Below are positions 1 through 64,000 of a stretch of DNA of 64,000 nucleotides, one piece after another (the stretch's first letter is position 1; every line of letters starts with the position of its first letter). Made by a program: the position numbers and the translations under genes. The notes beneath the pieces are model-generated. The model saw only the letters and a program-made list of their open reading frames with translations. It made no database searches and was not told where the DNA came from. The DNA is taken from contig JAQZBP010000001.1 in assembly GCA_029237815.1 (NCBI GenBank), forward strand, positions 124,001 to 188,000, read 5' to 3'. This DNA comes from Moraxellaceae bacterium. Its GTDB lineage: Bacteria; Pseudomonadota; Gammaproteobacteria; Pseudomonadales; Moraxellaceae.

Positions 1-1472
1 TGGTAGGTCAACAGCCCGGTTGTAGACTTAATCTCCTTGACGATATTGCTGACCTCCAGGCCAACCTCGATCGAAACCTCGTTGTTGATATGAACCTCTG
101 GCTCCACCTCGAGCTTTAGCCCGACATCAAGATAGCTGACCGACTCAGTGGAAGCGCTGGAGGCCTGATTGGTAGTGGTAGTGATCACCGGCACCTTGTC
201 ACCAACCAAGACCTTGGCCTTTTCCCGATTACTGACACGGATACGGGGATTGGCCAGTGTCTTGGCCTTGCTGCTCGTCTGCCTCAGGTTCAATACAGCC
301 AGTGGATCGGGGAAAAAAAGCTGAAAGTTGCTGCGGTCAAGACTCTTTAGTTCGTCGATGGTGAGCTGTCCTGCTTTTCCGGCTGCCCCGAAAGCGCTGG
401 CACTGACTTTATCAGGATACTGGATGCCAATATTCAAAAGGGCGTCGGAGCTGACCTCCAGGATTTCCACTTCCATTGTCACTTCAGGCACAGCGAGATC
501 ATACGCAGCGATCAAACGCTCCACAGTCTCGATGACACTGAGGTTGTCGCGGACCACCAGCATCTTCAAACTATCGTCCACATACATGGACTTTGGCGCC
601 ACCAGTGCCCGCACCATTTCCTGCATCTTCTTCGGATCGGCGCTACCAAGATAAAAAGTTCGCATGACAAGATCTTCATACTGACGCTCCTTGTCTGCCG
701 TGGAGGGATAAATCAGAAGCGTGGCATCATTCAACACTCTCTGGCTCAGCTGATTGGTTCGCAGAATCAGGTTGAGCGCATCTTCCACGGTGGTATCTTT
801 CGCGAAAATCGTGGTCTTGAGATCTGTTCGTACGTCTTTGTCAAAAATGAAGCTGATGCCCGATGATTGCGAGAGCACCTCGAAAACCGCCTGGATGCTT
901 GCGTTTCTAAACTCCAGCGACACTGGCTTGACCAGCGTCGACTTCAGAGCCGGCTCAGCGAGTAGCTCACGGTTCCGCTCCAGATCAATTTCCTGACGCA
1001 GTCGTCGTGCTTCACCTTGCTGCGGATTGAGCAGCAGGATTTCCTCCAGCACCTGCATGGCCCCACCTCTATCGCGTTTCTCCAGTGCAGCGCGGGCCTG
1101 CGATAGCAGCTGCACGGCTTTTTGATCACGGGCAATGAGCTCCAGACCGTAACGCGACTCTGCATGCTGAGGATCGAATTGCAGGACGGACTGATAGGCG
1201 GCCAGCGCGCCCTCGTTATTACCCTGCAAGCGCGCCAGCTGCGCCTGTTGCAACAGCTCTTGTGTCGCCTTGTCACGCGCTTTCAAAAACTTTATTCGGT
1301 ACCGGGCGGGATCTGTGAGAGCGAGCTGGCGCAGTAAGAGCACACCTTTTCCGGTATCCCCCCGTGTAATCAGCTTGTTGGCGCGGTGTTCCTGCCAGTA
1401 GGTGGCACAGCCGGCCAGCTGCCAAGCCAGCAACAACACGCATATCCCCTTGAAGCTTGCCAATACATTCAT
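1..1472 (-). CDS. Secretin of a type II secretion / type IV pilus-like system (C-terminus beyond left edge)
   Basis: An open frame runs from an ATG at 1472 (complement) off the left edge, so the C-terminus is missing. The N-terminus is a lipoprotein signal peptide with an LAGC lipobox near residues 18-21. A helical TPR-like stretch follows (about residues 40-150), then a secretin N-domain beginning near residue 175. The part approaching the beta-barrel contains VPVITTTT and the VGLKLEVEP motif. Secretins form the outer-membrane gate. It is the last visible gene of the minus-strand operon and starts 4 bases after the PilP-like gene. The TPR-bearing lipoprotein form resembles MshL/GspD-type secretins; I cannot tell which subfamily because the barrel is outside the window. 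Confidence 0.85.
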   Translation of the reverse strand, partial: MNVLASFKGICVLLLAWQLAGCATYWQEHRANKLITRGDTGKGVLLLRQLALTDPARYRIKFLKARDKATQELLQQAQLARLQGNNEGALAAYQSVLQFDPQHAESRYGLELIARDQKAVQLLSQARAALEKRDRGGAMQVLEEILLLNPQQGEARRLRQEIDLERNRELLAEPALKSTLVKPVSLEFRNASIQAVFEVLSQSSGISFIFDKDVRTDLKTTIFAKDTTVEDALNLILRTNQLSQRVLNDATLLIYPSTADKERQYEDLVMRTFYLGSADPKKMQEMVRALVAPKSMYVDDSLKMLVVRDNLSVIETVERLIAAYDLAVPEVTMEVEILEVSSDALLNIGIQYPDKVSASAFGAAGKAGQLTIDELKSLDRSNFQLFFPDPLAVLNLRQTSSKAKTLANPRIRVSNREKAKVLVGDKVPVITTTTNQASSASTESVSYLDVGLKLEVEPEVHINNEVSIEVGLEVSNIVKEIKSTTGLLTY

Positions 1473-1476
1473 TTTT

Positions 1477-1971
1477 TTATCGTTCGCTCAGGGCCAGCCG
1501 ACGATTCTCGTTCAGCGGCAGATAATTCAGCTCGATACCAGCTTCGGTCACGCTATCAACTCGCCAACTGTCACCTATGGTCGCGCCGACAGCCACAACC
1601 TCCACCTCATCGTTGTAACCCAGAAACACATAGACCTGGCCATCGCGCATCAGGCGCCCGAGATAGATGAACGCCGGCTGCGGGGCCACTGGCCTGGGTG
1701 GAGGCAGCGGCGCAGCGACCACAACCGGCTTTATCGAAACGGGCGGAGGTGGCGCGAGCCCCTGCACCAGATACGCTTCTGGCAGAGGGCGAGGCGCCCG
1801 GACCCAGGGTTGCGATACTTCATTCACAAGTGCAGGGGTGCTGCCGCGCTCGGCCAGCAATGACTCCCCATCCTCTGTCGAAACTGCCGTTTCCGGCTGC
1901 AGCAATACCAGTCCGCTGGCCACGATCGTCGCTAGGAAGCCTGCCAGCAGAGGCTTGGAGAGCAGGCTCAC
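1477..1971 (-). CDS. PilP/GspC-like inner-membrane connector protein
   Basis: 164 aa. There is one membrane segment near residues 8-24, a long proline-rich linker (PPPPVSIKP, PLPPPRP, about residues 75-96) and a compact C-terminal beta domain (about 100-155) like the homology region of GspC/PilP. In such proteins this domain contacts the secretin in the periplasm. It starts with GTG and overlaps the PilO-like stop codon by 4 bases (GTGA). It lies directly before the secretin gene, as expected for the partner linking inner-membrane platform and outer-membrane pore. The assignment rests on architecture and position; sequence conservation is low. Confidence 0.65.
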   Translation of the reverse strand: MSLLSKPLLAGFLATIVASGLVLLQPETAVSTEDGESLLAERGSTPALVNEVSQPWVRAPRPLPEAYLVQGLAPPPPVSIKPVVVAAPLPPPRPVAPQPAFIYLGRLMRDGQVYVFLGYNDEVEVVAVGATIGDSWRVDSVTEAGIELNYLPLNENRRLALSER

Positions 1972-2564
1972 AAGCGGACCCTCGGTTCGCGGGAAGACCG
2001 ATAATAAAGATGCGCATCGATCTGCGCCTTCATGACCTCCGGGGCCTCCTCGGCCTGCTCCAGGCCGATCCGCGCGACTGCCAGATTGGGCAGCTCGGCC
2101 AGAAGCGCATGCAGAAGCTGCCGTTGCTGGGCGTAGCTACCCTGCAGACTCAGCCGAACGGAAAAGCGCTGTAGCGGCAAACCAGTGACCGCTTCGATTC
2201 GATAATCGGCCCGGGCCATCTGCAAGCCCTGCAACTGAACCTGCCTGAGCAGTTGCTTCAGCTGCTTCTCCCGCTGGTTTTCCGCAGGGAAAAAAGCCTC
2301 AAGGTCCTGGCTGGTACTGCCAGGAGTGTCTCGACGCTCTATTGTGCCGGCCAGGGCTGCCTGTCTCTTTGCGTCATCCAGAAGCTGCACCAGCCGCAGT
2401 GCCTCACGCTGCAATGGCCGGTTCACGGCGAAGTGAAGGCCTATGCCAAACGCCAACAGGGCGAGCGCGAGCAGAGCCGTGTTATCGAGCATTTCCCAGT
2501 AGCGTCGGAGCTCCCAGACCAAGCGCTGCCGGACCGCCAGGGCATGTGCGAAACCGACTTTCAT
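1968..2564 (-). CDS. PilO/GspM-like assembly protein
   Basis: 198 aa from the ATG at 2564. The frame allows an ATG at 2576, but the 2564 ATG has GGAGG at ideal spacing and overlaps the preceding stop as ATGA, so I prefer it. A short cytoplasmic tail and one membrane helix (about residues 28-46) are followed by a coiled-coil (about 50-75) and a periplasmic ferredoxin-like region, the standard PilO/GspM layout. In the family it forms dimers with the PilN-like protein and aligns the assembly ATPase with the secretin. It sits between the PilN-like and PilP-like genes with 4-base overlaps on both sides, so translational coupling is likely. Confidence 0.65.
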   Translation of the reverse strand: MKVGFAHALAVRQRLVWELRRYWEMLDNTALLALALLAFGIGLHFAVNRPLQREALRLVQLLDDAKRQAALAGTIERRDTPGSTSQDLEAFFPAENQREKQLKQLLRQVQLQGLQMARADYRIEAVTGLPLQRFSVRLSLQGSYAQQRQLLHALLAELPNLAVARIGLEQAEEAPEVMKAQIDAHLYYRSSREPRVRL

Positions 2565-3091
2565 GGCTGCCTCCATTGCAGCGCCAGCTGGAAGCCGCGC
2601 GATTTACCGGCTCGTAAGGCGACGTCCGTACGGTTTTCCAGGCTGACGGGCTCCACGGCCTGCCACGCTGGCTGACGTCGCAATCTCTCGACAAATGCGA
2701 GAAAGGCCTCGTCGCTGTCGGCCAGCCCAATGACGAGCACCCGACCGGTAACCGCATCGGGCTGTAAATGCGTGATTAGCAGATCGGCCCTAGCGGCCTC
2801 ATGCAACTCATCCAGCATGGCCTCCCACGGCCGCCGAAGCTCCTCCACCAGGCGCCGGGCCTCGGCTCTGGCCTGGGGACTTGCCTGTACTGCTGTGGAC
2901 TGACGGCCCTCCCCACGACTTTGTGCTTTTACCAGCCGTTGCAGCTCGGTCTTCTCTGCAGCAATTTGCGTCAGCAACGTGTCACGCTCCCAGATTGCCA
3001 GCAAACTGCCTAGCACCCCTGCCATCAGCATCGCCTTGAAGGGCCAGACACTGCCGGAGCGACCGGCAAAATTGATTGAAAGCCGACTCAC
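2561..3091 (-). CDS. PilN/GspL-C-like assembly protein
   Basis: 176 aa with a GTG start placed immediately after the upstream TGA (TGAGTG). One membrane helix near residues 18-33 is followed by a coiled-coil (about 35-60) and a periplasmic domain ending in a beta-rich stretch, matching PilN and the C-terminal half of GspL. In the family it binds the cytoplasmic PilM-like protein through its N-terminal tail and the PilO-like protein in the periplasm. Gene order PilM-N-O-P-secretin supports the role. No catalytic motif is expected or seen. Confidence 0.65.
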   Translation of the reverse strand: MSRLSINFAGRSGSVWPFKAMLMAGVLGSLLAIWERDTLLTQIAAEKTELQRLVKAQSRGEGRQSTAVQASPQARAEARRLVEELRRPWEAMLDELHEAARADLLITHLQPDAVTGRVLVIGLADSDEAFLAFVERLRRQPAWQAVEPVSLENRTDVALRAGKSRGFQLALQWRQP

Positions 3092-3886
3092 TCAGAATAC
3101 TCCGCACAGCGCATAGGCATAGGCGGCATCCGCCGATGTCGAAAAACCTTTACCCGTCGTAAGGCCCAGGCAGACACTTGGCAGGCTTTCCGCCAACCCG
3201 GCATACCGGGGCGCAAATATCCTGCCGCCCGCATCGGTCGTTAGTCTCTGGGCCAGCGCAGGAATATCCGCGTCAGTGCTAGGACGAACCTGCAACTCGA
3301 TGATCGCTCCCGCCTGCCGTCTGATGACGAGCAGCCGGCTCGGCTCGGCAAGCAGCAATGTGCCACCGCCCTCTTTCAGCTGGGGATAAAACCGATTCCA
3401 GACCGTGGCCAACAGAGGCTCGATATGGATTCCGGAAGCGGCATGCTTATGCGCAACAGCCGCCACCGCCCGGACCAGCGTGCGATCAATGCCCACCGCC
3501 AGCAGCGGCCGCCCGTGTATCAAGGCGCCGAAACGAAGCTCCTGAAGGGAGAATTCCTCCCGGAATTGCCGGGTATACAGAGCGCGCGCCATTGCCTGAC
3601 GAAAATCATTCAGCACCAGCTGGCGATCCCAAGGCAACAGCAGGTAGCGCACATGTGGCATACCGACAACCAGCTCAAGCCGTGCCGAACGCATAGCCCT
3701 CCGCAGCGGATGGCGCGTCAGCCAGGAATCCAGTGCCGCCGTCACAGCGCTGGCTTGTGTCGACATCAGCGGCAGCAGAACCTTATCCTGCACATACGGA
3801 CGCCATCGGCCGCTCACCTGGCACAGCGTCAGATGATCCTCACCGGCATATACGCGCAGGCGCGGGCTACTCCACGAACGTGACAC
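3092..3886 (-). CDS. PilM/GspL-N-like cytoplasmic assembly protein
   Basis: 264 aa from a GTG at 3886 that has AGGAA a few bases upstream. An ATG at 3928 in frame would overlap the ATPase gene by 62 bases and lacks a good ribosome site. The GTG still overlaps the ATPase stop by 20 bases. No membrane segment is visible. The length and the alternating beta/alpha pattern fit the actin-like fold of PilM and of the GspL cytoplasmic domain, but clear nucleotide-binding motifs are not obvious. It is called mainly from its place between the ATPase and the PilN-like gene. Confidence 0.55.
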   Translation of the reverse strand: MSRSWSSPRLRVYAGEDHLTLCQVSGRWRPYVQDKVLLPLMSTQASAVTAALDSWLTRHPLRRAMRSARLELVVGMPHVRYLLLPWDRQLVLNDFRQAMARALYTRQFREEFSLQELRFGALIHGRPLLAVGIDRTLVRAVAAVAHKHAASGIHIEPLLATVWNRFYPQLKEGGGTLLLAEPSRLLVIRRQAGAIIELQVRPSTDADIPALAQRLTTDAGGRIFAPRYAGLAESLPSVCLGLTTGKGFSTSADAAYAYALCGVF

Positions 3887-5540
3887 GATTGATTTCCTGC
3901 AAGGTGGTCTGGCCTTTCCGGACGGCATTCAAGGCCTGCTCACGCATGAAGCACATGCCATTGGCGCGCGCCAATTCCTTCAGTCGAGTGATGGGTGCCT
4001 GCTGGAGAATGAGCTCCCGAAGGGAGTCCGTCAGCACCAATACTTCCGTCAGCGCACGACGTCCCTTATAACCCGTCCCGCGACAATGGGCGCAGCCACG
4101 CCCCCGCGTGAGGGAATGCCCCTCTATTGCCTCGCGGCTGAGACCCGAGGCCTGTAGCAACTCATCGTCTGGAACGAACGGCACCGCACAATGAACACAG
4201 GTCAGTCGCAACAAGCGCTGCGCCACGATGCCATTCAGGGCGGTAACGAAACTGTAGGGGTCGACGCCCATATGCCGGAAACGACTCAGCACATCAAAGA
4301 CGTTATTGGCATGCACGGTGGTGTAGACGAGGTGTCCGGTCAGCGCCGCTTGCACGGCGATCTCCGCCGTTTCCTGATCACGGATTTCGCCCACCAGGAT
4401 ACGATCCGGGTCATGACGCAAGATGGAACGCAGCCCGCGGGCGAAGGTCAGGCCCTTCCTTTCGTTGACTGGAATCTGCAACACCCCGGGCAACTGGTAT
4501 TCCACCGGATCCTCGATGGTGATGATTTTGTCATCACCATGATTGATCTCGGAGAGCGTGGCATAGAGTGAAGTGGTCTTGCCCGACCCTGTTGGCCCGG
4601 TGACCAGCAGCATTCCATAAGGCTGGTTAGCCAGACGCCGGATGATGTCACGCGCCTCGCCTTCGATCCCCAGTACATCGAGGCTGAGCTGACTCAGCTC
4701 CGAGGTCAGCAACTGCTTATCGAGGATGCGCAGTACGGCATCCTCGCCGAACAGGCCCGGCATGATGGAGACACGGAAATCGATTTCACGAGCCTGGATG
4801 GTGACGGAAAAGCGGCCGTCCTGTGGAATGCGCTTCTCACCAATATCCAGTTCCGCCATCACCTTTATACGCGATATCACCTGCTCGGTCAGCGACACGT
4901 CCGGCAGCTGACGCGCTGGTGTCAACACACCATCGATACGGTATTTGACCAGAAGACCCTGCGAGGTGTTTTCGAAATGGATGTCGCTGGCTCCACTTTT
5001 TTGCGCATCGTAAAGCGTGGAGTTCACCAGGCGTACCACCTGACTGTCGTCTTGCGCTATCGACGCCAGCGAAATTTCTTCTGCGCCGGACTGCTGTTCG
5101 CCACCCTGCCCCAGCTGAACGAGCTGCGTCAGGGCGTTCTGATGTGACTCAAAGCGGGTCAACAACGACCTCAATTCCAGGGGATGCGAGAATGCCAGCC
5201 TGAAATAGCCACTGATCCGATAACTCGCCCATGTATACATCGATTCGTCCAGCGGATCATTGCTGACAAACCACCGCACCCCCCGCACGTCGACGAGCAA
5301 AATGCATTCACGTTGCAAGCAGTCGGTATACCCAAGCACGGAAAACTCGGGACTCATCATCTCCAGTTCTGCAAGTCCCAAGGCAGGCAGACCGGTATGC
5401 TCCGCCAGCGCCACCATCAGGCGCTCCGGCGCCTGTCCACTCAGGCGCTGCAGCACCAAGAACATGGGCTCGCCCTGCAGCCCTGATGCAGTCCGTGCCT
5501 CTCGCAGAAGTTCAGGATGAAGCACTGCCACTGCATTCAC
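3867..5540 (-). CDS. gspE: GspE/PilB/MshE-family secretion assembly ATPase
   Basis: 557 aa. An N-terminal GspE/MshE domain (about residues 1-140) is followed by the ATPase core. Walker A GPTGSGKTT lies near residue 315, Walker B with the Asp/His boxes runs through ILVGEIRDQETAEIAVQAAL, and a tetracysteine zinc element is formed by CVHC and CAHC near residues 450-490. The hexamer powers pseudopilus or pilus assembly at the inner membrane. It starts with GTG, which overlaps the gspF stop by one base (TAGTG), with GGGAGT upstream. All GspE hallmark motifs are intact, so the operon probably encodes a working machine. The T2SS versus MSHA-type label is uncertain. Confidence 0.92.
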   Translation of the reverse strand: MNAVAVLHPELLREARTASGLQGEPMFLVLQRLSGQAPERLMVALAEHTGLPALGLAELEMMSPEFSVLGYTDCLQRECILLVDVRGVRWFVSNDPLDESMYTWASYRISGYFRLAFSHPLELRSLLTRFESHQNALTQLVQLGQGGEQQSGAEEISLASIAQDDSQVVRLVNSTLYDAQKSGASDIHFENTSQGLLVKYRIDGVLTPARQLPDVSLTEQVISRIKVMAELDIGEKRIPQDGRFSVTIQAREIDFRVSIMPGLFGEDAVLRILDKQLLTSELSQLSLDVLGIEGEARDIIRRLANQPYGMLLVTGPTGSGKTTSLYATLSEINHGDDKIITIEDPVEYQLPGVLQIPVNERKGLTFARGLRSILRHDPDRILVGEIRDQETAEIAVQAALTGHLVYTTVHANNVFDVLSRFRHMGVDPYSFVTALNGIVAQRLLRLTCVHCAVPFVPDDELLQASGLSREAIEGHSLTRGRGCAHCRGTGYKGRRALTEVLVLTDSLRELILQQAPITRLKELARANGMCFMREQALNAVRKGQTTLQEINRVTFVE

Positions 5541-6730
5541 TACAGACTCCCTGCCAGCTCAAAAATTGGCAGATAAAGCAGGATTACAATGCCGCCGATG
5601 GCAATGCCAATGATCAGCATCAGCAATGGCTCGAAAAGCCGGGAAAAGCGATCAATCCAGAGTGCCACCTCCTTGTCGTGGAAGGCGGCCACCTGCTCCA
5701 GCATGTCGGCCACCTGGCCGTTGCGCTCACCAGCGCGAAGCAAGCGCAACGCCACGGGCGTGGTGAGTTGCACGCGCTGCAGACTTTCGCTCAAGCTGCG
5801 CCCGTGGCCGATGTCCTGAATGGCCTGCTCCAACGACAGGCGCAACGGTGGCGGCAATAATGGTTGCGTCATGCGCAAAGCCCTGAGGGCGGGAATGCCC
5901 CCACGCAGCAGCAAGCCCAATGAGCGGTAAAAGCGTGAGAGCTGCATTAGCCGCAACTTCGCACCAATCCAGCGATTGCGCTGCAAATTTTCCAGCAGGC
6001 GCTGATAGACGGATGGATGCCGAAGCATGGCAATCATCAGCACCGTACCCATCAGAAGACCAAGCGACACCATCAGGCCATGCTCGCCGGCGAAGCCCCC
6101 CCACTGCATCAGCAGCCTCGAAGCCAGCGGCAACTCAGCATCCAGGCCATCATAGACCTGACTGAATCGTGGCACGAGAAAACAGAGCAGGAAGAGGCCG
6201 ACGCCTGTGCCCACAAGCATCAGCATGGCGGGATACAAGGAGGCGCTGAAGACCTTCTGGCGGATGGCACCCACCTGCTCGTGATAGCGCACATATCGCT
6301 CAAGCGCGTCGATCATCTCGCCGGTCTGCTCACTGGCCGCAATCGACGCGATGAACAAATCCGGAAAGAAGTGCGTAAATGCTTGCAAGGCCTGCGAGAA
6401 AGACTGTCCTTCCCGCATCCGGCGCACCAACTCAGCCAGCACCGCATGATCTTGTCCGCTTTCCTGCTGGCGCTCCGCAAGGGCGGTCAACGTTTCGATC
6501 AGCGATAGCCCTGCTCGCAGCAGCGCGATCAGCTCCTGTGCGAACAGCACCAGCTCAAAGCGACTCTCCGGACGCGCAAGGGAAAAGCCAATGCCGCGGA
6601 TACGAATCTCCAGAACCTCCAGCCCCGACTGCTTCGCCAGCCGGCCAGCCTCCTCCCGGCTGGCTGCTCTGAACTGCCGTTCTTCAAGCTGGCCCCGGAC
6701 GGTCAATCCCCTTACCTGGAAGCTGGCCAT
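5540..6730 (-). CDS. gspF: GspF/PilC-family inner-membrane platform protein
   Basis: 396 aa. It has two repeated cytoplasmic GspF domains (about residues 60-185 and 265-385) and three membrane stretches: near 165-190, 215-235, and the hydrophobic C-terminal helix LLMLIIGIAIGGIVILLYLP. In the family this polytopic protein connects the ATPase to the growing pseudopilus. It starts with ATG 5 bases downstream of the pseudopilin stop codon and is followed by the ATPase gene with a 1-base overlap. Length is typical. Confidence 0.92.
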   Translation of the reverse strand: MASFQVRGLTVRGQLEERQFRAASREEAGRLAKQSGLEVLEIRIRGIGFSLARPESRFELVLFAQELIALLRAGLSLIETLTALAERQQESGQDHAVLAELVRRMREGQSFSQALQAFTHFFPDLFIASIAASEQTGEMIDALERYVRYHEQVGAIRQKVFSASLYPAMLMLVGTGVGLFLLCFLVPRFSQVYDGLDAELPLASRLLMQWGGFAGEHGLMVSLGLLMGTVLMIAMLRHPSVYQRLLENLQRNRWIGAKLRLMQLSRFYRSLGLLLRGGIPALRALRMTQPLLPPPLRLSLEQAIQDIGHGRSLSESLQRVQLTTPVALRLLRAGERNGQVADMLEQVAAFHDKEVALWIDRFSRLFEPLLMLIIGIAIGGIVILLYLPIFELAGSL

Positions 6731-6735
6731 GGTGC

Positions 6736-7167
6736 CTACCAGTTGCCAATATCAGCATTTTCCTTGTCGCCACCTTGGGATCTATCGGGACCAAAGGAAT
6801 AGAGATCGTAGTCCTCGGCATTGTGTTCGCCAGGAAACTGATAGTGATAGGGCATGCCCCAGGGATCTAGCGGCGCCCCCCTCTTAAGATAGGGGCCGTT
6901 CCAGTTGGCTTCACTGGCCGGCCTCATGGTCAGCGCCGCAAGTCCGTCCTGAGGCGCCGGGTAGTGCCCGACATCCAGCCGGTACTGATCCAGAGCCTTA
7001 CCCAGGGAATCGATCTGTGCCCGAGCCGTGGTTATTTCGGACTTGCCAACATTCTTGAACAGGCGAGGCCCGACAATGCCAGCTAGAAGACCGATGATGA
7101 CCAGCACCACCAGCAGCTCCAGTAGGGTAAAGCCCTGCGCTTTTTTATAGGTAATCAAGTGCTTCAT
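6736..7167 (-). CDS. gspG: Major pseudopilin GspG
   Basis: 143 aa, first gene of the secretion operon. The prepilin leader is short (MKHLITYKKAQG) and is cleaved before Phe13 in GFTLLELLVVLVIIGLLAG, with the conserved Glu5 of the mature protein present. The C-terminal domain has the GspG signature region YPAPQDGLAAL and DPWGMPYHYQFPG followed by the acidic calcium-loop segment. It forms the shaft of the pseudopilus. No minor pseudopilins (H-K) or prepilin peptidase gene are in the window, so they must be elsewhere or be shared with another system. Confidence 0.95.
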   Translation of the reverse strand: MKHLITYKKAQGFTLLELLVVLVIIGLLAGIVGPRLFKNVGKSEITTARAQIDSLGKALDQYRLDVGHYPAPQDGLAALTMRPASEANWNGPYLKRGAPLDPWGMPYHYQFPGEHNAEDYDLYSFGPDRSQGGDKENADIGNW

Positions 7168-7582
7168 CCTTGGCCTCGATACGCGCCCCTTATAATGCAG
7201 GCGCCCGATTCTATAGGCGAAAAGGGTGATTGCACTAGGGAAGAGAATGCGGGCGGCTGCATATGCGAAGCCGTCCTTTGAGTTATCCCCCTGATTGTCA
7301 ACGCAAGGGTATCACCACGGCCTGATCCACTGTTCCGGGTCACGCCATCCTTAGCCATGCCGAATTCTCATCGCCACTCATCACCTTATATCGGCCGCCG
7401 CAGGGGGAAAGCTCCGTCTGTGCCGCAGCCCTCTCTGACTTGGCAGCACCTGACGCACGCATCTGATACCCGCTGACAATGGCTGCGCATGCGCAGGGAG
7501 ACCGCTCAAGAGACTGCAATCGGTGGCCAGATCAGGGCTGACGCACCCGGCGCCTGGAGATCTCTGGATGTCATACGCAGAA
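7168..7582. other. Intergenic region upstream of gspG / downstream of cysN
   Basis: About 415 bp without a convincing gene. The minus-strand upstream region of gspG contains TTGACA-like and TATAGA-like hexamers (7297-7302 and 7210-7215), but their spacing is poor, so no promoter is called. A perfect 14-bp palindrome CTGCGCATGCGCAG lies at 7483-7496. No clear terminator for cysN was found. A 64-codon frame at 7164-7358 has no family resemblance. Confidence 0.5.
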
Positions 7583-9022
7583 TCAGGGTCGACCATCCTT
7601 CCAGTCCCGCACGCCCCACTCCGGGAAGCGCTCGCGCACGAAGGCATGCAGCTCCTGTGGATCCAGCGAGCCCAGCAGCTCGCGATTGCGTGCCTTGAGC
7701 TTGTCCGTGTCGACCACAGCCGCCGCGGCGATCATGCCGGCGCCGGCGGTGGCGTTGCTCAGGCGGTCGATCAGGATGAAGCTGCCGGTGCCGCGGCAGG
7801 CGCGGTACACGTCGAAGGCCACCGGCGCGTTCACCACTACGCGGCACAGGCCGATCTCGTTGAGACCGAGCTGCGCGGCATCGGCGTGCTCCAGCGAGTT
7901 CACGTCGATGCGGTGCAGGATCTGGTCGACGCGCCCGAACACGCTCTTGCCGGACAGCTTGAAGATGTACTCCTTGCCGACCTGCAACGGGTTGTCGTTC
8001 ATCCAGACCACGTGCGCATCGAAGGATTGCGACACGGACGGCGCCTGTTCGCTGCTGCGCACGATCATGTCGCCGCGCGAGCAGTCGACCTCGTCTTCGA
8101 GCGTCAGCGTGATGGCCTGCCCGACGAAGGCGTGGTCCGCCATGCCCTGCGCCGTGAGGACTTCCTTGACGCGGCTCTGGCGCCCGGAGGGCAGCACGGT
8201 GATGGCGTCGCCCTTCTGGATCACGCCCGCGGACACCGTGCCGCAGAAGCCGCGAAAGTCCAGGTTGGGCCGGTTCACGTACTGCACCGGCAGACGGAAG
8301 GCCTCCAGGGCGACGTCGTGATTGACCTCGACGGATTCCAGCAGGTTCATCAGCGTCGGACCCTGGTACCAGGCCATCTTGTCGGTCGTGCCGACCACGT
8401 TGTCGCCGCGCAGCGCCGAAATCGGCACGAAGCGGATGTCGGGAATATCGAGCTGCTTCGAGAACTCGGTGTAGTCGGCACGGATACGGTCGAACACGGC
8501 CTGGTCGTAGTCGACGATGTCCATCTTGTTGATGGCGACGATGACGTGCTTGATGCCCAGCAGGCTCACGATATAGCTGTGACGGCGGGTCTGCGTCTTC
8601 ACGCCGTAGCGCGCGTCGATCAGGATGATGGCGAGGTTCGACATCGAGGCGCCGGTCGCCATATTGCGCGTGTACTGCTCGTGGCCCGGGCAGTCGGCAA
8701 TGATGAACTTGCGCTTTTCCGTGCTGAAGTAGCGGTAGGCGACATCGATGGTGATGCCCTGCTCGCGCTCGGCCTGTAGGCCGTCCACCAGCAGCGCCAG
8801 GTCGATTTCCTGGTCGGTGGTGTTGTACTTCTGCGAGTCCTTCTGGATGGCGGCCAGCTGGTCCTCGAAGATCAGCTTGGAGTCATGCAGCAGGCGGCCG
8901 ATGAGCGTGGACTTGCCGTCATCCACGTTGCCGCAGGTGATGAAGCGCAGCATGTCCTTGTCCTCGTGCTGCTTTAGGTAGCCGAGGATGTCGCTTTCGA
9001 TAAGGTCGGATTGATGGGACAT
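7583..9022 (-). CDS. cysN: Sulfate adenylyltransferase subunit 1 (GTPase)
   Basis: 479 aa. It is an EF-Tu-like GTPase that drives ATP sulfurylase: with CysD it makes adenosine 5'-phosphosulfate from ATP and sulfate. The G1 motif GNVDDGKST lies near residues 31-39, G3 DCPGHEQ near 109-115 and G4 NKMD near 164-167; the EF-Tu-like beta-barrel domains follow. The length fits a stand-alone CysN; there is no C-terminal APS kinase (CysC) extension. Its ATG overlaps the cysD stop (TGATG), so the subunits are translationally coupled. Confidence 0.95.
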   Translation of the reverse strand: MSHQSDLIESDILGYLKQHEDKDMLRFITCGNVDDGKSTLIGRLLHDSKLIFEDQLAAIQKDSQKYNTTDQEIDLALLVDGLQAEREQGITIDVAYRYFSTEKRKFIIADCPGHEQYTRNMATGASMSNLAIILIDARYGVKTQTRRHSYIVSLLGIKHVIVAINKMDIVDYDQAVFDRIRADYTEFSKQLDIPDIRFVPISALRGDNVVGTTDKMAWYQGPTLMNLLESVEVNHDVALEAFRLPVQYVNRPNLDFRGFCGTVSAGVIQKGDAITVLPSGRQSRVKEVLTAQGMADHAFVGQAITLTLEDEVDCSRGDMIVRSSEQAPSVSQSFDAHVVWMNDNPLQVGKEYIFKLSGKSVFGRVDQILHRIDVNSLEHADAAQLGLNEIGLCRVVVNAPVAFDVYRACRGTGSFILIDRLSNATAGAGMIAAAAVVDTDKLKARNRELLGSLDPQELHAFVRERFPEWGVRDWKDGRP

Positions 9023-9951
9023 CAGAAGTACCCCTCCATCTTTTTCTTTTCCATGGAACCCGAGGAGTCATGGTCGATGACGCGACCCTGGCGCTCGGAG
9101 GTCTTGGTCAGCAGCATTTCCTGGATGATGTCCGGCAGCGTGGCGGCCTCGGACTCCACGGCGCCGGTCAGCGGGTAGCAGCCCAGGGTGCGGAAGCGCA
9201 CGAACTTCTTCGTGATCGTCTTTTTTTCCTCATCGCTGAGATAGGTGAGGATGCGGTCGTCGTCGATCATGATCAGGGTGCCGTCGCGCTCGATCACCGG
9301 TCGCTCGGCGGCGAAGTAGAGCGGAACGATCTCGATGTTCTCGAGGAAGATGTACTGCCAGATGTCGAGCTCGGTCCAGTTCGACAGCGGGAACACGCGG
9401 ATGCTCTCGCCCTTGTCGATGCGGCTGTTGTAGATGTTCCAGAGCTCGGGGCGCTGGTTCTTGGGGTCCCAGCGGTGATTCTTGTCGCGGAAGGAGTAGA
9501 CACGCTCTTTCGCACGCGACTTTTCCTCGTCGCGGCGGGCGCCGCCAAAGGCCGCGTCGAATTTGTACTTGTTCAGCGCCTGCTTCAGGCCTTCCGTCTT
9601 CATGACGTCGGTGTGCTTGGCGGAACCGGCGGTGAAGGGATTGATGCCGGCCTTCACGCCCTCTTCGTTGATGTGCACGATGAGCTGCCAGTTGTGCTTC
9701 TTCGCCATCTCGTCGCGGAAGCGGATCATTTCCTGGAATTTCCAGGTGGTGTCCACGTGCATGAGCGGGAACGGCGGCTTGCCGGGGGCGAAGGCTTTCA
9801 GGGCCAGGTGCAGCATCACGGCGGAGTCCTTGCCGATGGAATACAGCATCACCGGGTTTTCGAACTCGGCCGCGACCTCGCGGATGATGTGGATGGATTC
9901 AGCCTCGAGCTGCTTGAGATGCGTAAGGCGCTGTTCAGTCAGGGTCACCAT
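9022..9951 (-). CDS. cysD: Sulfate adenylyltransferase subunit 2
   Basis: 309 aa. It is the catalytic subunit of ATP sulfurylase, first step of assimilatory sulfate activation in the cytoplasm. The PP-loop SIGKDS is near residues 38-43, and the conserved [15 protein letters not shown] segment near 155-169 and the [11 protein letters not shown] region near 238-248 are intact. It starts at ATG 9951 and forms a two-gene operon with cysN. The operon diverges from a LysR-type gene across a 100-bp A/T-rich intergenic region, suggesting control by that regulator. Confidence 0.96.
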
Positions 9952-10051
9952 GGCAGACCTGTATTGCGGACGGGATTCAGGAGCGCACTCTAGGCAATTG
10001 CAGACATTTATGAAAATATTTATTTATCTCTGATTCCATAGGTTTTTATCT
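9952..10051. promoter_or_regulatory. Divergent cysD / lysR promoter region
   Basis: This 100-bp interval separates divergent cysDN and the LysR gene and is much richer in A/T than its surroundings. It holds TATTTATC/ATAAATAAATA stretches suitable for -10 elements in both directions. An interrupted dyad ATAG-N8-CTAT (10038-10053) overlaps the regulator's start codon. LysR proteins typically bind T-N11-A sites in such regions; exact sites cannot be set by eye. Confidence 0.5.
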
Positions 10052-10966
10052 ATGCACCGCCAAGCCCTGATCCGGGCGACCAACCAGCAGCTCCTGGCCT
10101 TCGAGACCACGGCCCGCCTGCTCTCCATGACCCGGGCTGCGGACGAGCTCAACACGTCCCAGCCCACGGTTTCCATCCAGCTGCGGGATCTGGCCGAGAG
10201 CGTGGGCCTGCCGCTGTTCGAGCAGCAGGGCAAGCGCCTGGCGCTGACCGAGGCCGGGCGCGAGCTGCAGGAGACCGTACGCGAGATGTTCGCCAGCTGG
10301 GGCCGCTTCGAGTCGCGCATCGCCGAGCTGCAGGGGGTCAAGCGCGGCACCCTGCGCCTGGCGGCCGTCACTACGGCGGAATACCTGCTGCCGCAGCTCC
10401 TCGGCCCCTTCTGCGATGCCTTTCCCGGTGTCGAGGTCGAGCTGGCGGTGGAGAACCGCCACACCATCCTGCAGCGCCTGGCGCAGGACCGCGACGACCT
10501 CACCGTCATCATGGTCCCGCCCGCAGACGCGCGACTGCGCGTGGTGCCCTTCGTGGACAACCCGCTGGTGGTGATCGCGGCGGCCGGGCATCGCCTGGCC
10601 GGGAAAAAATGCACGTTGAAGCAGCTCGAAGAAGAGCGCTGGCTGCTGCGCGAGGAGGGTTCGGGCGGTCGCCTCATCGTCGAGGCGCATTTCCGGAAGG
10701 AAGGCTTCGTCCCCCGCGTGGCCATGGCCCTGGGCAGCAACGAGGCCATCAAGCACGCCGTGGCAGGCGGGCTTGGCATCACGATTCTCTCGCGCCATGC
10801 GCTGGAGGGCAGCGAAGGCCTGGTGGAGCTGAAGGTGAAGGGGTTTCCGCTGGCGGGACAGTTCAGCTTCGCGATGCGCGAGGGGCGGCGCCTGTCGCCG
10901 GCCGCCGAGGCCTTCCTGCAATTTGCCGGGCGCGCCGTGGCCAAGCCCAACGGAGGCCGCCGCTAA
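10052..10966 (+). CDS. LysR-family transcriptional regulator (CbbR-like), likely controls cysDN
   Basis: 304 aa. An N-terminal winged helix-turn-helix (about residues 12-70, with MTRAADELNTSQPTVSIQLR) is followed by a periplasmic-binding-protein-like effector domain (about 95-290, starting GTLRLAAVTTAEYLLPQLL). The effector domain resembles CbbR-type regulators more than CysB. The divergent position next to cysDN suggests it controls sulfate activation, but no CysB-specific feature was seen. The regulator target is therefore inference from context. Confidence 0.85.
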   Translation: MHRQALIRATNQQLLAFETTARLLSMTRAADELNTSQPTVSIQLRDLAESVGLPLFEQQGKRLALTEAGRELQETVREMFASWGRFESRIAELQGVKRGTLRLAAVTTAEYLLPQLLGPFCDAFPGVEVELAVENRHTILQRLAQDRDDLTVIMVPPADARLRVVPFVDNPLVVIAAAGHRLAGKKCTLKQLEEERWLLREEGSGGRLIVEAHFRKEGFVPRVAMALGSNEAIKHAVAGGLGITILSRHALEGSEGLVELKVKGFPLAGQFSFAMREGRRLSPAAEAFLQFAGRAVAKPNGGRR

Positions 10967-11117
10967 CCTGTCTTGCGGATCTCGCACGCCGGCGCACAAG
11001 TTGAGCGCCCTGGCCCCCACGACTTGAGCGAGGCAGTCCGCAATCTGCCGCGCATTACACGGGCTCAGGCGGTGTTTCAAATGCCTCCCTGTGTGAGCAG
11101 CGATTCAGGGAAGCGGC

Positions 11118-11824
11118 TCAGTGCCCGAGATAGGCGGCGCGCACACGCTCGTCGGCGGCCAGCTCGGCGGCGGGCCCCGCCAGCGTGATACGCCCCGACT
11201 CCATGACATAGGCGCGCTTCGCCGCGGCAAGCGCGAGGCGCGCGTTCTGCTCGACGAGCAGGATGGCCACGCCCGCCGCGTTGATCTCGCGGATGATGCT
11301 GAATATCTTCTCGACCATGAGCGGCGCCAGGCCCATGGAAGGCTCATCGAGCAGCAACAATCGGGGCCTGCTCATCAGCGCGCGGCCGATGGCCAGCATC
11401 TGCTGCTCGCCACCGGAGAGGGTGCCGGCCAGCTGCTGTTCGCGCTCCTTCAACCGCGGAAAAAGTCCGTGGGCCTTCTCGAGGTCGGCGGCGATGCCGG
11501 GCTTGTCGTTACGGTGGAAGGCCCCCATGAGCAGGTTTTCCGCCACGGTCAGGCGGGCAAAGATGCCGCGCCCCTCCGGCACCAGCGCAAGCCCGTGCCG
11601 CACGCGGTCGTGCGCCGGCAGTGCGGCCAGGTCGCTCCCGGCATAGAGGATCTGCCCGGCCGTCGCCTGCAGCAGGCCTCCCAAGGTGTTCAGCGTCGTC
11701 GTCTTGCCGGCACCGTTGGCGCCGATCAGGGTGACGAGCTCCCCCTCCTCCACACTGAAGCCGATGCCCTTCACGGCCTGGATGCCGCCGTAGGCGACGC
11801 AGAGGTTGTCCACGCTCAGCAGGC

Positions 11825-11828
<4 letters not shown>
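11118..11828 (-). CDS. livF: Branched-chain amino-acid ABC transporter ATP-binding protein LivF
   Basis: 236 aa from the ATG at 11828, which overlaps the livG stop (ATGA); the frame is open further upstream but that part is livG sequence out of frame. Walker A GANGAGKTT is near residues 37-45, the ABC signature LSGGEQQML near 136-144 and Walker B LLLLDEPSMGL near 156-166. With LivG it energises LivHM for import of leucine/isoleucine/valine or related substrates. It is the last gene of the liv operon and converges with the lysR gene. Confidence 0.93.
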
Positions 11829-12591
<763 letters not shown>

Positions 12592-12595
<4 letters not shown>

Positions 12596-13668
12596 GCGAC
12601 CTCCTCCTCGAGCTCTTCGCGCCGGCGGCTCGACGGCCAGAGCCCGGCCGGCCGGAACAGCATGACCACGATCAGCGCCAGCCCGAACAGCAGCATGCGC
12701 AAGTTCTCCGGGTCGACGATCATGCGGCCGAAGAGTTCGCGCTGCAGCGGATTGATGATGTCGCGCAGGAACTCCGGCGTGACGGTCAGCAGCACGGCGC
12801 CGAGGATGACGCCGGGAATGTGGCCCATGCCGCCCAGCACCACCATGCACACCACCATCACCGACTCCATCAGCGTGAAGGACTCGGGGCTGACGAAGCC
12901 CTGGAAAGCGGCGAACAGGCCGCCGGCGATGCCGCCGAAGCTCGCGCCCATGGCGAAGGCCAGCAGCTTCACGTTGCGCGTGTTGATGCCCATGGCCTGC
13001 GCCGCGATCTCGTCCTCGCGGATGGCGACCCAGGCGCGGCCGATGCGCGAGTCCTCGAGGCGCAGGCAGACGAACACGGTCAGCAGTGCCAGCGCCAGGA
13101 ACAGGTAGTAATAGGCGTAGTCGCCGGAAAAGCGCGTACCGAACAGCGTGAAGCCACTTTCCAGGCGGTAGCCAAACAGCGAAATGCCGTCGATCAGGTT
13201 GATGCCCTGCGGCCCGTTGGTAAGGTTCACCGGGCGATCGAGGTTGTTCATGAAGAGGCGCACGATCTCGCCGAAGCCCAGGGTGACGATGGCGAGGTAA
13301 TCGCCGCGCAGGCGCAGGGTTGGCGCTCCCAGCGTGGCGCCGGCCACGCAGGCCAGCGCCGCGCCCAGGGGCAGGATGATCCAGGCCGACAGGTGCAGAT
13401 CGAAGTGCGGCGACGCGAGGATGGCGAAGAGATAGGCGCCCACCGCATAAAAGGCGATATAGCCGAGGTCGAGCAGGCCGGCGTAGCCGACCACGATGTT
13501 GAGACCCAGCGCCAGCATGGCGTAGAGCAGCACGAAGTCGAGGATGCGCACCCAGGAGTTGCCGAAGGCGCCGCCCATCACGAAAGGCGCGATGAGCAGC
13601 GCCAGCGCGAAGGCGACATAACCGATCCAGACCCTGCCGGGCGTCTTGCCCATGAGCGCTCCCATCAC
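12592..13668 (-). CDS. livM: Branched-chain amino-acid ABC transporter permease LivM
   Basis: 358 aa from a GTG at 13668 (GTGA overlap with the livH stop); an ATG one codon later at 13665 is equally possible. It has eight or more hydrophobic helices and the BPD_transp_2 core with GYAGLLDLGYIAFYAVGAY near residues 63-81, a hallmark of LivM. A charged cytoplasmic coupling segment RIGRAWVAIREDEIAAQAMGI lies near residue 211. It forms the membrane channel with LivH. Confidence 0.93.
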
Positions 13669-14594
13669 GGCCGCTCCGCCACGCGTTCGCCCATCAGGCC
13701 GGACGGCCGGAAGACCAGCACCAGGATCAGCACCATGAAGGCGAACACGTCCTGGTATTGCGAGCCCAGCACGCCGCCGGTGAGGTCGCCGATATAGCCC
13801 GCACCCAGCGACTCGATGATGCCGAGCAGCAGCCCGCCGATGACCGCGCCGGCCAGGTTGCCGATGCCACCCAGCACCGCCGCGGAAAACGCCTTCAGGC
13901 CGAGCAGGAAGCCCATGTAGGAATGCGCCTGGCCATAGTTGGCCGAGACCATGACGCCGGCCACCGCACCCAGGCAGGAGCCGATGATGAAGGTCATGGA
14001 GATGACGTGGTTCACGTTCACGCCCATGAGCTGCGCCACCTGCGGGCTCTGCGACGTGGCGCGCATGGCGCGGCCGAGCTTGGTGCGGTTCACCAGCAGC
14101 ATGAGCCCGCCCATGATCGCCGCCGCCAGCACGATGATGAGCACCTGAAGCGTGGTGATGGAGGCGCCCATGAACTGGTGCGGCGTCGCCTCCAGCACGG
14201 CCGGAAAAGCCACGTACTGACGACCCCAGATCATCATGGCCAGGTTCTGCAGCACGATGGACACGCCGATCGCGGTAATCAGCGGCGCCAGGCGTGGCGC
14301 GTGGCGCAGCGGCCGGTAGGCGACACGCTCCACGGTGAAGCCGAGCAGTGCGCAGAGCGGCACCGCCATGAGCAGGCTGACGGCCACCAGCACGAGGCCC
14401 GGCAGATCGACACCGGCGCCGACCAGCAGGTTGAGGCAGGTGATGGTGATCATCGCCCCGATCATCACGATCTCGCCGTGCGCGAAATTGATGAGGCCGA
14501 GGATGCCGTACACCATCGTGTAGCCGAGCGCGATCAGGGCATAGATGCTGCCCAGGATCAGGCCATTGATGAGTTGCTGAACCAGAATGTCCAA
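13665..14594 (-). CDS. livH: Branched-chain amino-acid ABC transporter permease LivH
   Basis: 309 aa, with multiple membrane helices and the LivH signatures LGLINFAHGEIVMIGA near residues 33-48 and LGRAMRATSQSPQVAQLMGV near 172-191. It is the second membrane subunit. It starts 171 bp after livK, beyond an intrinsic terminator, and is tightly joined to livM. Expression relative to livK is therefore probably reduced by partial termination. Confidence 0.93.
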   Translation of the reverse strand: MDILVQQLINGLILGSIYALIALGYTMVYGILGLINFAHGEIVMIGAMITITCLNLLVGAGVDLPGLVLVAVSLLMAVPLCALLGFTVERVAYRPLRHAPRLAPLITAIGVSIVLQNLAMMIWGRQYVAFPAVLEATPHQFMGASITTLQVLIIVLAAAIMGGLMLLVNRTKLGRAMRATSQSPQVAQLMGVNVNHVISMTFIIGSCLGAVAGVMVSANYGQAHSYMGFLLGLKAFSAAVLGGIGNLAGAVIGGLLLGIIESLGAGYIGDLTGGVLGSQYQDVFAFMVLILVLVFRPSGLMGERVAERP

Positions 14595-14725
14595 AGGCGA
14601 CGTCCTGTACGGAAGGCGGTGGCCGGGAGGGCCCCGGCGAATCGGCGAAGGTTACGCAGGATTCATGCCCGACTCAACGTGCGTCCGGTACGGCCGGCCC
14701 CGGCAAATACCGCTCTCGCCAATGA

Positions 14726-14750
14726 AAAAGGCCCGCGTTTGCGGGCCTTT
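14726..14750 (-). terminator. Intrinsic terminator/attenuator between livK and livH
   Basis: On the minus strand a perfect AAGGCCCGC/GCGGGCCTT stem with a 4-nt AAAC loop is followed by five T residues. It lies 15 bases after the livK stop and before livHMGF. Such an internal terminator lets the abundant binding protein be made in excess over the membrane complex. Confidence 0.85.
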
Positions 14751-14765
14751 GGGGAAGAGTCGGGA

Positions 14766-15983
14766 TTACTTGGCCACGGCCGGCGCGGCAGGCACCGTGG
14801 ACGGCACTGGCGCCACCACCGGCGCACCGCCGAGGGTGCGCAGCACCTTCCATTCGCCGCCTTCCACACGGTAGACGGTGATGGCGCCACCCGTGAGGTC
14901 GCCCTTGGCATCGAAGCCGATGCGGGCGGTCACGCCGTCGTGGTTGGTCTTCGCCAGTTCCGGCTGGTAGCGGGCGGGCTCGATGGAGCCGGCCCGCTTC
15001 ATGGCCTCGGCGATCACCATCATGGCGTCGTAGCAGTAGGGCGCGTAGAGCTGGATTACCCCGTACTTCGCTTCGAACTTCTGCTTGAACTCGCTGCCGT
15101 GCGGCATGGACTCCAGCGGCACACCGGGCAGCGAGGCGGTCACGCCCTCGGCGGCGGGGCCGGCCAGTTTCATGAACTCGGCGGTGTGGATGCCATCGCC
15201 ACCGAGGAACTTCGCGGTCAGGCCCAGCGTCTTCATCTGGCGGGCCATGGGCGCGCCCTGCCCGTCCATGCCGCCGAAGAACACGAGGTCCGGCGCCGTG
15301 CCCTTGATCTTGGTGAGGATGGCGGTGAAGTCGGAGGCCTTGTCGTTGGTGAATTCGCGCACGATGACCGTGCCGCCATTGGCCTTCACGGCCTTTTCGA
15401 ACTCGTCGGCGAGGCCCTGCCCGTAGGCGGTGCGGTCGTCGATGATGGCGATCTTCTTCGCCGCCATGTCCTTCACGGCGAACTCGCCGAGGGCCAGCCC
15501 CTGCTGCACGTCGTTTGCCATCACGCGGAAGGCGCCCTTGTAGCCCTGCTGGGTGTACTTGGGATTGGTGGCCGAGGGCGAGACCTCGACGATGCCGGCA
15601 TCGTTGTATATGCGCGAGGCGGGAATGGTGGTACCGGAGTTCAGGTGGCCGATGACCACGTGCACGCCGTCGTCGACGAATTTCTTGGCCACCGTGGTGG
15701 CGATGCGCGGGTCGGCCTGGTCGTCTTCGCTCATGAGCTGGAAGGTGACCTTCTTGCCGCCGACCTCGAAGCCGCGGGCGTTGAGCTCGTCGATGGCGAG
15801 GCGGACGCCGTTTTCGTTGTCCTTGCCGAGATGGGCCTGCGGACCGGTCAGCGGCGCGGCGTGGCCGACCTTCACGATCAGGGAGCCATCGGCGGCGGTG
15901 GCGGCGTCCTTGCTCTCGTTCTTGCTGCAGGCCGCGAGGCCCATGGCGGCGGCCAGCGTGGCCAGGGTGAGGAGCTTCTTCAT
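14766..15983 (-). CDS. livK: Branched-chain amino-acid ABC transporter substrate-binding lipoprotein LivK-like
   Basis: 405 aa. The signal peptide ends in a LAAC lipobox (Cys19), so it is probably a membrane-anchored lipoprotein. The Peripla_BP_6 fold begins with VKVGHAAPLTGPQAHLGKDN near residue 38 and includes SPSATNPKYTQQG near 136. A proline/alanine-rich tail (about 388-405) is an unusual addition. It is first in the liv operon. The ligand could be a branched-chain amino acid, another amino acid or an aromatic/amide compound; the sequence alone does not decide. Confidence 0.9.
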   Translation of the reverse strand: MKKLLTLATLAAAMGLAACSKNESKDAATAADGSLIVKVGHAAPLTGPQAHLGKDNENGVRLAIDELNARGFEVGGKKVTFQLMSEDDQADPRIATTVAKKFVDDGVHVVIGHLNSGTTIPASRIYNDAGIVEVSPSATNPKYTQQGYKGAFRVMANDVQQGLALGEFAVKDMAAKKIAIIDDRTAYGQGLADEFEKAVKANGGTVIVREFTNDKASDFTAILTKIKGTAPDLVFFGGMDGQGAPMARQMKTLGLTAKFLGGDGIHTAEFMKLAGPAAEGVTASLPGVPLESMPHGSEFKQKFEAKYGVIQLYAPYCYDAMMVIAEAMKRAGSIEPARYQPELAKTNHDGVTARIGFDAKGDLTGGAITVYRVEGGEWKVLRTLGGAPVVAPVPSTVPAAPAVAK

Positions 15984-16009
15984 GGGGGTCCCTGCAATGG
16001 TCCTGGTGA

Positions 16010-17266
<1,257 letters not shown>

Positions 17267-17289
17267 ACGGCGCCACCTGCACACCGAAA

Positions 17290-17345
17290 GTCGGGCTTTG
17301 GCCCGACACCCAACGCAACCCGTCGGGCCAACGCCCGACCCACGG
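17290..17345. repeat. REP-like palindromic element (GTCGGGC type), two units
   Basis: Two consecutive inverted repeats, GTCGGGC-TTTG-GCCCGAC (17290-17307) and GTCGGGC-CAAC-GCCCGAC (17322-17339), fill the dapE-rlmA gap and are followed by a CCACGGTGG dyad. The same palindrome, again with a neighbouring ACGGTGG, occurs at 31101-31150. Copies in unrelated intergenic gaps suggest a dispersed REP family. Confidence 0.75.
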
Positions 17346-17375
17346 TGGCCGGCTGAGGCCCGTCATGGGACATCG

Positions 17376-18188
17376 ATGATCCGCACGCTGCGCTGCCCGC
17401 TCTGCCATGAGGCGCTGTCGCTCGACGACCGCGCGGCGTGCTGTCCGCGCGGCCACAGCTTCGACCGGGCGCGCGAAGGCTATTTCAACCTGCTGCCGGT
17501 GCAGAACAAGAACAGCCTTGACCCCGGCGATGACGCCGACATGGTCACGGCCCGCCGCGCCTTCCTGGAAGCCGGCTACTACGCGCCCTTCCGCGACACG
17601 CTCACAGGACTGGTGTCGGTGCTGCGCCCGGGCCACCTCGTCGACAGCGGCTGCGGCGAAGGCTGGTACACGGAGGCTCTCGCCCGCAGCGCGCAGGCGA
17701 CCACGGCCTTCGACATCAGCAAGAGCGCGATGCGGCGCGCGGCAAAACGCACCGCCGCCGTCACCTGGCTGGTGGCTAGCAGCAACGACATTCCCCTTCC
17801 CGATCACTGCGCGGATGCATTGCTGGCCATCTTCAGCCCTCTGGCGGCCGCCGAGGCCGCGCGCGTGCTGATGCCCGGTGGCGCGCTGCTGGTGGCGGCG
17901 CCCGGACCGCAGCATCTGTGGGAGTTGCGCGAGGCGCTGTATGAGGCGGTGCGGCCGCACCAGGCGGAGAAATGGCAGGAGGAACTACAGCCGCAGTTCC
18001 TGTTGCACAGCGAAGCGCGGGTGCAGTTCGAGATCAACCTGGCGGACAACGCCGCCGTGAACCAGCTGCTCAAGATGACGCCGCATTACTGGCGCGCCGC
18101 GCGCGAGCGCCGCACCCGGGTGGAGGGCCTGCCGTCGCTGGTGACGCAGGCGGATTTCCGCATCCTGCAGTTCCGCCGCGCGTCCTGA
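17376..18188 (+). CDS. rlmA: 23S rRNA (guanine) methyltransferase RlmA-like
   Basis: 270 aa from ATG 17376; earlier in-frame codons come from the REP-like repeat. An N-terminal zinc site is formed by CPLC (residues 7-10) and CCPRGH (near 22-27) followed by SFDRAREGYFNLLP. The Rossmann SAM-binding fold starts with LVDSGCGEGWYT near residue 88. The family methylates the N1 of a guanine in 23S rRNA helix 35. Length and zinc motif match RlmA(I) (RrmA). The organism-specific target base (G745 or G748) cannot be told. Confidence 0.88.
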   Translation: MIRTLRCPLCHEALSLDDRAACCPRGHSFDRAREGYFNLLPVQNKNSLDPGDDADMVTARRAFLEAGYYAPFRDTLTGLVSVLRPGHLVDSGCGEGWYTEALARSAQATTAFDISKSAMRRAAKRTAAVTWLVASSNDIPLPDHCADALLAIFSPLAAAEAARVLMPGGALLVAAPGPQHLWELREALYEAVRPHQAEKWQEELQPQFLLHSEARVQFEINLADNAAVNQLLKMTPHYWRAARERRTRVEGLPSLVTQADFRILQFRRAS

Positions 18189-18198
18189 GCCCCAACGT

Positions 18199-18227
18199 CC
18201 GCGCCTGGAGCCGTCGCTCAGGCGCGG
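18199..18227. other. Hairpin between convergent genes
   Basis: A perfect 9-bp inverted repeat CCGCGCCTG/CAGGCGCGG with an 11-nt loop sits in the gap between convergent rlmA and the DUF2058 gene. There is no T run on either strand, so it may reduce read-through but is not a standard intrinsic terminator. Confidence 0.4.
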
Positions 18228-18255
18228 CGGCTGCCCGCCGCGCTCCCGATTCCGC

Positions 18256-18777
18256 TCACCACATCAAATCGTCGGGAACCTGGTAAGCCGCGTAAGGGTC
18301 GTCCGCATCGATTTCCGTGCCGGCCTTGCGATTATTGAGGAGCACCACCGCCGCCGTGTCGCGCTGACGGATCTTTTCCGCCACCACCGTCGGCACGAGC
18401 TCGTAGCCGTCGCCCAGGCGCACGATGGCCACCTGGCCGTTGGCCAGCTGCGTTTGCTGCGCCGCGGTCACGTAAAGTTTCTTGACCTTCTTTTCGTCCG
18501 TGAACTGATAGGAGACATCGCCGCCGGCGCGCGCGATGCGATGCCCTTCGATCAGCTGGCGGATCTGCGCGGCCACGGCGCGCTTCTCCTTTTCCTCCTG
18601 CTGCGCGCGATTGAGGGCGCGATCGCGCTCGGCTTTCTCCGCCGTCGCCTTTTCCGCCAGCTGCTGCGCGGACTCGGCGTTCGGATCCTTCGCCTGCTGG
18701 CGCTTTTCGTGCTCGGCCTTGCGTGCCTTCCTGGCATCGGCCAGGCCGGCCTTCATCAACTGGTCTTTCAGGGACAT
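18256..18777 (-). CDS. DUF2058 family protein (YaiL-like)
   Basis: 173 aa. The first 90 residues are a highly charged Lys/Glu/Ala-rich coiled-coil beginning MSLKDQLMKAGLAD, the DUF2058 hallmark. A small C-terminal domain starts at YQFTDEKKVKKLYVTA. E. coli YaiL is annotated as a nucleoprotein or polynucleotide-associated enzyme, but its activity is not established. It follows the CvfB-like gene on the same strand, so the two may be co-transcribed. Confidence 0.85.
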   Translation of the reverse strand: MSLKDQLMKAGLADARKARKAEHEKRQQAKDPNAESAQQLAEKATAEKAERDRALNRAQQEEKEKRAVAAQIRQLIEGHRIARAGGDVSYQFTDEKKVKKLYVTAAQQTQLANGQVAIVRLGDGYELVPTVVAEKIRQRDTAAVVLLNNRKAGTEIDADDPYAAYQVPDDLMW

Positions 18778-18810
18778 GCCGCGCTCACCTCGACGGAAAG
18801 AGGGAAGAAA

Positions 18811-19662
18811 TCATTTCACCAGCCGGATGCCACCGGCCTCGATGACGATGCGGTGCGCCTTGAAAAGGCTACCGATCGCCTGCTTGAACACTTTCTTGCT
18901 GACGCCGAAGAGCGTGTAGATCGCCTCTGGCGGCGTCTTGTCGCCCACCGCCATGAAGCCGCCCTCCGCCTGCAGGCGATCGAGAATCTTCTGTGCCGCA
19001 GGATCGATACGCGCCGGGCCGGGCGGCACCAGCGCGATATTCAGGCGCCGGTCGGCGCGCAATGTCTTGATCCAGCCGTCATGGCGCGTGCCGGCCTTCA
19101 CCTTGCCGAACACCTCACTGGCGTGCAGCAGGCCCCAGTAGCGGTTGTTCACCACCACGCGCCAGCCGAGATCGGTGCGGTTGGAAATGACGACGCCGAC
19201 CTTGTCGCCCTCGTTGAAGCCGCCGGCCTCTTTCGCCAGGAAATCATCGAGGCGCGCCGAGGCGGCCACGCGGCCGGTGTCGTCCTGGAACACCATCACC
19301 AGCAGGTACTGCCCGGGCTCCAGGTTCAGCTTCAATTCACGCGGGATCTCGTTGTACGGCAGCAGCAGGTCCTTGGGCAGGCCCCAGTCCAGGAACACGC
19401 CGGCGTCGTTGGTGGCCACGATGCAGAGTGACGCCACCTCGCCCACCTGCGCCTTCGGCCGCTGCAGCGTGGCGACAGGCCGGTCCTCGCTGTCGTGGTA
19501 GACGAACGCCTCGAGCTCATCGCCGGCCTTGCAGCCCTCGGGCACCTGCCGCCCGGGCAGCAGCACCTCGAGGCCATCTCTCTCGCCCGGCTCGCCGAGG
19601 AAAGCGCCAGGACCGGTAATGCGCTGCACGCGCAGGGTATTGAAGCTGCCGAAGAGAATCAT
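18811..19662 (-). CDS. CvfB/YitL-family S1-like RNA-binding protein
   Basis: 283 aa. It has an N-terminal beta-barrel and two central S1-like domains (about residues 70-130, with GVFLDWGLPKDLLLPY, and about 150-215, with NNRYWGLLHASEVF). The C-terminal winged-helix (about 230-283) contains LFGVSKKVFKQAIGSLFK. This arrangement is that of CvfB, an RNA-binding regulator in Gram-positive bacteria whose gammaproteobacterial role is not well known. The gene borders the tRNA-Arg element. Confidence 0.85.
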   Translation of the reverse strand: MILFGSFNTLRVQRITGPGAFLGEPGERDGLEVLLPGRQVPEGCKAGDELEAFVYHDSEDRPVATLQRPKAQVGEVASLCIVATNDAGVFLDWGLPKDLLLPYNEIPRELKLNLEPGQYLLVMVFQDDTGRVAASARLDDFLAKEAGGFNEGDKVGVVISNRTDLGWRVVVNNRYWGLLHASEVFGKVKAGTRHDGWIKTLRADRRLNIALVPPGPARIDPAAQKILDRLQAEGGFMAVGDKTPPEAIYTLFGVSKKVFKQAIGSLFKAHRIVIEAGGIRLVK

Positions 19663-19807
19663 GACGGGAAAAGCACCTGGGAGCTGAACGGGGAACAGCG
19701 CGCAGAGTATACCGGGCGGATCCGCAAACCGACGCCCCTCCGGAGGCCGGAAGGCAGCGATTGAGATCGACTGGAGGCGAAAACGAAGATAAACGAGGCA
19801 GGAGAAA

Positions 19808-19857
19808 TGGCGCCCACGAGACGATTCGAACGTCCGACCTGCCCCTTAGGAGGGAGC
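19808..19857 (-). pseudogene. Displaced 3' half of a tRNA-Arg(CCU): attL of the mobile element
   Basis: The minus-strand sequence matches the 3' half of tRNA-Arg: anticodon arm CTCCTAA, a complete T-arm (GGACG-TTCGAAT-CGTCT), the acceptor 3' strand CGTGGGC, and GCCA. There is no 5' half. It shares the 17-bp core 19838-19854 exactly with the intact tRNA (22239-22255). Its T-stem differs by compensated changes, so it is a real tRNA remnant. This is the layout left when an element integrates into the anticodon arm and replaces the 3' half. Confidence 0.88.
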
Positions 19858-19993
19858 CGGAATGCGCAATTTTAGTGCATGAAATTTACATAGAAAACAA
19901 CGGCTTGCGGGAAAGTTTCCGCTCACAAACTTCATTCCTGCCACACTTCTCACCTTAATTAAAATCAACCACTTATGAGTGGGCGCTTTTTAT

Positions 19994-20014
19994 CAGTGTG
20001 GCAAAAGTGTGGCA
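19994..20014 (+). repeat. Left arm-type repeat of the element
   Basis: CAGTGTGGCAAAAGTGTGGCA, a tandem of two GTGTGGCA units spaced by AAAA. It is identical and in the same orientation as 22139-22159. An inverted TGCCACA lies nearby at 19939-19945. Position about 140 bp from the attL core fits integrase arm-binding sites. Confidence 0.8.
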
Positions 20015-20034
20015 GCGACTTTATTTCGTGAGGC

Positions 20035-20056
20035 AAAAAAAATCCGCTTACGCGGA
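20035..20056 (-). terminator. Intrinsic terminator of the three-gene cassette
   Basis: On the minus strand the stem TCCGC/GCGGA with a GTAA loop is followed by eight T residues. The TAA stop codon of the HEPN-like gene lies in the loop, so the terminator overlaps the end of the coding region and insulates the cassette from the flank. Confidence 0.85.
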
Positions 20057-20446
20057 CTTCTTTTTCTCTAAAGTTTCTAGCACTTCATCTGCACTTGCTA
20101 ACGCATCCTTTGCCTCCCTCAAGCTAAGGCGCGTGTCTGTCTGATAGTCGGCCTTTCTACGCAACGACTTCAAATCCATTAACAACCCAGCAATCGTCTT
20201 TGAGTCTGCCTCTGCACGATTTTCATAATATTTTATAACTGCCTGATGGCTTTCACGATCATCCCGGCGGGTAGCCAACCCTGAAAACTCGCGAGCTCGA
20301 AGCCAAGCACCGTAGTAAGCACGGCTAATTGCAGCCCTTAATGCAGCCTGAGTTGAGAACCTCGAGCCTTTAGGTGGCTCATACTTACCATGAGCATCAA
20401 CCAGGCTGTGAGCCAATCCCACATATTCGTCGGGATTGAATTGCAT
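20048..20446 (-). CDS. HEPN-like small protein (third gene of the cassette)
   Basis: 132 aa, all-helical. It carries SRAYYGAW (residues 41-48) and RRKADY (96-101), a pair typical of HEPN-fold proteins, which include many RNase toxins. Arg60/Arg61 followed by His67 (RX5-6H) could be the HEPN catalytic motif, though it is not the most canonical spacing. Lys/Glu-rich tail. It starts at an ATG three bases after the previous gene's stop. Whether it is an active RNase, an antitoxin-like partner or a structural HEPN is not decided by the sequence. Codon use is A/T-richer than the host genes. Confidence 0.6.
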   Translation of the reverse strand: MQFNPDEYVGLAHSLVDAHGKYEPPKGSRFSTQAALRAAISRAYYGAWLRAREFSGLATRRDDRESHQAVIKYYENRAEADSKTIAGLLMDLKSLRRKADYQTDTRLSLREAKDALASADEVLETLEKKKSA

Positions 20447-20449
20447 GCT

Positions 20450-20962
20450 TTAAGCCACCCTAAGAGCCAGCTTATGGCTGTGATCTTTGGCAACACCGTA
20501 AAGCCACTCGTTAATCAGCTTTTTGCGGGCCGCCAACCGGTCCTTTGCGTCTTCTATATCTGTGTTGACCACCAGATAAACACGCTCAAAGTCATCCTCG
20601 ACATCTTTATAATGCTCGAGCTCAAGCGAAGCCCTAAAGCCCAAGAGGTCAGAAATTGCTACGGGAGCGTCAAGCAGCAGCCTAGAGAATGCATGACTGT
20701 CCTCCATAAGCCTCACCACCTCTTCAAGTTCCTCAACATCATTGAAGCGAGCCATCAGCGCAGCCTTCAGCTCATCATGAGGCGTTCCGGGAACCGGCCA
20801 GACGGGCAGACCGGAGAGCTCGTAGTGATACTCACTACACTCCATAAAATATTCGGCGCGGGCACCACGATTGGAAATGAGGCTGGCGCTCTCAGGCAGC
20901 CGAGTGGCCGGCGCCAAAGCGAAGCTGGTAACGATCAACGTCCCAGTAATCGGATCAACCAT
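20450..20962 (-). CDS. Unrecognised protein (second gene of the cassette)
   Basis: 170 aa; I do not recognise the family. It begins MVDPITGTLIVTSFALAPAT, with a possible beta-hairpin core, then an acidic, probably helical middle (ELEEVVRLMEDSH, about residues 77-89) and a C-terminal helical stretch with many charges. There is no signal peptide or clear membrane segment. It has a good ribosome site (AAGGGGTGAG) 11 bases after the first gene's stop and is followed after three bases by the HEPN-like gene. The tight spacing suggests co-expression and perhaps a complex. Confidence 0.75.
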   Translation of the reverse strand: MVDPITGTLIVTSFALAPATRLPESASLISNRGARAEYFMECSEYHYELSGLPVWPVPGTPHDELKAALMARFNDVEELEEVVRLMEDSHAFSRLLLDAPVAISDLLGFRASLELEHYKDVEDDFERVYLVVNTDIEDAKDRLAARKKLINEWLYGVAKDHSHKLALRVA

Positions 20963-20973
20963 TTCTCACCCCT

Positions 20974-21804
20974 TTATGACTCAAGAAGAATCGCTTCTCT
21001 AATTTCCTTAGCAATCAACCTGATCATATATTTTTTATTTTGAAGATGGAGCAACTGCATATTTTGAGAAATATTTTCAACGGTTACTTCTTCAGGCGAA
21101 TCAAAATCGAGCCGGTGATTCATCTGGATCGATATCAAATGCCCCAGCCCAGGCTCAACGCTTTCCTTTGGCTTAACCACAATATTTATATTGGTCAGAA
21201 TCCTTCCAGGAATGCCCTCAGGCTTCTCAAAGAAGCCAGAATAGCTGTGCCAAGCATTGGGACAGTGCTCATCAATAACTTTGGGATACAGTCCGCTTTC
21301 TTTTGCGAAGAGTTCAGAAATCCAAGACATCTGCTCGTCATAGTCCGCTTCAAAAAGATCCTCGAACTGAAGCAGCATGCCCTTCAGAGAGATGTCTCGC
21401 TTTTGAAGCAGCGGCACAACGTTTTGTACTACTCGCTCTACCGTAGGCCAGGTCTCGCTCCAGCGGGTGTACTTTGTCGTTGCGTAGTGAATGTGCTCAG
21501 GATGTAGATGCAGCTCCCGAATGCTATTCCCTGCCTCATCAAACCCTTCCATGACGAATCCGACCTTATCGGTCGATTCTGTTTGGCCAATGCCATTCGG
21601 GCTGATCTGCACTGCCGCTCGCAAGATGTCTCGGACAGCAGTAAACCTCTCCTTGAGGATCTCATCCTTGTCTCGCTGGGCCCTAATAAGCTCAAGCACA
21701 TCCCTATTGAGCATGTCCGGGCGGGAGGGAAGGAACACAAAGGATGCTTTCTGGACGGCGTGAGGCGCTCCGTGCGCGTTAACAGGCCGAACATACTTTG
21801 CCAA
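20974..21804 (-). CDS. TIGR04255-like protein (first gene of the cassette)
   Basis: 276 aa with a TTG start at 21804 preceded by AAGGGGG. The overall plan matches the sporadically distributed TIGR04255 family: an early FVFLPSRP strand, a TTKYTRWSETWPTV segment (about 109-122) where family members have a T..Y..W pattern, then LLQFEDLFEA (about 144-153) at the position of the usual LQYIDRF-like motif, and a C-terminal helix. The family's function is unknown. It is first in the operon, just downstream of a 13-bp inverted repeat. Confidence 0.6.
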   Translation of the reverse strand: MAKYVRPVNAHGAPHAVQKASFVFLPSRPDMLNRDVLELIRAQRDKDEILKERFTAVRDILRAAVQISPNGIGQTESTDKVGFVMEGFDEAGNSIRELHLHPEHIHYATTKYTRWSETWPTVERVVQNVVPLLQKRDISLKGMLLQFEDLFEADYDEQMSWISELFAKESGLYPKVIDEHCPNAWHSYSGFFEKPEGIPGRILTNINIVVKPKESVEPGLGHLISIQMNHRLDFDSPEEVTVENISQNMQLLHLQNKKYMIRLIAKEIREAILLES

Positions 21805-21850
21805 GACAACCCCCTTCTTCAGGCATAGGTGGGTTTGAGTGGGCGCAGTA

Positions 21851-21881
21851 TACGTATCTGCCCCCGTAGGGCAAATACGTA
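21851..21881. promoter_or_regulatory. Inverted repeat upstream of the cassette (operator candidate)
   Basis: TACGTATCTGCCC - CCGTA - GGGCAAATACGTA, arms matching at 12 of 13 positions, centred about 60 bp upstream of the TIGR04255-like start codon. It is too far from a gene end to be a terminator and has no T tract. A dimeric repressor site, possibly for autoregulation by the cassette, is the simplest reading. Confidence 0.6.
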
Positions 21882-22138
21882 TTAACCGCTACTAGATACC
21901 TTATATCGTAATCAGCCTAGGTTAGAAAATTTCTTGAAGCTCTAGGGCTTACGAGAAGCCGCTCAAAATTTAACCGCCCTCTGCCATTGTTGAGCTTAAG
22001 CCCATCATTGACCTGCCCCTCCCGAAGAGGATGCTCTAATCGCCAGACCTCTTGGGAACGAAGAATCAATGACTTACGCGCGGAAAACAGGCCCAAAATC
22101 GCCCCATTTTTGGGGTGTGCCACGCTTCGATTTGCCGG
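21882..22138. other. Non-coding part of the element
   Basis: A/T-rich interval between the operator-like repeat and the right arm. It contains a CCCCATTTTTGGGG hairpin at 22102-22115. A 68-codon minus-strand frame (21917-22123) resembles nothing known and has no convincing ribosome site. No gene is called. Confidence 0.5.
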
Positions 22139-22159
22139 CAGTGTGGCAAAAGTGTGGCA
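22139..22159 (+). repeat. Right arm-type repeat of the element
   Basis: CAGTGTGGCAAAAGTGTGGCA, identical to 19994-20014, 80 bp from the core inside the intact tRNA gene. In the excised circle the two copies would flank the core as P and P' arms. Confidence 0.8.
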
Positions 22160-22208
22160 TGGAGGGGGTTACTGAAGTGCTCCCTTACTTGGGAGGCACT
22201 GAAAATAC

Positions 22209-22285
22209 TGGCGCCCACGAGTGGATTTGAACCACCGGCCTGCCCCTTAGGAGGGGGCTGCTCTATCCAGCTGAGCTACGTGGGC
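22209..22285 (-). tRNA. tRNA-Arg (anticodon CCU)
   Basis: 77-nt cloverleaf with encoded CCA. Acceptor GCCCACG/CGTGGGC, D-stem GCTC/GAGC, anticodon stem GCCCC/GGGGC with loop CTCCTAA, and T-stem GGTGG/CCACT with loop TTCAAAT all pair. It serves as attR: its 3' half, from the core 22239-22255 to 22209, was probably supplied by the element, while the older 3' half now lies at 19808-19857. Confidence 0.97.
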
Positions 22286-22376
22286 ACGGGCGCGGATTCT
22301 CGCCGCGCCGGGAGCTGACAGCAAGTCCCGCGGCCACAACGGGCTGTCCTGACCCCGACGCAGGATTTCCGTCCCG

Positions 22377-22412
22377 AAAAGCCAGAGCCCGGAACTCCGT
22401 CCGGGCTCTGGC
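22377..22412 (-). terminator. Intrinsic terminator downstream of rpoS
   Basis: A perfect 13-bp stem GCCAGAGCCCGGA/TCCGGGCTCTGGC with a 6-nt loop is followed on the minus strand by TTTT. It lies 44 bases after the rpoS stop codon and before the tRNA. Confidence 0.8.
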
Positions 22413-22456
22413 CACCTCACACGCACCGCAAGAACACTTCAAGCCGCTGATGCAAA

Positions 22457-23380
22457 TCAGTTGAACACCGAATCACTCGACAGGCCCTGCCCCTCGAGCA
22501 GTTCCCGCAGGCGACGCAAACCATCGACCTGGATCTGGCGCACCCGCTCGCGGGTCAGGCCGATTTCCTCGCCAACCTCCTCCAGCGTGGCGACCTCGTG
22601 GCCGCGCAGACCGAAGCGCCGCGCCAGTACCTCGCGCTGCTTTTCGGGTAGCACGTCGAGCCAGCGATCCAGGTTCATGCGCATATCGTCATCCTGCACC
22701 TGCAGCGCCGGATCGGGTACGGAGGCGTCGGCCAGGGTCTCGGCCAGGGTCTTCTCGGAGTCGCCCGCCACCGGCGCATCGATGGAGCTCACGCGCTCAT
22801 TGAGCCCGAGCATGCGCTGCACGTCCTCCACCGGCCGGTCGAGCAGGCGCGCGATTTCGTCGGCGCTGGGCTCGTGGTCCAGCTTGTGGCTGAGCTCACG
22901 CGCCGCGCGCAGGTAGATATTCAGTTCTTTCACGACATGGATGGGCAGGCGAACGGTGCGGGTCTGGTTCATCAGTGCCCGCTCCATGGTCTGCCGGATC
23001 CACCAGGTGGCATAGGTGGAAAAGCGGAAACCGCGCTCGGGATCGAACTTCTCGACAGCATGGATGAGCCCGAGGTTGCCTTCCTCGATCAGGTCGAGCA
23101 GTGACAGGCCGCGATTCACATAGCGCCTTGCGATCTTCACCACCAGGCGCAGGTTGCTTTCGATCATGCGCTTGCGCGCGCTTTCAATGCCCTGCCGGGC
23201 ACGACGGGCGTAGAAGACCTCCTCTTCAGCGGAGAGCAGGGGGGAGAAGCCGATCTCGTTCAGGTAAAGCTGGGTCGCATCCAGCGTGGTGCTCAGCGAG
23301 CCGGTGCGGCTGCGGGTGAACCGGGGAGAAGCCTCGTTCGCGGCACCGGGGGTGGCGCCGGTTTCCTTCTTGCTTTCCAT
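22457..23380 (-). CDS. rpoS: RNA polymerase sigma factor RpoS
   Basis: 307 aa from the ATG at 23380, which has GAGGGA at 6-nt spacing; a TTG two codons earlier is less likely. Region 1.2 ([15 protein letters not shown]) starts near residue 35. Region 2 has [19 protein letters not shown] and [11 protein letters not shown]; region 3 follows; region 4.2 has [20 protein letters not shown]. The sequence is RpoS-type and of usual length with a short N-terminus. It follows nlpD, which in gammaproteobacteria carries the main rpoS promoter. Confidence 0.96.
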
Positions 23381-23445
23381 GATCAATCCCTCGTGCGTGG
23401 TCTGCGCTCGGTCAGGAGGACCGGGCAGCCACCAGGGGAGCCGCC

Positions 23446-24270
23446 CTATTCGCGTGCGGGTAGAAACCGCAGCGGGTCCACGGGTTTGCCGCGTTCACGG
23501 ATCTCGAAGTGGAGCTTTTCACGATCCGCGCCGCTGGCGCCCATCTCGGCAATTGCCTGACCAAGCTTTACGCTGTCGCCCTCCTTGACCAGGAAACTGT
23601 CGTTGTGGGCGTAGGCGCTGATGTAGTTTTCATCGTGCCGGATGATGAGCAACCGGCCGTATCCGACGAGGCCAGAACCTGCGTAGACCACCACGCCAGA
23701 TGCGGCTGCCAGGACAGAATCCCCCTGCCTTCCGGCGATGTCCAGCCCCTTTCCCGTAACACCACTTGTGCCGAATTTGCCGATCAGTTGGCCCTTTGCC
23801 GGCCAGCCCCAGCTAAGGCTAGAGCTGGCCGGTGAGTGGGGCCTGACTTCAGCAGCACTCGGGCGGACAGGGGAGGGCTTTTTCGCGATGGGCGCGCGCG
23901 CCGGCTCGCGCGACGCAGGAGGAGGACGGGACACTACGGACCTGGGCGCCGTCCTGGGACTGGTCGTTATCGACCTTGGCGGCGCGCTGCCCCGCAAGCG
24001 CAGGCGCTGTCCGGGGCGGATGGTGAAACGACTGTCGAGCTGGTTCAGCTCGGCCAGCTCGACATAGTCCTTTTCGTAGCGAAGCGCGATGGAGTAGAGG
24101 GTCTCGCCGGCTACCACCGTGTGGGAAGCAGGACCCGGCCCTGTAAGTGAGCGCTCCACAACCAATGGCGGTTGGCGGCTGGCGCAACCCGCCAGCGCGA
24201 GCGCCAGGGCAATGCCGGCAAGGACGCGGCCATACAGCCGCCGACTCCCTGCCAGCGCGGCCAGGCTCAG
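23446..24270 (-). CDS. nlpD: NlpD-type LysM/M23 lipoprotein with a probable CTG start
   Basis: 274 aa if started at CTG 24270. The signal peptide ending in LALAGC (Cys about residue 28) requires translation upstream of the first TTG (24165). No ATG, GTG or TTG is available there, but CTG 24270 overlaps the pcm stop (CTGA) with GGGAGG 6 nt upstream. A LysM domain ([17 protein letters not shown]) precedes a Pro/Arg-rich linker and an M23 domain. In that domain the metal ligands look degenerate (GKGLDIAG in place of HxGxD), as in NlpD, which activates the amidase AmiC rather than cutting peptidoglycan itself. Confidence 0.9.
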
Positions 24271-24929
24271 AGCACGCCTCCCAGCATGGGCACGAACCGC
24301 ACCTGCTCCAGTACGCGGGTTTCATGACTGTCCCCGCGCCGCGTAATGAGCAGGAGCTCCTGCACCTCGCCGCCGCCGACCGGGATCACCAGCCGGCCGC
24401 CTTCGGCGAGCTGGGCCACCAGGGCCTTGGGCACGCCCAGTGGCGCCGCGGTGGCGATGATGCCGTCAAAGCCCGGCTCCTCGGGCCAGCCGAGGCCGCC
24501 ATCGGTATGGCGCAGGCGCACGTTGTGCAGCTTGAGCACGCCAAGGCGCTGGCGGGCCTTGTCCTGCAGCGCCTTGATGCGCTCCACGGAGAACACCTGC
24601 CCGACGAGCTGAGCCAGCACGGCGGTCTGGTAGCCGGAGCCGGTGCCAATCTCCAGCACCTTGCCGAGCGGACCGCCCGACAGCAGCACTTCCGTCATGC
24701 GCGCCACGATATAGGGCTGGGAGAGCGTCTGGCCGTGCCCGATGGGCAGGGAGGTATCCTCGTAGGCGCGATGGGCCAGCGCCTCGTCCAGGAAGATGTG
24801 GCGGGGTGTGCGGCGCATCACGTCGATCACGGAGAGATCGGTGATGCCCTGCTCGATGAGGCGGTTCACCATGCGCTCGCGCGTTCGCGCCGAGGTCATG
24901 CCGGAACCCTGCAGATCAGTCGGGGTCAT
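24267..24929 (-). CDS. pcm: Protein-L-isoaspartate O-methyltransferase
   Basis: 220 aa. It repairs isoaspartyl residues in aged proteins using SAM. Family motifs are intact: [17 protein letters not shown] near residues 62-78, the SAM-binding [16 protein letters not shown] near 91-106, and [14 protein letters not shown] near 182-195. ATG 24929 is used; an alternative at 24899 (after CAGGG) is also plausible and removes the ten-residue extension. It lies between surE and nlpD as in many gammaproteobacteria. Confidence 0.95.
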
Positions 24930-24985
24930 TGAGCTTTCACTTGTAACAACAGGCCACTTGAAACGACGGGCGGAATTCTGGGCCC

Positions 24986-25747
24986 TTACAAATCCTTAAG
25001 CCAGCGGCTTACGTCCTGCAACGCCTCATGCCGGGTCAGATCGACCTGCAGCGGCGTCACGCTCACATAGCCTTCGTGCACGGCGTGGAAGTCGGTGTCC
25101 TCGCCGGCATCGGCCGGTTCGCCGGCGATGCCGATCCAGTAGACCTCGCGGCCGCGCGGATCCTCCAGCGTCATCACGTCCTTGGCACGGCCGCGATGAC
25201 CGAGGCGGGTGACTTTGAAGCCGCGGATGTCCTGCAGCGGACGCTCGGGCACGTTGACGTTGAGCAGGGTGCGGTTGGGCAGTTGCAGGCGGTCCCAGCC
25301 TTCGATCAGACGCACGACCGTGGCGGCGGCAGCAGCGTAGCCGTCCTTGCCGCAGTTGCGCGCACCGGGCCCGGCGAGCGAGACCGCGATGCTGGTCTTG
25401 CCGAGGAAGCGGGCCTCCATGGCGGCCGCGACAGTGCCGGAATAGAGCGTGTCATCGCCGAGGTTGGCGCCGGAGTTGATACCGGAGACCACGAGGTCGG
25501 GCTCGAAATCGAGCAGGCCGTTCAGCGCCAGGTGCACACAATCGGCCGGCGTGCCGTTGACGGCCCAGTAGCCGTTGGCCTGCCGCACCGGGCGCAGCGG
25601 GCGGTCCAGCGACAGCGCGTTGGAAAAGCCGCTGCGCTCGCTTTCGGGCGCCACCACCGTCACCTCACCAAGCGTGGCGAGGGCATCGGCCAGTGCCGCC
25701 AGGCCCGGGGCCAGTACCCCGTCGTCGTTGCTCACGAGAATCCGCAT
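24986..25747 (-). CDS. surE: 5'/3'-nucleotidase SurE
   Basis: 253 aa. It is a metal-dependent survival-protein phosphatase for nucleoside monophosphates and short polyphosphates. The N-terminal ILVSNDDG (Asp8-Asp9 metal ligands), [11 protein letters not shown] near residue 37 and [21 protein letters not shown] near 86 are hallmark motifs. Start ATG 25747; a 265-bp gap without a gene separates it from truD. Confidence 0.96.
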
Positions 25748-26012
25748 TTTTCACCATTCCTGAATGCCGGCCGTCACCGCCTGGCAGGACTGCCGGGGGT
25801 GGAAGACAGGCCGGGATTATCTGGCAGCCCCCTCAGGCCGTCCAACACAAACGCTGGAAACGCCCCGGTCTTTGCCCCCTGCGCGGACGACTTGCCTCAC
25901 AGGAACAGTGCACTGCTGCATACGCCGGATACCCTGGCCGCCTTTGGCACACCACAAAACTCAAATGGCAGCCCCGCCGAAAGCACCGGCTCGAGGAGTG
26001 CCAGGCTCGGGG

Positions 26013-27080
26013 TCACTCGACAGGAAGCGCCTCGGCGTTGCCATCGCGCAGTGTGGTGAGCTCACGCAGCGCGCTGGTGGCAAACGCCCCCGACGCCAGC
26101 GCGAAACGCAGGGACAACACATCGGGCGCAAGCCAGCTCCAGCCCAGCTCGCCGACGCCCAGCCGCAAGGCCCGGCGCTGCGCATCCAGGCCAAAGCGCG
26201 CCATGGCGTCCACAAGCCCGTCCGTTCCCGCCGCAACCTCCTGCTCGAGCGCGAGCACGACGTCACTGACTGCCGGCAGGCCCTTTCCGAACAGGGGCCC
26301 GGTGGGATGGAGCTCGAGCCGCGCCAGGCGCTCCGCGAGTGCCGCATCGCCGGCCTCGGGACGGAAGAAGCTGCCGCGGCCATCGAGCATCAGCACATCC
26401 CCCGGCAGGCAGGCGTTCCAGTGGCCCTGTGCCACGCGCTCGCCCAGCACGCGATTGAAAAAAGCGGAGCGCACGGCGGAGAGCATCAGGCCCTCGCGGT
26501 TGTTCAGCCGCCGGCGCGCCGGGCCGCGCAGCAGGGCCTCGCCCGCGACCAGGTTGGCATTGTCATGACCGAAGCGCTGCGGCCCGATGTAGTTGGGCAC
26601 GCCCAGCGCGGCGATCAGACGCAGGCGCTCCTCCAGCCACTCCCGGTCGCCTTCCACGTCGCGCAGCGTGATGACGAAAGCATTGCCCTGGTGTGCGCCA
26701 CGGCGCAGCTTGCGGTTGTTCCAGGTCTGCTCGAGCAGCTCGATGTCGTCGTTCCACACGCTGGCAAGATCGGGCGGGCGGCGATCGGGGATATGTATGC
26801 TGAACCATTGCGTGGTGACGGCGCGCCGGTCCTTCAGACCGGCGTAGCTCACGGCGTCCTCGCGCACGCCCGCCGCGCGCGCGAGCTGTGAAGCCACCCA
26901 GGCCGTGTTCTGGCCGCGCTTGCGGATGAGCAGGAACAGGTGCTCGCCCTCGCCGCTCGGCAGGAAGCCGAGTCGCTCCTCGACCTGGAAATCCTCGGGC
27001 GCGGCGCGCAGCGTCGCCAACGCCAGGGGCGCGCCGTGGGCAAACGGCTGAGCCGGAAGCAGATAGGGGGTCCAGTCCAT
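26013..27080 (-). CDS. truD: tRNA pseudouridine(13) synthase TruD
   Basis: 355 aa. It makes pseudouridine at position 13 of tRNA-Glu. The catalytic Asp is in YAGLKDRRAVTTQ near residue 80, and the TruD-specific insertion domain sits around YIGPQRFGHDNANL near 160-175. The protein is full length, with conserved N-terminal region FQVEERLGFLPSGEGEH. It lies in the surE-truD-ispF order typical of gammaproteobacteria. Confidence 0.95.
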   Translation of the reverse strand: MDWTPYLLPAQPFAHGAPLALATLRAAPEDFQVEERLGFLPSGEGEHLFLLIRKRGQNTAWVASQLARAAGVREDAVSYAGLKDRRAVTTQWFSIHIPDRRPPDLASVWNDDIELLEQTWNNRKLRRGAHQGNAFVITLRDVEGDREWLEERLRLIAALGVPNYIGPQRFGHDNANLVAGEALLRGPARRRLNNREGLMLSAVRSAFFNRVLGERVAQGHWNACLPGDVLMLDGRGSFFRPEAGDAALAERLARLELHPTGPLFGKGLPAVSDVVLALEQEVAAGTDGLVDAMARFGLDAQRRALRLGVGELGWSWLAPDVLSLRFALASGAFATSALRELTTLRDGNAEALPVE

Positions 27081-27279
27081 TCAGGAATCTCGCAAAGGTG
27101 ACGGGCAACGCCTGCAGGACACACGGCGTTGCCGGAGAGGTTCCAGCGCAAAGGTGGCGCCGGAGGGTCCGGGCTGAAACCGTCGATAGCCCGGCTGAAC
27201 AGCATTGATGACCGCTGTCGTCCGGGTGGCCTGACAGCACCCGCCCACGGCGGTTTCAGCCGCGCACCTGTCAGGCAGA

Positions 27280-27768
27280 TTATTTCGGCAGCAGCATCAC
27301 CACGGCATGCGCCTCGATGCCTTCACGACGGCCGACGAAGCCGAGCTTCTCCGTCGTGGTGGCCTTCACGCTGACGCAGCCGGACTCCACCTGCAGGTCG
27401 TCCGCGATGCGCTCGCGCATGGCGACGACATGCGGCGCCAGCTTCGGCCGTTCGGCCAGCACGGTGACGTCGGCGTTGCCGATGCGGTAACCGCGCTCTC
27501 CCATCAACCGCACCACGTGCCGCAGCAGCTCGCGGCTGTCGGCACCGCTGTAGCTGGTGTCGGTATCGGGGAAGTGCTGGCCGATGTCGCCCAGCGCCAG
27601 CGCGCCGAGGATGGCATCGCAGAGCGCGTGCAGCGCGACGTCGCCATCAGAGTGCGCAACGAGGCCGTGATCGTGCGGAATCCGCACACCGCCCAACGTG
27701 ACATGGTCGCCGGGGCCGAAGCGATGCACGTCGATGCCATGGCCGATGCGGGGAAATGCTGTGCTCAC
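27280..27768 (-). CDS. ispF: 2-C-methyl-D-erythritol 2,4-cyclodiphosphate synthase
   Basis: 162 aa, GTG start overlapping the ispD stop (GTGA). It is the MEP-pathway enzyme that cyclises CDP-ME 2-phosphate. The metal ligands are in GIDVHRF (Asp and His near residues 13-15) and a later His, and [17 protein letters not shown] near 40-56 is the family signature. [12 protein letters not shown] near 135-146 is the substrate loop. The ispF-ispD pair is translationally coupled. Confidence 0.96.
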
Positions 27769-28460
27769 AGGTCGGCTCCTTCTTGCAGCCGGAGGAAGGC
27801 CTCGGCCATCTGCAGGTCCTCGGGCCAGGTGATCTTGAGATTGTCGCGCGCGCCCTCGACCAGCAGCGGATGCTCGCCGAGCAGCTCGATCGCCTGCGCC
27901 TCGTCGGTGACCGTGACGCCCTGCGCCTGGGCTGACAGCAGGGCGCGGCGCAGAAGGCCGTAGCGGAATACCTGGGGCGTCAGCGCATGCCAGAGATTGT
28001 CGCGCGCCACCGTCTCGGCGACCTGGTCGCCCTGGCCGCGCTTCATGGTGTCGCGCACCCGATTGCCCAGCAATCCGCCCACCGGGCTGTCCGCGACCAC
28101 GGCCAGCAAGGCTTCGATATCGGCCAGGCGCACGCAGGGACGCGCCACGTCATGCACCAGCACCCAGTCGTCCTCCGCTGCCAGCGTCACAATTGCGTCG
28201 AGCCCCGCCAGGACGGAGTCAGCGCGCTCGGCGCCGCCGGCGACGAAACGGATCAGCGAAGGCTCGCGATAGGCAAGCGAGGCGGCCCGGTCATCCTGCG
28301 CCGCGACAGGCACGATGATGGCTTCGGTGGGGAGCCGGCTGAGCCGGTCCAGGGTGCACTGGATGACGGTCTGGCCGCAGAGCGGAAGATACTGCTTGGG
28401 CTGGTTGCCGCCGACGCGCAGACCCTTGCCGGCGGCGGGCACCACGCACCAGAGCCTCAT
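27765..28460 (-). CDS. ispD: 2-C-methyl-D-erythritol 4-phosphate cytidylyltransferase
   Basis: 231 aa. It forms CDP-methylerythritol from MEP and CTP. The N-terminal nucleotide-binding [21 protein letters not shown] (residues 7-27) contains the conserved glycines and lysines. VHDVARPCV near residue 105 and the Asp/Thr-rich [13 protein letters not shown] near 189 are intact. It overlaps the ftsB stop by ATGA. Confidence 0.95.
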
Positions 28461-28798
28461 CGCTTCGCGGCCTGCGGCGCTGCCGCAGGAGCCTCTGGGC
28501 GGGCATCGGGATTGCCCGTCACGAGATAGAAAGTTTCGTTCTGCTTGATCATGCCGAGATCGAGCCGGCCGTGCTCCTCGATCGCCTCGAGGCCGTCCTT
28601 GAGGTCGCGAACCTCGGCCTCCAGCACGCGATTGCGTTCGGCCAGGCGCTCGTTTTCCTGCTGCTGCAGGGCAATCGCCTTTTTCAGCTCGTGCACGTCA
28701 CGCACGCCACCCTCGCCGAACACCAGCCCGCCCAGTAGTGCCAGGAAAGCAGCGAAGGCGACGCCGAGCAGCAGTTTTCCGAAGAGGGTGTCGAGCAT
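28457..28798 (-). CDS. ftsB: Cell division protein FtsB
   Basis: 113 aa from the ATG at 28798. One N-terminal membrane helix (about residues 8-27), then a coiled-coil (about 35-72, with LQQQENERLAERNRVLEAEV) and a short C-terminal region GRLDLGMIKQNETFYLV. It is a bitopic divisome protein that forms a complex with FtsL and FtsQ. The Ala/Pro-rich tail is longer than in E. coli. It lies between eno and ispD, its usual place. Confidence 0.9.
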   Translation of the reverse strand: MLDTLFGKLLLGVAFAAFLALLGGLVFGEGGVRDVHELKKAIALQQQENERLAERNRVLEAEVRDLKDGLEAIEEHGRLDLGMIKQNETFYLVTGNPDARPEAPAAAPQAAKR

Positions 28799-28808
28799 GA
28801 AGGTCTGC

Positions 28809-30113
<1,305 letters not shown>

Positions 30114-30204
30114 TCAGTCAAACCGTTCTTGTCGACGCGGCCGGAGTGCCCCGGCCGCTGCAATTCATTCCGCAGGTCGGGCTTCAGCGCGACCAGTTTC
30201 AACA

Positions 30205-30233
30205 GCTCTGCCGGGCTAAAAGCCCGGCAGAGC
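30205..30233 (-). terminator. Strong hairpin between kdsA and eno
   Basis: A perfect 13-bp stem GCTCTGCCGGGCT/AGCCCGGCAGAGC with an AAA loop (TTT on the transcript strand) begins directly after the kdsA stop. No T run follows, so it may be a processing or partial termination signal. Confidence 0.5.
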
Positions 30234-30234
30234 A

Positions 30235-31150
<916 letters not shown>

Positions 31151-31152
31151 GG

Positions 31153-33095
<1,943 letters not shown>

Positions 33096-33119
33096 CAAAA
33101 AAGCCCGCTTTCGCGGGCT
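33096..33119 (-). terminator. Intrinsic terminator of the first porin
   Basis: On the minus strand AGCCCGC-GAAA-GCGGGCT is followed by TTTTTTG. It lies 77 bases after the stop codon of the porin at 33197. Confidence 0.9.
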
Positions 33120-33196
33120 CAAGCAAAGTCCTGGATCGGACTGCTACATCACACAGGTTTGGTTGGCCCGGCCATCCCTGGCCAGATCCGCCCCGG

Positions 33197-34339
33197 TCAG
33201 AACTTGTGATCCAGCCCGATGCCGGCAAAGCTGGAATCGTAGTCCTGGGTCTTGCCGTTGGCGGCCAGCACCGGGTTGTTCTCATTACTGTGGTTGCGCA
33301 GGGAGTAGTAGCCGAACACCTTGGTCTTGCTGGTGATGTTGTAGTCCGCCCCGATCGAGGTCTGGGTCAGGTCCACGTCCTTCACGGCCGGCACGTCCAC
33401 GGAGGTGGTGGATGCCACGTACTGGGCCTTCAGGACCCAGGACTCGCCCAGCTTGTAGGCGGCGCTGACAAGATAGCTGTCTTCAGTCGGCACCTTCTTG
33501 GCCAGAGTGGCGATGGTGTTTTCCTCGCTGCGCTCAGCCTGCTGCACCATGGCGTTCAGGGTCAGGCCGACTTCCTTCAGGTTGTAGCTGACAACGGCGC
33601 GCAGGATGTCGGTCTTGTCCGTCTTCAGCGTAGCGCCGGAGCCCGTCGTGCCGACGGCGAAGGCCGGCGCGGTGCCGAAAGTATCGATGGCGGCAAAGTT
33701 GCTGGACACGTCCTTGTCGTAGGCAAGAGCGGCATACAGGCCCAGGTCTTCGTTGCTATAGACGACCGAGGTGGAGAAGTAATCGCCCAGGTGGTTGTCG
33801 TCCGTCGAGCCCGCAGACGGGGCCGGGGTAGCGGCGTTGGGCGATTCTTCACCGGGGATGGCCATCAGGTTGAAGGCCACGCCGGCAAACTTGGGGCTCT
33901 CGTAGCCGATCGCGTTATTGACCCGGTTCTCGCCAGCCAGCACCTTACCCATGTCTGCGTTGAGGTCGTTGAACAGGTCGACCTCGCCCTGCGCAAGCTT
34001 CAGGTAAGTGTCGTACTTGCCGAGCTTCAGGGTGCCGAAGCTGCTGTGCTTGATACCCAGGAAGCGGTTGCGCTGGCCCATGTCGGTGGCATTGCCGTCG
34101 CCGGAGACTTCCCACTCGATCTGGTAGACAGCGCTCAGGTTGGCAGTGAGCTCATCCTCGCCCTTCACGCCAAAGCGGGAGGCGTTGGAGACCAGCTCCC
34201 AGCGATCGGCGAACCGGGTGTCTTCATCAATGTTTTCCACGGACAGGTTGAGCTTGCCGTAGACCTTGGGGGCAGCCTGGGCGGCAACCGGAAAAGCCAC
34301 GGCGGCGGCAACACCCAGGGCAATCAGCGAACGATTCAT
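33197..34339 (-). CDS. Gram-negative porin (porin 1 of a tandem pair)
   Basis: 380 aa. The signal peptide is cleaved after AQA (residues 1-22), then APKVYGKLNLSVENID starts the first strand. Short amphipathic strands alternate through the protein, and it ends with Phe (GIGLDHKF), the beta-barrel assembly signal. It belongs to the general 16-strand trimeric porin superfamily. GAGGAG precedes the ATG. The upstream region contains phased CTGTCAT repeats typical of PhoB boxes, suggesting phosphate-starvation control and perhaps an anion-selective pore. Confidence 0.9.
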   Translation of the reverse strand: MNRSLIALGVAAAVAFPVAAQAAPKVYGKLNLSVENIDEDTRFADRWELVSNASRFGVKGEDELTANLSAVYQIEWEVSGDGNATDMGQRNRFLGIKHSSFGTLKLGKYDTYLKLAQGEVDLFNDLNADMGKVLAGENRVNNAIGYESPKFAGVAFNLMAIPGEESPNAATPAPSAGSTDDNHLGDYFSTSVVYSNEDLGLYAALAYDKDVSSNFAAIDTFGTAPAFAVGTTGSGATLKTDKTDILRAVVSYNLKEVGLTLNAMVQQAERSEENTIATLAKKVPTEDSYLVSAAYKLGESWVLKAQYVASTTSVDVPAVKDVDLTQTSIGADYNITSKTKVFGYYSLRNHSNENNPVLAANGKTQDYDSSFAGIGLDHKF

Positions 34340-34421
34340 TATTTAAGTCTCCTCAAAGACACTTGCTTGGCAGTTGGCGTCATGGCTGATCCACAACTGG
34401 AGCGAAGTATTTCGAGGAATG

Positions 34422-34461
34422 ATGACAGTACGGTGTCCCGTACATGACGGGCTTATGACAG
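34422..34461 (-). promoter_or_regulatory. Pho-box-like promoter element of porin 1
   Basis: On the minus strand CTGTCAT-AAGC-CCGTCAT (34461-34444) has the two 7-bp repeats with 4-bp spacing of a PhoB box, and another CTGTCAT (34428-34422) sits 22 bp (two repeat periods) further on. The 11-bp phase is what PhoB multimers bind. Confidence 0.6.
34428..34443. promoter_or_regulatory. Inverted repeat next to the Pho-box-like site
   Basis: GTACGG-TGTC-CCGTAC, perfect 6-bp arms, between the two-repeat Pho-box-like core and the third CTGTCAT. It may be a second regulator's site or part of the promoter. Confidence 0.4.
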
Positions 34462-34511
34462 CCCTATACTTTGTTTATATAAGCTTAGTTTGTTATTGCG
34501 TTAAGCATTTA

Positions 34512-34540
34512 GAAAAAGGAAAGCCCGCCAGATGGCGGGC
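34512..34540 (-). terminator. Intrinsic terminator of the second porin
   Basis: On the minus strand GCCCGCC-ATCT-GGCGGGC is followed by TTTCCTTTTT, 22 bases after the stop codon of the porin at 34563. Confidence 0.85.
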
Positions 34541-34562
34541 CTCCGTATAGCACCAGAACGGA

Positions 34563-35666
34563 TCAGAAGCGGGTCAGCATACCCACACTCAGAACTGTGT
34601 CCTCGAGCTCGGTGCCTGCAATATCATATTGCGCCATCGACCCCTGAACATATGCCTTGGTGTTCTGGGTGAAGTTATGGTCAAAGCCCAGCTCAATCAC
34701 GGTCGTCTCCACGTCGACACTGGCCGTACCCAGGGCGTTGACCGTGGCTTCAACTTCGTAGTCCGCCTTGATCACCTGGCCCTTGAATACGTTCTTGCCA
34801 GCGGTATAAGCGGCGCTCAACAGGATCGACTGCTCGTCAATATCCAGGCCGTCCAGGACCAACGGGCCAAATACCGGATCTACTACGCCGATAGGCGCAT
34901 ATCCAGACGCAGCCGGGTTCTCGTTGAACTCGGAGGTCTGCAGCAATGCGCCCAGCTGCAAATCGCCCAGCGTGAAAGCACCCGTCAGGCGGAGGGCGTC
35001 ACGCGCAAAGCGCTCACCACTACCCGAGGTACCGAGCGCTGCATCCATGACACCTTGGAACGTGGAGTCCCTAACGTCATTATCCATCGCGGCCGCGAAA
35101 TAAAGATCGCCAGAGGTAAAGACAACCGATACGGAAGCGGCATCGTCATCATCGGCGCCGACTTCCTCGCCCGACTGCACCGCGGCGTTGATGACCAGCA
35201 CGTCGGCAATCTTGGGGCTCTCATACGCGATCATGTTGTCGAGCCGGTTCTCGCCGCTCAGGAAGTTGCCCATGTCGGCATAGGTCATATCGTTGAACTG
35301 ATCGACAGTGCCCTGCGAAGTCTTGAACGGCGTATCGAAAGCACCGAGCTTCAACGTACCAACAGTGTCGCTCTTGAGGCCCAGGAAGCGGTCACGACCA
35401 GTGAGATCGGTTGCGCCAGCCACATCGCCAGCCACTTCCCATTCCGCCTTGTAGACGGCGCTCAGACCGTTGCCAAGTGCTTCCTCTCCCTTGACGCCAA
35501 GGCGAGAGGAGTTGGAGTTAACTTCCACTTGTTCAACGGGAACAGACTCCAGATCCACACGATCTATCGATAGGTTCATCAAGCCGTAGACGGTCGGGGC
35601 GGCCTGGGCGGTAACGGGCAGGGCCAGAGCGGCACCCACAGCCAGAGCGAGCAGTTTGCGATTCAT
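34563..35666 (-). CDS. Gram-negative porin (porin 2 of a tandem pair)
   Basis: 367 aa from ATG 35666, which has AAGGAG upstream; an upstream TTG in frame is ignored. Signal peptide to AQA near residue 22, then APTVYGLMNLSIDRVD. It shares with porin 1 the NSSRLGVKGEEAL and RDRFLGLK-type loops and the YESPKIA segment, so the two are paralogues from a duplication. It ends with Phe (SVGMLTRF). Its own terminator and promoter separate it from porin 1. Upstream is a weaker Pho-box-like site. Confidence 0.9.
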   Translation of the reverse strand: MNRKLLALAVGAALALPVTAQAAPTVYGLMNLSIDRVDLESVPVEQVEVNSNSSRLGVKGEEALGNGLSAVYKAEWEVAGDVAGATDLTGRDRFLGLKSDTVGTLKLGAFDTPFKTSQGTVDQFNDMTYADMGNFLSGENRLDNMIAYESPKIADVLVINAAVQSGEEVGADDDDAASVSVVFTSGDLYFAAAMDNDVRDSTFQGVMDAALGTSGSGERFARDALRLTGAFTLGDLQLGALLQTSEFNENPAASGYAPIGVVDPVFGPLVLDGLDIDEQSILLSAAYTAGKNVFKGQVIKADYEVEATVNALGTASVDVETTVIELGFDHNFTQNTKAYVQGSMAQYDIAGTELEDTVLSVGMLTRF

Positions 35667-35805
35667 GCTTGGTATCTCCTTGATACGCAATTATTGGTAT
35701 GTGCCGTCCGACCGGGTTGTGCCCTGAAAAGCAGCGCATGCCTGTGTTCATGCACTAGCTTGGCGCGGAGGCATGCCCGGAATCTAAATTCCACTTTAAT
35801 AAAAA

Positions 35806-35823
35806 GCTACAACTTTATGACAA
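35806..35823 (-). promoter_or_regulatory. Pho-box-like element of porin 2
   Basis: Minus-strand TTGTCAT-AAAG-TTGTAGC. The first repeat matches CTGTCAT at 6 of 7 positions and the spacer is A-rich as in PhoB boxes, but the second repeat is degenerate. It lies about 140 bp upstream of the start. Confidence 0.45.
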
Positions 35824-35962
35824 ATATGGGGTTTTTGCTTTTTGCGAGAGGGAGCGGAACCCTGCCCGGTTGCAAGACGACTGTCTTCCGGGGGCGTTAC
35901 CAAGCCAGGTCTGGAGGCTTCCCGGCCCGGCTATCGATGTTTGGCAGACACGGCCTAAGCCG

Positions 35963-37222
35963 TCAAGGGGCGAGCAGGGCGGAAAATGGCAGAAACGGGA
36001 GCGGGGTAGCGACTTCGAATGCCCGGCCCGCTTCCAGCATCGCCAGTCCATCCGCCCAGACCGCCGAAAGCAGGGCACCACTCGACTGCTGGGGGTGGGG
36101 AGTCAGCTCCAGCCCCGCCACACCGGTGCCAAACCTCACCCGCAGGTATTCGCGGCGATCGCCGCCTTTGCGGCGAGAGAAAGCGGCCGGTACCGGAAGC
36201 GCAACCGGCAGCACCGCGGCCTGACCCTGCCGCGCCAGCAGGAAGGGCCGCGCCAACAGCAGGCCGGTCACGAGCACCGACTGCGGATTGCCGGGCAAGC
36301 CCAGGAAACTTACGCCCCGTACCTCGCCCACCGCCACCGGCTTGCCCGGCTTTATCGCCACCTTCCAGAAGTCGAGCTGTCCAGCTTGCGCTACCGCCGC
36401 GCGGACATGGTCTTCCTCTCCCACCGAGACGCCCCCGGTCGAGACGATGACATCGGCTCCCGCGTCGACGGCACGCAACAGCGCTGCCTCTGTCGCGACG
36501 CGCGAATCCGCGACCTTGCCCAGGTCGATGACCTCCAAGCCCCAGCCCTGCAGAAGATGCGTCAGCATCGGACGATTGCTGTTGTAGATCGCGCCACTGC
36601 GCCAGGGCTCGCCTGGCTCCAGCAATTCATCCCCGGTGCAGAGGATGGCCACGCGCAGGGGGCGGAAGACTTTTAGCTGATAGAGGCCGGCGGCGGCGGC
36701 GAGTCCCACTGCGGCGGCGGTCAGGCGGGTTCCCCGGGCGAGCATGGCCTGGCCCTGCGCCACATCCTGACCCGCCGGGCGCACATTGGCCCCCGCCTCC
36801 GGCGCACTGATCAACCGCACGGTCGTGGCGGTGAACTCGCAATTCTCCTGCATAGCCACGGTATCGGCACCGGAAGGCAGGATGGCACCGGTGAAAATCC
36901 GCGCCGCAGTGCCCGGCTCCAGTGGTGCCGGCGCAACGCCCGCTGGAATTCGTTGGCTCATGGGCAGCAGGCCGGATAACGGCAGGTCGGCGTGGCGGAA
37001 GGCAATTCCGTCCATCGCGCTGTTGGCCTCGGGCGGCACCGGCATGGGAGCGGCGACATCCTCCGCGAGGACACGGCCACCTGCAGCAGCGAGCGGTACG
37101 ACTTCCGTATCGGGCGCTTTCCGGCGCGCCAGCGCAATCAGCCGCGCCACCGCGTCGTCGACGCCCAGCAGGCCCGGCGGATAACAGGTACCGACGTCGG
37201 GGCCAGACGGCGTATCAACCAC
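35963..37222 (-). CDS. moeA: Molybdopterin molybdenumtransferase MoeA
   Basis: 419 aa, GTG start overlapping the moaB stop by 8 bases. It inserts molybdenum into adenylylated molybdopterin. Domain signatures: ANSAMDGIAFR near residues 65-75, RIFTGAILPSGADTVAMQEN near 108-127, the MoCF-binding segment VSTGGVSVGEEDHV near 259-272 and FLGLPGNPQSVLV near 307-319. Length is typical. It forms an operon with moaB and moaA. Confidence 0.95.
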   Translation of the reverse strand: MVDTPSGPDVGTCYPPGLLGVDDAVARLIALARRKAPDTEVVPLAAAGGRVLAEDVAAPMPVPPEANSAMDGIAFRHADLPLSGLLPMSQRIPAGVAPAPLEPGTAARIFTGAILPSGADTVAMQENCEFTATTVRLISAPEAGANVRPAGQDVAQGQAMLARGTRLTAAAVGLAAAAGLYQLKVFRPLRVAILCTGDELLEPGEPWRSGAIYNSNRPMLTHLLQGWGLEVIDLGKVADSRVATEAALLRAVDAGADVIVSTGGVSVGEEDHVRAAVAQAGQLDFWKVAIKPGKPVAVGEVRGVSFLGLPGNPQSVLVTGLLLARPFLLARQGQAAVLPVALPVPAAFSRRKGGDRREYLRVRFGTGVAGLELTPHPQQSSGALLSAVWADGLAMLEAGRAFEVATPLPFLPFSALLAP

Positions 37223-37757
37223 GGGCGGTCTCGCAATGCGACTGCTTCAGGTGGGGCACGAAGTTGCAGGGGCGATGGCGGTTGTCGAGCTGCTCACCGA
37301 TGATGCGGTCCCAGGCGGTGCGGCAGGCATTGGTCGACCCCGGCACGCAGAAAATGACGGTGTTGTTGGCCAGCCCGGCGAGCGCGCGCGACTGCAGCGT
37401 GCTGGTGCCGATCTCGGCGAGCGAGTAGTGGCGGAAGATCTCGCCGAAACCTTCGATGTCCTTGTCGAAAAGCACGCGCACGGCCTCCGGCGTGGAATCG
37501 CGCCCGGAAAATCCGGTACCGCCCGTCACGATCACCGCCTGCACCGCAGCATCGGCGATCCAAGCCGAGAGCACGGCGCGGATCTGGTAGATGTCATCCT
37601 TCACGATGCGCTTTTCATGCAGGTGGTGGCCGGCTGACGCCAGCCTTTCCACCAGCAGCTGGCCGGAGGTGTCGGAGGCCTCGTCGCGCGTGTCCGATAC
37701 CGTCAGCACGGCAATCGACAGCGGAACGAAGGGTTTGGGAGTGGAGTCCTTGCTCAT
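37215..37757 (-). CDS. moaB: Molybdenum cofactor biosynthesis protein MoaB
   Basis: 180 aa from ATG 37757; a TTG at 37766 directly next to the moaA stop is possible. It is a MogA/MoaB-family protein that adenylylates molybdopterin: VLTVSDTRDEASDTSGQLL near 17-35 and VTGGTGFSGRDSTPEAV near 78-94 are family motifs, and CVPGSTNACRTAWD follows near 137. It is 5 bases downstream of moaA. MoaB proteins of some bacteria are inactive, which cannot be judged here. Confidence 0.93.
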   Translation of the reverse strand: MSKDSTPKPFVPLSIAVLTVSDTRDEASDTSGQLLVERLASAGHHLHEKRIVKDDIYQIRAVLSAWIADAAVQAVIVTGGTGFSGRDSTPEAVRVLFDKDIEGFGEIFRHYSLAEIGTSTLQSRALAGLANNTVIFCVPGSTNACRTAWDRIIGEQLDNRHRPCNFVPHLKQSHCETARG

Positions 37758-37762
37758 GGAAA

Positions 37763-38752
37763 TCAACCGCCGGTCATGTTCATGAAGCGGACGATCTGCG
37801 GGGCCTCCTGCAGATCGAATTGATGCCGCTCCGGTTTCAGGTTCATGGCCTGGACGATGGCCGCGCGCAAGGCCTCGTCGTCCAGTCGCTCCTCGCGCAT
37901 CAGGTGGCGCAGGTCCAGGCTGTGCTCGTTGCCGAGGCAGAGCAGCAGGCGCCCTTCCACGGTGACGCGCACACGATTGCAGCTCGCGCAGAAATTATGG
38001 CTGTGTGGCGAGATGAAGCCGACGCGCGTGTCGCCCCCTGCAAGTCGGTGATAGCGCGAGGGCCCGCTGGTGGACTCCGTGCTCGGCACCAGCGAGAAGC
38101 GCTGCTGCAGGCGCGACAGGATCTCGTCGCTCGGCACGAAGGCTCCGGCGCGATCGTGCTCGCTGATCACGCCCAGCGGCATCTCCTCGATGAAGGAGAT
38201 ATCGCAGCCCTGCTCCGCGGCAAATGCGACGAGGTCGCCGACCTCGTCATCGTTGCGGCCGCGCAGGATCACGCTGTTGAGCTTGATACGGGAGAAGCCT
38301 GCCGCCCGCGCCGCCGCCAGGCCTGCCAGCACGCGGTCGAGCTCACCGACGCGCGTGATTGCGCGAAAGCGCTCGGGCCGCAGGCTGTCGACGCTGATGT
38401 TGAGACGATTGAGTCCTGCGTCGCGCAGTTCATTTGCCACGGCGGCGAGCCGCATGCCGTTGCTGGTCATGGCCAGCTCCTGCAGCCCCGGCAGCGCCGC
38501 CAGCTCGCGCACCAGCCAGGAGAGATTTTGCCGCACCAGGGGTTCGCCACCGGTCAGGCGTATCTTTTTCACACCGAGGCTGACGAACACGCGCGCGATG
38601 CGGGCCAGCTCTTCCAGCGAGAGCACGGCCTGGCGCGGCAGGAACTGCATGTCCTCGTTCATGCAGTAAACGCAGCGCAGGTCGCAGCGATCCGTCACGG
38701 ACAGTCGCAGGTAGGTGACGCGGCGCTGGAAGGAATCGACGAGGAGGGTCAT
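37763..38752 (-). CDS. moaA: GTP 3',8-cyclase MoaA (radical SAM)
   Basis: 329 aa from ATG 38752 (GAGGAGGG-type region). The radical-SAM cluster is CDLRCVYC near residues 22-29 (CX3CX2C). A second cluster is in [10 protein letters not shown] near 264 with a third Cys in LLLCLG. The C-terminus ends in Gly-Gly (MTGG), needed for activity in MoaA. It catalyses the first step of molybdopterin synthesis. The true start is chosen because upstream in-frame sequence overlaps mazG in another frame. Confidence 0.96.
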
Positions 38753-38802
38753 GAGGGCATTGTCGGCAGGCCGTCTGCCGCTGGCAACGCCCCCGGCAGG
38801 AT

Positions 38803-39609
38803 TCAGAGCCCCTGGCGCTTGGCGTCGCCCCAGAGGGCCTCCATCTCGGCGAGGGAGGCGTCCGCGAACTGCAATCCCCGTGCCGACAGTGCGTCCTCGA
38901 TATACCCGAAGCGGCGCTCGAACTTGGCGTTGGCGCGTTTCAGGGCCATTTCGCTGTCGAGATCGAGATGGCGGGCCAGATTGACCACACAAAAGAGAAG
39001 GTCGCCGAGCTCGTCTTCCTGCGCGGCCTTGTCGCCGGCATCGAGTTCGGCCTCGACCTCGTTGAGCTCCTCGCGCAGCTTGGCGATGACGGCGCGCGGG
39101 TCGTTCCAGTCGAAGCCGACCTTGCCGGCCTTTTTCTGCAGCTTTTCGGCCCGCGCCAGCGCCGGCTGGCCAGCCCCGATGCCGTCCAGCAGGCGCCGTG
39201 GCTGCTCGCCGCGCGCGGCCTTCTCGGCAGCCTTGATACTGTCCCAGTTGGCCGACACCTGCCCGCTGTCGATGGCCACGGTCTCGCCATCGAGACGGCC
39301 GCCGGGGAAAACATGCGGGTGCCGGCGGATAAGCTTGTCGGCAATACCGCGCGCCACGGCCTCGAAATCGAAGAGGTTCCGCTCGCTGGCCATCTGCGCA
39401 TGAAAGACCACCTGCAGCAGCAGGTCACCCAGCTCTTCCTCGAGGTTGCGCATGTCGCCGCGGGCAATCGCGTCGGCCACCTCGTGCGCCTCCTCCAGGG
39501 TATAGGGCGCAATCGTCGCGAAATCCTGCTCCAGATCCCAGGGGCAACCCCGCTCGGGATCGCGCAGGCGCGCCATGATGGCAAGCAGCGTGTTCAGGGA
39601 ATCACTCAT
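38803..39609 (-). CDS. mazG: Nucleoside triphosphate pyrophosphohydrolase MazG
   Basis: 268 aa with two MazG domains. The N-terminal one has [10 protein letters not shown] and [17 protein letters not shown] (near 39-73). The C-terminal, catalytically stronger one has [15 protein letters not shown] and [18 protein letters not shown] (near 176-213). It hydrolyses NTPs to NMPs and PPi; in E. coli it also lowers (p)ppGpp during stress. Directly downstream of relA, as in many gammaproteobacteria. Confidence 0.95.
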
Positions 39610-39654
39610 GCACGTTGGCTCCGGTTCAGGGGCGGCAGCATGGCGCGGCGCCGC

Positions 39655-41922
39655 TCAGCGCGCCGCACGGCGCGCCTCGATCACGTTGGGCTGCTGCTCG
39701 ATGCGCGCCAGCAGCCGACCCAGGGCATTCAGGCTGCCGACCTCGACAGTGAGCTGCATGGTGGCGGTGCCGTCCTGCTTGTCGGAGCGCGTCTGCACGC
39801 TGGTCACGTTGACGTGCTCGTTGGCGAGCACGCCGGTGATGTCGCGCAGCAGGCCGGTGCGGTCCCAGGCGCGGATGTGGATATCCACCGGGTAGACATC
39901 GGCCTCGGACTGGTTCCACTGCACATCCACGACGCGCGCCGGCTCGTCCGCCTCCAGGCGCATGAACTCGGGGCAGCCGCGGCCGTGCACCGACACGCCG
40001 CGGCCCTGCGTGACGTAGCCGACGATGGGCTCGCCGGGGATGGGCTGGCAGCAGCCGGCCATATGCGTCAGCAGATTGCCCACGCCCTCGATGATGACGG
40101 GCGAATTGCCGGCGTGGGACTTCGATCGGTTGACCAGGTCCTCCGGCAGCAACTCCTGTTGCGCGCCCTGGTTCTCCACGCGATGACCAAGCGCATGGAT
40201 GACCTGGCTGATGCGCAGATCGCCAGCGCCGATGGCCGCCATGATGTCCTCGCCCGTGCGCAGGTTCAGGCGCGGCGCGAGCTGGTCGAGCCCGTTGCGG
40301 TCCAGGGCGAGGGCGAGTCGCGCGAGTTCGCGCTCCAGCATGTCGCGGCCCTCGCTGACGTTCTTGTCGCGATCCTGCATCTTGAACCAGTGCCGGACCT
40401 TGGCCTGGGCGCGCGAGGTATTGAGGAAGCCCGTCGAGGAGGACAACCAGTCGCGGCTCGGCATGCCTCCCTTGGCCGTCATGATCTCGACCTGCTCGCC
40501 GGTCTGCAGCTTGTAGGAGAGCGGCACGATGCGGCCGTTCACCTTGGCGCCGCGGCAGGCATGGCCGATCTCGGTGTGCACGTGATAGGCGAAGTCCAGC
40601 GGCGTCGCGCCGGACGGGAGGTCGATGACATGGCCGTCGCGGGTGAAGACGTAGATGCGCTCGTCATGGATGGCGTGGTTGAGCTGCTCGGCGAAATCCT
40701 CGAGCTGCGAATCGCCCATGTCTTCCTGCCACTCCAGCACCTGGCGCAGCCAGGCGATCTTGCTCTCGTAGCCGGCGTCCTTGCCCATGCCCTTGGCGGC
40801 ATGGGCGCCTTCCTTGTAGACCCAGTGCGCGCACACGCCGAGCTCGGCCTCCTCATGCATGGCGAAAGTGCGGATCTGCACCTCCATGGGCCGGCCCTGC
40901 GGGCCGATCACGGCGGTATGCAGCGAGCGGTAGCCGTTCTCCTTGGGCGTGGCGATGTAGTCGTCGAACTCGCGCGGGATATGCTTCCAGAGCGAATGCA
41001 CGACACCGAGGGCGGCATAGCAGTCGCGCACTTCCGGCACCAGCACGCGGACGGCACGCACGTCGTAGACCTCGTTGAAGGAAATCTTCTTGCGCTGCAT
41101 CTTCCGCCAGATCGAGTAGATATGCTTGGCGCGGCCGGTGACTTCAGCCTGCATGCCCATGCGCCCCAGCATTTCCTTCAATGTGCGGATGACGTTCTGT
41201 ATGTACTCGTCGCGCTGCAGGCGTTTTTCGTCGAGCAGTTGCGCGATCTGCTTGTAGGCGTCCGGTTCGAGATAGCGGAAGGACAAGTCCTCCAGCTCCC
41301 ACTTGATATGGCCGATGCCGAGGCGGTGCGCGAGCGGCGCATAGATGTCGAAAATTTCGCGCGCCACGCGTGCGCGCCGTTCGGGGCTGGCGTCCTTCAC
41401 CTCGCGGATGGCGAAGGTACGTTCGGCCAGCTTGATCAGGGCGACGCGGACGTCATCGATCATCGCCACCAGCATCTTGCGCACGTTGTCGAGCTGCTGC
41501 TGGCTCTGCCCGAAGAGCACCTTTTCGGTGGGATTGATGACCTGGCTGATGGCGGCCATGCGCAGCACGCCGTCGATCAGGTGGGCGATGTCCGGACCGA
41601 ACTCGCGGTCGATCACCGCCTGCGTGGTCTTGCCCTCGCGGACGCCGCGGTAAAGCACGGCGGCGATCAGCGATTCCTGGTCGAGCTTGAGGTCGGCCAG
41701 GATATCGGCCATGGCGAGGCCGGTGAGGAAGCAGGAGGTTCGCGCCGACCAGGCGTTCTCCCGGGCGGAGCTCTCGCGATCGACGCGTTCGGCGAACTCG
41801 CAGGCGCGGCGCAATTCGGCCACGTCGTGCAGGTCGACGCGGGTCTGCAGGCGCCGGATCCAGGCGTCCAGGTCGACCTGGCCGTCGGGCGTGCAGGGAT
41901 AATCGTCGCGTACCTTGACCAT
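39655..41922 (-). CDS. relA: (p)ppGpp synthetase RelA
   Basis: 755 aa. The N-terminal hydrolase-like domain is degenerate: AAVLYRGVREGKT near 87 stands where SpoT has an HD-type active site, as in RelA proteins. The synthetase domain (about 240-370) has GRAKHIYSIWRKM and EFDDYIATPKENGYRSLHT. TGS (about 410-470), a zinc-finger-like region with GCCQPIPGEPIVGYVTQGRG, and a C-terminal ACT domain complete it. It makes (p)ppGpp on stalled ribosomes. Start ATG 41922. It precedes mazG. Confidence 0.96.
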   Translation of the reverse strand: MVKVRDDYPCTPDGQVDLDAWIRRLQTRVDLHDVAELRRACEFAERVDRESSARENAWSARTSCFLTGLAMADILADLKLDQESLIAAVLYRGVREGKTTQAVIDREFGPDIAHLIDGVLRMAAISQVINPTEKVLFGQSQQQLDNVRKMLVAMIDDVRVALIKLAERTFAIREVKDASPERRARVAREIFDIYAPLAHRLGIGHIKWELEDLSFRYLEPDAYKQIAQLLDEKRLQRDEYIQNVIRTLKEMLGRMGMQAEVTGRAKHIYSIWRKMQRKKISFNEVYDVRAVRVLVPEVRDCYAALGVVHSLWKHIPREFDDYIATPKENGYRSLHTAVIGPQGRPMEVQIRTFAMHEEAELGVCAHWVYKEGAHAAKGMGKDAGYESKIAWLRQVLEWQEDMGDSQLEDFAEQLNHAIHDERIYVFTRDGHVIDLPSGATPLDFAYHVHTEIGHACRGAKVNGRIVPLSYKLQTGEQVEIMTAKGGMPSRDWLSSSTGFLNTSRAQAKVRHWFKMQDRDKNVSEGRDMLERELARLALALDRNGLDQLAPRLNLRTGEDIMAAIGAGDLRISQVIHALGHRVENQGAQQELLPEDLVNRSKSHAGNSPVIIEGVGNLLTHMAGCCQPIPGEPIVGYVTQGRGVSVHGRGCPEFMRLEADEPARVVDVQWNQSEADVYPVDIHIRAWDRTGLLRDITGVLANEHVNVTSVQTRSDKQDGTATMQLTVEVGSLNALGRLLARIEQQPNVIEARRAAR

Positions 41923-42053
41923 GCCGTTACTTCACCACTCGCTGTCGTTCACCTTTGCAGGCGTCGTCATTTCAATTTCTGCCGGCCCGCCAACGCGACG
42001 CCGGGTGCAATCGGCCGCGGGATACGTCAAAGGGCGTACCGGGGTGCCACCAC

Positions 42054-43382
42054 TTACTTCCTCTCGAACACCGCAATCGATTCCACGTGCGTGGTGTGTG
42101 GGAACATGTCCATCACACCGGCTTTCGTGAGGCGATAGCCGTGCGCCTTCATCAGTCCCGCATCACGCGCCAGCGTGGCGGGATTGCAGGAGACATACAC
42201 CACGCGCCGGGCGCGGAACTTCGGCAGGTACTCCACCACTTCCTGCGCGCCGCTGCGCGGCGGGTCGATCAGTAGCCGGTCGAAGCCCTGGCGCGCCCAG
42301 GGCTGCTGCGAGAAATCGGCCGTGAGGTCCTGGGCGTAGAACGCGACATTACCGAGGCCGTTGCGGCGGGCATTTTCCATGCCGCGGTCGGCCATGGCCT
42401 GGCTGCCCTCGACGCCCACCACTTCGCCGGCGCGCGTGGCCAGCGGCAGGGTGAAGTTGCCGAGACCGGAGAACAGGTCCAGTACGCGCTCGCCCGGCTG
42501 GGTATCCAGCAAATCCAGTGCCAGCTTCACCATGCGGCGGTTGATGCCGGCGTTCACCTGGGTGAAGTCCATGGGATGGAAGGCGAGTTCCAGGCCGAAG
42601 TCCGGCAGCGTGTAGGTCAGCCGGTCCTCGCCCGCCTCGGGCCAGACGCGGTGGACGCTGTCGAGCCCGCCCGGCTGCAGGTAGAGCTGCCAGTCGCGCG
42701 CCGCGGCAAAGGCCACCAGCGCCGCAATGTCCTCCGGCGGCAGCGGCTCCATGTGGCGGAACACCAGCGCCACGCCGGTGTCACCCGCCGCCACCTCGAT
42801 CTGCGGAATGATGTCGCGCTTGGCGAGCCCGGAGATGACAGCGCGCAGGTCCATGAGCTGCTCGCCGATACGTCGATCCAGCACGTGGCAGCCCTGGATG
42901 TCGGCCAGGAAATGGGACTGCTTTTCGCGAAAGCCGACCAGCAGGGCATCCTTCTTGATCACGAACTTCACGCCGAGACGGGCCTTGCGGCGGTAGGCCG
43001 CCTCCTCATCCACCAGCGGCGGCAGCCACTCCTCCGGCTCGATGCCGCCGAAGTGGCGGAACTGTTCCGCCAGCACGCCCTGTTTGAAGACGATCTGGGC
43101 CGGCCGCGCGAGATGCTGCAGCGAGCAGCCCCCGCAGATGCTGAAATGGGCACAGGGCGGCTCGACGCGATCGGGCGAGGCGCTGAGTACCTCCAGAGCG
43201 CGTGCCTCGTCGAATTTCTTGTGCGTCGCGGTATAGGTGGCGCGCACGGCCTCGCCCGGCAGTGCGCCCTCCACAAAGATCAGCTTGCCGTCCAGGCGCG
43301 CGATACCGCGGCCCTCGTGGCTCAGGCGCTCGATCTGCAGCTCCACCGGCGGGCGGGCCCGCATCTTTTCACGTCGTGACAT
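42054..43382 (-). CDS. rlmD: 23S rRNA (uracil(1939)-C5)-methyltransferase RlmD
   Basis: 442 aa from ATG 43382; further in-frame ATGs at 43427 and 43475 exist but lack better ribosome sites. A TRAM domain (about residues 5-70), then the 4Fe-4S cluster region [14 protein letters not shown] near 78-91. The SAM-binding part has [16 protein letters not shown] near 296 and the catalytic Cys is in [11 protein letters not shown] near 398. It lies between relA and the exonuclease gene, where rumA is common. Confidence 0.94.
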
Positions 43383-43480
43383 AACTCTTCCGTCAGGCTC
43401 CGCCACAGCAGAGGTTGCCTGGTTCATGCAGCGCCGGCTTGAAGTGCCGGCCACTGGCTGCCGCTGGTGCGGCAAAAAAA

Positions 43481-44260
43481 TCAGCGCTTGCCCCAGGCCT
43501 CGAGGAACTCGATGAAGTGCGGCCTGGCCTCTTTCTCCAGCTGCGCGCGCGTGAGTTCCAGCTCGTCGTCATAGGCCTTCTGGTCCAGCAGCCCGCGCAT
43601 CAGCTGGAAGCGCAGGTAGACCAGCCAGGTGTTCAGCACGTCGGTCTCGCAGTAATTGCGGATGCCGGCGATGTTGCCCTCCTGATACGCGTCCCACACC
43701 TTGGCGCCACTCATGCCCATCTTGCCCGGGAAGCCGAGCAGGCAGGCGATCTGGTCGAGGGGCTGGGCCGCGCGCGGCTGGTACATCGCCAGGATATCCA
43801 TCAGGTCGGTGTGGCGCAGGTGATAGCGGCCAAGGTAGTTGTTGAACTTGAACTCGCGGTCGTCCTCGCCGAGGTCCCAGTAGCGCGGCGCGCTGACGCC
43901 ATGCTTCAGGGCCCGGTAGTGCAGCACGGGCAGATCAAAGCCGCCGCCGTTCCACGACACCAGTGTGGGCGTGTAGCGCTCGATGCCACTGAAGAAGCGC
44001 GTCACGAGATCCTTTTCATCCGCATTCTCGTCGCCGAGCGACCACACCTTGAGGCCGTCGCGCGTGCGTAGCACGGCGGAGATGCAGACGATGCGCTGCA
44101 GGTGGTGGCGCAGGAAATCCGAACCGCCGGTTTCCTGGCGACGGATGTTGAACATGGCATTGGCCGTGTCCCTGTCGTTCAGTCCCTCGAGGCCATAGAT
44201 ACGCTGGCCGCCCTCGATGTCGGGCACCGTTTCGATATCGAAAACGAAGATGTTCTGCAT
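43481..44260 (-). CDS. 3'-5' exonuclease, PolB-like DEDDy family
   Basis: 259 aa from ATG 44260. It has an RNase-H-like exonuclease domain with acidic motifs FDIETVPD (residues 6-13), [14 protein letters not shown] near 102-115 and [13 protein letters not shown] near 204-216, the DEDDy pattern of the predicted exonucleases related to DNA polymerase B. The substrate (DNA or RNA) is unknown. It lies between cysM and rlmD. The upstream extension of the frame overlaps cysM and is ignored. Confidence 0.88.
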
Positions 44261-44382
44261 GGACCCCGCCTCGTTATGGTTGTCTCGGGAGCGGCTCACG
44301 CCGCCCGGTCGGGTGCTGCGCGCCGGGCCGGAAAGACCGGGCCCGGCGGAATGCCGGTGTGGCGGAATCAGGCCGCCACGCC

Positions 44383-45279
44383 CTATTGGTCCGTGAATAC
44401 GCCGGTGGAGAGATAGCGGTCGCCGCGATCGCAGACGATGGCCACGATCACGGCGTTCTCCACGCGCTTCGACAGCTCCAGCGCTGCCCACACGGAGCCT
44501 CCCGAGGAGACACCGCAAAAGATGCCTTCCTCGCGCGCCAGCCGACGCGTGGTGATTTCGGCGTCCTGCTGGTTGACGTCCAGGATCTCGTCGACGCGAT
44601 CGCGTTCGAAGATGGTCGGCAGATAGGCCTCGGGCCAACGCCGGATCCCCGGGATCTGCGAGCCGCCCGCCGGCTGCAGGCCGATCACGCGAATCGCCGG
44701 ATTCTTTTCCTTGAGAAAGCGCGAGCAGCCCATGATGGTGCCGGTCGTGCCCATCGAGCTCACGAAATGAGTAATGCTGCCTTCCGTCTGCGCCCAGAGC
44801 TCCGGGCCCGTCGTGCGGTAGTGCGCGAGCGGATTGTCAGTGTTGCCGAACTGGTTGAGCACCTTGCCGCGGCCTTCGGCCTGCAGGCGCAGCGCACGAT
44901 CGCGCGCGCCTTCCATGCCCTCGGCCTGCGGCACCGAAATGAGTTCCGCGCCATAGGCCGCCATGGCGTCGCGCCGTTCCTGGCTCTGGTTGTCGGGCAT
45001 GATGAGGACCATGCGGTAGCCCTTGATGGCCGCCGCCATGGCGAGTGCGATGCCGGTATTGCCGCTGGTGGCCTCGATCAGGGTGTCGCCGGGTCGGATG
45101 TCGCCGCGCGCCTCGGCCTCGCTGATCATGCCGAGCGCCGGCCGGTCCTTCACCGAGCCCGCCGGATTGTTGCCTTCCAGCTTGACCAGCACGGTATTGG
45201 AGGTGGCGCCCGGCAGGCGCTGCAGGCGGACCAGCGGGGTATGGCCGACCGTATCGGCGATGGTGGGATAGACGGGCAT
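44383..45279 (-). CDS. cysM: Cysteine synthase B (CysM)
   Basis: 298 aa, a PLP-dependent fold-type II enzyme. The PLP lysine is in NPAGSVKDRPALGMI near residue 44, the substrate loop is TSGNTGIALAMAAAIKGY near 70-87 and the phosphate loop GTTGTIMG near 177. It makes cysteine from O-acetylserine and sulfide or thiosulfate. The CysM subtype is favoured by its short length and the cysM-barA neighbourhood known from gammaproteobacteria. Divergent from barA. Confidence 0.93.
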   Translation of the reverse strand: MPVYPTIADTVGHTPLVRLQRLPGATSNTVLVKLEGNNPAGSVKDRPALGMISEAEARGDIRPGDTLIEATSGNTGIALAMAAAIKGYRMVLIMPDNQSQERRDAMAAYGAELISVPQAEGMEGARDRALRLQAEGRGKVLNQFGNTDNPLAHYRTTGPELWAQTEGSITHFVSSMGTTGTIMGCSRFLKEKNPAIRVIGLQPAGGSQIPGIRRWPEAYLPTIFERDRVDEILDVNQQDAEITTRRLAREEGIFCGVSSGGSVWAALELSKRVENAVIVAIVCDRGDRYLSTGVFTDQ

Positions 45280-45399
45280 ACAGGGACTCTCGACCGCCGC
45301 GCGGACAGGCCCGGCATTGTAAGGGAAGCGCCCCCGTGGCGGTACCGGCCTGCGGGGCGGACGGTTATAGTTCGGGCATCACTGCCATCGGACTGGTCA

Positions 45400-48219
45400 A
45401 TGAAACCCTGGAGCCTGCAAAGCCGCCTGATCGCCCTCGTCCTGGCGCCCACCGCACTGCTGGTGTTCGCGCTCGGCATCTGGGTGGTGCTGACGCGTTT
45501 TCACGACATCGACACCGTTCAGGACGAACGGGGCCATGTCCTGCTGTCGAAATACCGTCTCGCCTTCGAGCAGCTGAACAGCAGCACGCCGGAGCACCTG
45601 CAGCAGCTCGCCAATACCGCCCTCGAGGAGGACGGGCTGCGCTCGGTCAGCCTGCTCAATGCCGACGGCGATGCCTTCCTGCATGGCGGGCCGCAGCCCA
45701 ACGAGCTCATCGCCGGGCAGGCGCTGCGCCTCGACATCCGCACGCCCCGCCGCTACCTCACCGATCGCGACACCTGGCTCTACGTCGAGGCGCTCGACGT
45801 GCCGGTCCCGGATGCCGCCAGCCAGCTGCGCCAGGCCTGGCTGATGCTGGAGTTCAGCACCAGCGAGCTCACCATCCGCAAATACGAAGCACTGTTCCTG
45901 GTCAGCGTACTCAGCCTGCTGGCGCTGGGCGCGATGGCCCTGCTCCTGGCCCGCCTCGTGAGGCGCTGGCTCACCCCCATCGCCGACATGACCCAGACCC
46001 TGAAGCAGGTCGACAGCGAGAACCTTGAGCGTCGCCTCTTCACCGAGGCCAGCGGCGACCTCTTCGACCTCGAAAGCGAAATCAACGCCCTGCTCGACCG
46101 CCTTGCCGCCGATACCGAAGAGCTGAAGAGCTCCATGATCCAGGCCAACGAGGACCTGCGCGAAACCATGGAGGCCATGGAGGTGCAGAACATCGAGCTG
46201 ACCCTGGCGCGCAAGGAGGCGGTTGAAGGCAACCGCATCAAGTCCGAGTTCCTCGCCAACATCTCGCACGAGATCCGCACGCCGCTGAACGGCATCATGG
46301 GCTTCGCCAAGCTGCTGCAGAAAACCCAGATGTCGCCGCGCCAGCTCGACTACGTGAAGACCATCCAGAAGTCCGCCGACAGCCTGCTCGCCATCATCAA
46401 CGACGTGCTCGACCTGTCCAAGATCGAAGCCGGCAAACTGGTGCTGGACCATATTCCGCTCGACATCGAGGAAGTGATCTTCGAGGTGCTGGGCATGCTG
46501 GCGCCCCTCGCCGAAGAAAAGGACCTCGAGCAGGTCGCCTTCGTCTACGACGACGTGCCGCGCCACCTGATGGGCGATCCGCTGCGCCTCAAGCAGATCA
46601 TTACCAACCTGGTGAACAACGCCATCAAGTTCACGCCGCAGGGCGAAGTCACGGTGCGCTGCGAGCTCGAGAACCTGACCGAGCGCCATGCCACGGTGCG
46701 CATCAGCGTCACCGACACCGGCATCGGCCTGTCCGACTCCGCCCGCGCCGACCTGTTCCGCGCCTTCAGCCAGGGCGATCCGTCGACCACACGCAAATTC
46801 GGCGGTACCGGACTCGGCCTCGTCATCTCCAAGCACCTCGTCGAGCAGATGCAGGGCGAGATCAACTTCGAGAGCACGGAGGGCCAGGGCTCCACGTTCT
46901 GGTTCACCCTCCGCACCGAGCTCGACAGTTACACCCATTCCGGCGTCTACGGCGAGCAGTTGCACGGCCGTCGCATCGTGGTCGCCGAGCCGCATCCCGT
47001 CACGCGCCAGTACCTCATCAACACGCTGGAGCACTGGGGCGCCGCGGGCGAAGGCGCCGACTCGCTGGAGTCGCTCTACGCGCGCCTGCGCGAAGGGCCG
47101 TCGCCCGAGGTCCTGGTGATCAACCTCGCGCTCCTCGGCTCGCGCGGCGTGATGAGCTCCATGCAGCTCGACGAGCTGCGCCGGCAGGTCAGCGGCCCCA
47201 TCCTGCTGCTCTCGCGCAGCTCGGATTCCGCGCAGGAGCAGGCCAACTACCAGGACAACCAGATCGGCGTGCTGAGCAAGCCGGTGCCGCCACGCGAGCT
47301 CTACGCGCGCCTCGTGCAGATGCTGGAGGTGCTCACGCTGCAGCCTTCGCAGCTGGCGCTGCTGCCGTCGCGCAAGATGCCAGCGTTGCGCGTGCTCGCC
47401 GTCGATGACAACCCCGCCAACCTCAAACTGGTGTGCACGCTGCTCGGCGACATGCAGGTTGAGGCCGTGCCCGCCACCGACGGCTACCAGGCCATCCGCC
47501 AGTGCAAGGAAAATCCCTTCGACCTCGTCTTCATGGACATCCAGATGCCGGGCCTGTCCGGCCTCGAGACTACGCAGGCCATCCGCCAGCATGAGACCGA
47601 GACCCAGGCGAAAAAGCGCCTGCCCATTGTCGCCCTCACGGCACATGCCATGGCCAACGAGCGCGAGGCGCTGCTGAAATCCGGCATGGATGATTACCTC
47701 ACCAAACCCGTGCAGGAATCCCAGCTGGCCCACATGCTGGCGAAGTGGACCGGCATCGACCCGCGCGGCAGCAATGCCCGGCTGCAGGACCGGGTCAGCG
47801 AGCCCTTCCTGCCCGCCCTCGGCGAAAACACCGTGGTCAACTGGCAGGAAGGCCTGCGCCTCGCCGCGGGCAAGACCGACCTCGCCCGCGACATGCTGCA
47901 GATGCTGCTCGCCAGCCTCGAGGAAGAAAAACGCAAGCTCGAGCAGGCCTGCCAGGACAATGACCTCGAGGCGCTGCTCGGCCATGTGCACTACCTGCAC
48001 GGCGCCACGCGGTATTGCGGCGTGCCTGCGCTGCGCAACGCCACGCAGGTGCTGGAAACCGACATCAAGTCCATGCTCAGCCTGCACCAGCGGCAGGTTG
48101 CCGACGGCGAAACGAGCGCGCGCCCTTCCACGGCGCACTGCCGCGAGGAAGTGGATCTCCTGCTGCGTTGCATCGACGAGCTGATCGCCTGGCGCGAGAA
48201 CAACGCCCTGCCGGCCTGA
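45400..48219 (+). CDS. barA: Hybrid sensor histidine kinase BarA/GacS
   Basis: 939 aa from ATG 45400. Two membrane helices (about residues 10-32 and 165-188) flank a periplasmic domain; HAMP follows (about 190-245), then HisKA with the phospho-His at 290 (SHEIRTPLNG). HATPase has NAIKFTPQGEV and GGTGLGLVI. A degenerate receiver-like section (about 530-640) precedes a true receiver with Asp713 (FMDIQMPG), and the HPt His is at 867 (YLHGATRYCG). It phosphorylates UvrY/GacA to induce Csr small RNAs. Divergent from cysM, as in Pseudomonas. Confidence 0.95.
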   Translation: MKPWSLQSRLIALVLAPTALLVFALGIWVVLTRFHDIDTVQDERGHVLLSKYRLAFEQLNSSTPEHLQQLANTALEEDGLRSVSLLNADGDAFLHGGPQPNELIAGQALRLDIRTPRRYLTDRDTWLYVEALDVPVPDAASQLRQAWLMLEFSTSELTIRKYEALFLVSVLSLLALGAMALLLARLVRRWLTPIADMTQTLKQVDSENLERRLFTEASGDLFDLESEINALLDRLAADTEELKSSMIQANEDLRETMEAMEVQNIELTLARKEAVEGNRIKSEFLANISHEIRTPLNGIMGFAKLLQKTQMSPRQLDYVKTIQKSADSLLAIINDVLDLSKIEAGKLVLDHIPLDIEEVIFEVLGMLAPLAEEKDLEQVAFVYDDVPRHLMGDPLRLKQIITNLVNNAIKFTPQGEVTVRCELENLTERHATVRISVTDTGIGLSDSARADLFRAFSQGDPSTTRKFGGTGLGLVISKHLVEQMQGEINFESTEGQGSTFWFTLRTELDSYTHSGVYGEQLHGRRIVVAEPHPVTRQYLINTLEHWGAAGEGADSLESLYARLREGPSPEVLVINLALLGSRGVMSSMQLDELRRQVSGPILLLSRSSDSAQEQANYQDNQIGVLSKPVPPRELYARLVQMLEVLTLQPSQLALLPSRKMPALRVLAVDDNPANLKLVCTLLGDMQVEAVPATDGYQAIRQCKENPFDLVFMDIQMPGLSGLETTQAIRQHETETQAKKRLPIVALTAHAMANEREALLKSGMDDYLTKPVQESQLAHMLAKWTGIDPRGSNARLQDRVSEPFLPALGENTVVNWQEGLRLAAGKTDLARDMLQMLLASLEEEKRKLEQACQDNDLEALLGHVHYLHGATRYCGVPALRNATQVLETDIKSMLSLHQRQVADGETSARPSTAHCREEVDLLLRCIDELIAWRENNALPA

Positions 48220-48359
48220 ACGCTCCGCGCCTACCCCGGAATGCCGCTGGCGCAGTTGCCTGCGGCGCCTCCGCCTTTGTCATCACGGTCAATCCGGGTC
48301 CTTCGGCCCATGGCATATTCCGCTGCATCCCGGCTTGAAAAACCTCCAGGAGTTCCCGG

Positions 48360-49658
48360 ATGAATGCCAACCAGATGCAGGGCCTCGGCCTTAACGTGCT
48401 GAACCGTTTCGCGCAGAGCGACTGGCCTGACCGGCTCGGCGTGCGCAAGTCCATCGAGAAGCTGCTCTATACCGGCACCCGCACGGGCTTCCAGCTCGCC
48501 GGCGCAATGGCCCGCCAGTTCGGCAGCAGTGGCGGCAAGCTCGAGCAGAAGCAGCGCCTCCCCGCTGCCGCCAAGGGAGTATTCGACCTCAGCCTCAGCG
48601 ACGAGCAGCAGATGATGCGCGACACGCTGCAGCGCTTCGCCAAGGACGTGCTGCGGCCAGCCGCCGCCGGCGCCGACCACGAGGCCGTGTTCCCAGCCGA
48701 CGTCCGCGCGCAGGCGCTGGAGCTTGGCCTGAACTTCTACGCCGTGCCCGAAGCCCTGGGCGGCATGGCCGCCGAGCAGTCGGTGGTGACCAATACGCTG
48801 ATGGCCGAGGACCTCGGCTACGGCGACTTCACGCTGGGCGCCGCACTGCTCGCCCCCATGGGCGTAGCCAACGCGCTGACGCGCTGGGGCAGTCGGGCAC
48901 AGCAGGAAAAATACCTGCCCGCCTTCGCCGACGAGGCACCGCCCCTGGCCGCATTTGCCGTCAACGAAGCGCAGCCGGCCTTCGATCCCAACCGGCTCTC
49001 GACCAGGGCCGAGCGCAATGGCAGCGGCTATGTGCTGAACGGGGAGAAGGCGCTGGTGCTGCTGGCGCGCGAGGCCGAACTGCTGCTGGTGGCGGCGCAG
49101 CTCGACGGCGCGCCCGCTGTCTTCATCGTCGAAGGGGGCAGCGAGGGCCTGGGCTTTCGCGAAGACCCGGGCATGGGCCTCAGGGCGGCCGAGACGCTTC
49201 GCGCGCGCTTCGAGAATGTCCGCGCCGACAAGCTCGGCGACGACGACTTTGACTACCAGGCCTTCCTCGACCTCGGCGCTCTTGCCTGGTGCGCGCTGGC
49301 CATCGGCACCTGCCAGTCAGTAATGGACTACGTGGTGCAGTACGCAAACGAGCGCGTTGCCTTCGGCGAGCCCATCTCGCACCGGCAGAGCGTCGCCTTC
49401 CTGATTGCCGACATGGCCATCGAGATCGACGCCATGCGCCTGCTGGTATGGAACGCCGCCGCGCTCGCCGAGGCCGGCAAGCCCTTCCACCGCGAGGCCT
49501 ATCTCGCGCGCCTGCTCACTGCGGAAAAATGCATGAAGATCGGCAACGACGGCGTCCAGATCGTCGGCGGACACGGCTTCACCAAGGAACATCCGGTGGA
49601 GCGCTGGTACCGCGACCTTCGCGCCGTCGCCGTGATGCACTCCGGCCTGCACGCCTGA
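48360..49658 (+). CDS. Acyl-CoA dehydrogenase-like protein, subunit 1 of a tandem pair
   Basis: 432 aa, start ATG 48360 with CCAGGAG. It has the acyl-CoA dehydrogenase helical N-domain, a middle beta domain (about 210-300) and a C-terminal helical domain with VGGHGFTKEHPVERWYRD. It ends shortly after and lacks the EGTxQIQ segment that normally carries the catalytic Glu; the flavin-side TEPGxGSD motif is also missing. It is followed after 32 bp by a complete acyl-CoA dehydrogenase. The pattern resembles mixed alpha2beta2 acyl-CoA dehydrogenases, in which one subunit is non-catalytic. Confidence 0.82.
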   Translation: MNANQMQGLGLNVLNRFAQSDWPDRLGVRKSIEKLLYTGTRTGFQLAGAMARQFGSSGGKLEQKQRLPAAAKGVFDLSLSDEQQMMRDTLQRFAKDVLRPAAAGADHEAVFPADVRAQALELGLNFYAVPEALGGMAAEQSVVTNTLMAEDLGYGDFTLGAALLAPMGVANALTRWGSRAQQEKYLPAFADEAPPLAAFAVNEAQPAFDPNRLSTRAERNGSGYVLNGEKALVLLAREAELLLVAAQLDGAPAVFIVEGGSEGLGFREDPGMGLRAAETLRARFENVRADKLGDDDFDYQAFLDLGALAWCALAIGTCQSVMDYVVQYANERVAFGEPISHRQSVAFLIADMAIEIDAMRLLVWNAAALAEAGKPFHREAYLARLLTAEKCMKIGNDGVQIVGGHGFTKEHPVERWYRDLRAVAVMHSGLHA

Positions 49659-49690
49659 TCGCCCGACCACAGAATCCGAGGAACCGAACC

Positions 49691-50893
49691 ATGAATCTCG
49701 AGAACCCGAAAAAATTCAGGATGCTGGTGGACCAGGCGCACGAAGTCGCCGTGAATTTCTTCCGCCCGATCTCGCGCAAGTACGACAAGGCCGAGCATGC
49801 CTACCCGAAGGAGCTCGACATGCTGGCCGCGCTGCTCGACGGCTTCAACGACGGCGCCGTGGAAGCCGCCGGCGCCGCCACCGCCAGCAAGCGTGGCAAT
49901 GCCGACGACGGCAGCGTCAAGAACGGCGCCAACATGTCCACCGCGCTCGGCGTGATCGAACTCTGCTACGGCGATACCGGCCTGCTGCTCAGCATGCCGC
50001 GCCAGGGGCTCGGCAATGCCGCGATCGCCGCCGTGGCGAACGACGAACAGCTCGAGCGCTTCAAGGGAAAATGGGCGGCCATGGCCATCACCGAGCCCGG
50101 CTGCGGCTCCGACTCCGCCGCCATCCGCACCACGGCGACGAAGGATGGCGACCACTACGTGCTGAACGGCGAAAAGATCTACGTGACCTCCGGCGCGCGC
50201 GCCGACTGCGTCGTCGTGTGGGCGACGCTCGACAAGAACATCGGCCGCGCCGCCATCAAGTCCTTTGTGGTGGAACGCGGCACCCCGGGCATGGAGGTCG
50301 CGCGACTCGAGCACAAGCTCGGCATCAAGGCCTCGGACACGGCCGCCATCAACTTTACGGATTGCCGCGTCCCGGCCGCCAACCTGCTCGGCAGCCCCGA
50401 GATCGACGTCGGCAAGGGCTTCGCCGGCGTCATGGAGACGTTCGACAATACCCGCCCGCTGGTGGCGGCCATGGCGGTCGGCTGCGCCAAGGCCTCGCTG
50501 GAACGCATCAAGGAACTGCTGAAGGACTACCTGGATCCGGCCTATGGCACGCCCCCGCTGAATGCGTCCAACGTGGCGGCCACCATCTACCGTCTCGAAG
50601 CAGAGTGGGAAGCGGCGCGCCTGCTGACGCTGAAAGCATGCTGGATGGCGGACAACAAGAAGCCGAACTCCAAGGAGGCGTCGATCGCCAAGGCCAAGGC
50701 TGGCCGGGTCGGTAGCGAGATTACGCTGAAGTGCGTGGAACTGGCCGCCAGCGTCGGTTATGGCGAGGATGAGCTGCTGGAAAAATGGGCGCGCGACTCC
50801 AAGATCCTCGACATCTTCGAAGGCACGCAGCAGATCCAGCAGCTCATCATCGCGCGGCGAGTCCTCGGCAAGAGCTCTTCCGAACTCAAATAG
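49691..50893 (+). CDS. Acyl-CoA dehydrogenase, subunit 2 of a tandem pair
   Basis: 400 aa from ATG 49691 (GAGGAAC upstream). The flavin/substrate motif TEPGCGSDSAAIRTTA is near residues 135-150, LNGEKIYVTSGARAD near 158-172 and the catalytic Glu segment FEGTQQIQQLI near 376-386. It introduces the trans-2 double bond in beta-oxidation, passing electrons to ETF. Substrate chain length is unknown. A hairpin terminator overlaps its stop codon. Confidence 0.9.
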   Translation: MNLENPKKFRMLVDQAHEVAVNFFRPISRKYDKAEHAYPKELDMLAALLDGFNDGAVEAAGAATASKRGNADDGSVKNGANMSTALGVIELCYGDTGLLLSMPRQGLGNAAIAAVANDEQLERFKGKWAAMAITEPGCGSDSAAIRTTATKDGDHYVLNGEKIYVTSGARADCVVVWATLDKNIGRAAIKSFVVERGTPGMEVARLEHKLGIKASDTAAINFTDCRVPAANLLGSPEIDVGKGFAGVMETFDNTRPLVAAMAVGCAKASLERIKELLKDYLDPAYGTPPLNASNVAATIYRLEAEWEAARLLTLKACWMADNKKPNSKEASIAKAKAGRVGSEITLKCVELAASVGYGEDELLEKWARDSKILDIFEGTQQIQQLIIARRVLGKSSSELK

Positions 50894-50917
50894 CCCTAGC
50901 CTTTGAAGGGGCTATTT
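50888..50917 (+). terminator. Hairpin terminator overlapping the acyl-CoA dehydrogenase stop codon
   Basis: AAATAGCCCT - AGCCTTTGAA - GGGGCTATTT, arms matching at 9 of 10 positions, with the TAG stop in the left arm. Only a short TTT end, so moderate strength. Confidence 0.55.
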
Positions 50918-50995
50918 CACGAAGGGCGGCAGTTTCCGACCTGCTGCCCGGCGTTTTGTGAACTCTCTCAAAATAGCCAGGACTACCTGTGGTAA

Positions 50996-51026
50996 TTTCA
51001 CGCCCCCTTTGTTCAGGGGTGTGAAA
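50996..51026 (+). promoter_or_regulatory. Inverted repeat in the leader of the 51039 gene
   Basis: TTTCACGCCCC - 9 nt - GGGGTGTGAAA, arms matching at 10 of 11 positions, ending 12 bases before the start codon and just before the AGGGAG ribosome site. It could be an operator or an RNA structure limiting translation of the two following genes. Confidence 0.5.
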
Positions 51027-51038
51027 GGCAGGGAGCCC

Positions 51039-51236
51039 ATGGCCATCGACGATCTTCAGCAGTGCCTTCCGGCGCTGCTCAACAAGCTTTCCGCAAGCGA
51101 GCGCGACATGCTGCTGGCCCTTGTGGACCGTGCGCGCGCTGCGCGTGCACGGGAGCATGAAGTGGCCATCGAGGCGGCCGTCGCCCAGGTCCCGGCCCTG
51201 CTGCGCAGCACCCTGCGCCGGATGCTGACGGATTGA
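51039..51236 (+). CDS. Small hypothetical protein
   Basis: 65 aa from ATG 51039 with AGGGAG at normal spacing. All-helical, amphipathic, Ala/Leu/Arg-rich; no family recognised. Its TGA stop overlaps the TTG start of the next gene (TTGA), so the two are probably translated together. The pair looks like a two-gene unit of unknown role. Confidence 0.65.
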   Translation: MAIDDLQQCLPALLNKLSASERDMLLALVDRARAARAREHEVAIEAAVAQVPALLRSTLRRMLTD

Positions 51237-52234
51237 GTACGCTGATGGAGGACTTCCGGCGCGAGGCCGAGAAGCTCAGGCTGGCACACCTGCTCGCTTG
51301 TCCGGACGCGATGCTGTCCTTCCTCGACAAACTGAGCGCAGCAGAATTGCGCGCGCTGCGCCTCGCCTGCCAGCATTCGCTACTGCAGGACCACCAGCCT
51401 GTCCTGCAGCGCTCCATCCAGGCCAGCAAGCTGCTGCCCACCGCACTGATAGCGTCGATCGGCGAACACACTCTCGGCCCCTTGCTGTGCGCGCGCGCCT
51501 GCGACCAGATGAGCGTTCCGCGCATCGCCAGCATCTGTCGACACCTCTCCCCCGCCTTCATGGCGGCCGTCAGCGTGCACATGGATGTCGACAAGCTGGC
51601 CGAGATGGCCGGCACCATGCCGCTTGGGACTGTCCACACGATCACGCGCGAACTCATTGACCGGAAAGAGTTCATCACGCTTGGCGAGGTCGTGGTGCGC
51701 CTGCCGGAAGAAGTCATCCGGCCGCTGCTGGCAGAACTGCATGACGGCGAAGCCGTGCTGCGAACCTGCTTTTTCATCGAGAGCCCGGCCCGCCTGCACG
51801 CCATACTTGAGATGATGCCGGAGCAAAGCCTGCTGGAGATGATAGAAGCGGCCGCGAACGAGGAGTTCGACCTGCTGCCCCACGCCATGGCCCTGCTCGT
51901 GAAGGTCTTTCCGTATTGGCAACGTCGGCTCGTCGTGCAGGCCCTCGACTGCCGGGACGAGACCCTGGACGGGCTGCTTCGCGGCGTGCATCGCCATGTC
52001 CTCTGGCGCCTCGCCCTGCCGATGCTGGAGCACTTGGCGCCCGCCAGTCATGACCGCCTGATGCGCCTGCCGTCCTGGGAAGACCCCGACCTGCTGGAAA
52101 CCCTGATGGCCAACGCCACTGGCCCCCGGCTGCGTCCGCTGGCAGAGCGGCTCATCGAGGCAATGCCGGAGCCGCTGCGGACGCGGAGCCGGCGGCGGTT
52201 GGTGGAGCAGGGAATGGAATCAGCGGTGCGCTAA
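51233..52234 (+). CDS. Hypothetical alpha-helical repeat protein
   Basis: 333 aa from a TTG at 51233; ATG 51245 is an alternative. It is almost entirely helical, with a run of short helical hairpins (for example RLPEEVIRPLLAELHDGE near 150 and LLPHAMALLVKVFPYW near 222) that recall MgtE-N or HEAT-like repeats. There is no membrane segment or catalytic motif. It is coupled to the small gene upstream and converges with the AraC gene. Function unknown. Confidence 0.7.
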   Translation: MSTLMEDFRREAEKLRLAHLLACPDAMLSFLDKLSAAELRALRLACQHSLLQDHQPVLQRSIQASKLLPTALIASIGEHTLGPLLCARACDQMSVPRIASICRHLSPAFMAAVSVHMDVDKLAEMAGTMPLGTVHTITRELIDRKEFITLGEVVVRLPEEVIRPLLAELHDGEAVLRTCFFIESPARLHAILEMMPEQSLLEMIEAAANEEFDLLPHAMALLVKVFPYWQRRLVVQALDCRDETLDGLLRGVHRHVLWRLALPMLEHLAPASHDRLMRLPSWEDPDLLETLMANATGPRLRPLAERLIEAMPEPLRTRSRRRLVEQGMESAVR

Positions 52235-52247
52235 GCAGATGCGGGCC

Positions 52248-53252
52248 TCAGGCCAGCTGCTTGCGCTTGCGGTATTCGACGGGGGTTTCGTTGGTCCAGC
52301 GCTTGAAAGCGCGGTAGAAGGTGCTGGGCTCGGAGAAACCCGTCAGGTAGACGATCTGCTCGATAGGCTCGCTGGTGCGGGCCAGCAGGCGTCGCGCCAG
52401 GCGCGAGCGGTAATCGGCCAGGATCTGATTGAAGCTGGTGTTGGCCTCGGCCAACTGGCTACGCAGCCGGCGCGGCGGAATATCAAGGCGACGGGCCACC
52501 GACTCCAGGCTGGTGTCACCGCTCTCCAGCGTTTCACCAATTGCCCTTTTCACTTCCGACACAAGGTCGAAGCGCTGCAGCTCGGCAAGCTGCTCCTGTG
52601 CCATCTGCTCATGCAGGCGCAGCAGGCGCGGTTCGGCATGCCAGATCCGGTAATCCAGCACATCCTTGTTGAAGTACAGGCGGTACTCGCTGCAGCCGAG
52701 GGTCACGTCGCAGCCGTAGATGCGCCGGTACTCTTCGGGCGGTGCGCCCTCGGAGTGCTCGGTGTGTATGGCGATGGCGCGGAACTGGCCGTCCGTGACG
52801 AAGCGGAAAAACTTGATCATGCCGGCCGCGAGACATTCGGTGAAATGACGCGAAGCCTTGCGATCCGTAAGCGTGGCCAGATAGCAGCTGTCGCCGTCCA
52901 CGATGAGTTCGCCGGTCAGCGCATCGCTGAGCAGGCGGTGGAAGTTCATGGTGCGCTTGAGACCCTCGCCGAAGGTCGGGCTGGAGGTCAGCAGATACTC
53001 CAGCACCTGGCCACGGTAAAGGGGCATGTGCTCGCCCAGGTGCAGGCCGATATGGGGATCGCCGGAGACTTCTTCGGCGGCATGCCAGAAGGCAAGCTGG
53101 GCGACACTGGGCGTACGCGAAAGATTGGACTCTTCGAGCCGGCTCAGCGCGATGCCGGCCCGCATCAGGACCTCGTCCGCCGGCAGACCGGCGTTGATCA
53201 TGGCCTGGTAAGCCAGGCGCAGGAATATATGCGCGTCGGTGTGTTCAGCCAT
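52248..53252 (-). CDS. AraC-family transcriptional regulator (Arabinose_bd type)
   Basis: 334 aa. The N-terminal part (about 1-220) looks like the Arabinose_bd domain common in regulators of lipid or aromatic metabolism (OruR/ArgR-like). The C-terminal AraC domain with two helix-turn-helix motifs (about 235-330) contains SLESVARRLDIPPRRLRSQL and EPSTFYRAFKRWTNETPVEYR. The target is unknown; the nearby acyl-CoA dehydrogenase pair is a candidate, by proximity only. Confidence 0.85.
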   Translation of the reverse strand: MAEHTDAHIFLRLAYQAMINAGLPADEVLMRAGIALSRLEESNLSRTPSVAQLAFWHAAEEVSGDPHIGLHLGEHMPLYRGQVLEYLLTSSPTFGEGLKRTMNFHRLLSDALTGELIVDGDSCYLATLTDRKASRHFTECLAAGMIKFFRFVTDGQFRAIAIHTEHSEGAPPEEYRRIYGCDVTLGCSEYRLYFNKDVLDYRIWHAEPRLLRLHEQMAQEQLAELQRFDLVSEVKRAIGETLESGDTSLESVARRLDIPPRRLRSQLAEANTSFNQILADYRSRLARRLLARTSEPIEQIVYLTGFSEPSTFYRAFKRWTNETPVEYRKRKQLA

Positions 53253-53377
53253 GCCGGGAAACGAACCCCACCTTCAGTGTTTTTTTACGCATCGACTCGC
53301 ATGCACCCGAAAAATCCATTGGCCGGAAAGACCGCCCGGCAACATCCTGAGGACAATAACCGATTGCCGGGAGGCTG

Positions 53378-53689
53378 TCACAAGGCCTCGAGCTTCACAA
53401 GGTCAAACGCCGGCGTTTCATAGGGGTGGCTGTTTTTGAGCGCCAGCACGGCCGCTTTGATGCATTCGTCCGCGCAGATCATCTCGACACGGTACTCCTC
53501 TACCGCCTCCAGCCGGCCCTGGTGCCCGATGAAGGGCGCGCTGCCGGGCAGCGGACGGAACTGGCCTTGGCCCTTCACCTGCCAGGCGCAGCTGTCGTAA
53601 TCCCCCAGGCGGCCGGCGCCGGCCGCGAAGAGCGCCGATTTCACCGCCTCGAGGTGCGACTCCGGCACATAGAAGGTGATCTTGTACAT
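53378..53689 (-). CDS. YqfO/NIF3-like small protein
   Basis: 103 aa. A CutA/PII-like ferredoxin fold is suggested by YKITFYVPESHLEAVKSALFAAGAG at the N-terminus and a C-terminal SHPYETPAFDLV. GxGQFRPLPGSAPFIG in the middle is the signature of the inserted domain of NIF3/YqfO proteins, here found alone. Function unknown; the stand-alone form is common in proteobacteria. It lies downstream of purL on the same strand. Confidence 0.8.
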   Translation of the reverse strand: MYKITFYVPESHLEAVKSALFAAGAGRLGDYDSCAWQVKGQGQFRPLPGSAPFIGHQGRLEAVEEYRVEMICADECIKAAVLALKNSHPYETPAFDLVKLEAL

Positions 53690-53727
53690 CTATCACTGCC
53701 CTCCCCGTCGACCCGCCTGCGCGCGGA

Positions 53728-56700
53728 TCAGCCCACGAACACGCGGGCGTTGCGGAACAGGCGCATCCAGGAGCCATCCTCCTGCCAGCCGTCCGGCCGC
53801 CAGCTGTGCTGCACGGCGCGGAACACCCGCTCCGGATGCGGCATCACGATGGTGACGCGGCCGTCACGCGTGGTGACACCCGTCATGCCCCGCGGCGAAC
53901 CATTGGGGTTGAGCGGATAGGTCTCGGTGGGATGCCCGGCGTTATCAATATAGCCCAGCGCCACTAGACCACTGTCCAGCAGCGCATTGAGGCGCTCCGG
54001 CGTGTCGCTGACCCGGCCCTCGCCGTGCGCCACCGCGATCGGCATGCGTGAGCCGGCCATGCCCGTCAACAGCACGGACGGTGAGTCTTTCACCTCGACC
54101 ATCACGGTCCGTGCCTCGAACTGCTCGCTGGTATTGCGCATGAATCGCGGCCAGTGATCGGCCCCGGGAATCAGGTCCTTGAGCTGCGACATCATCTGGC
54201 AGCCATTGCAGACGCCGAGCGAGAAAGTCTCGTTACGTGCAAAGAAGGCTGCGAACTCGTCACGGGCGCGCGGATTGAACAGCACCGACTTGGCCCAGCC
54301 GCCTCCGGCGCCGAGCACGTCGCCATAGGAGAAGCCGCCGCAGGCCACGAGGCCCTGGAAATCCCTCAGCGCGACGCGGCCGGAAATGATGTCGCTCATG
54401 TGCACGTCGACAGACTGGAAGCCGGCACGGTCGAACGCGGCCGCCATCTCGATCTGGCCGTTGACGCCCTGCTCGCGCAGAACCGCAACCCGCGGGCGCA
54501 CACCGCTATTGATGTAGGGCGCCGCGACGTCGGCATTCACGTCATAGGTCAGCGCGACCTGCAGGCCGCGGTCGTCGTGGCGATCAAGGCGGGCGAACTC
54601 CTCGGCGGCACAGTCGGCATTGTCACGCAGCGCCTGGATGCGATAGCTCGTCTCCGCCCAGGTTTTCTGCAGCGCGGTGCGTTCCTGCGAGAAGACACTG
54701 TTGCCACGGGCACTGATGGCGAGGGTGTCGCCCTCGAATACGGAGCCGATCACGGTCACTGCATCGGCCAGCAAGGAACCGGCGAAAGCGGCCGTCACGG
54801 CATCGACATCGCCGCGGCGCACCTGCACGACGGCGCCCAGCTCCTCGTTGAAGAGCAGCGGCAGCAATCCGGCCTTGTCGCAGTCAAGATCGAGCGCCAC
54901 TCCGGCACGGCCCGCGAAGGCCATTTCGCAAACCGCCGCGAAGAGCCCGCCGTCACTGCGGTCGTGATAGGCCAGCAGACGGCCCTGCGCGTTCAGCGAC
55001 TGGATGCCCTCGAAGAAAGCCTTGAGCGCGCCGACATCATCGACATCCGGCGCGACCTCGCCGATCGCTCCATATACCTGCGCCAGCGCCGAGCCACCCA
55101 GGCGACGCTTGCCGAGACCGAGGTCGACGAGCACGAGCACGGTATCGCCCTTGTCGGTGCGCAGCTGCGGCGTCAGCACCTGGCGGATATCCGTCACTGG
55201 CGCGAAGGCCGTGACGATCAGCGACATCGGTGCCGTCACAGCCTTCCGGATCCCCTGGTCCTCCCACACCGTCCGCATGGACAGCGAGTCCTTGCCCACG
55301 GGAATGGCGATGCCGAGCTGCGGGCAGATCTCCATGCCGACCGCCTGCACCGCATCGAAAAGGTTTTCGTCTTCCTTGCCGTAGCCGGCGGCCGCCATCC
55401 AGTTGGCGGAGAGCTTGATGTCGCCGAGCCGCGCCACCGGGCTCGCGGCGATGTTGGTCAAGGCCTCGCCCACCGCCATGCGCGCCGACGCGCTGGCATC
55501 GATCAACGCCAGCGGCGTGCGCTCGCCCATGGCCATGGCTTCGCCGGCATACGTGTTGAAGCCGGTCGCCGTGACGGCGCAATCCGCCACCGGCACCTGC
55601 CAGGGGCCGACCATCTGCTCGCGCGCCACCAGGCCGGTGATGGAGCGGTCACCGATGGTGATGAGGAAGGATTTGCTGGCCACGGAAGGCAGGCGCAATA
55701 CGCGCAGTGCCGCCTCCTCGAGGTCGATGCCATCGGTGTTGAACACCTTTTGCGCCAGTGGCTGGCGCGCCACTTTGCGCGTCATGCGCGGGGCCTTGCC
55801 CAGCAGTACCTGCATGGGCATGTCCACCGGCAGGTTACCGAAGTGCGGGTCCACTACCTTGAGCTCCTGCACGGCGGTCGCCTCGCCAAGTACCGCATAC
55901 GGGCAGCGCTCGCGCTCACAGATCGCCTCGAACTCGGCAAGGCGCGACGGCGACACTGCCAGCACGTAGCGCTCCTGTGCCTCGTTGCACCATACCTCCA
56001 CCGGACGCATGCCGGGCTCGAGGTTGGGAATGGCGCGCAGGTTCAGCGTGGCGCCGAGGTCATGCTCGTGCACCAGCTCCGGCATCGCATTGGAGAGGCC
56101 GCCGGCGCCGACATCGTGCAGGGACACGACGGGGTTGTGGTCGCCCATGGCCCAGCACACGTCGATGACTTCCTGGCAGCGGCGCTCCATCTCCGGGTTG
56201 TCCCGCTGCACCGAAGCGAAGTCCAGGTGCTCGGTGCTGGTGCCGCTGGCCATGGAGGAGGCCGCGCCGCCGCCGAGACCGATCAGCAGCGCCGGGCCGC
56301 CGAGCACAATGAGCTGGTCACCGGGCTGGATGGGATTCTTCTGCACGTGCTGGCCGCGAATGTTGCCGTAGCCCCCGGCGATCATGATGGGCTTGTGGTA
56401 GCCGCGCACCTCTTCGCCGTCGAGGCCGTTCACCTTCATCTCGAAGCTGCGGAAGTAGCCGCAAAGCGCGGGGCGGCCGAACTCATTGTTGAAGGCGGCA
56501 CCGCCCAGCGGCCCCTCGATCATGATGTCGAGCGCAGAAACGATGCGGCCGGGCTTGCCGTAATCCTGCTCCCAGGGCTGCACGAAACCGGGAATCTTCA
56601 GGTTGGAGACGGTAAAGCCCGTCAGGCCGGCCTTGGGCTTGCCACCGCGGCCAGTGGCACCCTCATCGCGGATTTCACCGCCCGAGCCGGTGGAGGCGCC

Positions 56701-57609
56701 GGGAAAAGGCGAGATGGCGGTGGGGTGATTGTGCGTTTCCACCTTCATGAGGATATGTACGTCCTCACTGCTGAACCCGTACTGGTGCGTGGCCGGGTCC
56801 GGGAAGAAGCGCGCCGCGTGGTGACCAGTGATGACCGCGGCATTGTCCTTGTAGGCCGACAGGATATTGGTCGGTGCCACGGCGAAGGTGTTCTTGATCA
56901 TCTGGAAGAGGGAGCGATCCTGCTCCTTGCCGTCGATGATCCAGCTGGCGTTGAAGATCTTGTGGCGGCAGTGCTCGGAGTTCGCCTGCGCGAACATCAT
57001 GAGTTCGACATCGGTGGGGTTGCGCTGCAGCGCCTTGAAGTTCTCTACGAGATAATCGATTTCATCATCCGAGAGGGCAAAGCCCTGCTCGCGATTGGCC
57101 TGTTCCAGCGCAGCACGACCGCCACCAAGGACATCGACGGTAGATAGGGCGCGGGGCGTTTCCGCGCGGAACAGGACCGCCGCCTCCTCCACTGAGGCCA
57201 GCACGGCCTGCGTCATGCGGTCATGCAGCCGCGCTGCCAGGAGGGCACACGCCTCCCCCGTGAACGGGCCACCTTCTATATAGAATGCAGTGGCTCGCTC
57301 GATCCGGCGAACCCCGACAAGCCCGCAGTTCCGGGCGATGTCCGTGGCCTTGGACGACCAGGGCGAAATCGTGCCCGGGCGCGGCACGACCAGGAAAAGC
57401 ACACCCTGCCCATGCCCGGTGAAGGCATCCCCATATTGCAGTAGCGACTCCAGGTGTCGGCGTTCTTCCTCTTCAGCCACGTCACCATCCACCAGGTGGA
57501 GGAAGCGCGCCTCGAGTCCCTTGACGGCAGGCATCAGGGCTTGAAGGTCTCGCAGCAGCCGGTTCTGTCGGAAAGCGGAAAGCGCCAGGGAGCCAGGCAG
57601 GATCAACAT
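53728..57609 (-). CDS. purL: Phosphoribosylformylglycinamidine synthase
   Basis: 1293 aa from ATG 57609; an upstream start at 57642 is possible but gives a non-conserved extension. Large-form PurL of gammaproteobacteria: N-terminal PurS-like domain, linker, two AIR-synthetase-like halves with [17 protein letters not shown] near 290, and a C-terminal glutaminase domain with the nucleophile in [10 protein letters not shown] and a His-Glu pair in VAHGEGR. It makes FGAM from FGAR with glutamine in purine synthesis. Length matches E. coli PurL. Confidence 0.97.
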
Positions 57610-58011
57610 GTCGGTCTCTCGAATGGAGGGGGTGAAAGGCATTCCGGGGCAGGGTTAACCGCCGAACGGCGGGTCACACGACGGCCGGTTCCGGGCTACC
57701 GGAAAAGGCCGCAAGCATACTGGAATCGCGGGTTTCAGGACACCGGAGGGTAGCTGCAAGCGGCCTGTTATGGATGAAATTGTCGGACAACCCGAAGACA
57801 AATTGAGATTTCTGCTCTAGACATACTGTGAACTGGTCGATAAATTCCGCCCAACGTTGCGATTCAAGCCTGTCCCTAAAGACAGTAGTAGCACGCGTTG
57901 GTGAGCCCACTGGCTACCGAACACCCCCAAGGGTAAACGCTAAAACGGTCGATGCCTCGCAGTTCAAGGCGGCCTCGATTGATAAACGGTAAACCGAAAG
58001 AGGTAATAGGC
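57610..58011. promoter_or_regulatory. Divergent purL / mltF promoter region
   Basis: About 400 bp between divergent genes. A/T-rich in the middle, with a TTGTCGGACAA dyad near 57780. No PurR-like box or clean promoter pair could be assigned. An in-frame extension of mltF to 57952 is unlikely. Confidence 0.4.
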
Positions 58012-59445
58012 ATGTCTGGCGGCATCAAGGCGTTGAACGCGGAACTTCCGCGCATCCGTTTCCAGCCCCGGCACCTTCTCCGGGCATCTCTGGTCAGCAT
58101 CCTCCTCGTTGCCGTTTTCCAGTTGCAGCCCACGACCACTGCTTTGCAGCAGGTTCAGGCGCGCGGCGAGCTGATTGTGACCGGCATCAGCGGTCCCACT
58201 ACCTTCTATCAGACCTCGAACGGGGCCCGTGGCCTTCAATATGAGCTCGCGCGCCTGTTCGCCGAGGATCTGGGCGTCAAACTCACGCTTCGTGACGCAG
58301 GCAATACGGACGGGGTCCTGACGGCCATCCGCCACAACCAGACCGACATCGCTATCAGCGGTCTCGCCTCGGACGACACCCGCCTTACCCGCCTCCGTAC
58401 TGCCTCGCCCTATATGGCAGTGAGCGAACAGTTGGTACAGCGGCTGGATCGCCCGCTCCTACCCACGTTCGACGCCATTGGTGCCGCCCGCATCGGCGTG
58501 ATTGCCGGCTCCAGCGAGGCCCAGCGCCTCAAGTCGCTGACCCGCTGGCGCTCCGACATCCAGGTAATCGAGTTCGAGGGCATGGATCCTCTGGCGCTCC
58601 TGGAACAGGTGGAGCGAGGTGAGCTCGACTATGCCGCCCTCACTTCCAGTGAATTCGATGCTCGTCGCGCCCTGTTCCCGAATGTCGGCGTCTCCCTGAA
58701 CCTGCAGGATTACAGCGAACTGGCCTGGGCCTTCCTGAAGACTACCGACAAGAGCCTCTACACCTCCGCCCAGGCCTTCCTGGCGCGCAAGCAGGAGGAT
58801 GGCACCCTCGGCAAGCTGGTCGCTTTCTACAGTCAGGGCAACACATTTGACCCCTATGCCGTAAGGAGCTTCCAGCGCGACATCGCCCAGCGCCTGCCCC
58901 GCTACCAGCAACTATTCGAAAAGAATGCCCGCAAGCATGGCATGGACTGGCATCTGCTGGCCGCCATCGCCTACCAGGAATCCCGCTGGGAACCGTCGGC
59001 AGTGTCTCCCACCGGAGTGCAGGGCCTCATGATGCTGACCAACGATACGGCAAGCTTCATGGGCGTCGAGGATCGTACCAATGTGCCGCAGAGCATTCGC
59101 GGTGGTGCGGCCTACTACAAGATGATCGTCGACAATCTGGCCGATGTTCCCGAGCCTGACCGCACCTGGATGGCCCTGGCCGCCTACAATATGGGCCCTG
59201 GCCACATCGAACGCGCCCGTAACCGCGCATTCAAGGCCGGCACGGACGGCAACAAGTGGCTGGTCGTGAGCCACCATCTGCGAGCCATGGCCTACGACGC
59301 ACGCCGCCAGGGGCGCAATATTCCCGTCGGCCAGGCCCTGCATTATGTACAGCAGGTTCGCCGCTACTACGATGCCCTGCTGCTGACCACTGCCGGAAAT
59401 GATCATCGCGTGGCCATGAACGATATTGGCCGCCCGGTTCAATAA
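58012..59445 (+). CDS. mltF: Membrane-bound lytic murein transglycosylase F
   Basis: 477 aa from ATG 58012, preceded by GAGG. One N-terminal membrane segment (about residues 25-45), then a periplasmic solute-binding-like domain (about 55-270) and a C-terminal SLT domain. The catalytic Glu is in AAIAYQESRWEPSAVSPTGVQ near 317; QGLMMLT and AAYNMGPGH follow. It cleaves peptidoglycan forming 1,6-anhydro ends and is usually anchored in the outer membrane; here no lipobox is seen, so an inner-membrane or uncleaved anchor is possible. Confidence 0.92.
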   Translation: MSGGIKALNAELPRIRFQPRHLLRASLVSILLVAVFQLQPTTTALQQVQARGELIVTGISGPTTFYQTSNGARGLQYELARLFAEDLGVKLTLRDAGNTDGVLTAIRHNQTDIAISGLASDDTRLTRLRTASPYMAVSEQLVQRLDRPLLPTFDAIGAARIGVIAGSSEAQRLKSLTRWRSDIQVIEFEGMDPLALLEQVERGELDYAALTSSEFDARRALFPNVGVSLNLQDYSELAWAFLKTTDKSLYTSAQAFLARKQEDGTLGKLVAFYSQGNTFDPYAVRSFQRDIAQRLPRYQQLFEKNARKHGMDWHLLAAIAYQESRWEPSAVSPTGVQGLMMLTNDTASFMGVEDRTNVPQSIRGGAAYYKMIVDNLADVPEPDRTWMALAAYNMGPGHIERARNRAFKAGTDGNKWLVVSHHLRAMAYDARRQGRNIPVGQALHYVQQVRRYYDALLLTTAGNDHRVAMNDIGRPVQ

Positions 59446-59458
59446 ATCGTGCCGGATC

Positions 59459-59488
59459 AAAAAAGCCCCTTATTGAGGGGCTTTTTTG
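59459..59488. terminator. Bidirectional intrinsic terminator after mltF
   Basis: AAAAAAGCCCCT-TATTG-AGGGGCTTTTTTG, with T tracts in both directions, 14 bases after the mltF stop. Confidence 0.92.
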
Positions 59489-59556
59489 TGGGGCTTGATT
59501 CAGGGCGGAGAGTCATCAGACTAAAATATCCCACCGCCGCTTCCGCTGAGCTCGCG

Positions 59557-59949
59557 ATGAATGTTGCCGCCAGACTTACCGAAATTCCCGCGCCCCCACA
59601 GGTTCCGGGCGCCCTCGTGCGCCGCTGGTTCACGTCTGAGTCGCTGGACCTGATCGTGTGGCTAGACGAGGGGGCGACAGTGCAAGCCTTTCAGCTCTGC
59701 TACGGCAAGCCGTTGCGGGAGCATGCGCTGGAGTGGCGACAGGATTCGGGCTACTGCCACCTGAAAGTCGACGATGGCAGCAGCACCGACTTGGGGCACA
59801 AGCGCACGCCTGTCATGCACAGCATGGGTATCGGAAACGCCGCTGCTCCTTTGCAGCAGTTGGAGAGTGTCCGCAGCCATCTTCCGGAGGCCATTTTCAG
59901 CTTCGTTCGCGAGCGATTGCTGGAGCTGCGAGGTGACGCCGATGAGTGA
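59557..59949 (+). CDS. Hypothetical protein upstream of yaiI
   Basis: 130 aa from ATG 59557; an earlier in-frame ATG (59449) lies in the mltF terminator. I do not recognise the family. It is a compact mixed alpha/beta protein: [18 protein letters not shown] (about 31-48) and [17 protein letters not shown] (about 54-70) look like strands and turns of a small domain. It overlaps yaiI by 8 bases, so coupled translation with yaiI is likely. Confidence 0.65.
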
Positions 59950-60415
59950 AAATCGGACCCTACAGCTCTGGGTGGATGCGGATGCCTGCCCGAATGTGAT
60001 CAAGGACATCCTTTTCCGCGCAGCAGAGAGGCGCCAGGTGACCTGTACGCTGGTCGCCAACCGTCATATACCGGTGCCACAGGTTCCCTGGCTCAAGTCG
60101 CTACAGGTGCCTGCCGGCTTTGACGTCGCCGACGACCGCATCGTTGAACTGATCCTGCCGGGCGACCTCGTCATTACCGCGGACATTCCGCTGGCGGCGA
60201 AGGTTGTGGAGAAGAAGGCTTATGCCCTGAATCCACGTGGCACCTTCTACTCGGAGGAAAACATCCGCCAGCGCCTTACCATGCGCAACTTCATGGAGGA
60301 ACTGCGCTCGAGTGGCGTCCAGGTTGGCGGTCCAGCCACCCTCAATACGCAGGACCGGATGGCATTTGCCAATGCGCTGGATCGATTTCTTACACAGAAT
60401 TTGAAGTCGGGCTGA
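59942..60415 (+). CDS. yaiI: UPF0178 (YaiI/YqxD) family protein
   Basis: 157 aa from ATG 59942, within the end of the preceding gene. It belongs to the DUF188 family: [16 protein letters not shown] near residues 9-24, [17 protein letters not shown] near 74-90 and the [11 protein letters not shown] region near 116 are its signatures. The acidic residues resemble a PIN-like nuclease fold, but no activity is established. It converges with the crotonase gene across a terminator. Confidence 0.9.
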
Positions 60416-60445
60416 GACAGAAAAGCGACTCGTCAAACGCTCATG

Positions 60446-60472
60446 AAAAAGCCGGCTTTCACCGGCCTTTTT
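60446..60472. terminator. Bidirectional terminator between yaiI and the crotonase gene
   Basis: AAAAAGCCGG-CTTTCA-CCGGCCTTTTT, T tracts on both strands, between convergent genes. Confidence 0.88.
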
Positions 60473-60517
60473 CCTTCCATATGCCGGATATCGCTCCCGG
60501 CATGACACCTGTGCAAA

Positions 60518-61312
60518 CTATTTTCGCGGCAGGAAGTCAGGATGCTGCTTCTTGAAGTTGGCCTGCGTGGCGATCTTCTGGTTCTTGCCCAGCAATAATC
60601 CCAGCTGAATCCACGACTCGCGTGAAAAAGCCCGGCGCACGCCTGCCACCCAGGTTTCCTGGAAGAGCTGTTTGGTGGCGGCGACGGCATCGGGGGAACG
60701 GACCTTGATCTCGGCTACCAGTGCCTCTGCCGCCGCCAGCGGATTCTCGCTGACGTCCGTGACGAGATTGAGCCGGCGGGCCTCCTCTCCGCTGAACATC
60801 CGACCAGTCATGGTCAGCAGCTTGGCCTGGTCCATCGGCAGGAGCTCACGCAACGTCACCGTGCCGGTCATGTCCGGTACCAGCCCCCACTTCGCCTCGA
60901 GAATGGAGAATTCGCAATCCGCCGTGGTGAAGCGGAAGTCCGCGGCCAGGGCGATCTGCAGCCCGCCGCCATAGCAGTAGCCATGCAGCACGGCGATCAC
61001 GGGCACTGGCAGCCGGCGCCAGCACCAGGCAACTTCTTGGAAGAGATTGGTGGTCTTGACGCCGTATTTCAGGAAGCCACGCACCATGCGCATGGGTTGC
61101 TTGGTAAACGTCGGAAAATCGAGTCCGCTGCAGAAAGCCTTGCCTTCGCCCTGCAGGATGACGGCCCTTATGGACTTGTCGGCGCCGATCTTTTCGGCGG
61201 CATCCACCAGCGCGCACAGCATGTCCCAGTCAAGAGCGTTGTACTTGTCGCTACGGACCATGGTCACGTAGGCGACCTGCTCAAGAACTTCGAGGCGGAC
61301 ACGATCATTCAT
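60518..61312 (-). CDS. Enoyl-CoA hydratase/isomerase (crotonase) family protein
   Basis: 264 aa. It has the crotonase fold with oxyanion-hole segments KAFCSGLDF near 58-66 and HGYCYGGGLQIALAADF near 109-125. The usual catalytic Glu positions of hydratases are partly replaced (LEAKWGLVPDMTGT near 138), so isomerase, hydratase or another acyl-CoA activity is open. It starts with an ATG overlapping the tadA stop (ATGA), an unexpected pairing of lipid metabolism with tRNA editing. Confidence 0.85.
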   Translation of the reverse strand: MNDRVRLEVLEQVAYVTMVRSDKYNALDWDMLCALVDAAEKIGADKSIRAVILQGEGKAFCSGLDFPTFTKQPMRMVRGFLKYGVKTTNLFQEVAWCWRRLPVPVIAVLHGYCYGGGLQIALAADFRFTTADCEFSILEAKWGLVPDMTGTVTLRELLPMDQAKLLTMTGRMFSGEEARRLNLVTDVSENPLAAAEALVAEIKVRSPDAVAATKQLFQETWVAGVRRAFSRESWIQLGLLLGKNQKIATQANFKKQHPDFLPRK

Positions 61313-61824
61313 TTCCCGGACTCCTGTGCAATTGGCTGGGTCGTTGCGTTCTTTTGCTCGGACCGGCGTCGCCGGAAGAACTCCGACAACAGAGCGCCCG
61401 ACTCATCGGCCAGAAGGCCGCCCTGCCAGGCAAAGACATGGTTGTAATAGCCGCTTTCCAGCTGGCGGCGTGCACTGACCAGCGAACCGGCCTTGGGCTC
61501 CGTCGCGGCGAAGACAACCCGGGTCACGCGCGCGTGCACCAAGGCGCCGACGCACATGGTACAAGGCTCCAGGGTGACGTAGAGCGTGCTGCCCTCAAGC
61601 CGATAATTGGCGAGGCTCGCGGCCGCGGCACGCAGGGCCATGATTTCCGCATGTGCCGTCGGATCATGCCGGTTGATCGGGGCATTGAAGCCCTCGCCGA
61701 TGACGCTGCCATTGGCCACCACGACAGCCCCCACCGGCACCTCGCCCAGCGCCTGGCCCTGGCGTGCAAGGTCCAGCGCCCGGCGCATGAAGGCCTCGTC
61801 ATCACTCGTGAAGGTGTCGCTCAT
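61309..61824 (-). CDS. tadA: tRNA-specific adenosine deaminase TadA
   Basis: 171 aa. It deaminates A34 of tRNA-Arg(ACG) to inosine. The zinc/catalytic motif HAE (PTAHAEIMALR near 57-67) and PCTMCVGALVHAR near 87-99 are intact. It is the middle gene of a three-gene minus-strand run with ATGA overlaps at both ends. Confidence 0.95.
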   Translation of the reverse strand: MSDTFTSDDEAFMRRALDLARQGQALGEVPVGAVVVANGSVIGEGFNAPINRHDPTAHAEIMALRAAAASLANYRLEGSTLYVTLEPCTMCVGALVHARVTRVVFAATEPKAGSLVSARRQLESGYYNHVFAWQGGLLADESGALLSEFFRRRRSEQKNATTQPIAQESGK

Positions 61825-62186
61825 AAAGGCCTGTCGGATTGGATATCGATGAGGGGGCGGTCAACGCCAGACTTCAGATAGAGGCGGAGGTTGTAGACGG
61901 TGTCGAGCGCCTGCTGCAACAGGCGCTCGAAATGGCGCTGCTCACCCTCGAGGTCGATCGCGCGGTACCCGGCATCGTAGCTGAGACGCAACTGCATGAG
62001 GCCATGCTCACCGAGCAGGGGCAGCCGGGACCATTCATCCAGCGCAGTTTTGCCATCGAGCGCGCGCAGGGCCTGCAGTACGGGCGACAACTGCGCGGGC
62101 CAGTAGGGCAGGGAATGCCGCACAAAGAACAAAGTCAGCTCGAGAACGGCGGCTTCGGCGTTCTGCAGCCTGGCTTGCGCACTCAT
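61821..62186 (-). CDS. Hypothetical protein upstream of tadA
   Basis: 121 aa, predicted helical, rich in Leu/Ala/Arg. It starts at ATG 62186 and its stop overlaps the tadA start (ATGA). No family recognised; there is no signal peptide and no metal or catalytic motif. Context suggests co-translation with tadA only. Confidence 0.7.
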   Translation of the reverse strand: MSAQARLQNAEAAVLELTLFFVRHSLPYWPAQLSPVLQALRALDGKTALDEWSRLPLLGEHGLMQLRLSYDAGYRAIDLEGEQRHFERLLQQALDTVYNLRLYLKSGVDRPLIDIQSDRPL

Positions 62187-62274
62187 GGTCGGGCCCTGCA
62201 GAGCTCAGGTGAATGATGACGCCGCGAGCCGGAACATTCGGCAGGGAGTGGCCGCCGTCCCCGCAGGGAGCGAC

Positions 62275-63894
62275 TCACTCCCATTCGATGGTCGCGGGCG
62301 GCTTGCCGGACACGTCGTAGACGACGCGCGACACGCCCTCGATCTCGTTGATGATGCGGTTGCTGACCTTGCCCAGCAGCTCGTAGGGCAGGTGCGCCCA
62401 GTGCGCCGTCATGAAGTCGATGGTCTGCACGGCGCGCAGCGAGATCACCCACTGGTAGCGGCGGCCGTCGCCGACCACGCCCACGGACTTCACCGGCAGG
62501 AAGACGGCGAAGGCCTGCGAGGTCTTGTGGTACCAGTCGGCCTTGTGCAGCTCCTCCAGGAAGATGGCATCGGCCTCGCGCAGGATGTCGGCGTATTCCT
62601 TCTTCACTTCGCCGAGGATGCGGACGCCGAGGCCGGGGCCCGGGAAGGGATGCCGGTAGACCATGTCATAGGGCAGGCCGAGCTCGAGGCCGATCTTGCG
62701 CACCTCGTCCTTGAAGAGCTCGCGCAGCGGCTCGACCAGCTTCATCTTCATGTCGTCCGGCAGGCCGCCGACATTGTGGTGCGATTTGATGACATGGGCC
62801 TTCCCGGTCTTGCTGGCGGCGGACTCGATCACGTCCGGGTAGATGGTGCCCTGGGCCAGCCAGTTCACGCCGCCGGCGGCGAGCTTGGAGGATTCACGAT
62901 CGAATATGTCGATGAAGGTGTTGCCGATGATCTTGCGCTTGCGCTCGGGATCGGACTGGCCCGCGAGCTTGCCGAGGAACTCGTCCTCGGCATCGACGCG
63001 GATCACGCGCACGCCCATGTTCTTGGCAAACATGGCCATGACCTGATCGCCTTCGCCCTTGCGCAACAGGCCGTTGTCGACGAAGACGCAGGTCAGCTTG
63101 TCGCCGATGGCCTTGTGCAGGAGGGCGGCCACCACGGAGGAATCGACGCCGCCGGACAGGCCGAGCAGGACCTGGTCGTCACCGACCTGGGCGCGGATGC
63201 GCTCGATGGAGTCGGCGACGATGTTGGCCGGGGTCCACAGCGCCTCGCAGCCACAGATCTGGCGAAGGAATCGCTCGAGGATGCGGCCGCCCTGGTGGGT
63301 GTGGGTGACTTCCGGGTGGAACTGCACGCCATAGAACTGCTTTTCTTCGGAGGCCATGGCGGCGATGGGACAGCTCGGGGTGGCGGCCACGACGCGGAAG
63401 CCCACGGGCATGGCGGTGACCTTGTCGCCGTGACTCATCCACACGTCGAGGATGGGACGGCCATTGTTGTCGATACGGTCCTCGATACCGTCGAAGAGTG
63501 CGGATCGCGCCGACACGCGGGCGGCCTCCTCCGAGTTGTGCTCGGAAATCGTGACCTCGGCATAGCCGAACTCGCGCATCTCGGAGGACTCCACTCGTCC
63601 GCCGAGCTGCTGCGCCATGGTCTGCATGCCGTAGCAGATGCCGAGGACAGGCACTCCCATCTCGAATACAACTTGCGGTGCACGGGGCGTGTCGGCCAGC
63701 GTGACCGTTTCCGGACCGCCGGAGAGGATGATGCCGCGCGGATTGAAGGCACGGATCTCGTCTTCGCTCATGTCGAAGGCGCGCAGCTCGCAATACACGC
63801 CGATCTCGCGCACGCGGCGGGCGATCAGCTGCGAATACTGGGAACCGAAATCCAGGATCAGGATGCGGTGGGCATGGATGTCGTGCTGGCTCAT
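62275..63894 (-). CDS. guaA: GMP synthase (glutamine-hydrolysing)
   Basis: 539 aa from the ATG at 63894; an ATG one codon earlier (63897) is possible. The N-terminal amidotransferase has the nucleophile in [13 protein letters not shown] near 97 and QFHPEVTHT near 192. The PP-loop ATPase is [18 protein letters not shown] near 242, and the C-terminal dimer domain ends KPPATIEWE. It converts XMP to GMP. It is longer than E. coli GuaA only because of a slightly extended N-terminus. Confidence 0.97.
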
Positions 63895-63904
63895 CATCAG
63901 GCTT

Positions 63905-63935
63905 CCGGAAAAAGCGAACGGGGCAGCTGCCCCGT
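63905..63935 (-). terminator. Terminator/attenuator between the edge gene and guaA
   Basis: A perfect 18-bp palindrome ACGGGGCAGCTGCCCCGT (63918-63935) is followed on the minus strand by TCGCTTTTTCC. It ends 10 bases upstream of the guaA start, so read-through or a promoter inside the upstream gene must supply guaA. Confidence 0.7.
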
Positions 63936-63943
63936 CGCGTGAA

Positions 63944-64000
63944 TCAGTGTTGCTCGGGCTTGTCGGCCGTCTTGCGCTCGAGCCTGGCAACCAACTTGAC
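63944..64000 (-). CDS. C-terminal end of an unidentified gene (right edge)
   Basis: Only the last 18 codons are in the window: an open minus-strand frame ending ...[16 protein letters not shown] before TGA at 63944. It is followed by the terminator above, which supports a real gene end. It does not match the usual end of GuaB. The product cannot be named. Confidence 0.4.

Follow-up and report, generated by a model that had tools for sequence, protein, structure and literature searches.

Within the window, a stretch of 64,000 nucleotides from a Moraxellaceae genome, a 2.4-kb islet of low G+C content lies at a tRNA-Arg(CCT) gene (22209–22285, minus strand). The G+C content of the islet block is 48%, against 65–69% in its flanks. 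Its cargo consists of only three co-directional genes, all on the minus strand: gene 1 (20974–21804; 276 aa, TTG start), gene 2 (20450–20962; 170 aa) and gene 3 (20048–20446; 132 aa), separated by gaps of 11 bp and 3 bp. Upstream of gene 1, an inverted repeat with 14-nt arms, ATACGTATCTGCCC-N5-GGGCAAATACGTAT (21850–21882), overlaps a promoter-like (sigma-70-like) site (21847–21874, minus strand) and is a possible operator. A terminator-like hairpin, TCCGCGTAAGCGGA followed by T8 (20036–20056, minus strand), stands at the end of gene 3; its stem was listed for the plus strand, and the minus-strand reading was made from the sequence. An earlier note on this DNA had described three tightly spaced genes at 20048–21804, with their own terminator and upstream inverted repeat, as the sole cargo of a mobile element. 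The open reading frames and both signals were found as described, and the mobile element is borne out by the G+C shift, att copies, direct repeats and empty sites in congeners.

The tRNA-Arg(CCT) gene is the integration site. The distal att copy (19808–19857, minus strand) is a 50-nt sequence 86% identical to the 3′ half of this tRNA and represents the original chromosomal 3′ half of the tRNA gene. One copy of an exact 21-nt direct repeat, CAGTGTGGCAAAAGTGTGGCA, lies inside each islet end, at 19994–20014 (distal) and 22139–22159 (tRNA-proximal), both on the plus strand, and resembles an integrase arm site. No integrase or recombinase was found between the islet ends. Among the same-genus loci read, six congeners (G001, G002 and G004–G007) have empty sites, carrying a single copy of the core, CCTCCTAAGGGGCAGG, without an insert, and this comparison confirms the islet as an insertion of foreign DNA at the tRNA gene. 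In G002 and G004, the 3′ half of the tRNA is that of the window's distal copy and not that of the intact window tRNA, indicating that recombination took place at the core in the anticodon region and that the 3′ half now in the intact tRNA gene came with the element.

In the seventh congener, the Moraxellaceae MAG G003 (JAUSND010000003; locus L009), the same tRNA site is filled by a different islet. This islet has perfect att copies and its own inner repeat pair, and again contains three genes only. The trio has the same gene order as that in the window, with protein identities of 27–29% (28% for gene 2). Identity this low, between islets of one genus at a single site, favours independent arrival of the two over shared descent.

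A helper integrase was sought in the window's genome. Four integrases are encoded there, all of them elsewhere and none near or linked to the islet; two are XerC/D-like, one lies beside tRNA-Lys and one has no tRNA nearby in the locus read. One of them adjoins tRNA-Lys(TTT) and a replication-initiator-like protein (L115; G000:C2, about position 182400), in an element that looks filamentous-phage-like by eye. The arm-like repeat has only one further match in the window's genome, with two mismatches. Among 98 relatives it was detected in one other genome, as a single one-mismatch copy. This near-copy, TGTGGCAAAATTGTGGCA (L105; G035:C6:484502–484519), is in another genus, about 90 bp from a tRNA-Thr gene, and is possibly a trace of a related element. 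In G438, a more distant genome, an att-flanked island of 6.4 kb at tRNA-Arg(CCT) (L129, 2411–8820) contains a tyrosine integrase, an AlpA-like gene, a TIGR04255 module and an acyltransferase-like gene. This suggests a possible route by which integrase-less islets could arise from integrase-bearing islands.

The assignments of the earlier note for the three genes (TIGR04255-like, unknown and HEPN-like) were upheld by the searches. Gene 1 matches NCBIfam TIGR04255 with an E value of 2.3e-5 and 24.3 bits, under the curated cut-off of 30 bits. The profile of its subfamily also matches TIGR04255 loci, and the protein groups with TIGR04255 proteins in the clustering of the module table. On this evidence, gene 1 is a homologous but divergent member of TIGR04255. 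No sequence relative with a solved structure was found, DNA-pattern scans of viral contigs recovered no gene 1 relatives, and tblastn against plasmids and phages gave no match. AlphaFold models gene 1 (pLDDT 84.3, pTM 0.82) as two beta-alpha-beta-sheet-alpha halves. AdoMetDC prozyme, TBP, guanidino kinases and viral TBP-like proteins head the Foldseek/VIA lists, and TBP-type duplicated folds dominate the matches in both the PDB and BFVD, with TM-scores of about 0.25–0.41 and Z of at most 8.5 that indicate a common arrangement only. We take the predicted fold to be a duplication of TBP-like or helix-grip-like type and assign no function from it. SecB, the identity expected by analogy with toxin-antitoxin-chaperone (TAC) systems, was considered and not adopted: gene 1 has no Pfam match, and SecB is absent from these lists, an absence that is not proof.

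Gene 2 has no match in Pfam, NCBIfam or PADLOC and no strong match in PHROGs. The structure modelling proposed in the earlier note, which gave a good model for gene 1, yielded a low-confidence model here, with a mean pLDDT of 44 and about 30 for residues 1–60, too poor for a fold search. Past residue 60, the model is weakly structured, with helices and a beta-beta-alpha element, and the N-terminus (about residues 1–60) is probably disordered. Across the family, the N-termini of gene 2 proteins are charge-poor (0.18 versus 0.26, p about 2e-5 and 2e-6), and low charge is the one robust feature of this segment. A strongly hydrophobic N-terminus, which is seen in many gene 2 proteins, was rejected as a general feature after a paired test against the C-terminus (p 0.11).

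Gene 3 matches Pfam PF05168 with an E value of 3e-3 and 18.1 bits, below the gathering score of 22 bits, which its relatives at L020 and L021 clear with 27 bits. It also matches phrog_5176 (E value of 5e-11), and its family profile matches the HEPN structure 9xbd in the PDB (E value of 2e-10). PADLOC returned weak generic HEPN matches only. The canonical Rx4-6H motif is absent from gene 3. Instead, R..DY is present together with a conserved H elsewhere, and R37, Y44, Y45, H67, R96, D100 and Y101 are invariant in 22 of 22 relatives. In HEPN-T proteins (PF05168), D replaces the H of Rx4-6H and a conserved H is found elsewhere (Anantharaman et al.; PMC3710099), and the set R96, D100, Y101 and H67 agrees with this description. 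Gene 3 is, by these residues, an HEPN-T protein with the HEPN-T positions intact. The same source notes that toxicity can persist in HEPNs lacking the canonical motif, and that some HEPNs are non-catalytic (PMC3710099).

HEPN-T genes also occur with other upstream genes. In viral contigs (L055, L056, L058–L062, L066, L068, L071, L072 and L074), a TPR-like protein of about 255 aa is encoded directly upstream of HEPN-T, and this pair recurs among the tail and structural genes of many temperate phages. It looks like a two-gene phage-borne module. By eye, the phage TPR proteins and gene 2 seemed homologous in their C-terminal parts, but hhalign gave no support for this, and the gene 1–gene 2 arrangement is thus not always required by HEPN-T. 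On a Gloeothece plasmid, a 119-aa gene lies upstream of HEPN-T, forming a gene 2 and HEPN pair without gene 1. The Klebsiella plasmid p187-3 (L022; 3353 bp) carries as its main cargo (1577–2766) a 263-aa protein without an assigned family, upstream of HEPN-T.

A survey of TIGR04255 was performed across 398 phylum-wide genomes, of which 29 encode the family; none of 14 well-known control genomes does. Thirty loci from this survey were read, and 41 modules were tabulated in all. In 26 of the 30 loci, gene 1 is directly followed by a gene 2 in the same orientation, and the third gene is complete in 23 of these 26; the remaining four loci are cut by contig ends or unclear. Forty of the 41 gene 1 proteins fall into one homology cluster. 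The gene 3 proteins form 12 phmmer clusters (HADI, 12 members; HEPN, 7; SNTCD, 5; the T154/T171 group, 4; HACT, 3; the rest singletons) and represent at least 10 unrelated families. Apart from HEPN and MazF, the gene 3 representatives that were scanned have no significant Pfam match. The HEPN modules are those in the window and at L009, L013, L020, L045, L054 and L067. They are divergent; one is on a Thermus plasmid and two are in viral contigs, these two having been reached through HEPN searches and not through gene 1. The conserved co-occurrence on which the earlier proposal depended was thus found, with the HEPN trio recurring in seven divergent modules. The survey also went past that proposal, as gene 1 heads many three-gene modules with varied gene 2–gene 3 pairs.

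The gene 2 clusters follow the gene 3 clusters in the 41-module table. A WDGxGA-type motif is present in 16 gene 2 proteins, which are paired with the HADI family and its near relatives, and an HTH-looking segment, recognised by eye, is present in four that are paired with HACT. One module (L029, 1483–2858) combines TIGR04255 with a 95-aa gene 2 and a PemK/MazF gene 3 (PF02452, E value of 1.1e-18; a singleton cluster), making it the clearest toxin-bearing module. On the gene 1 tree, the gene 3 label changes three times for HEPN (at least two forced), six times for HADI (at least four forced) and twice for SNTCD, and the MazF module falls inside an SNTCD clade. With a single gene 1 family, these changes require that the gene 2–gene 3 pair was exchanged several times while gene 1 was kept; by this phylogenetic evidence, gene 1 is the constant partner of interchangeable pairs. 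The gene 3 proteins at L025 and L026 have H..W and GLTCATF motifs and are possibly papain-like or NlpC-type cysteine enzymes; that at L026 was scanned and has no Pfam match.

Several of these modules are in mobile locations. Modules close behind the 3′ end of a tRNA gene were identified at tRNA-Ser (L014/L135), tRNA-Arg(CCG) (L025/L130), tRNA-Ala (L031/L131), tRNA-Arg(CCT) (L048/L129) and tRNA-Met (L051/L133). Such positions account for 4 of 30 sampled loci, compared with about 0.1 expected (P about 1e-6 to 1e-5 under a crude null). In viral contigs, one module adjoins an S24-type phage repressor (L054) and another is near a terminase gene (L067). A phage capsid gene adjoins the module at L006, and a Tn554-like tnpABC trio adjoins that at L017; the L020 module sits on a Thermus plasmid, with VapBC on one side and cas6 on the other. 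A scan for defence neighbours returned isolated matches, Cas6 next to the L020 module among them; it had no control set, and no island enrichment is claimed. A role in phage defence is plausible from the prophage and mobile-element locations.

We lean, by a modest measure, towards reading the islet module as a tripartite system of the toxin-antitoxin (TA) type, with an HEPN toxin, gene 2 as the antitoxin and the TIGR04255 protein as a shared stabiliser or sensor. Gene 3 would be an RNase-type toxin of the HEPN-T family, and the C-terminal part of gene 2 would bind or neutralise it. The poorly structured N-terminal part of gene 2 would make the antitoxin dependent on gene 1. Gene 1, with its TBP-like fold and its presence in many modules, would stabilise the antitoxin and probably double as a sensor. 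If gene 1 were titrated or lost, for example through a phage product or loss of the islet, gene 2 would fail or be degraded and the HEPN protein would block growth. The earlier note had proposed that genes 1 and 2 sense or restrain and that the HEPN protein acts; these roles stand by analogy, through the MazF/PemK gene 3, the tracking of gene 3 by gene 2 and the constancy of gene 1. The tripartite reading draws on these same observations and on the 26 of 30 abutting loci, the antitoxin-before-toxin order, the palindrome over the promoter-like site, the mobile locations and the TAC precedent. It also draws on the invariance of the HEPN-T residues and on the charge-poor, unstructured gene 2 N-terminus, low charge being what reliance on a partner protein would lead one to expect. 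Against it stand the lack of a SecB match for gene 1, the lack of a canonical Rx4-6H in the HEPN protein, some gene 3 families without a recognisable toxin fold, the outcome of the hydrophobicity test, the low-confidence gene 2 model and the phage TPR and HEPN pairs.

Occurrence as the only genes of small tRNA islets, and next to repressor or terminase genes in viral contigs, would also suit an abortive-infection complex. The trio would then stand ready without a labile antitoxin or addiction, and gene 1, alone or with gene 2, would recognise a phage product and switch the HEPN protein on allosterically. Gene 2 changes with the effector as an adaptor might, and a retron-associated HEPN (36ht in the PDB) is a weak match to the gene 3 family profile. 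We consider this complex unlikely, as gene 2 is small, partly unstructured and antitoxin-like, MazF/PemK is a classical TA toxin, and genes 1 and 2 match no known defence family. The dominance of TBP-type folds among the gene 1 matches raises another alternative, in which gene 1 is a DNA-binding autoregulator at the palindrome and genes 2 and 3 are an ordinary TA pair. The overlap of the palindrome with the promoter-like site and the Gloeothece pair without gene 1 are consistent with this. Yet the structural scores reflect only a common arrangement, the HTH-looking sequence in gene 2 of other modules means that gene 1 need not regulate, and inspection by eye did not reveal the palindrome upstream of the G003 module; we regard autoregulation as quite improbable. 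The missing canonical motif and the existence of non-catalytic HEPNs could finally be explained by a non-toxic RNA-binding or RNA-processing complex with a regulatory or metabolic role, in which the HEPN protein binds RNA non-catalytically. The invariant R, H, R, D and Y of gene 3 argue against this, and the patchy, mobile and fast-diverging distribution and the MazF exchange fit conflict systems rather than housekeeping, leaving it very unlikely.

The tripartite reading can be extended to the whole family, tentatively and with confidence somewhat short of even. TIGR04255 would be an unrecognised, non-SecB addiction partner, a TBP-like platform that licenses unrelated antitoxin-toxin pairs and senses phage, and the third genes would comprise several undescribed toxin families on tRNA islets and prophages. 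A new class of partner, defined by gene 1, is a real possibility. This gives a first testable role to TIGR04255, a widespread but sporadic family without an assigned function, and several unnamed gene 3 families become toxin candidates by association.

The earlier note had suggested an undescribed system. No PADLOC family or model matches gene 1 or gene 2, and a literature search, with subscription papers, preprints and later databases outside its scope, found no paper using TIGR04255 or its InterPro/NCBI names; tripartite TA and defence modules as a kind are already known. As an element, the islet resembles CIMEs and integrase-less tRNA islets in being att-flanked, lacking a recombinase and having empty sites in relatives, and the G438 island at this tRNA (L129), which does have an integrase, holds related cargo. 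It differs in its very small size (2.4 kb) and in having the module as sole cargo. The module shares with HEPN/MNT (HepT/MntA) systems an HEPN toxin of the HEPN-T family (PF05168) encoded last, but the MNT nucleotidyltransferase antitoxin is missing, and gene 2, which has no Pfam match, is unrelated to MNT. Module L029 resembles MazEF/PemIK in its PemK/MazF third gene and short second gene, whereas the TIGR04255 module has an extra first gene and an added N-terminal segment in gene 2.

The closest likeness in organisation is to TAC systems such as CmdTAC, three-gene modules in which the third protein stays constant while the toxins are interchangeable, and in which the antitoxin contains a disordered segment; CmdTAC is phage-linked (PMC11618068, PMC5105189). 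The CmdTAC antitoxin depends on the chaperone, which is titrated away by phage capsid protein (PMC11618068). The TIGR04255 modules share with TAC the combination of changing toxin/antitoxin pairs and a third component that is conserved. The third protein is SecB-like in TAC; here it is TIGR04255, of about 260 aa with a predicted duplicated TBP-like fold. In gene 2 the segment modelled as unstructured lies at the N-terminus, whereas the TAC antitoxin has a C-terminal chaperone-addiction domain, and the genes here run from partner through antitoxin to toxin, opposite to the T-A-C naming. A chaperone-like role of gene 1, which matches SecB neither by sequence nor in the structure lists, is proposed by analogy, and the module may work like TAC without being identified as TAC. 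If gene 1 is a non-SecB partner for antitoxins, the principle behind toxin-antitoxin-chaperone systems would extend beyond SecB.
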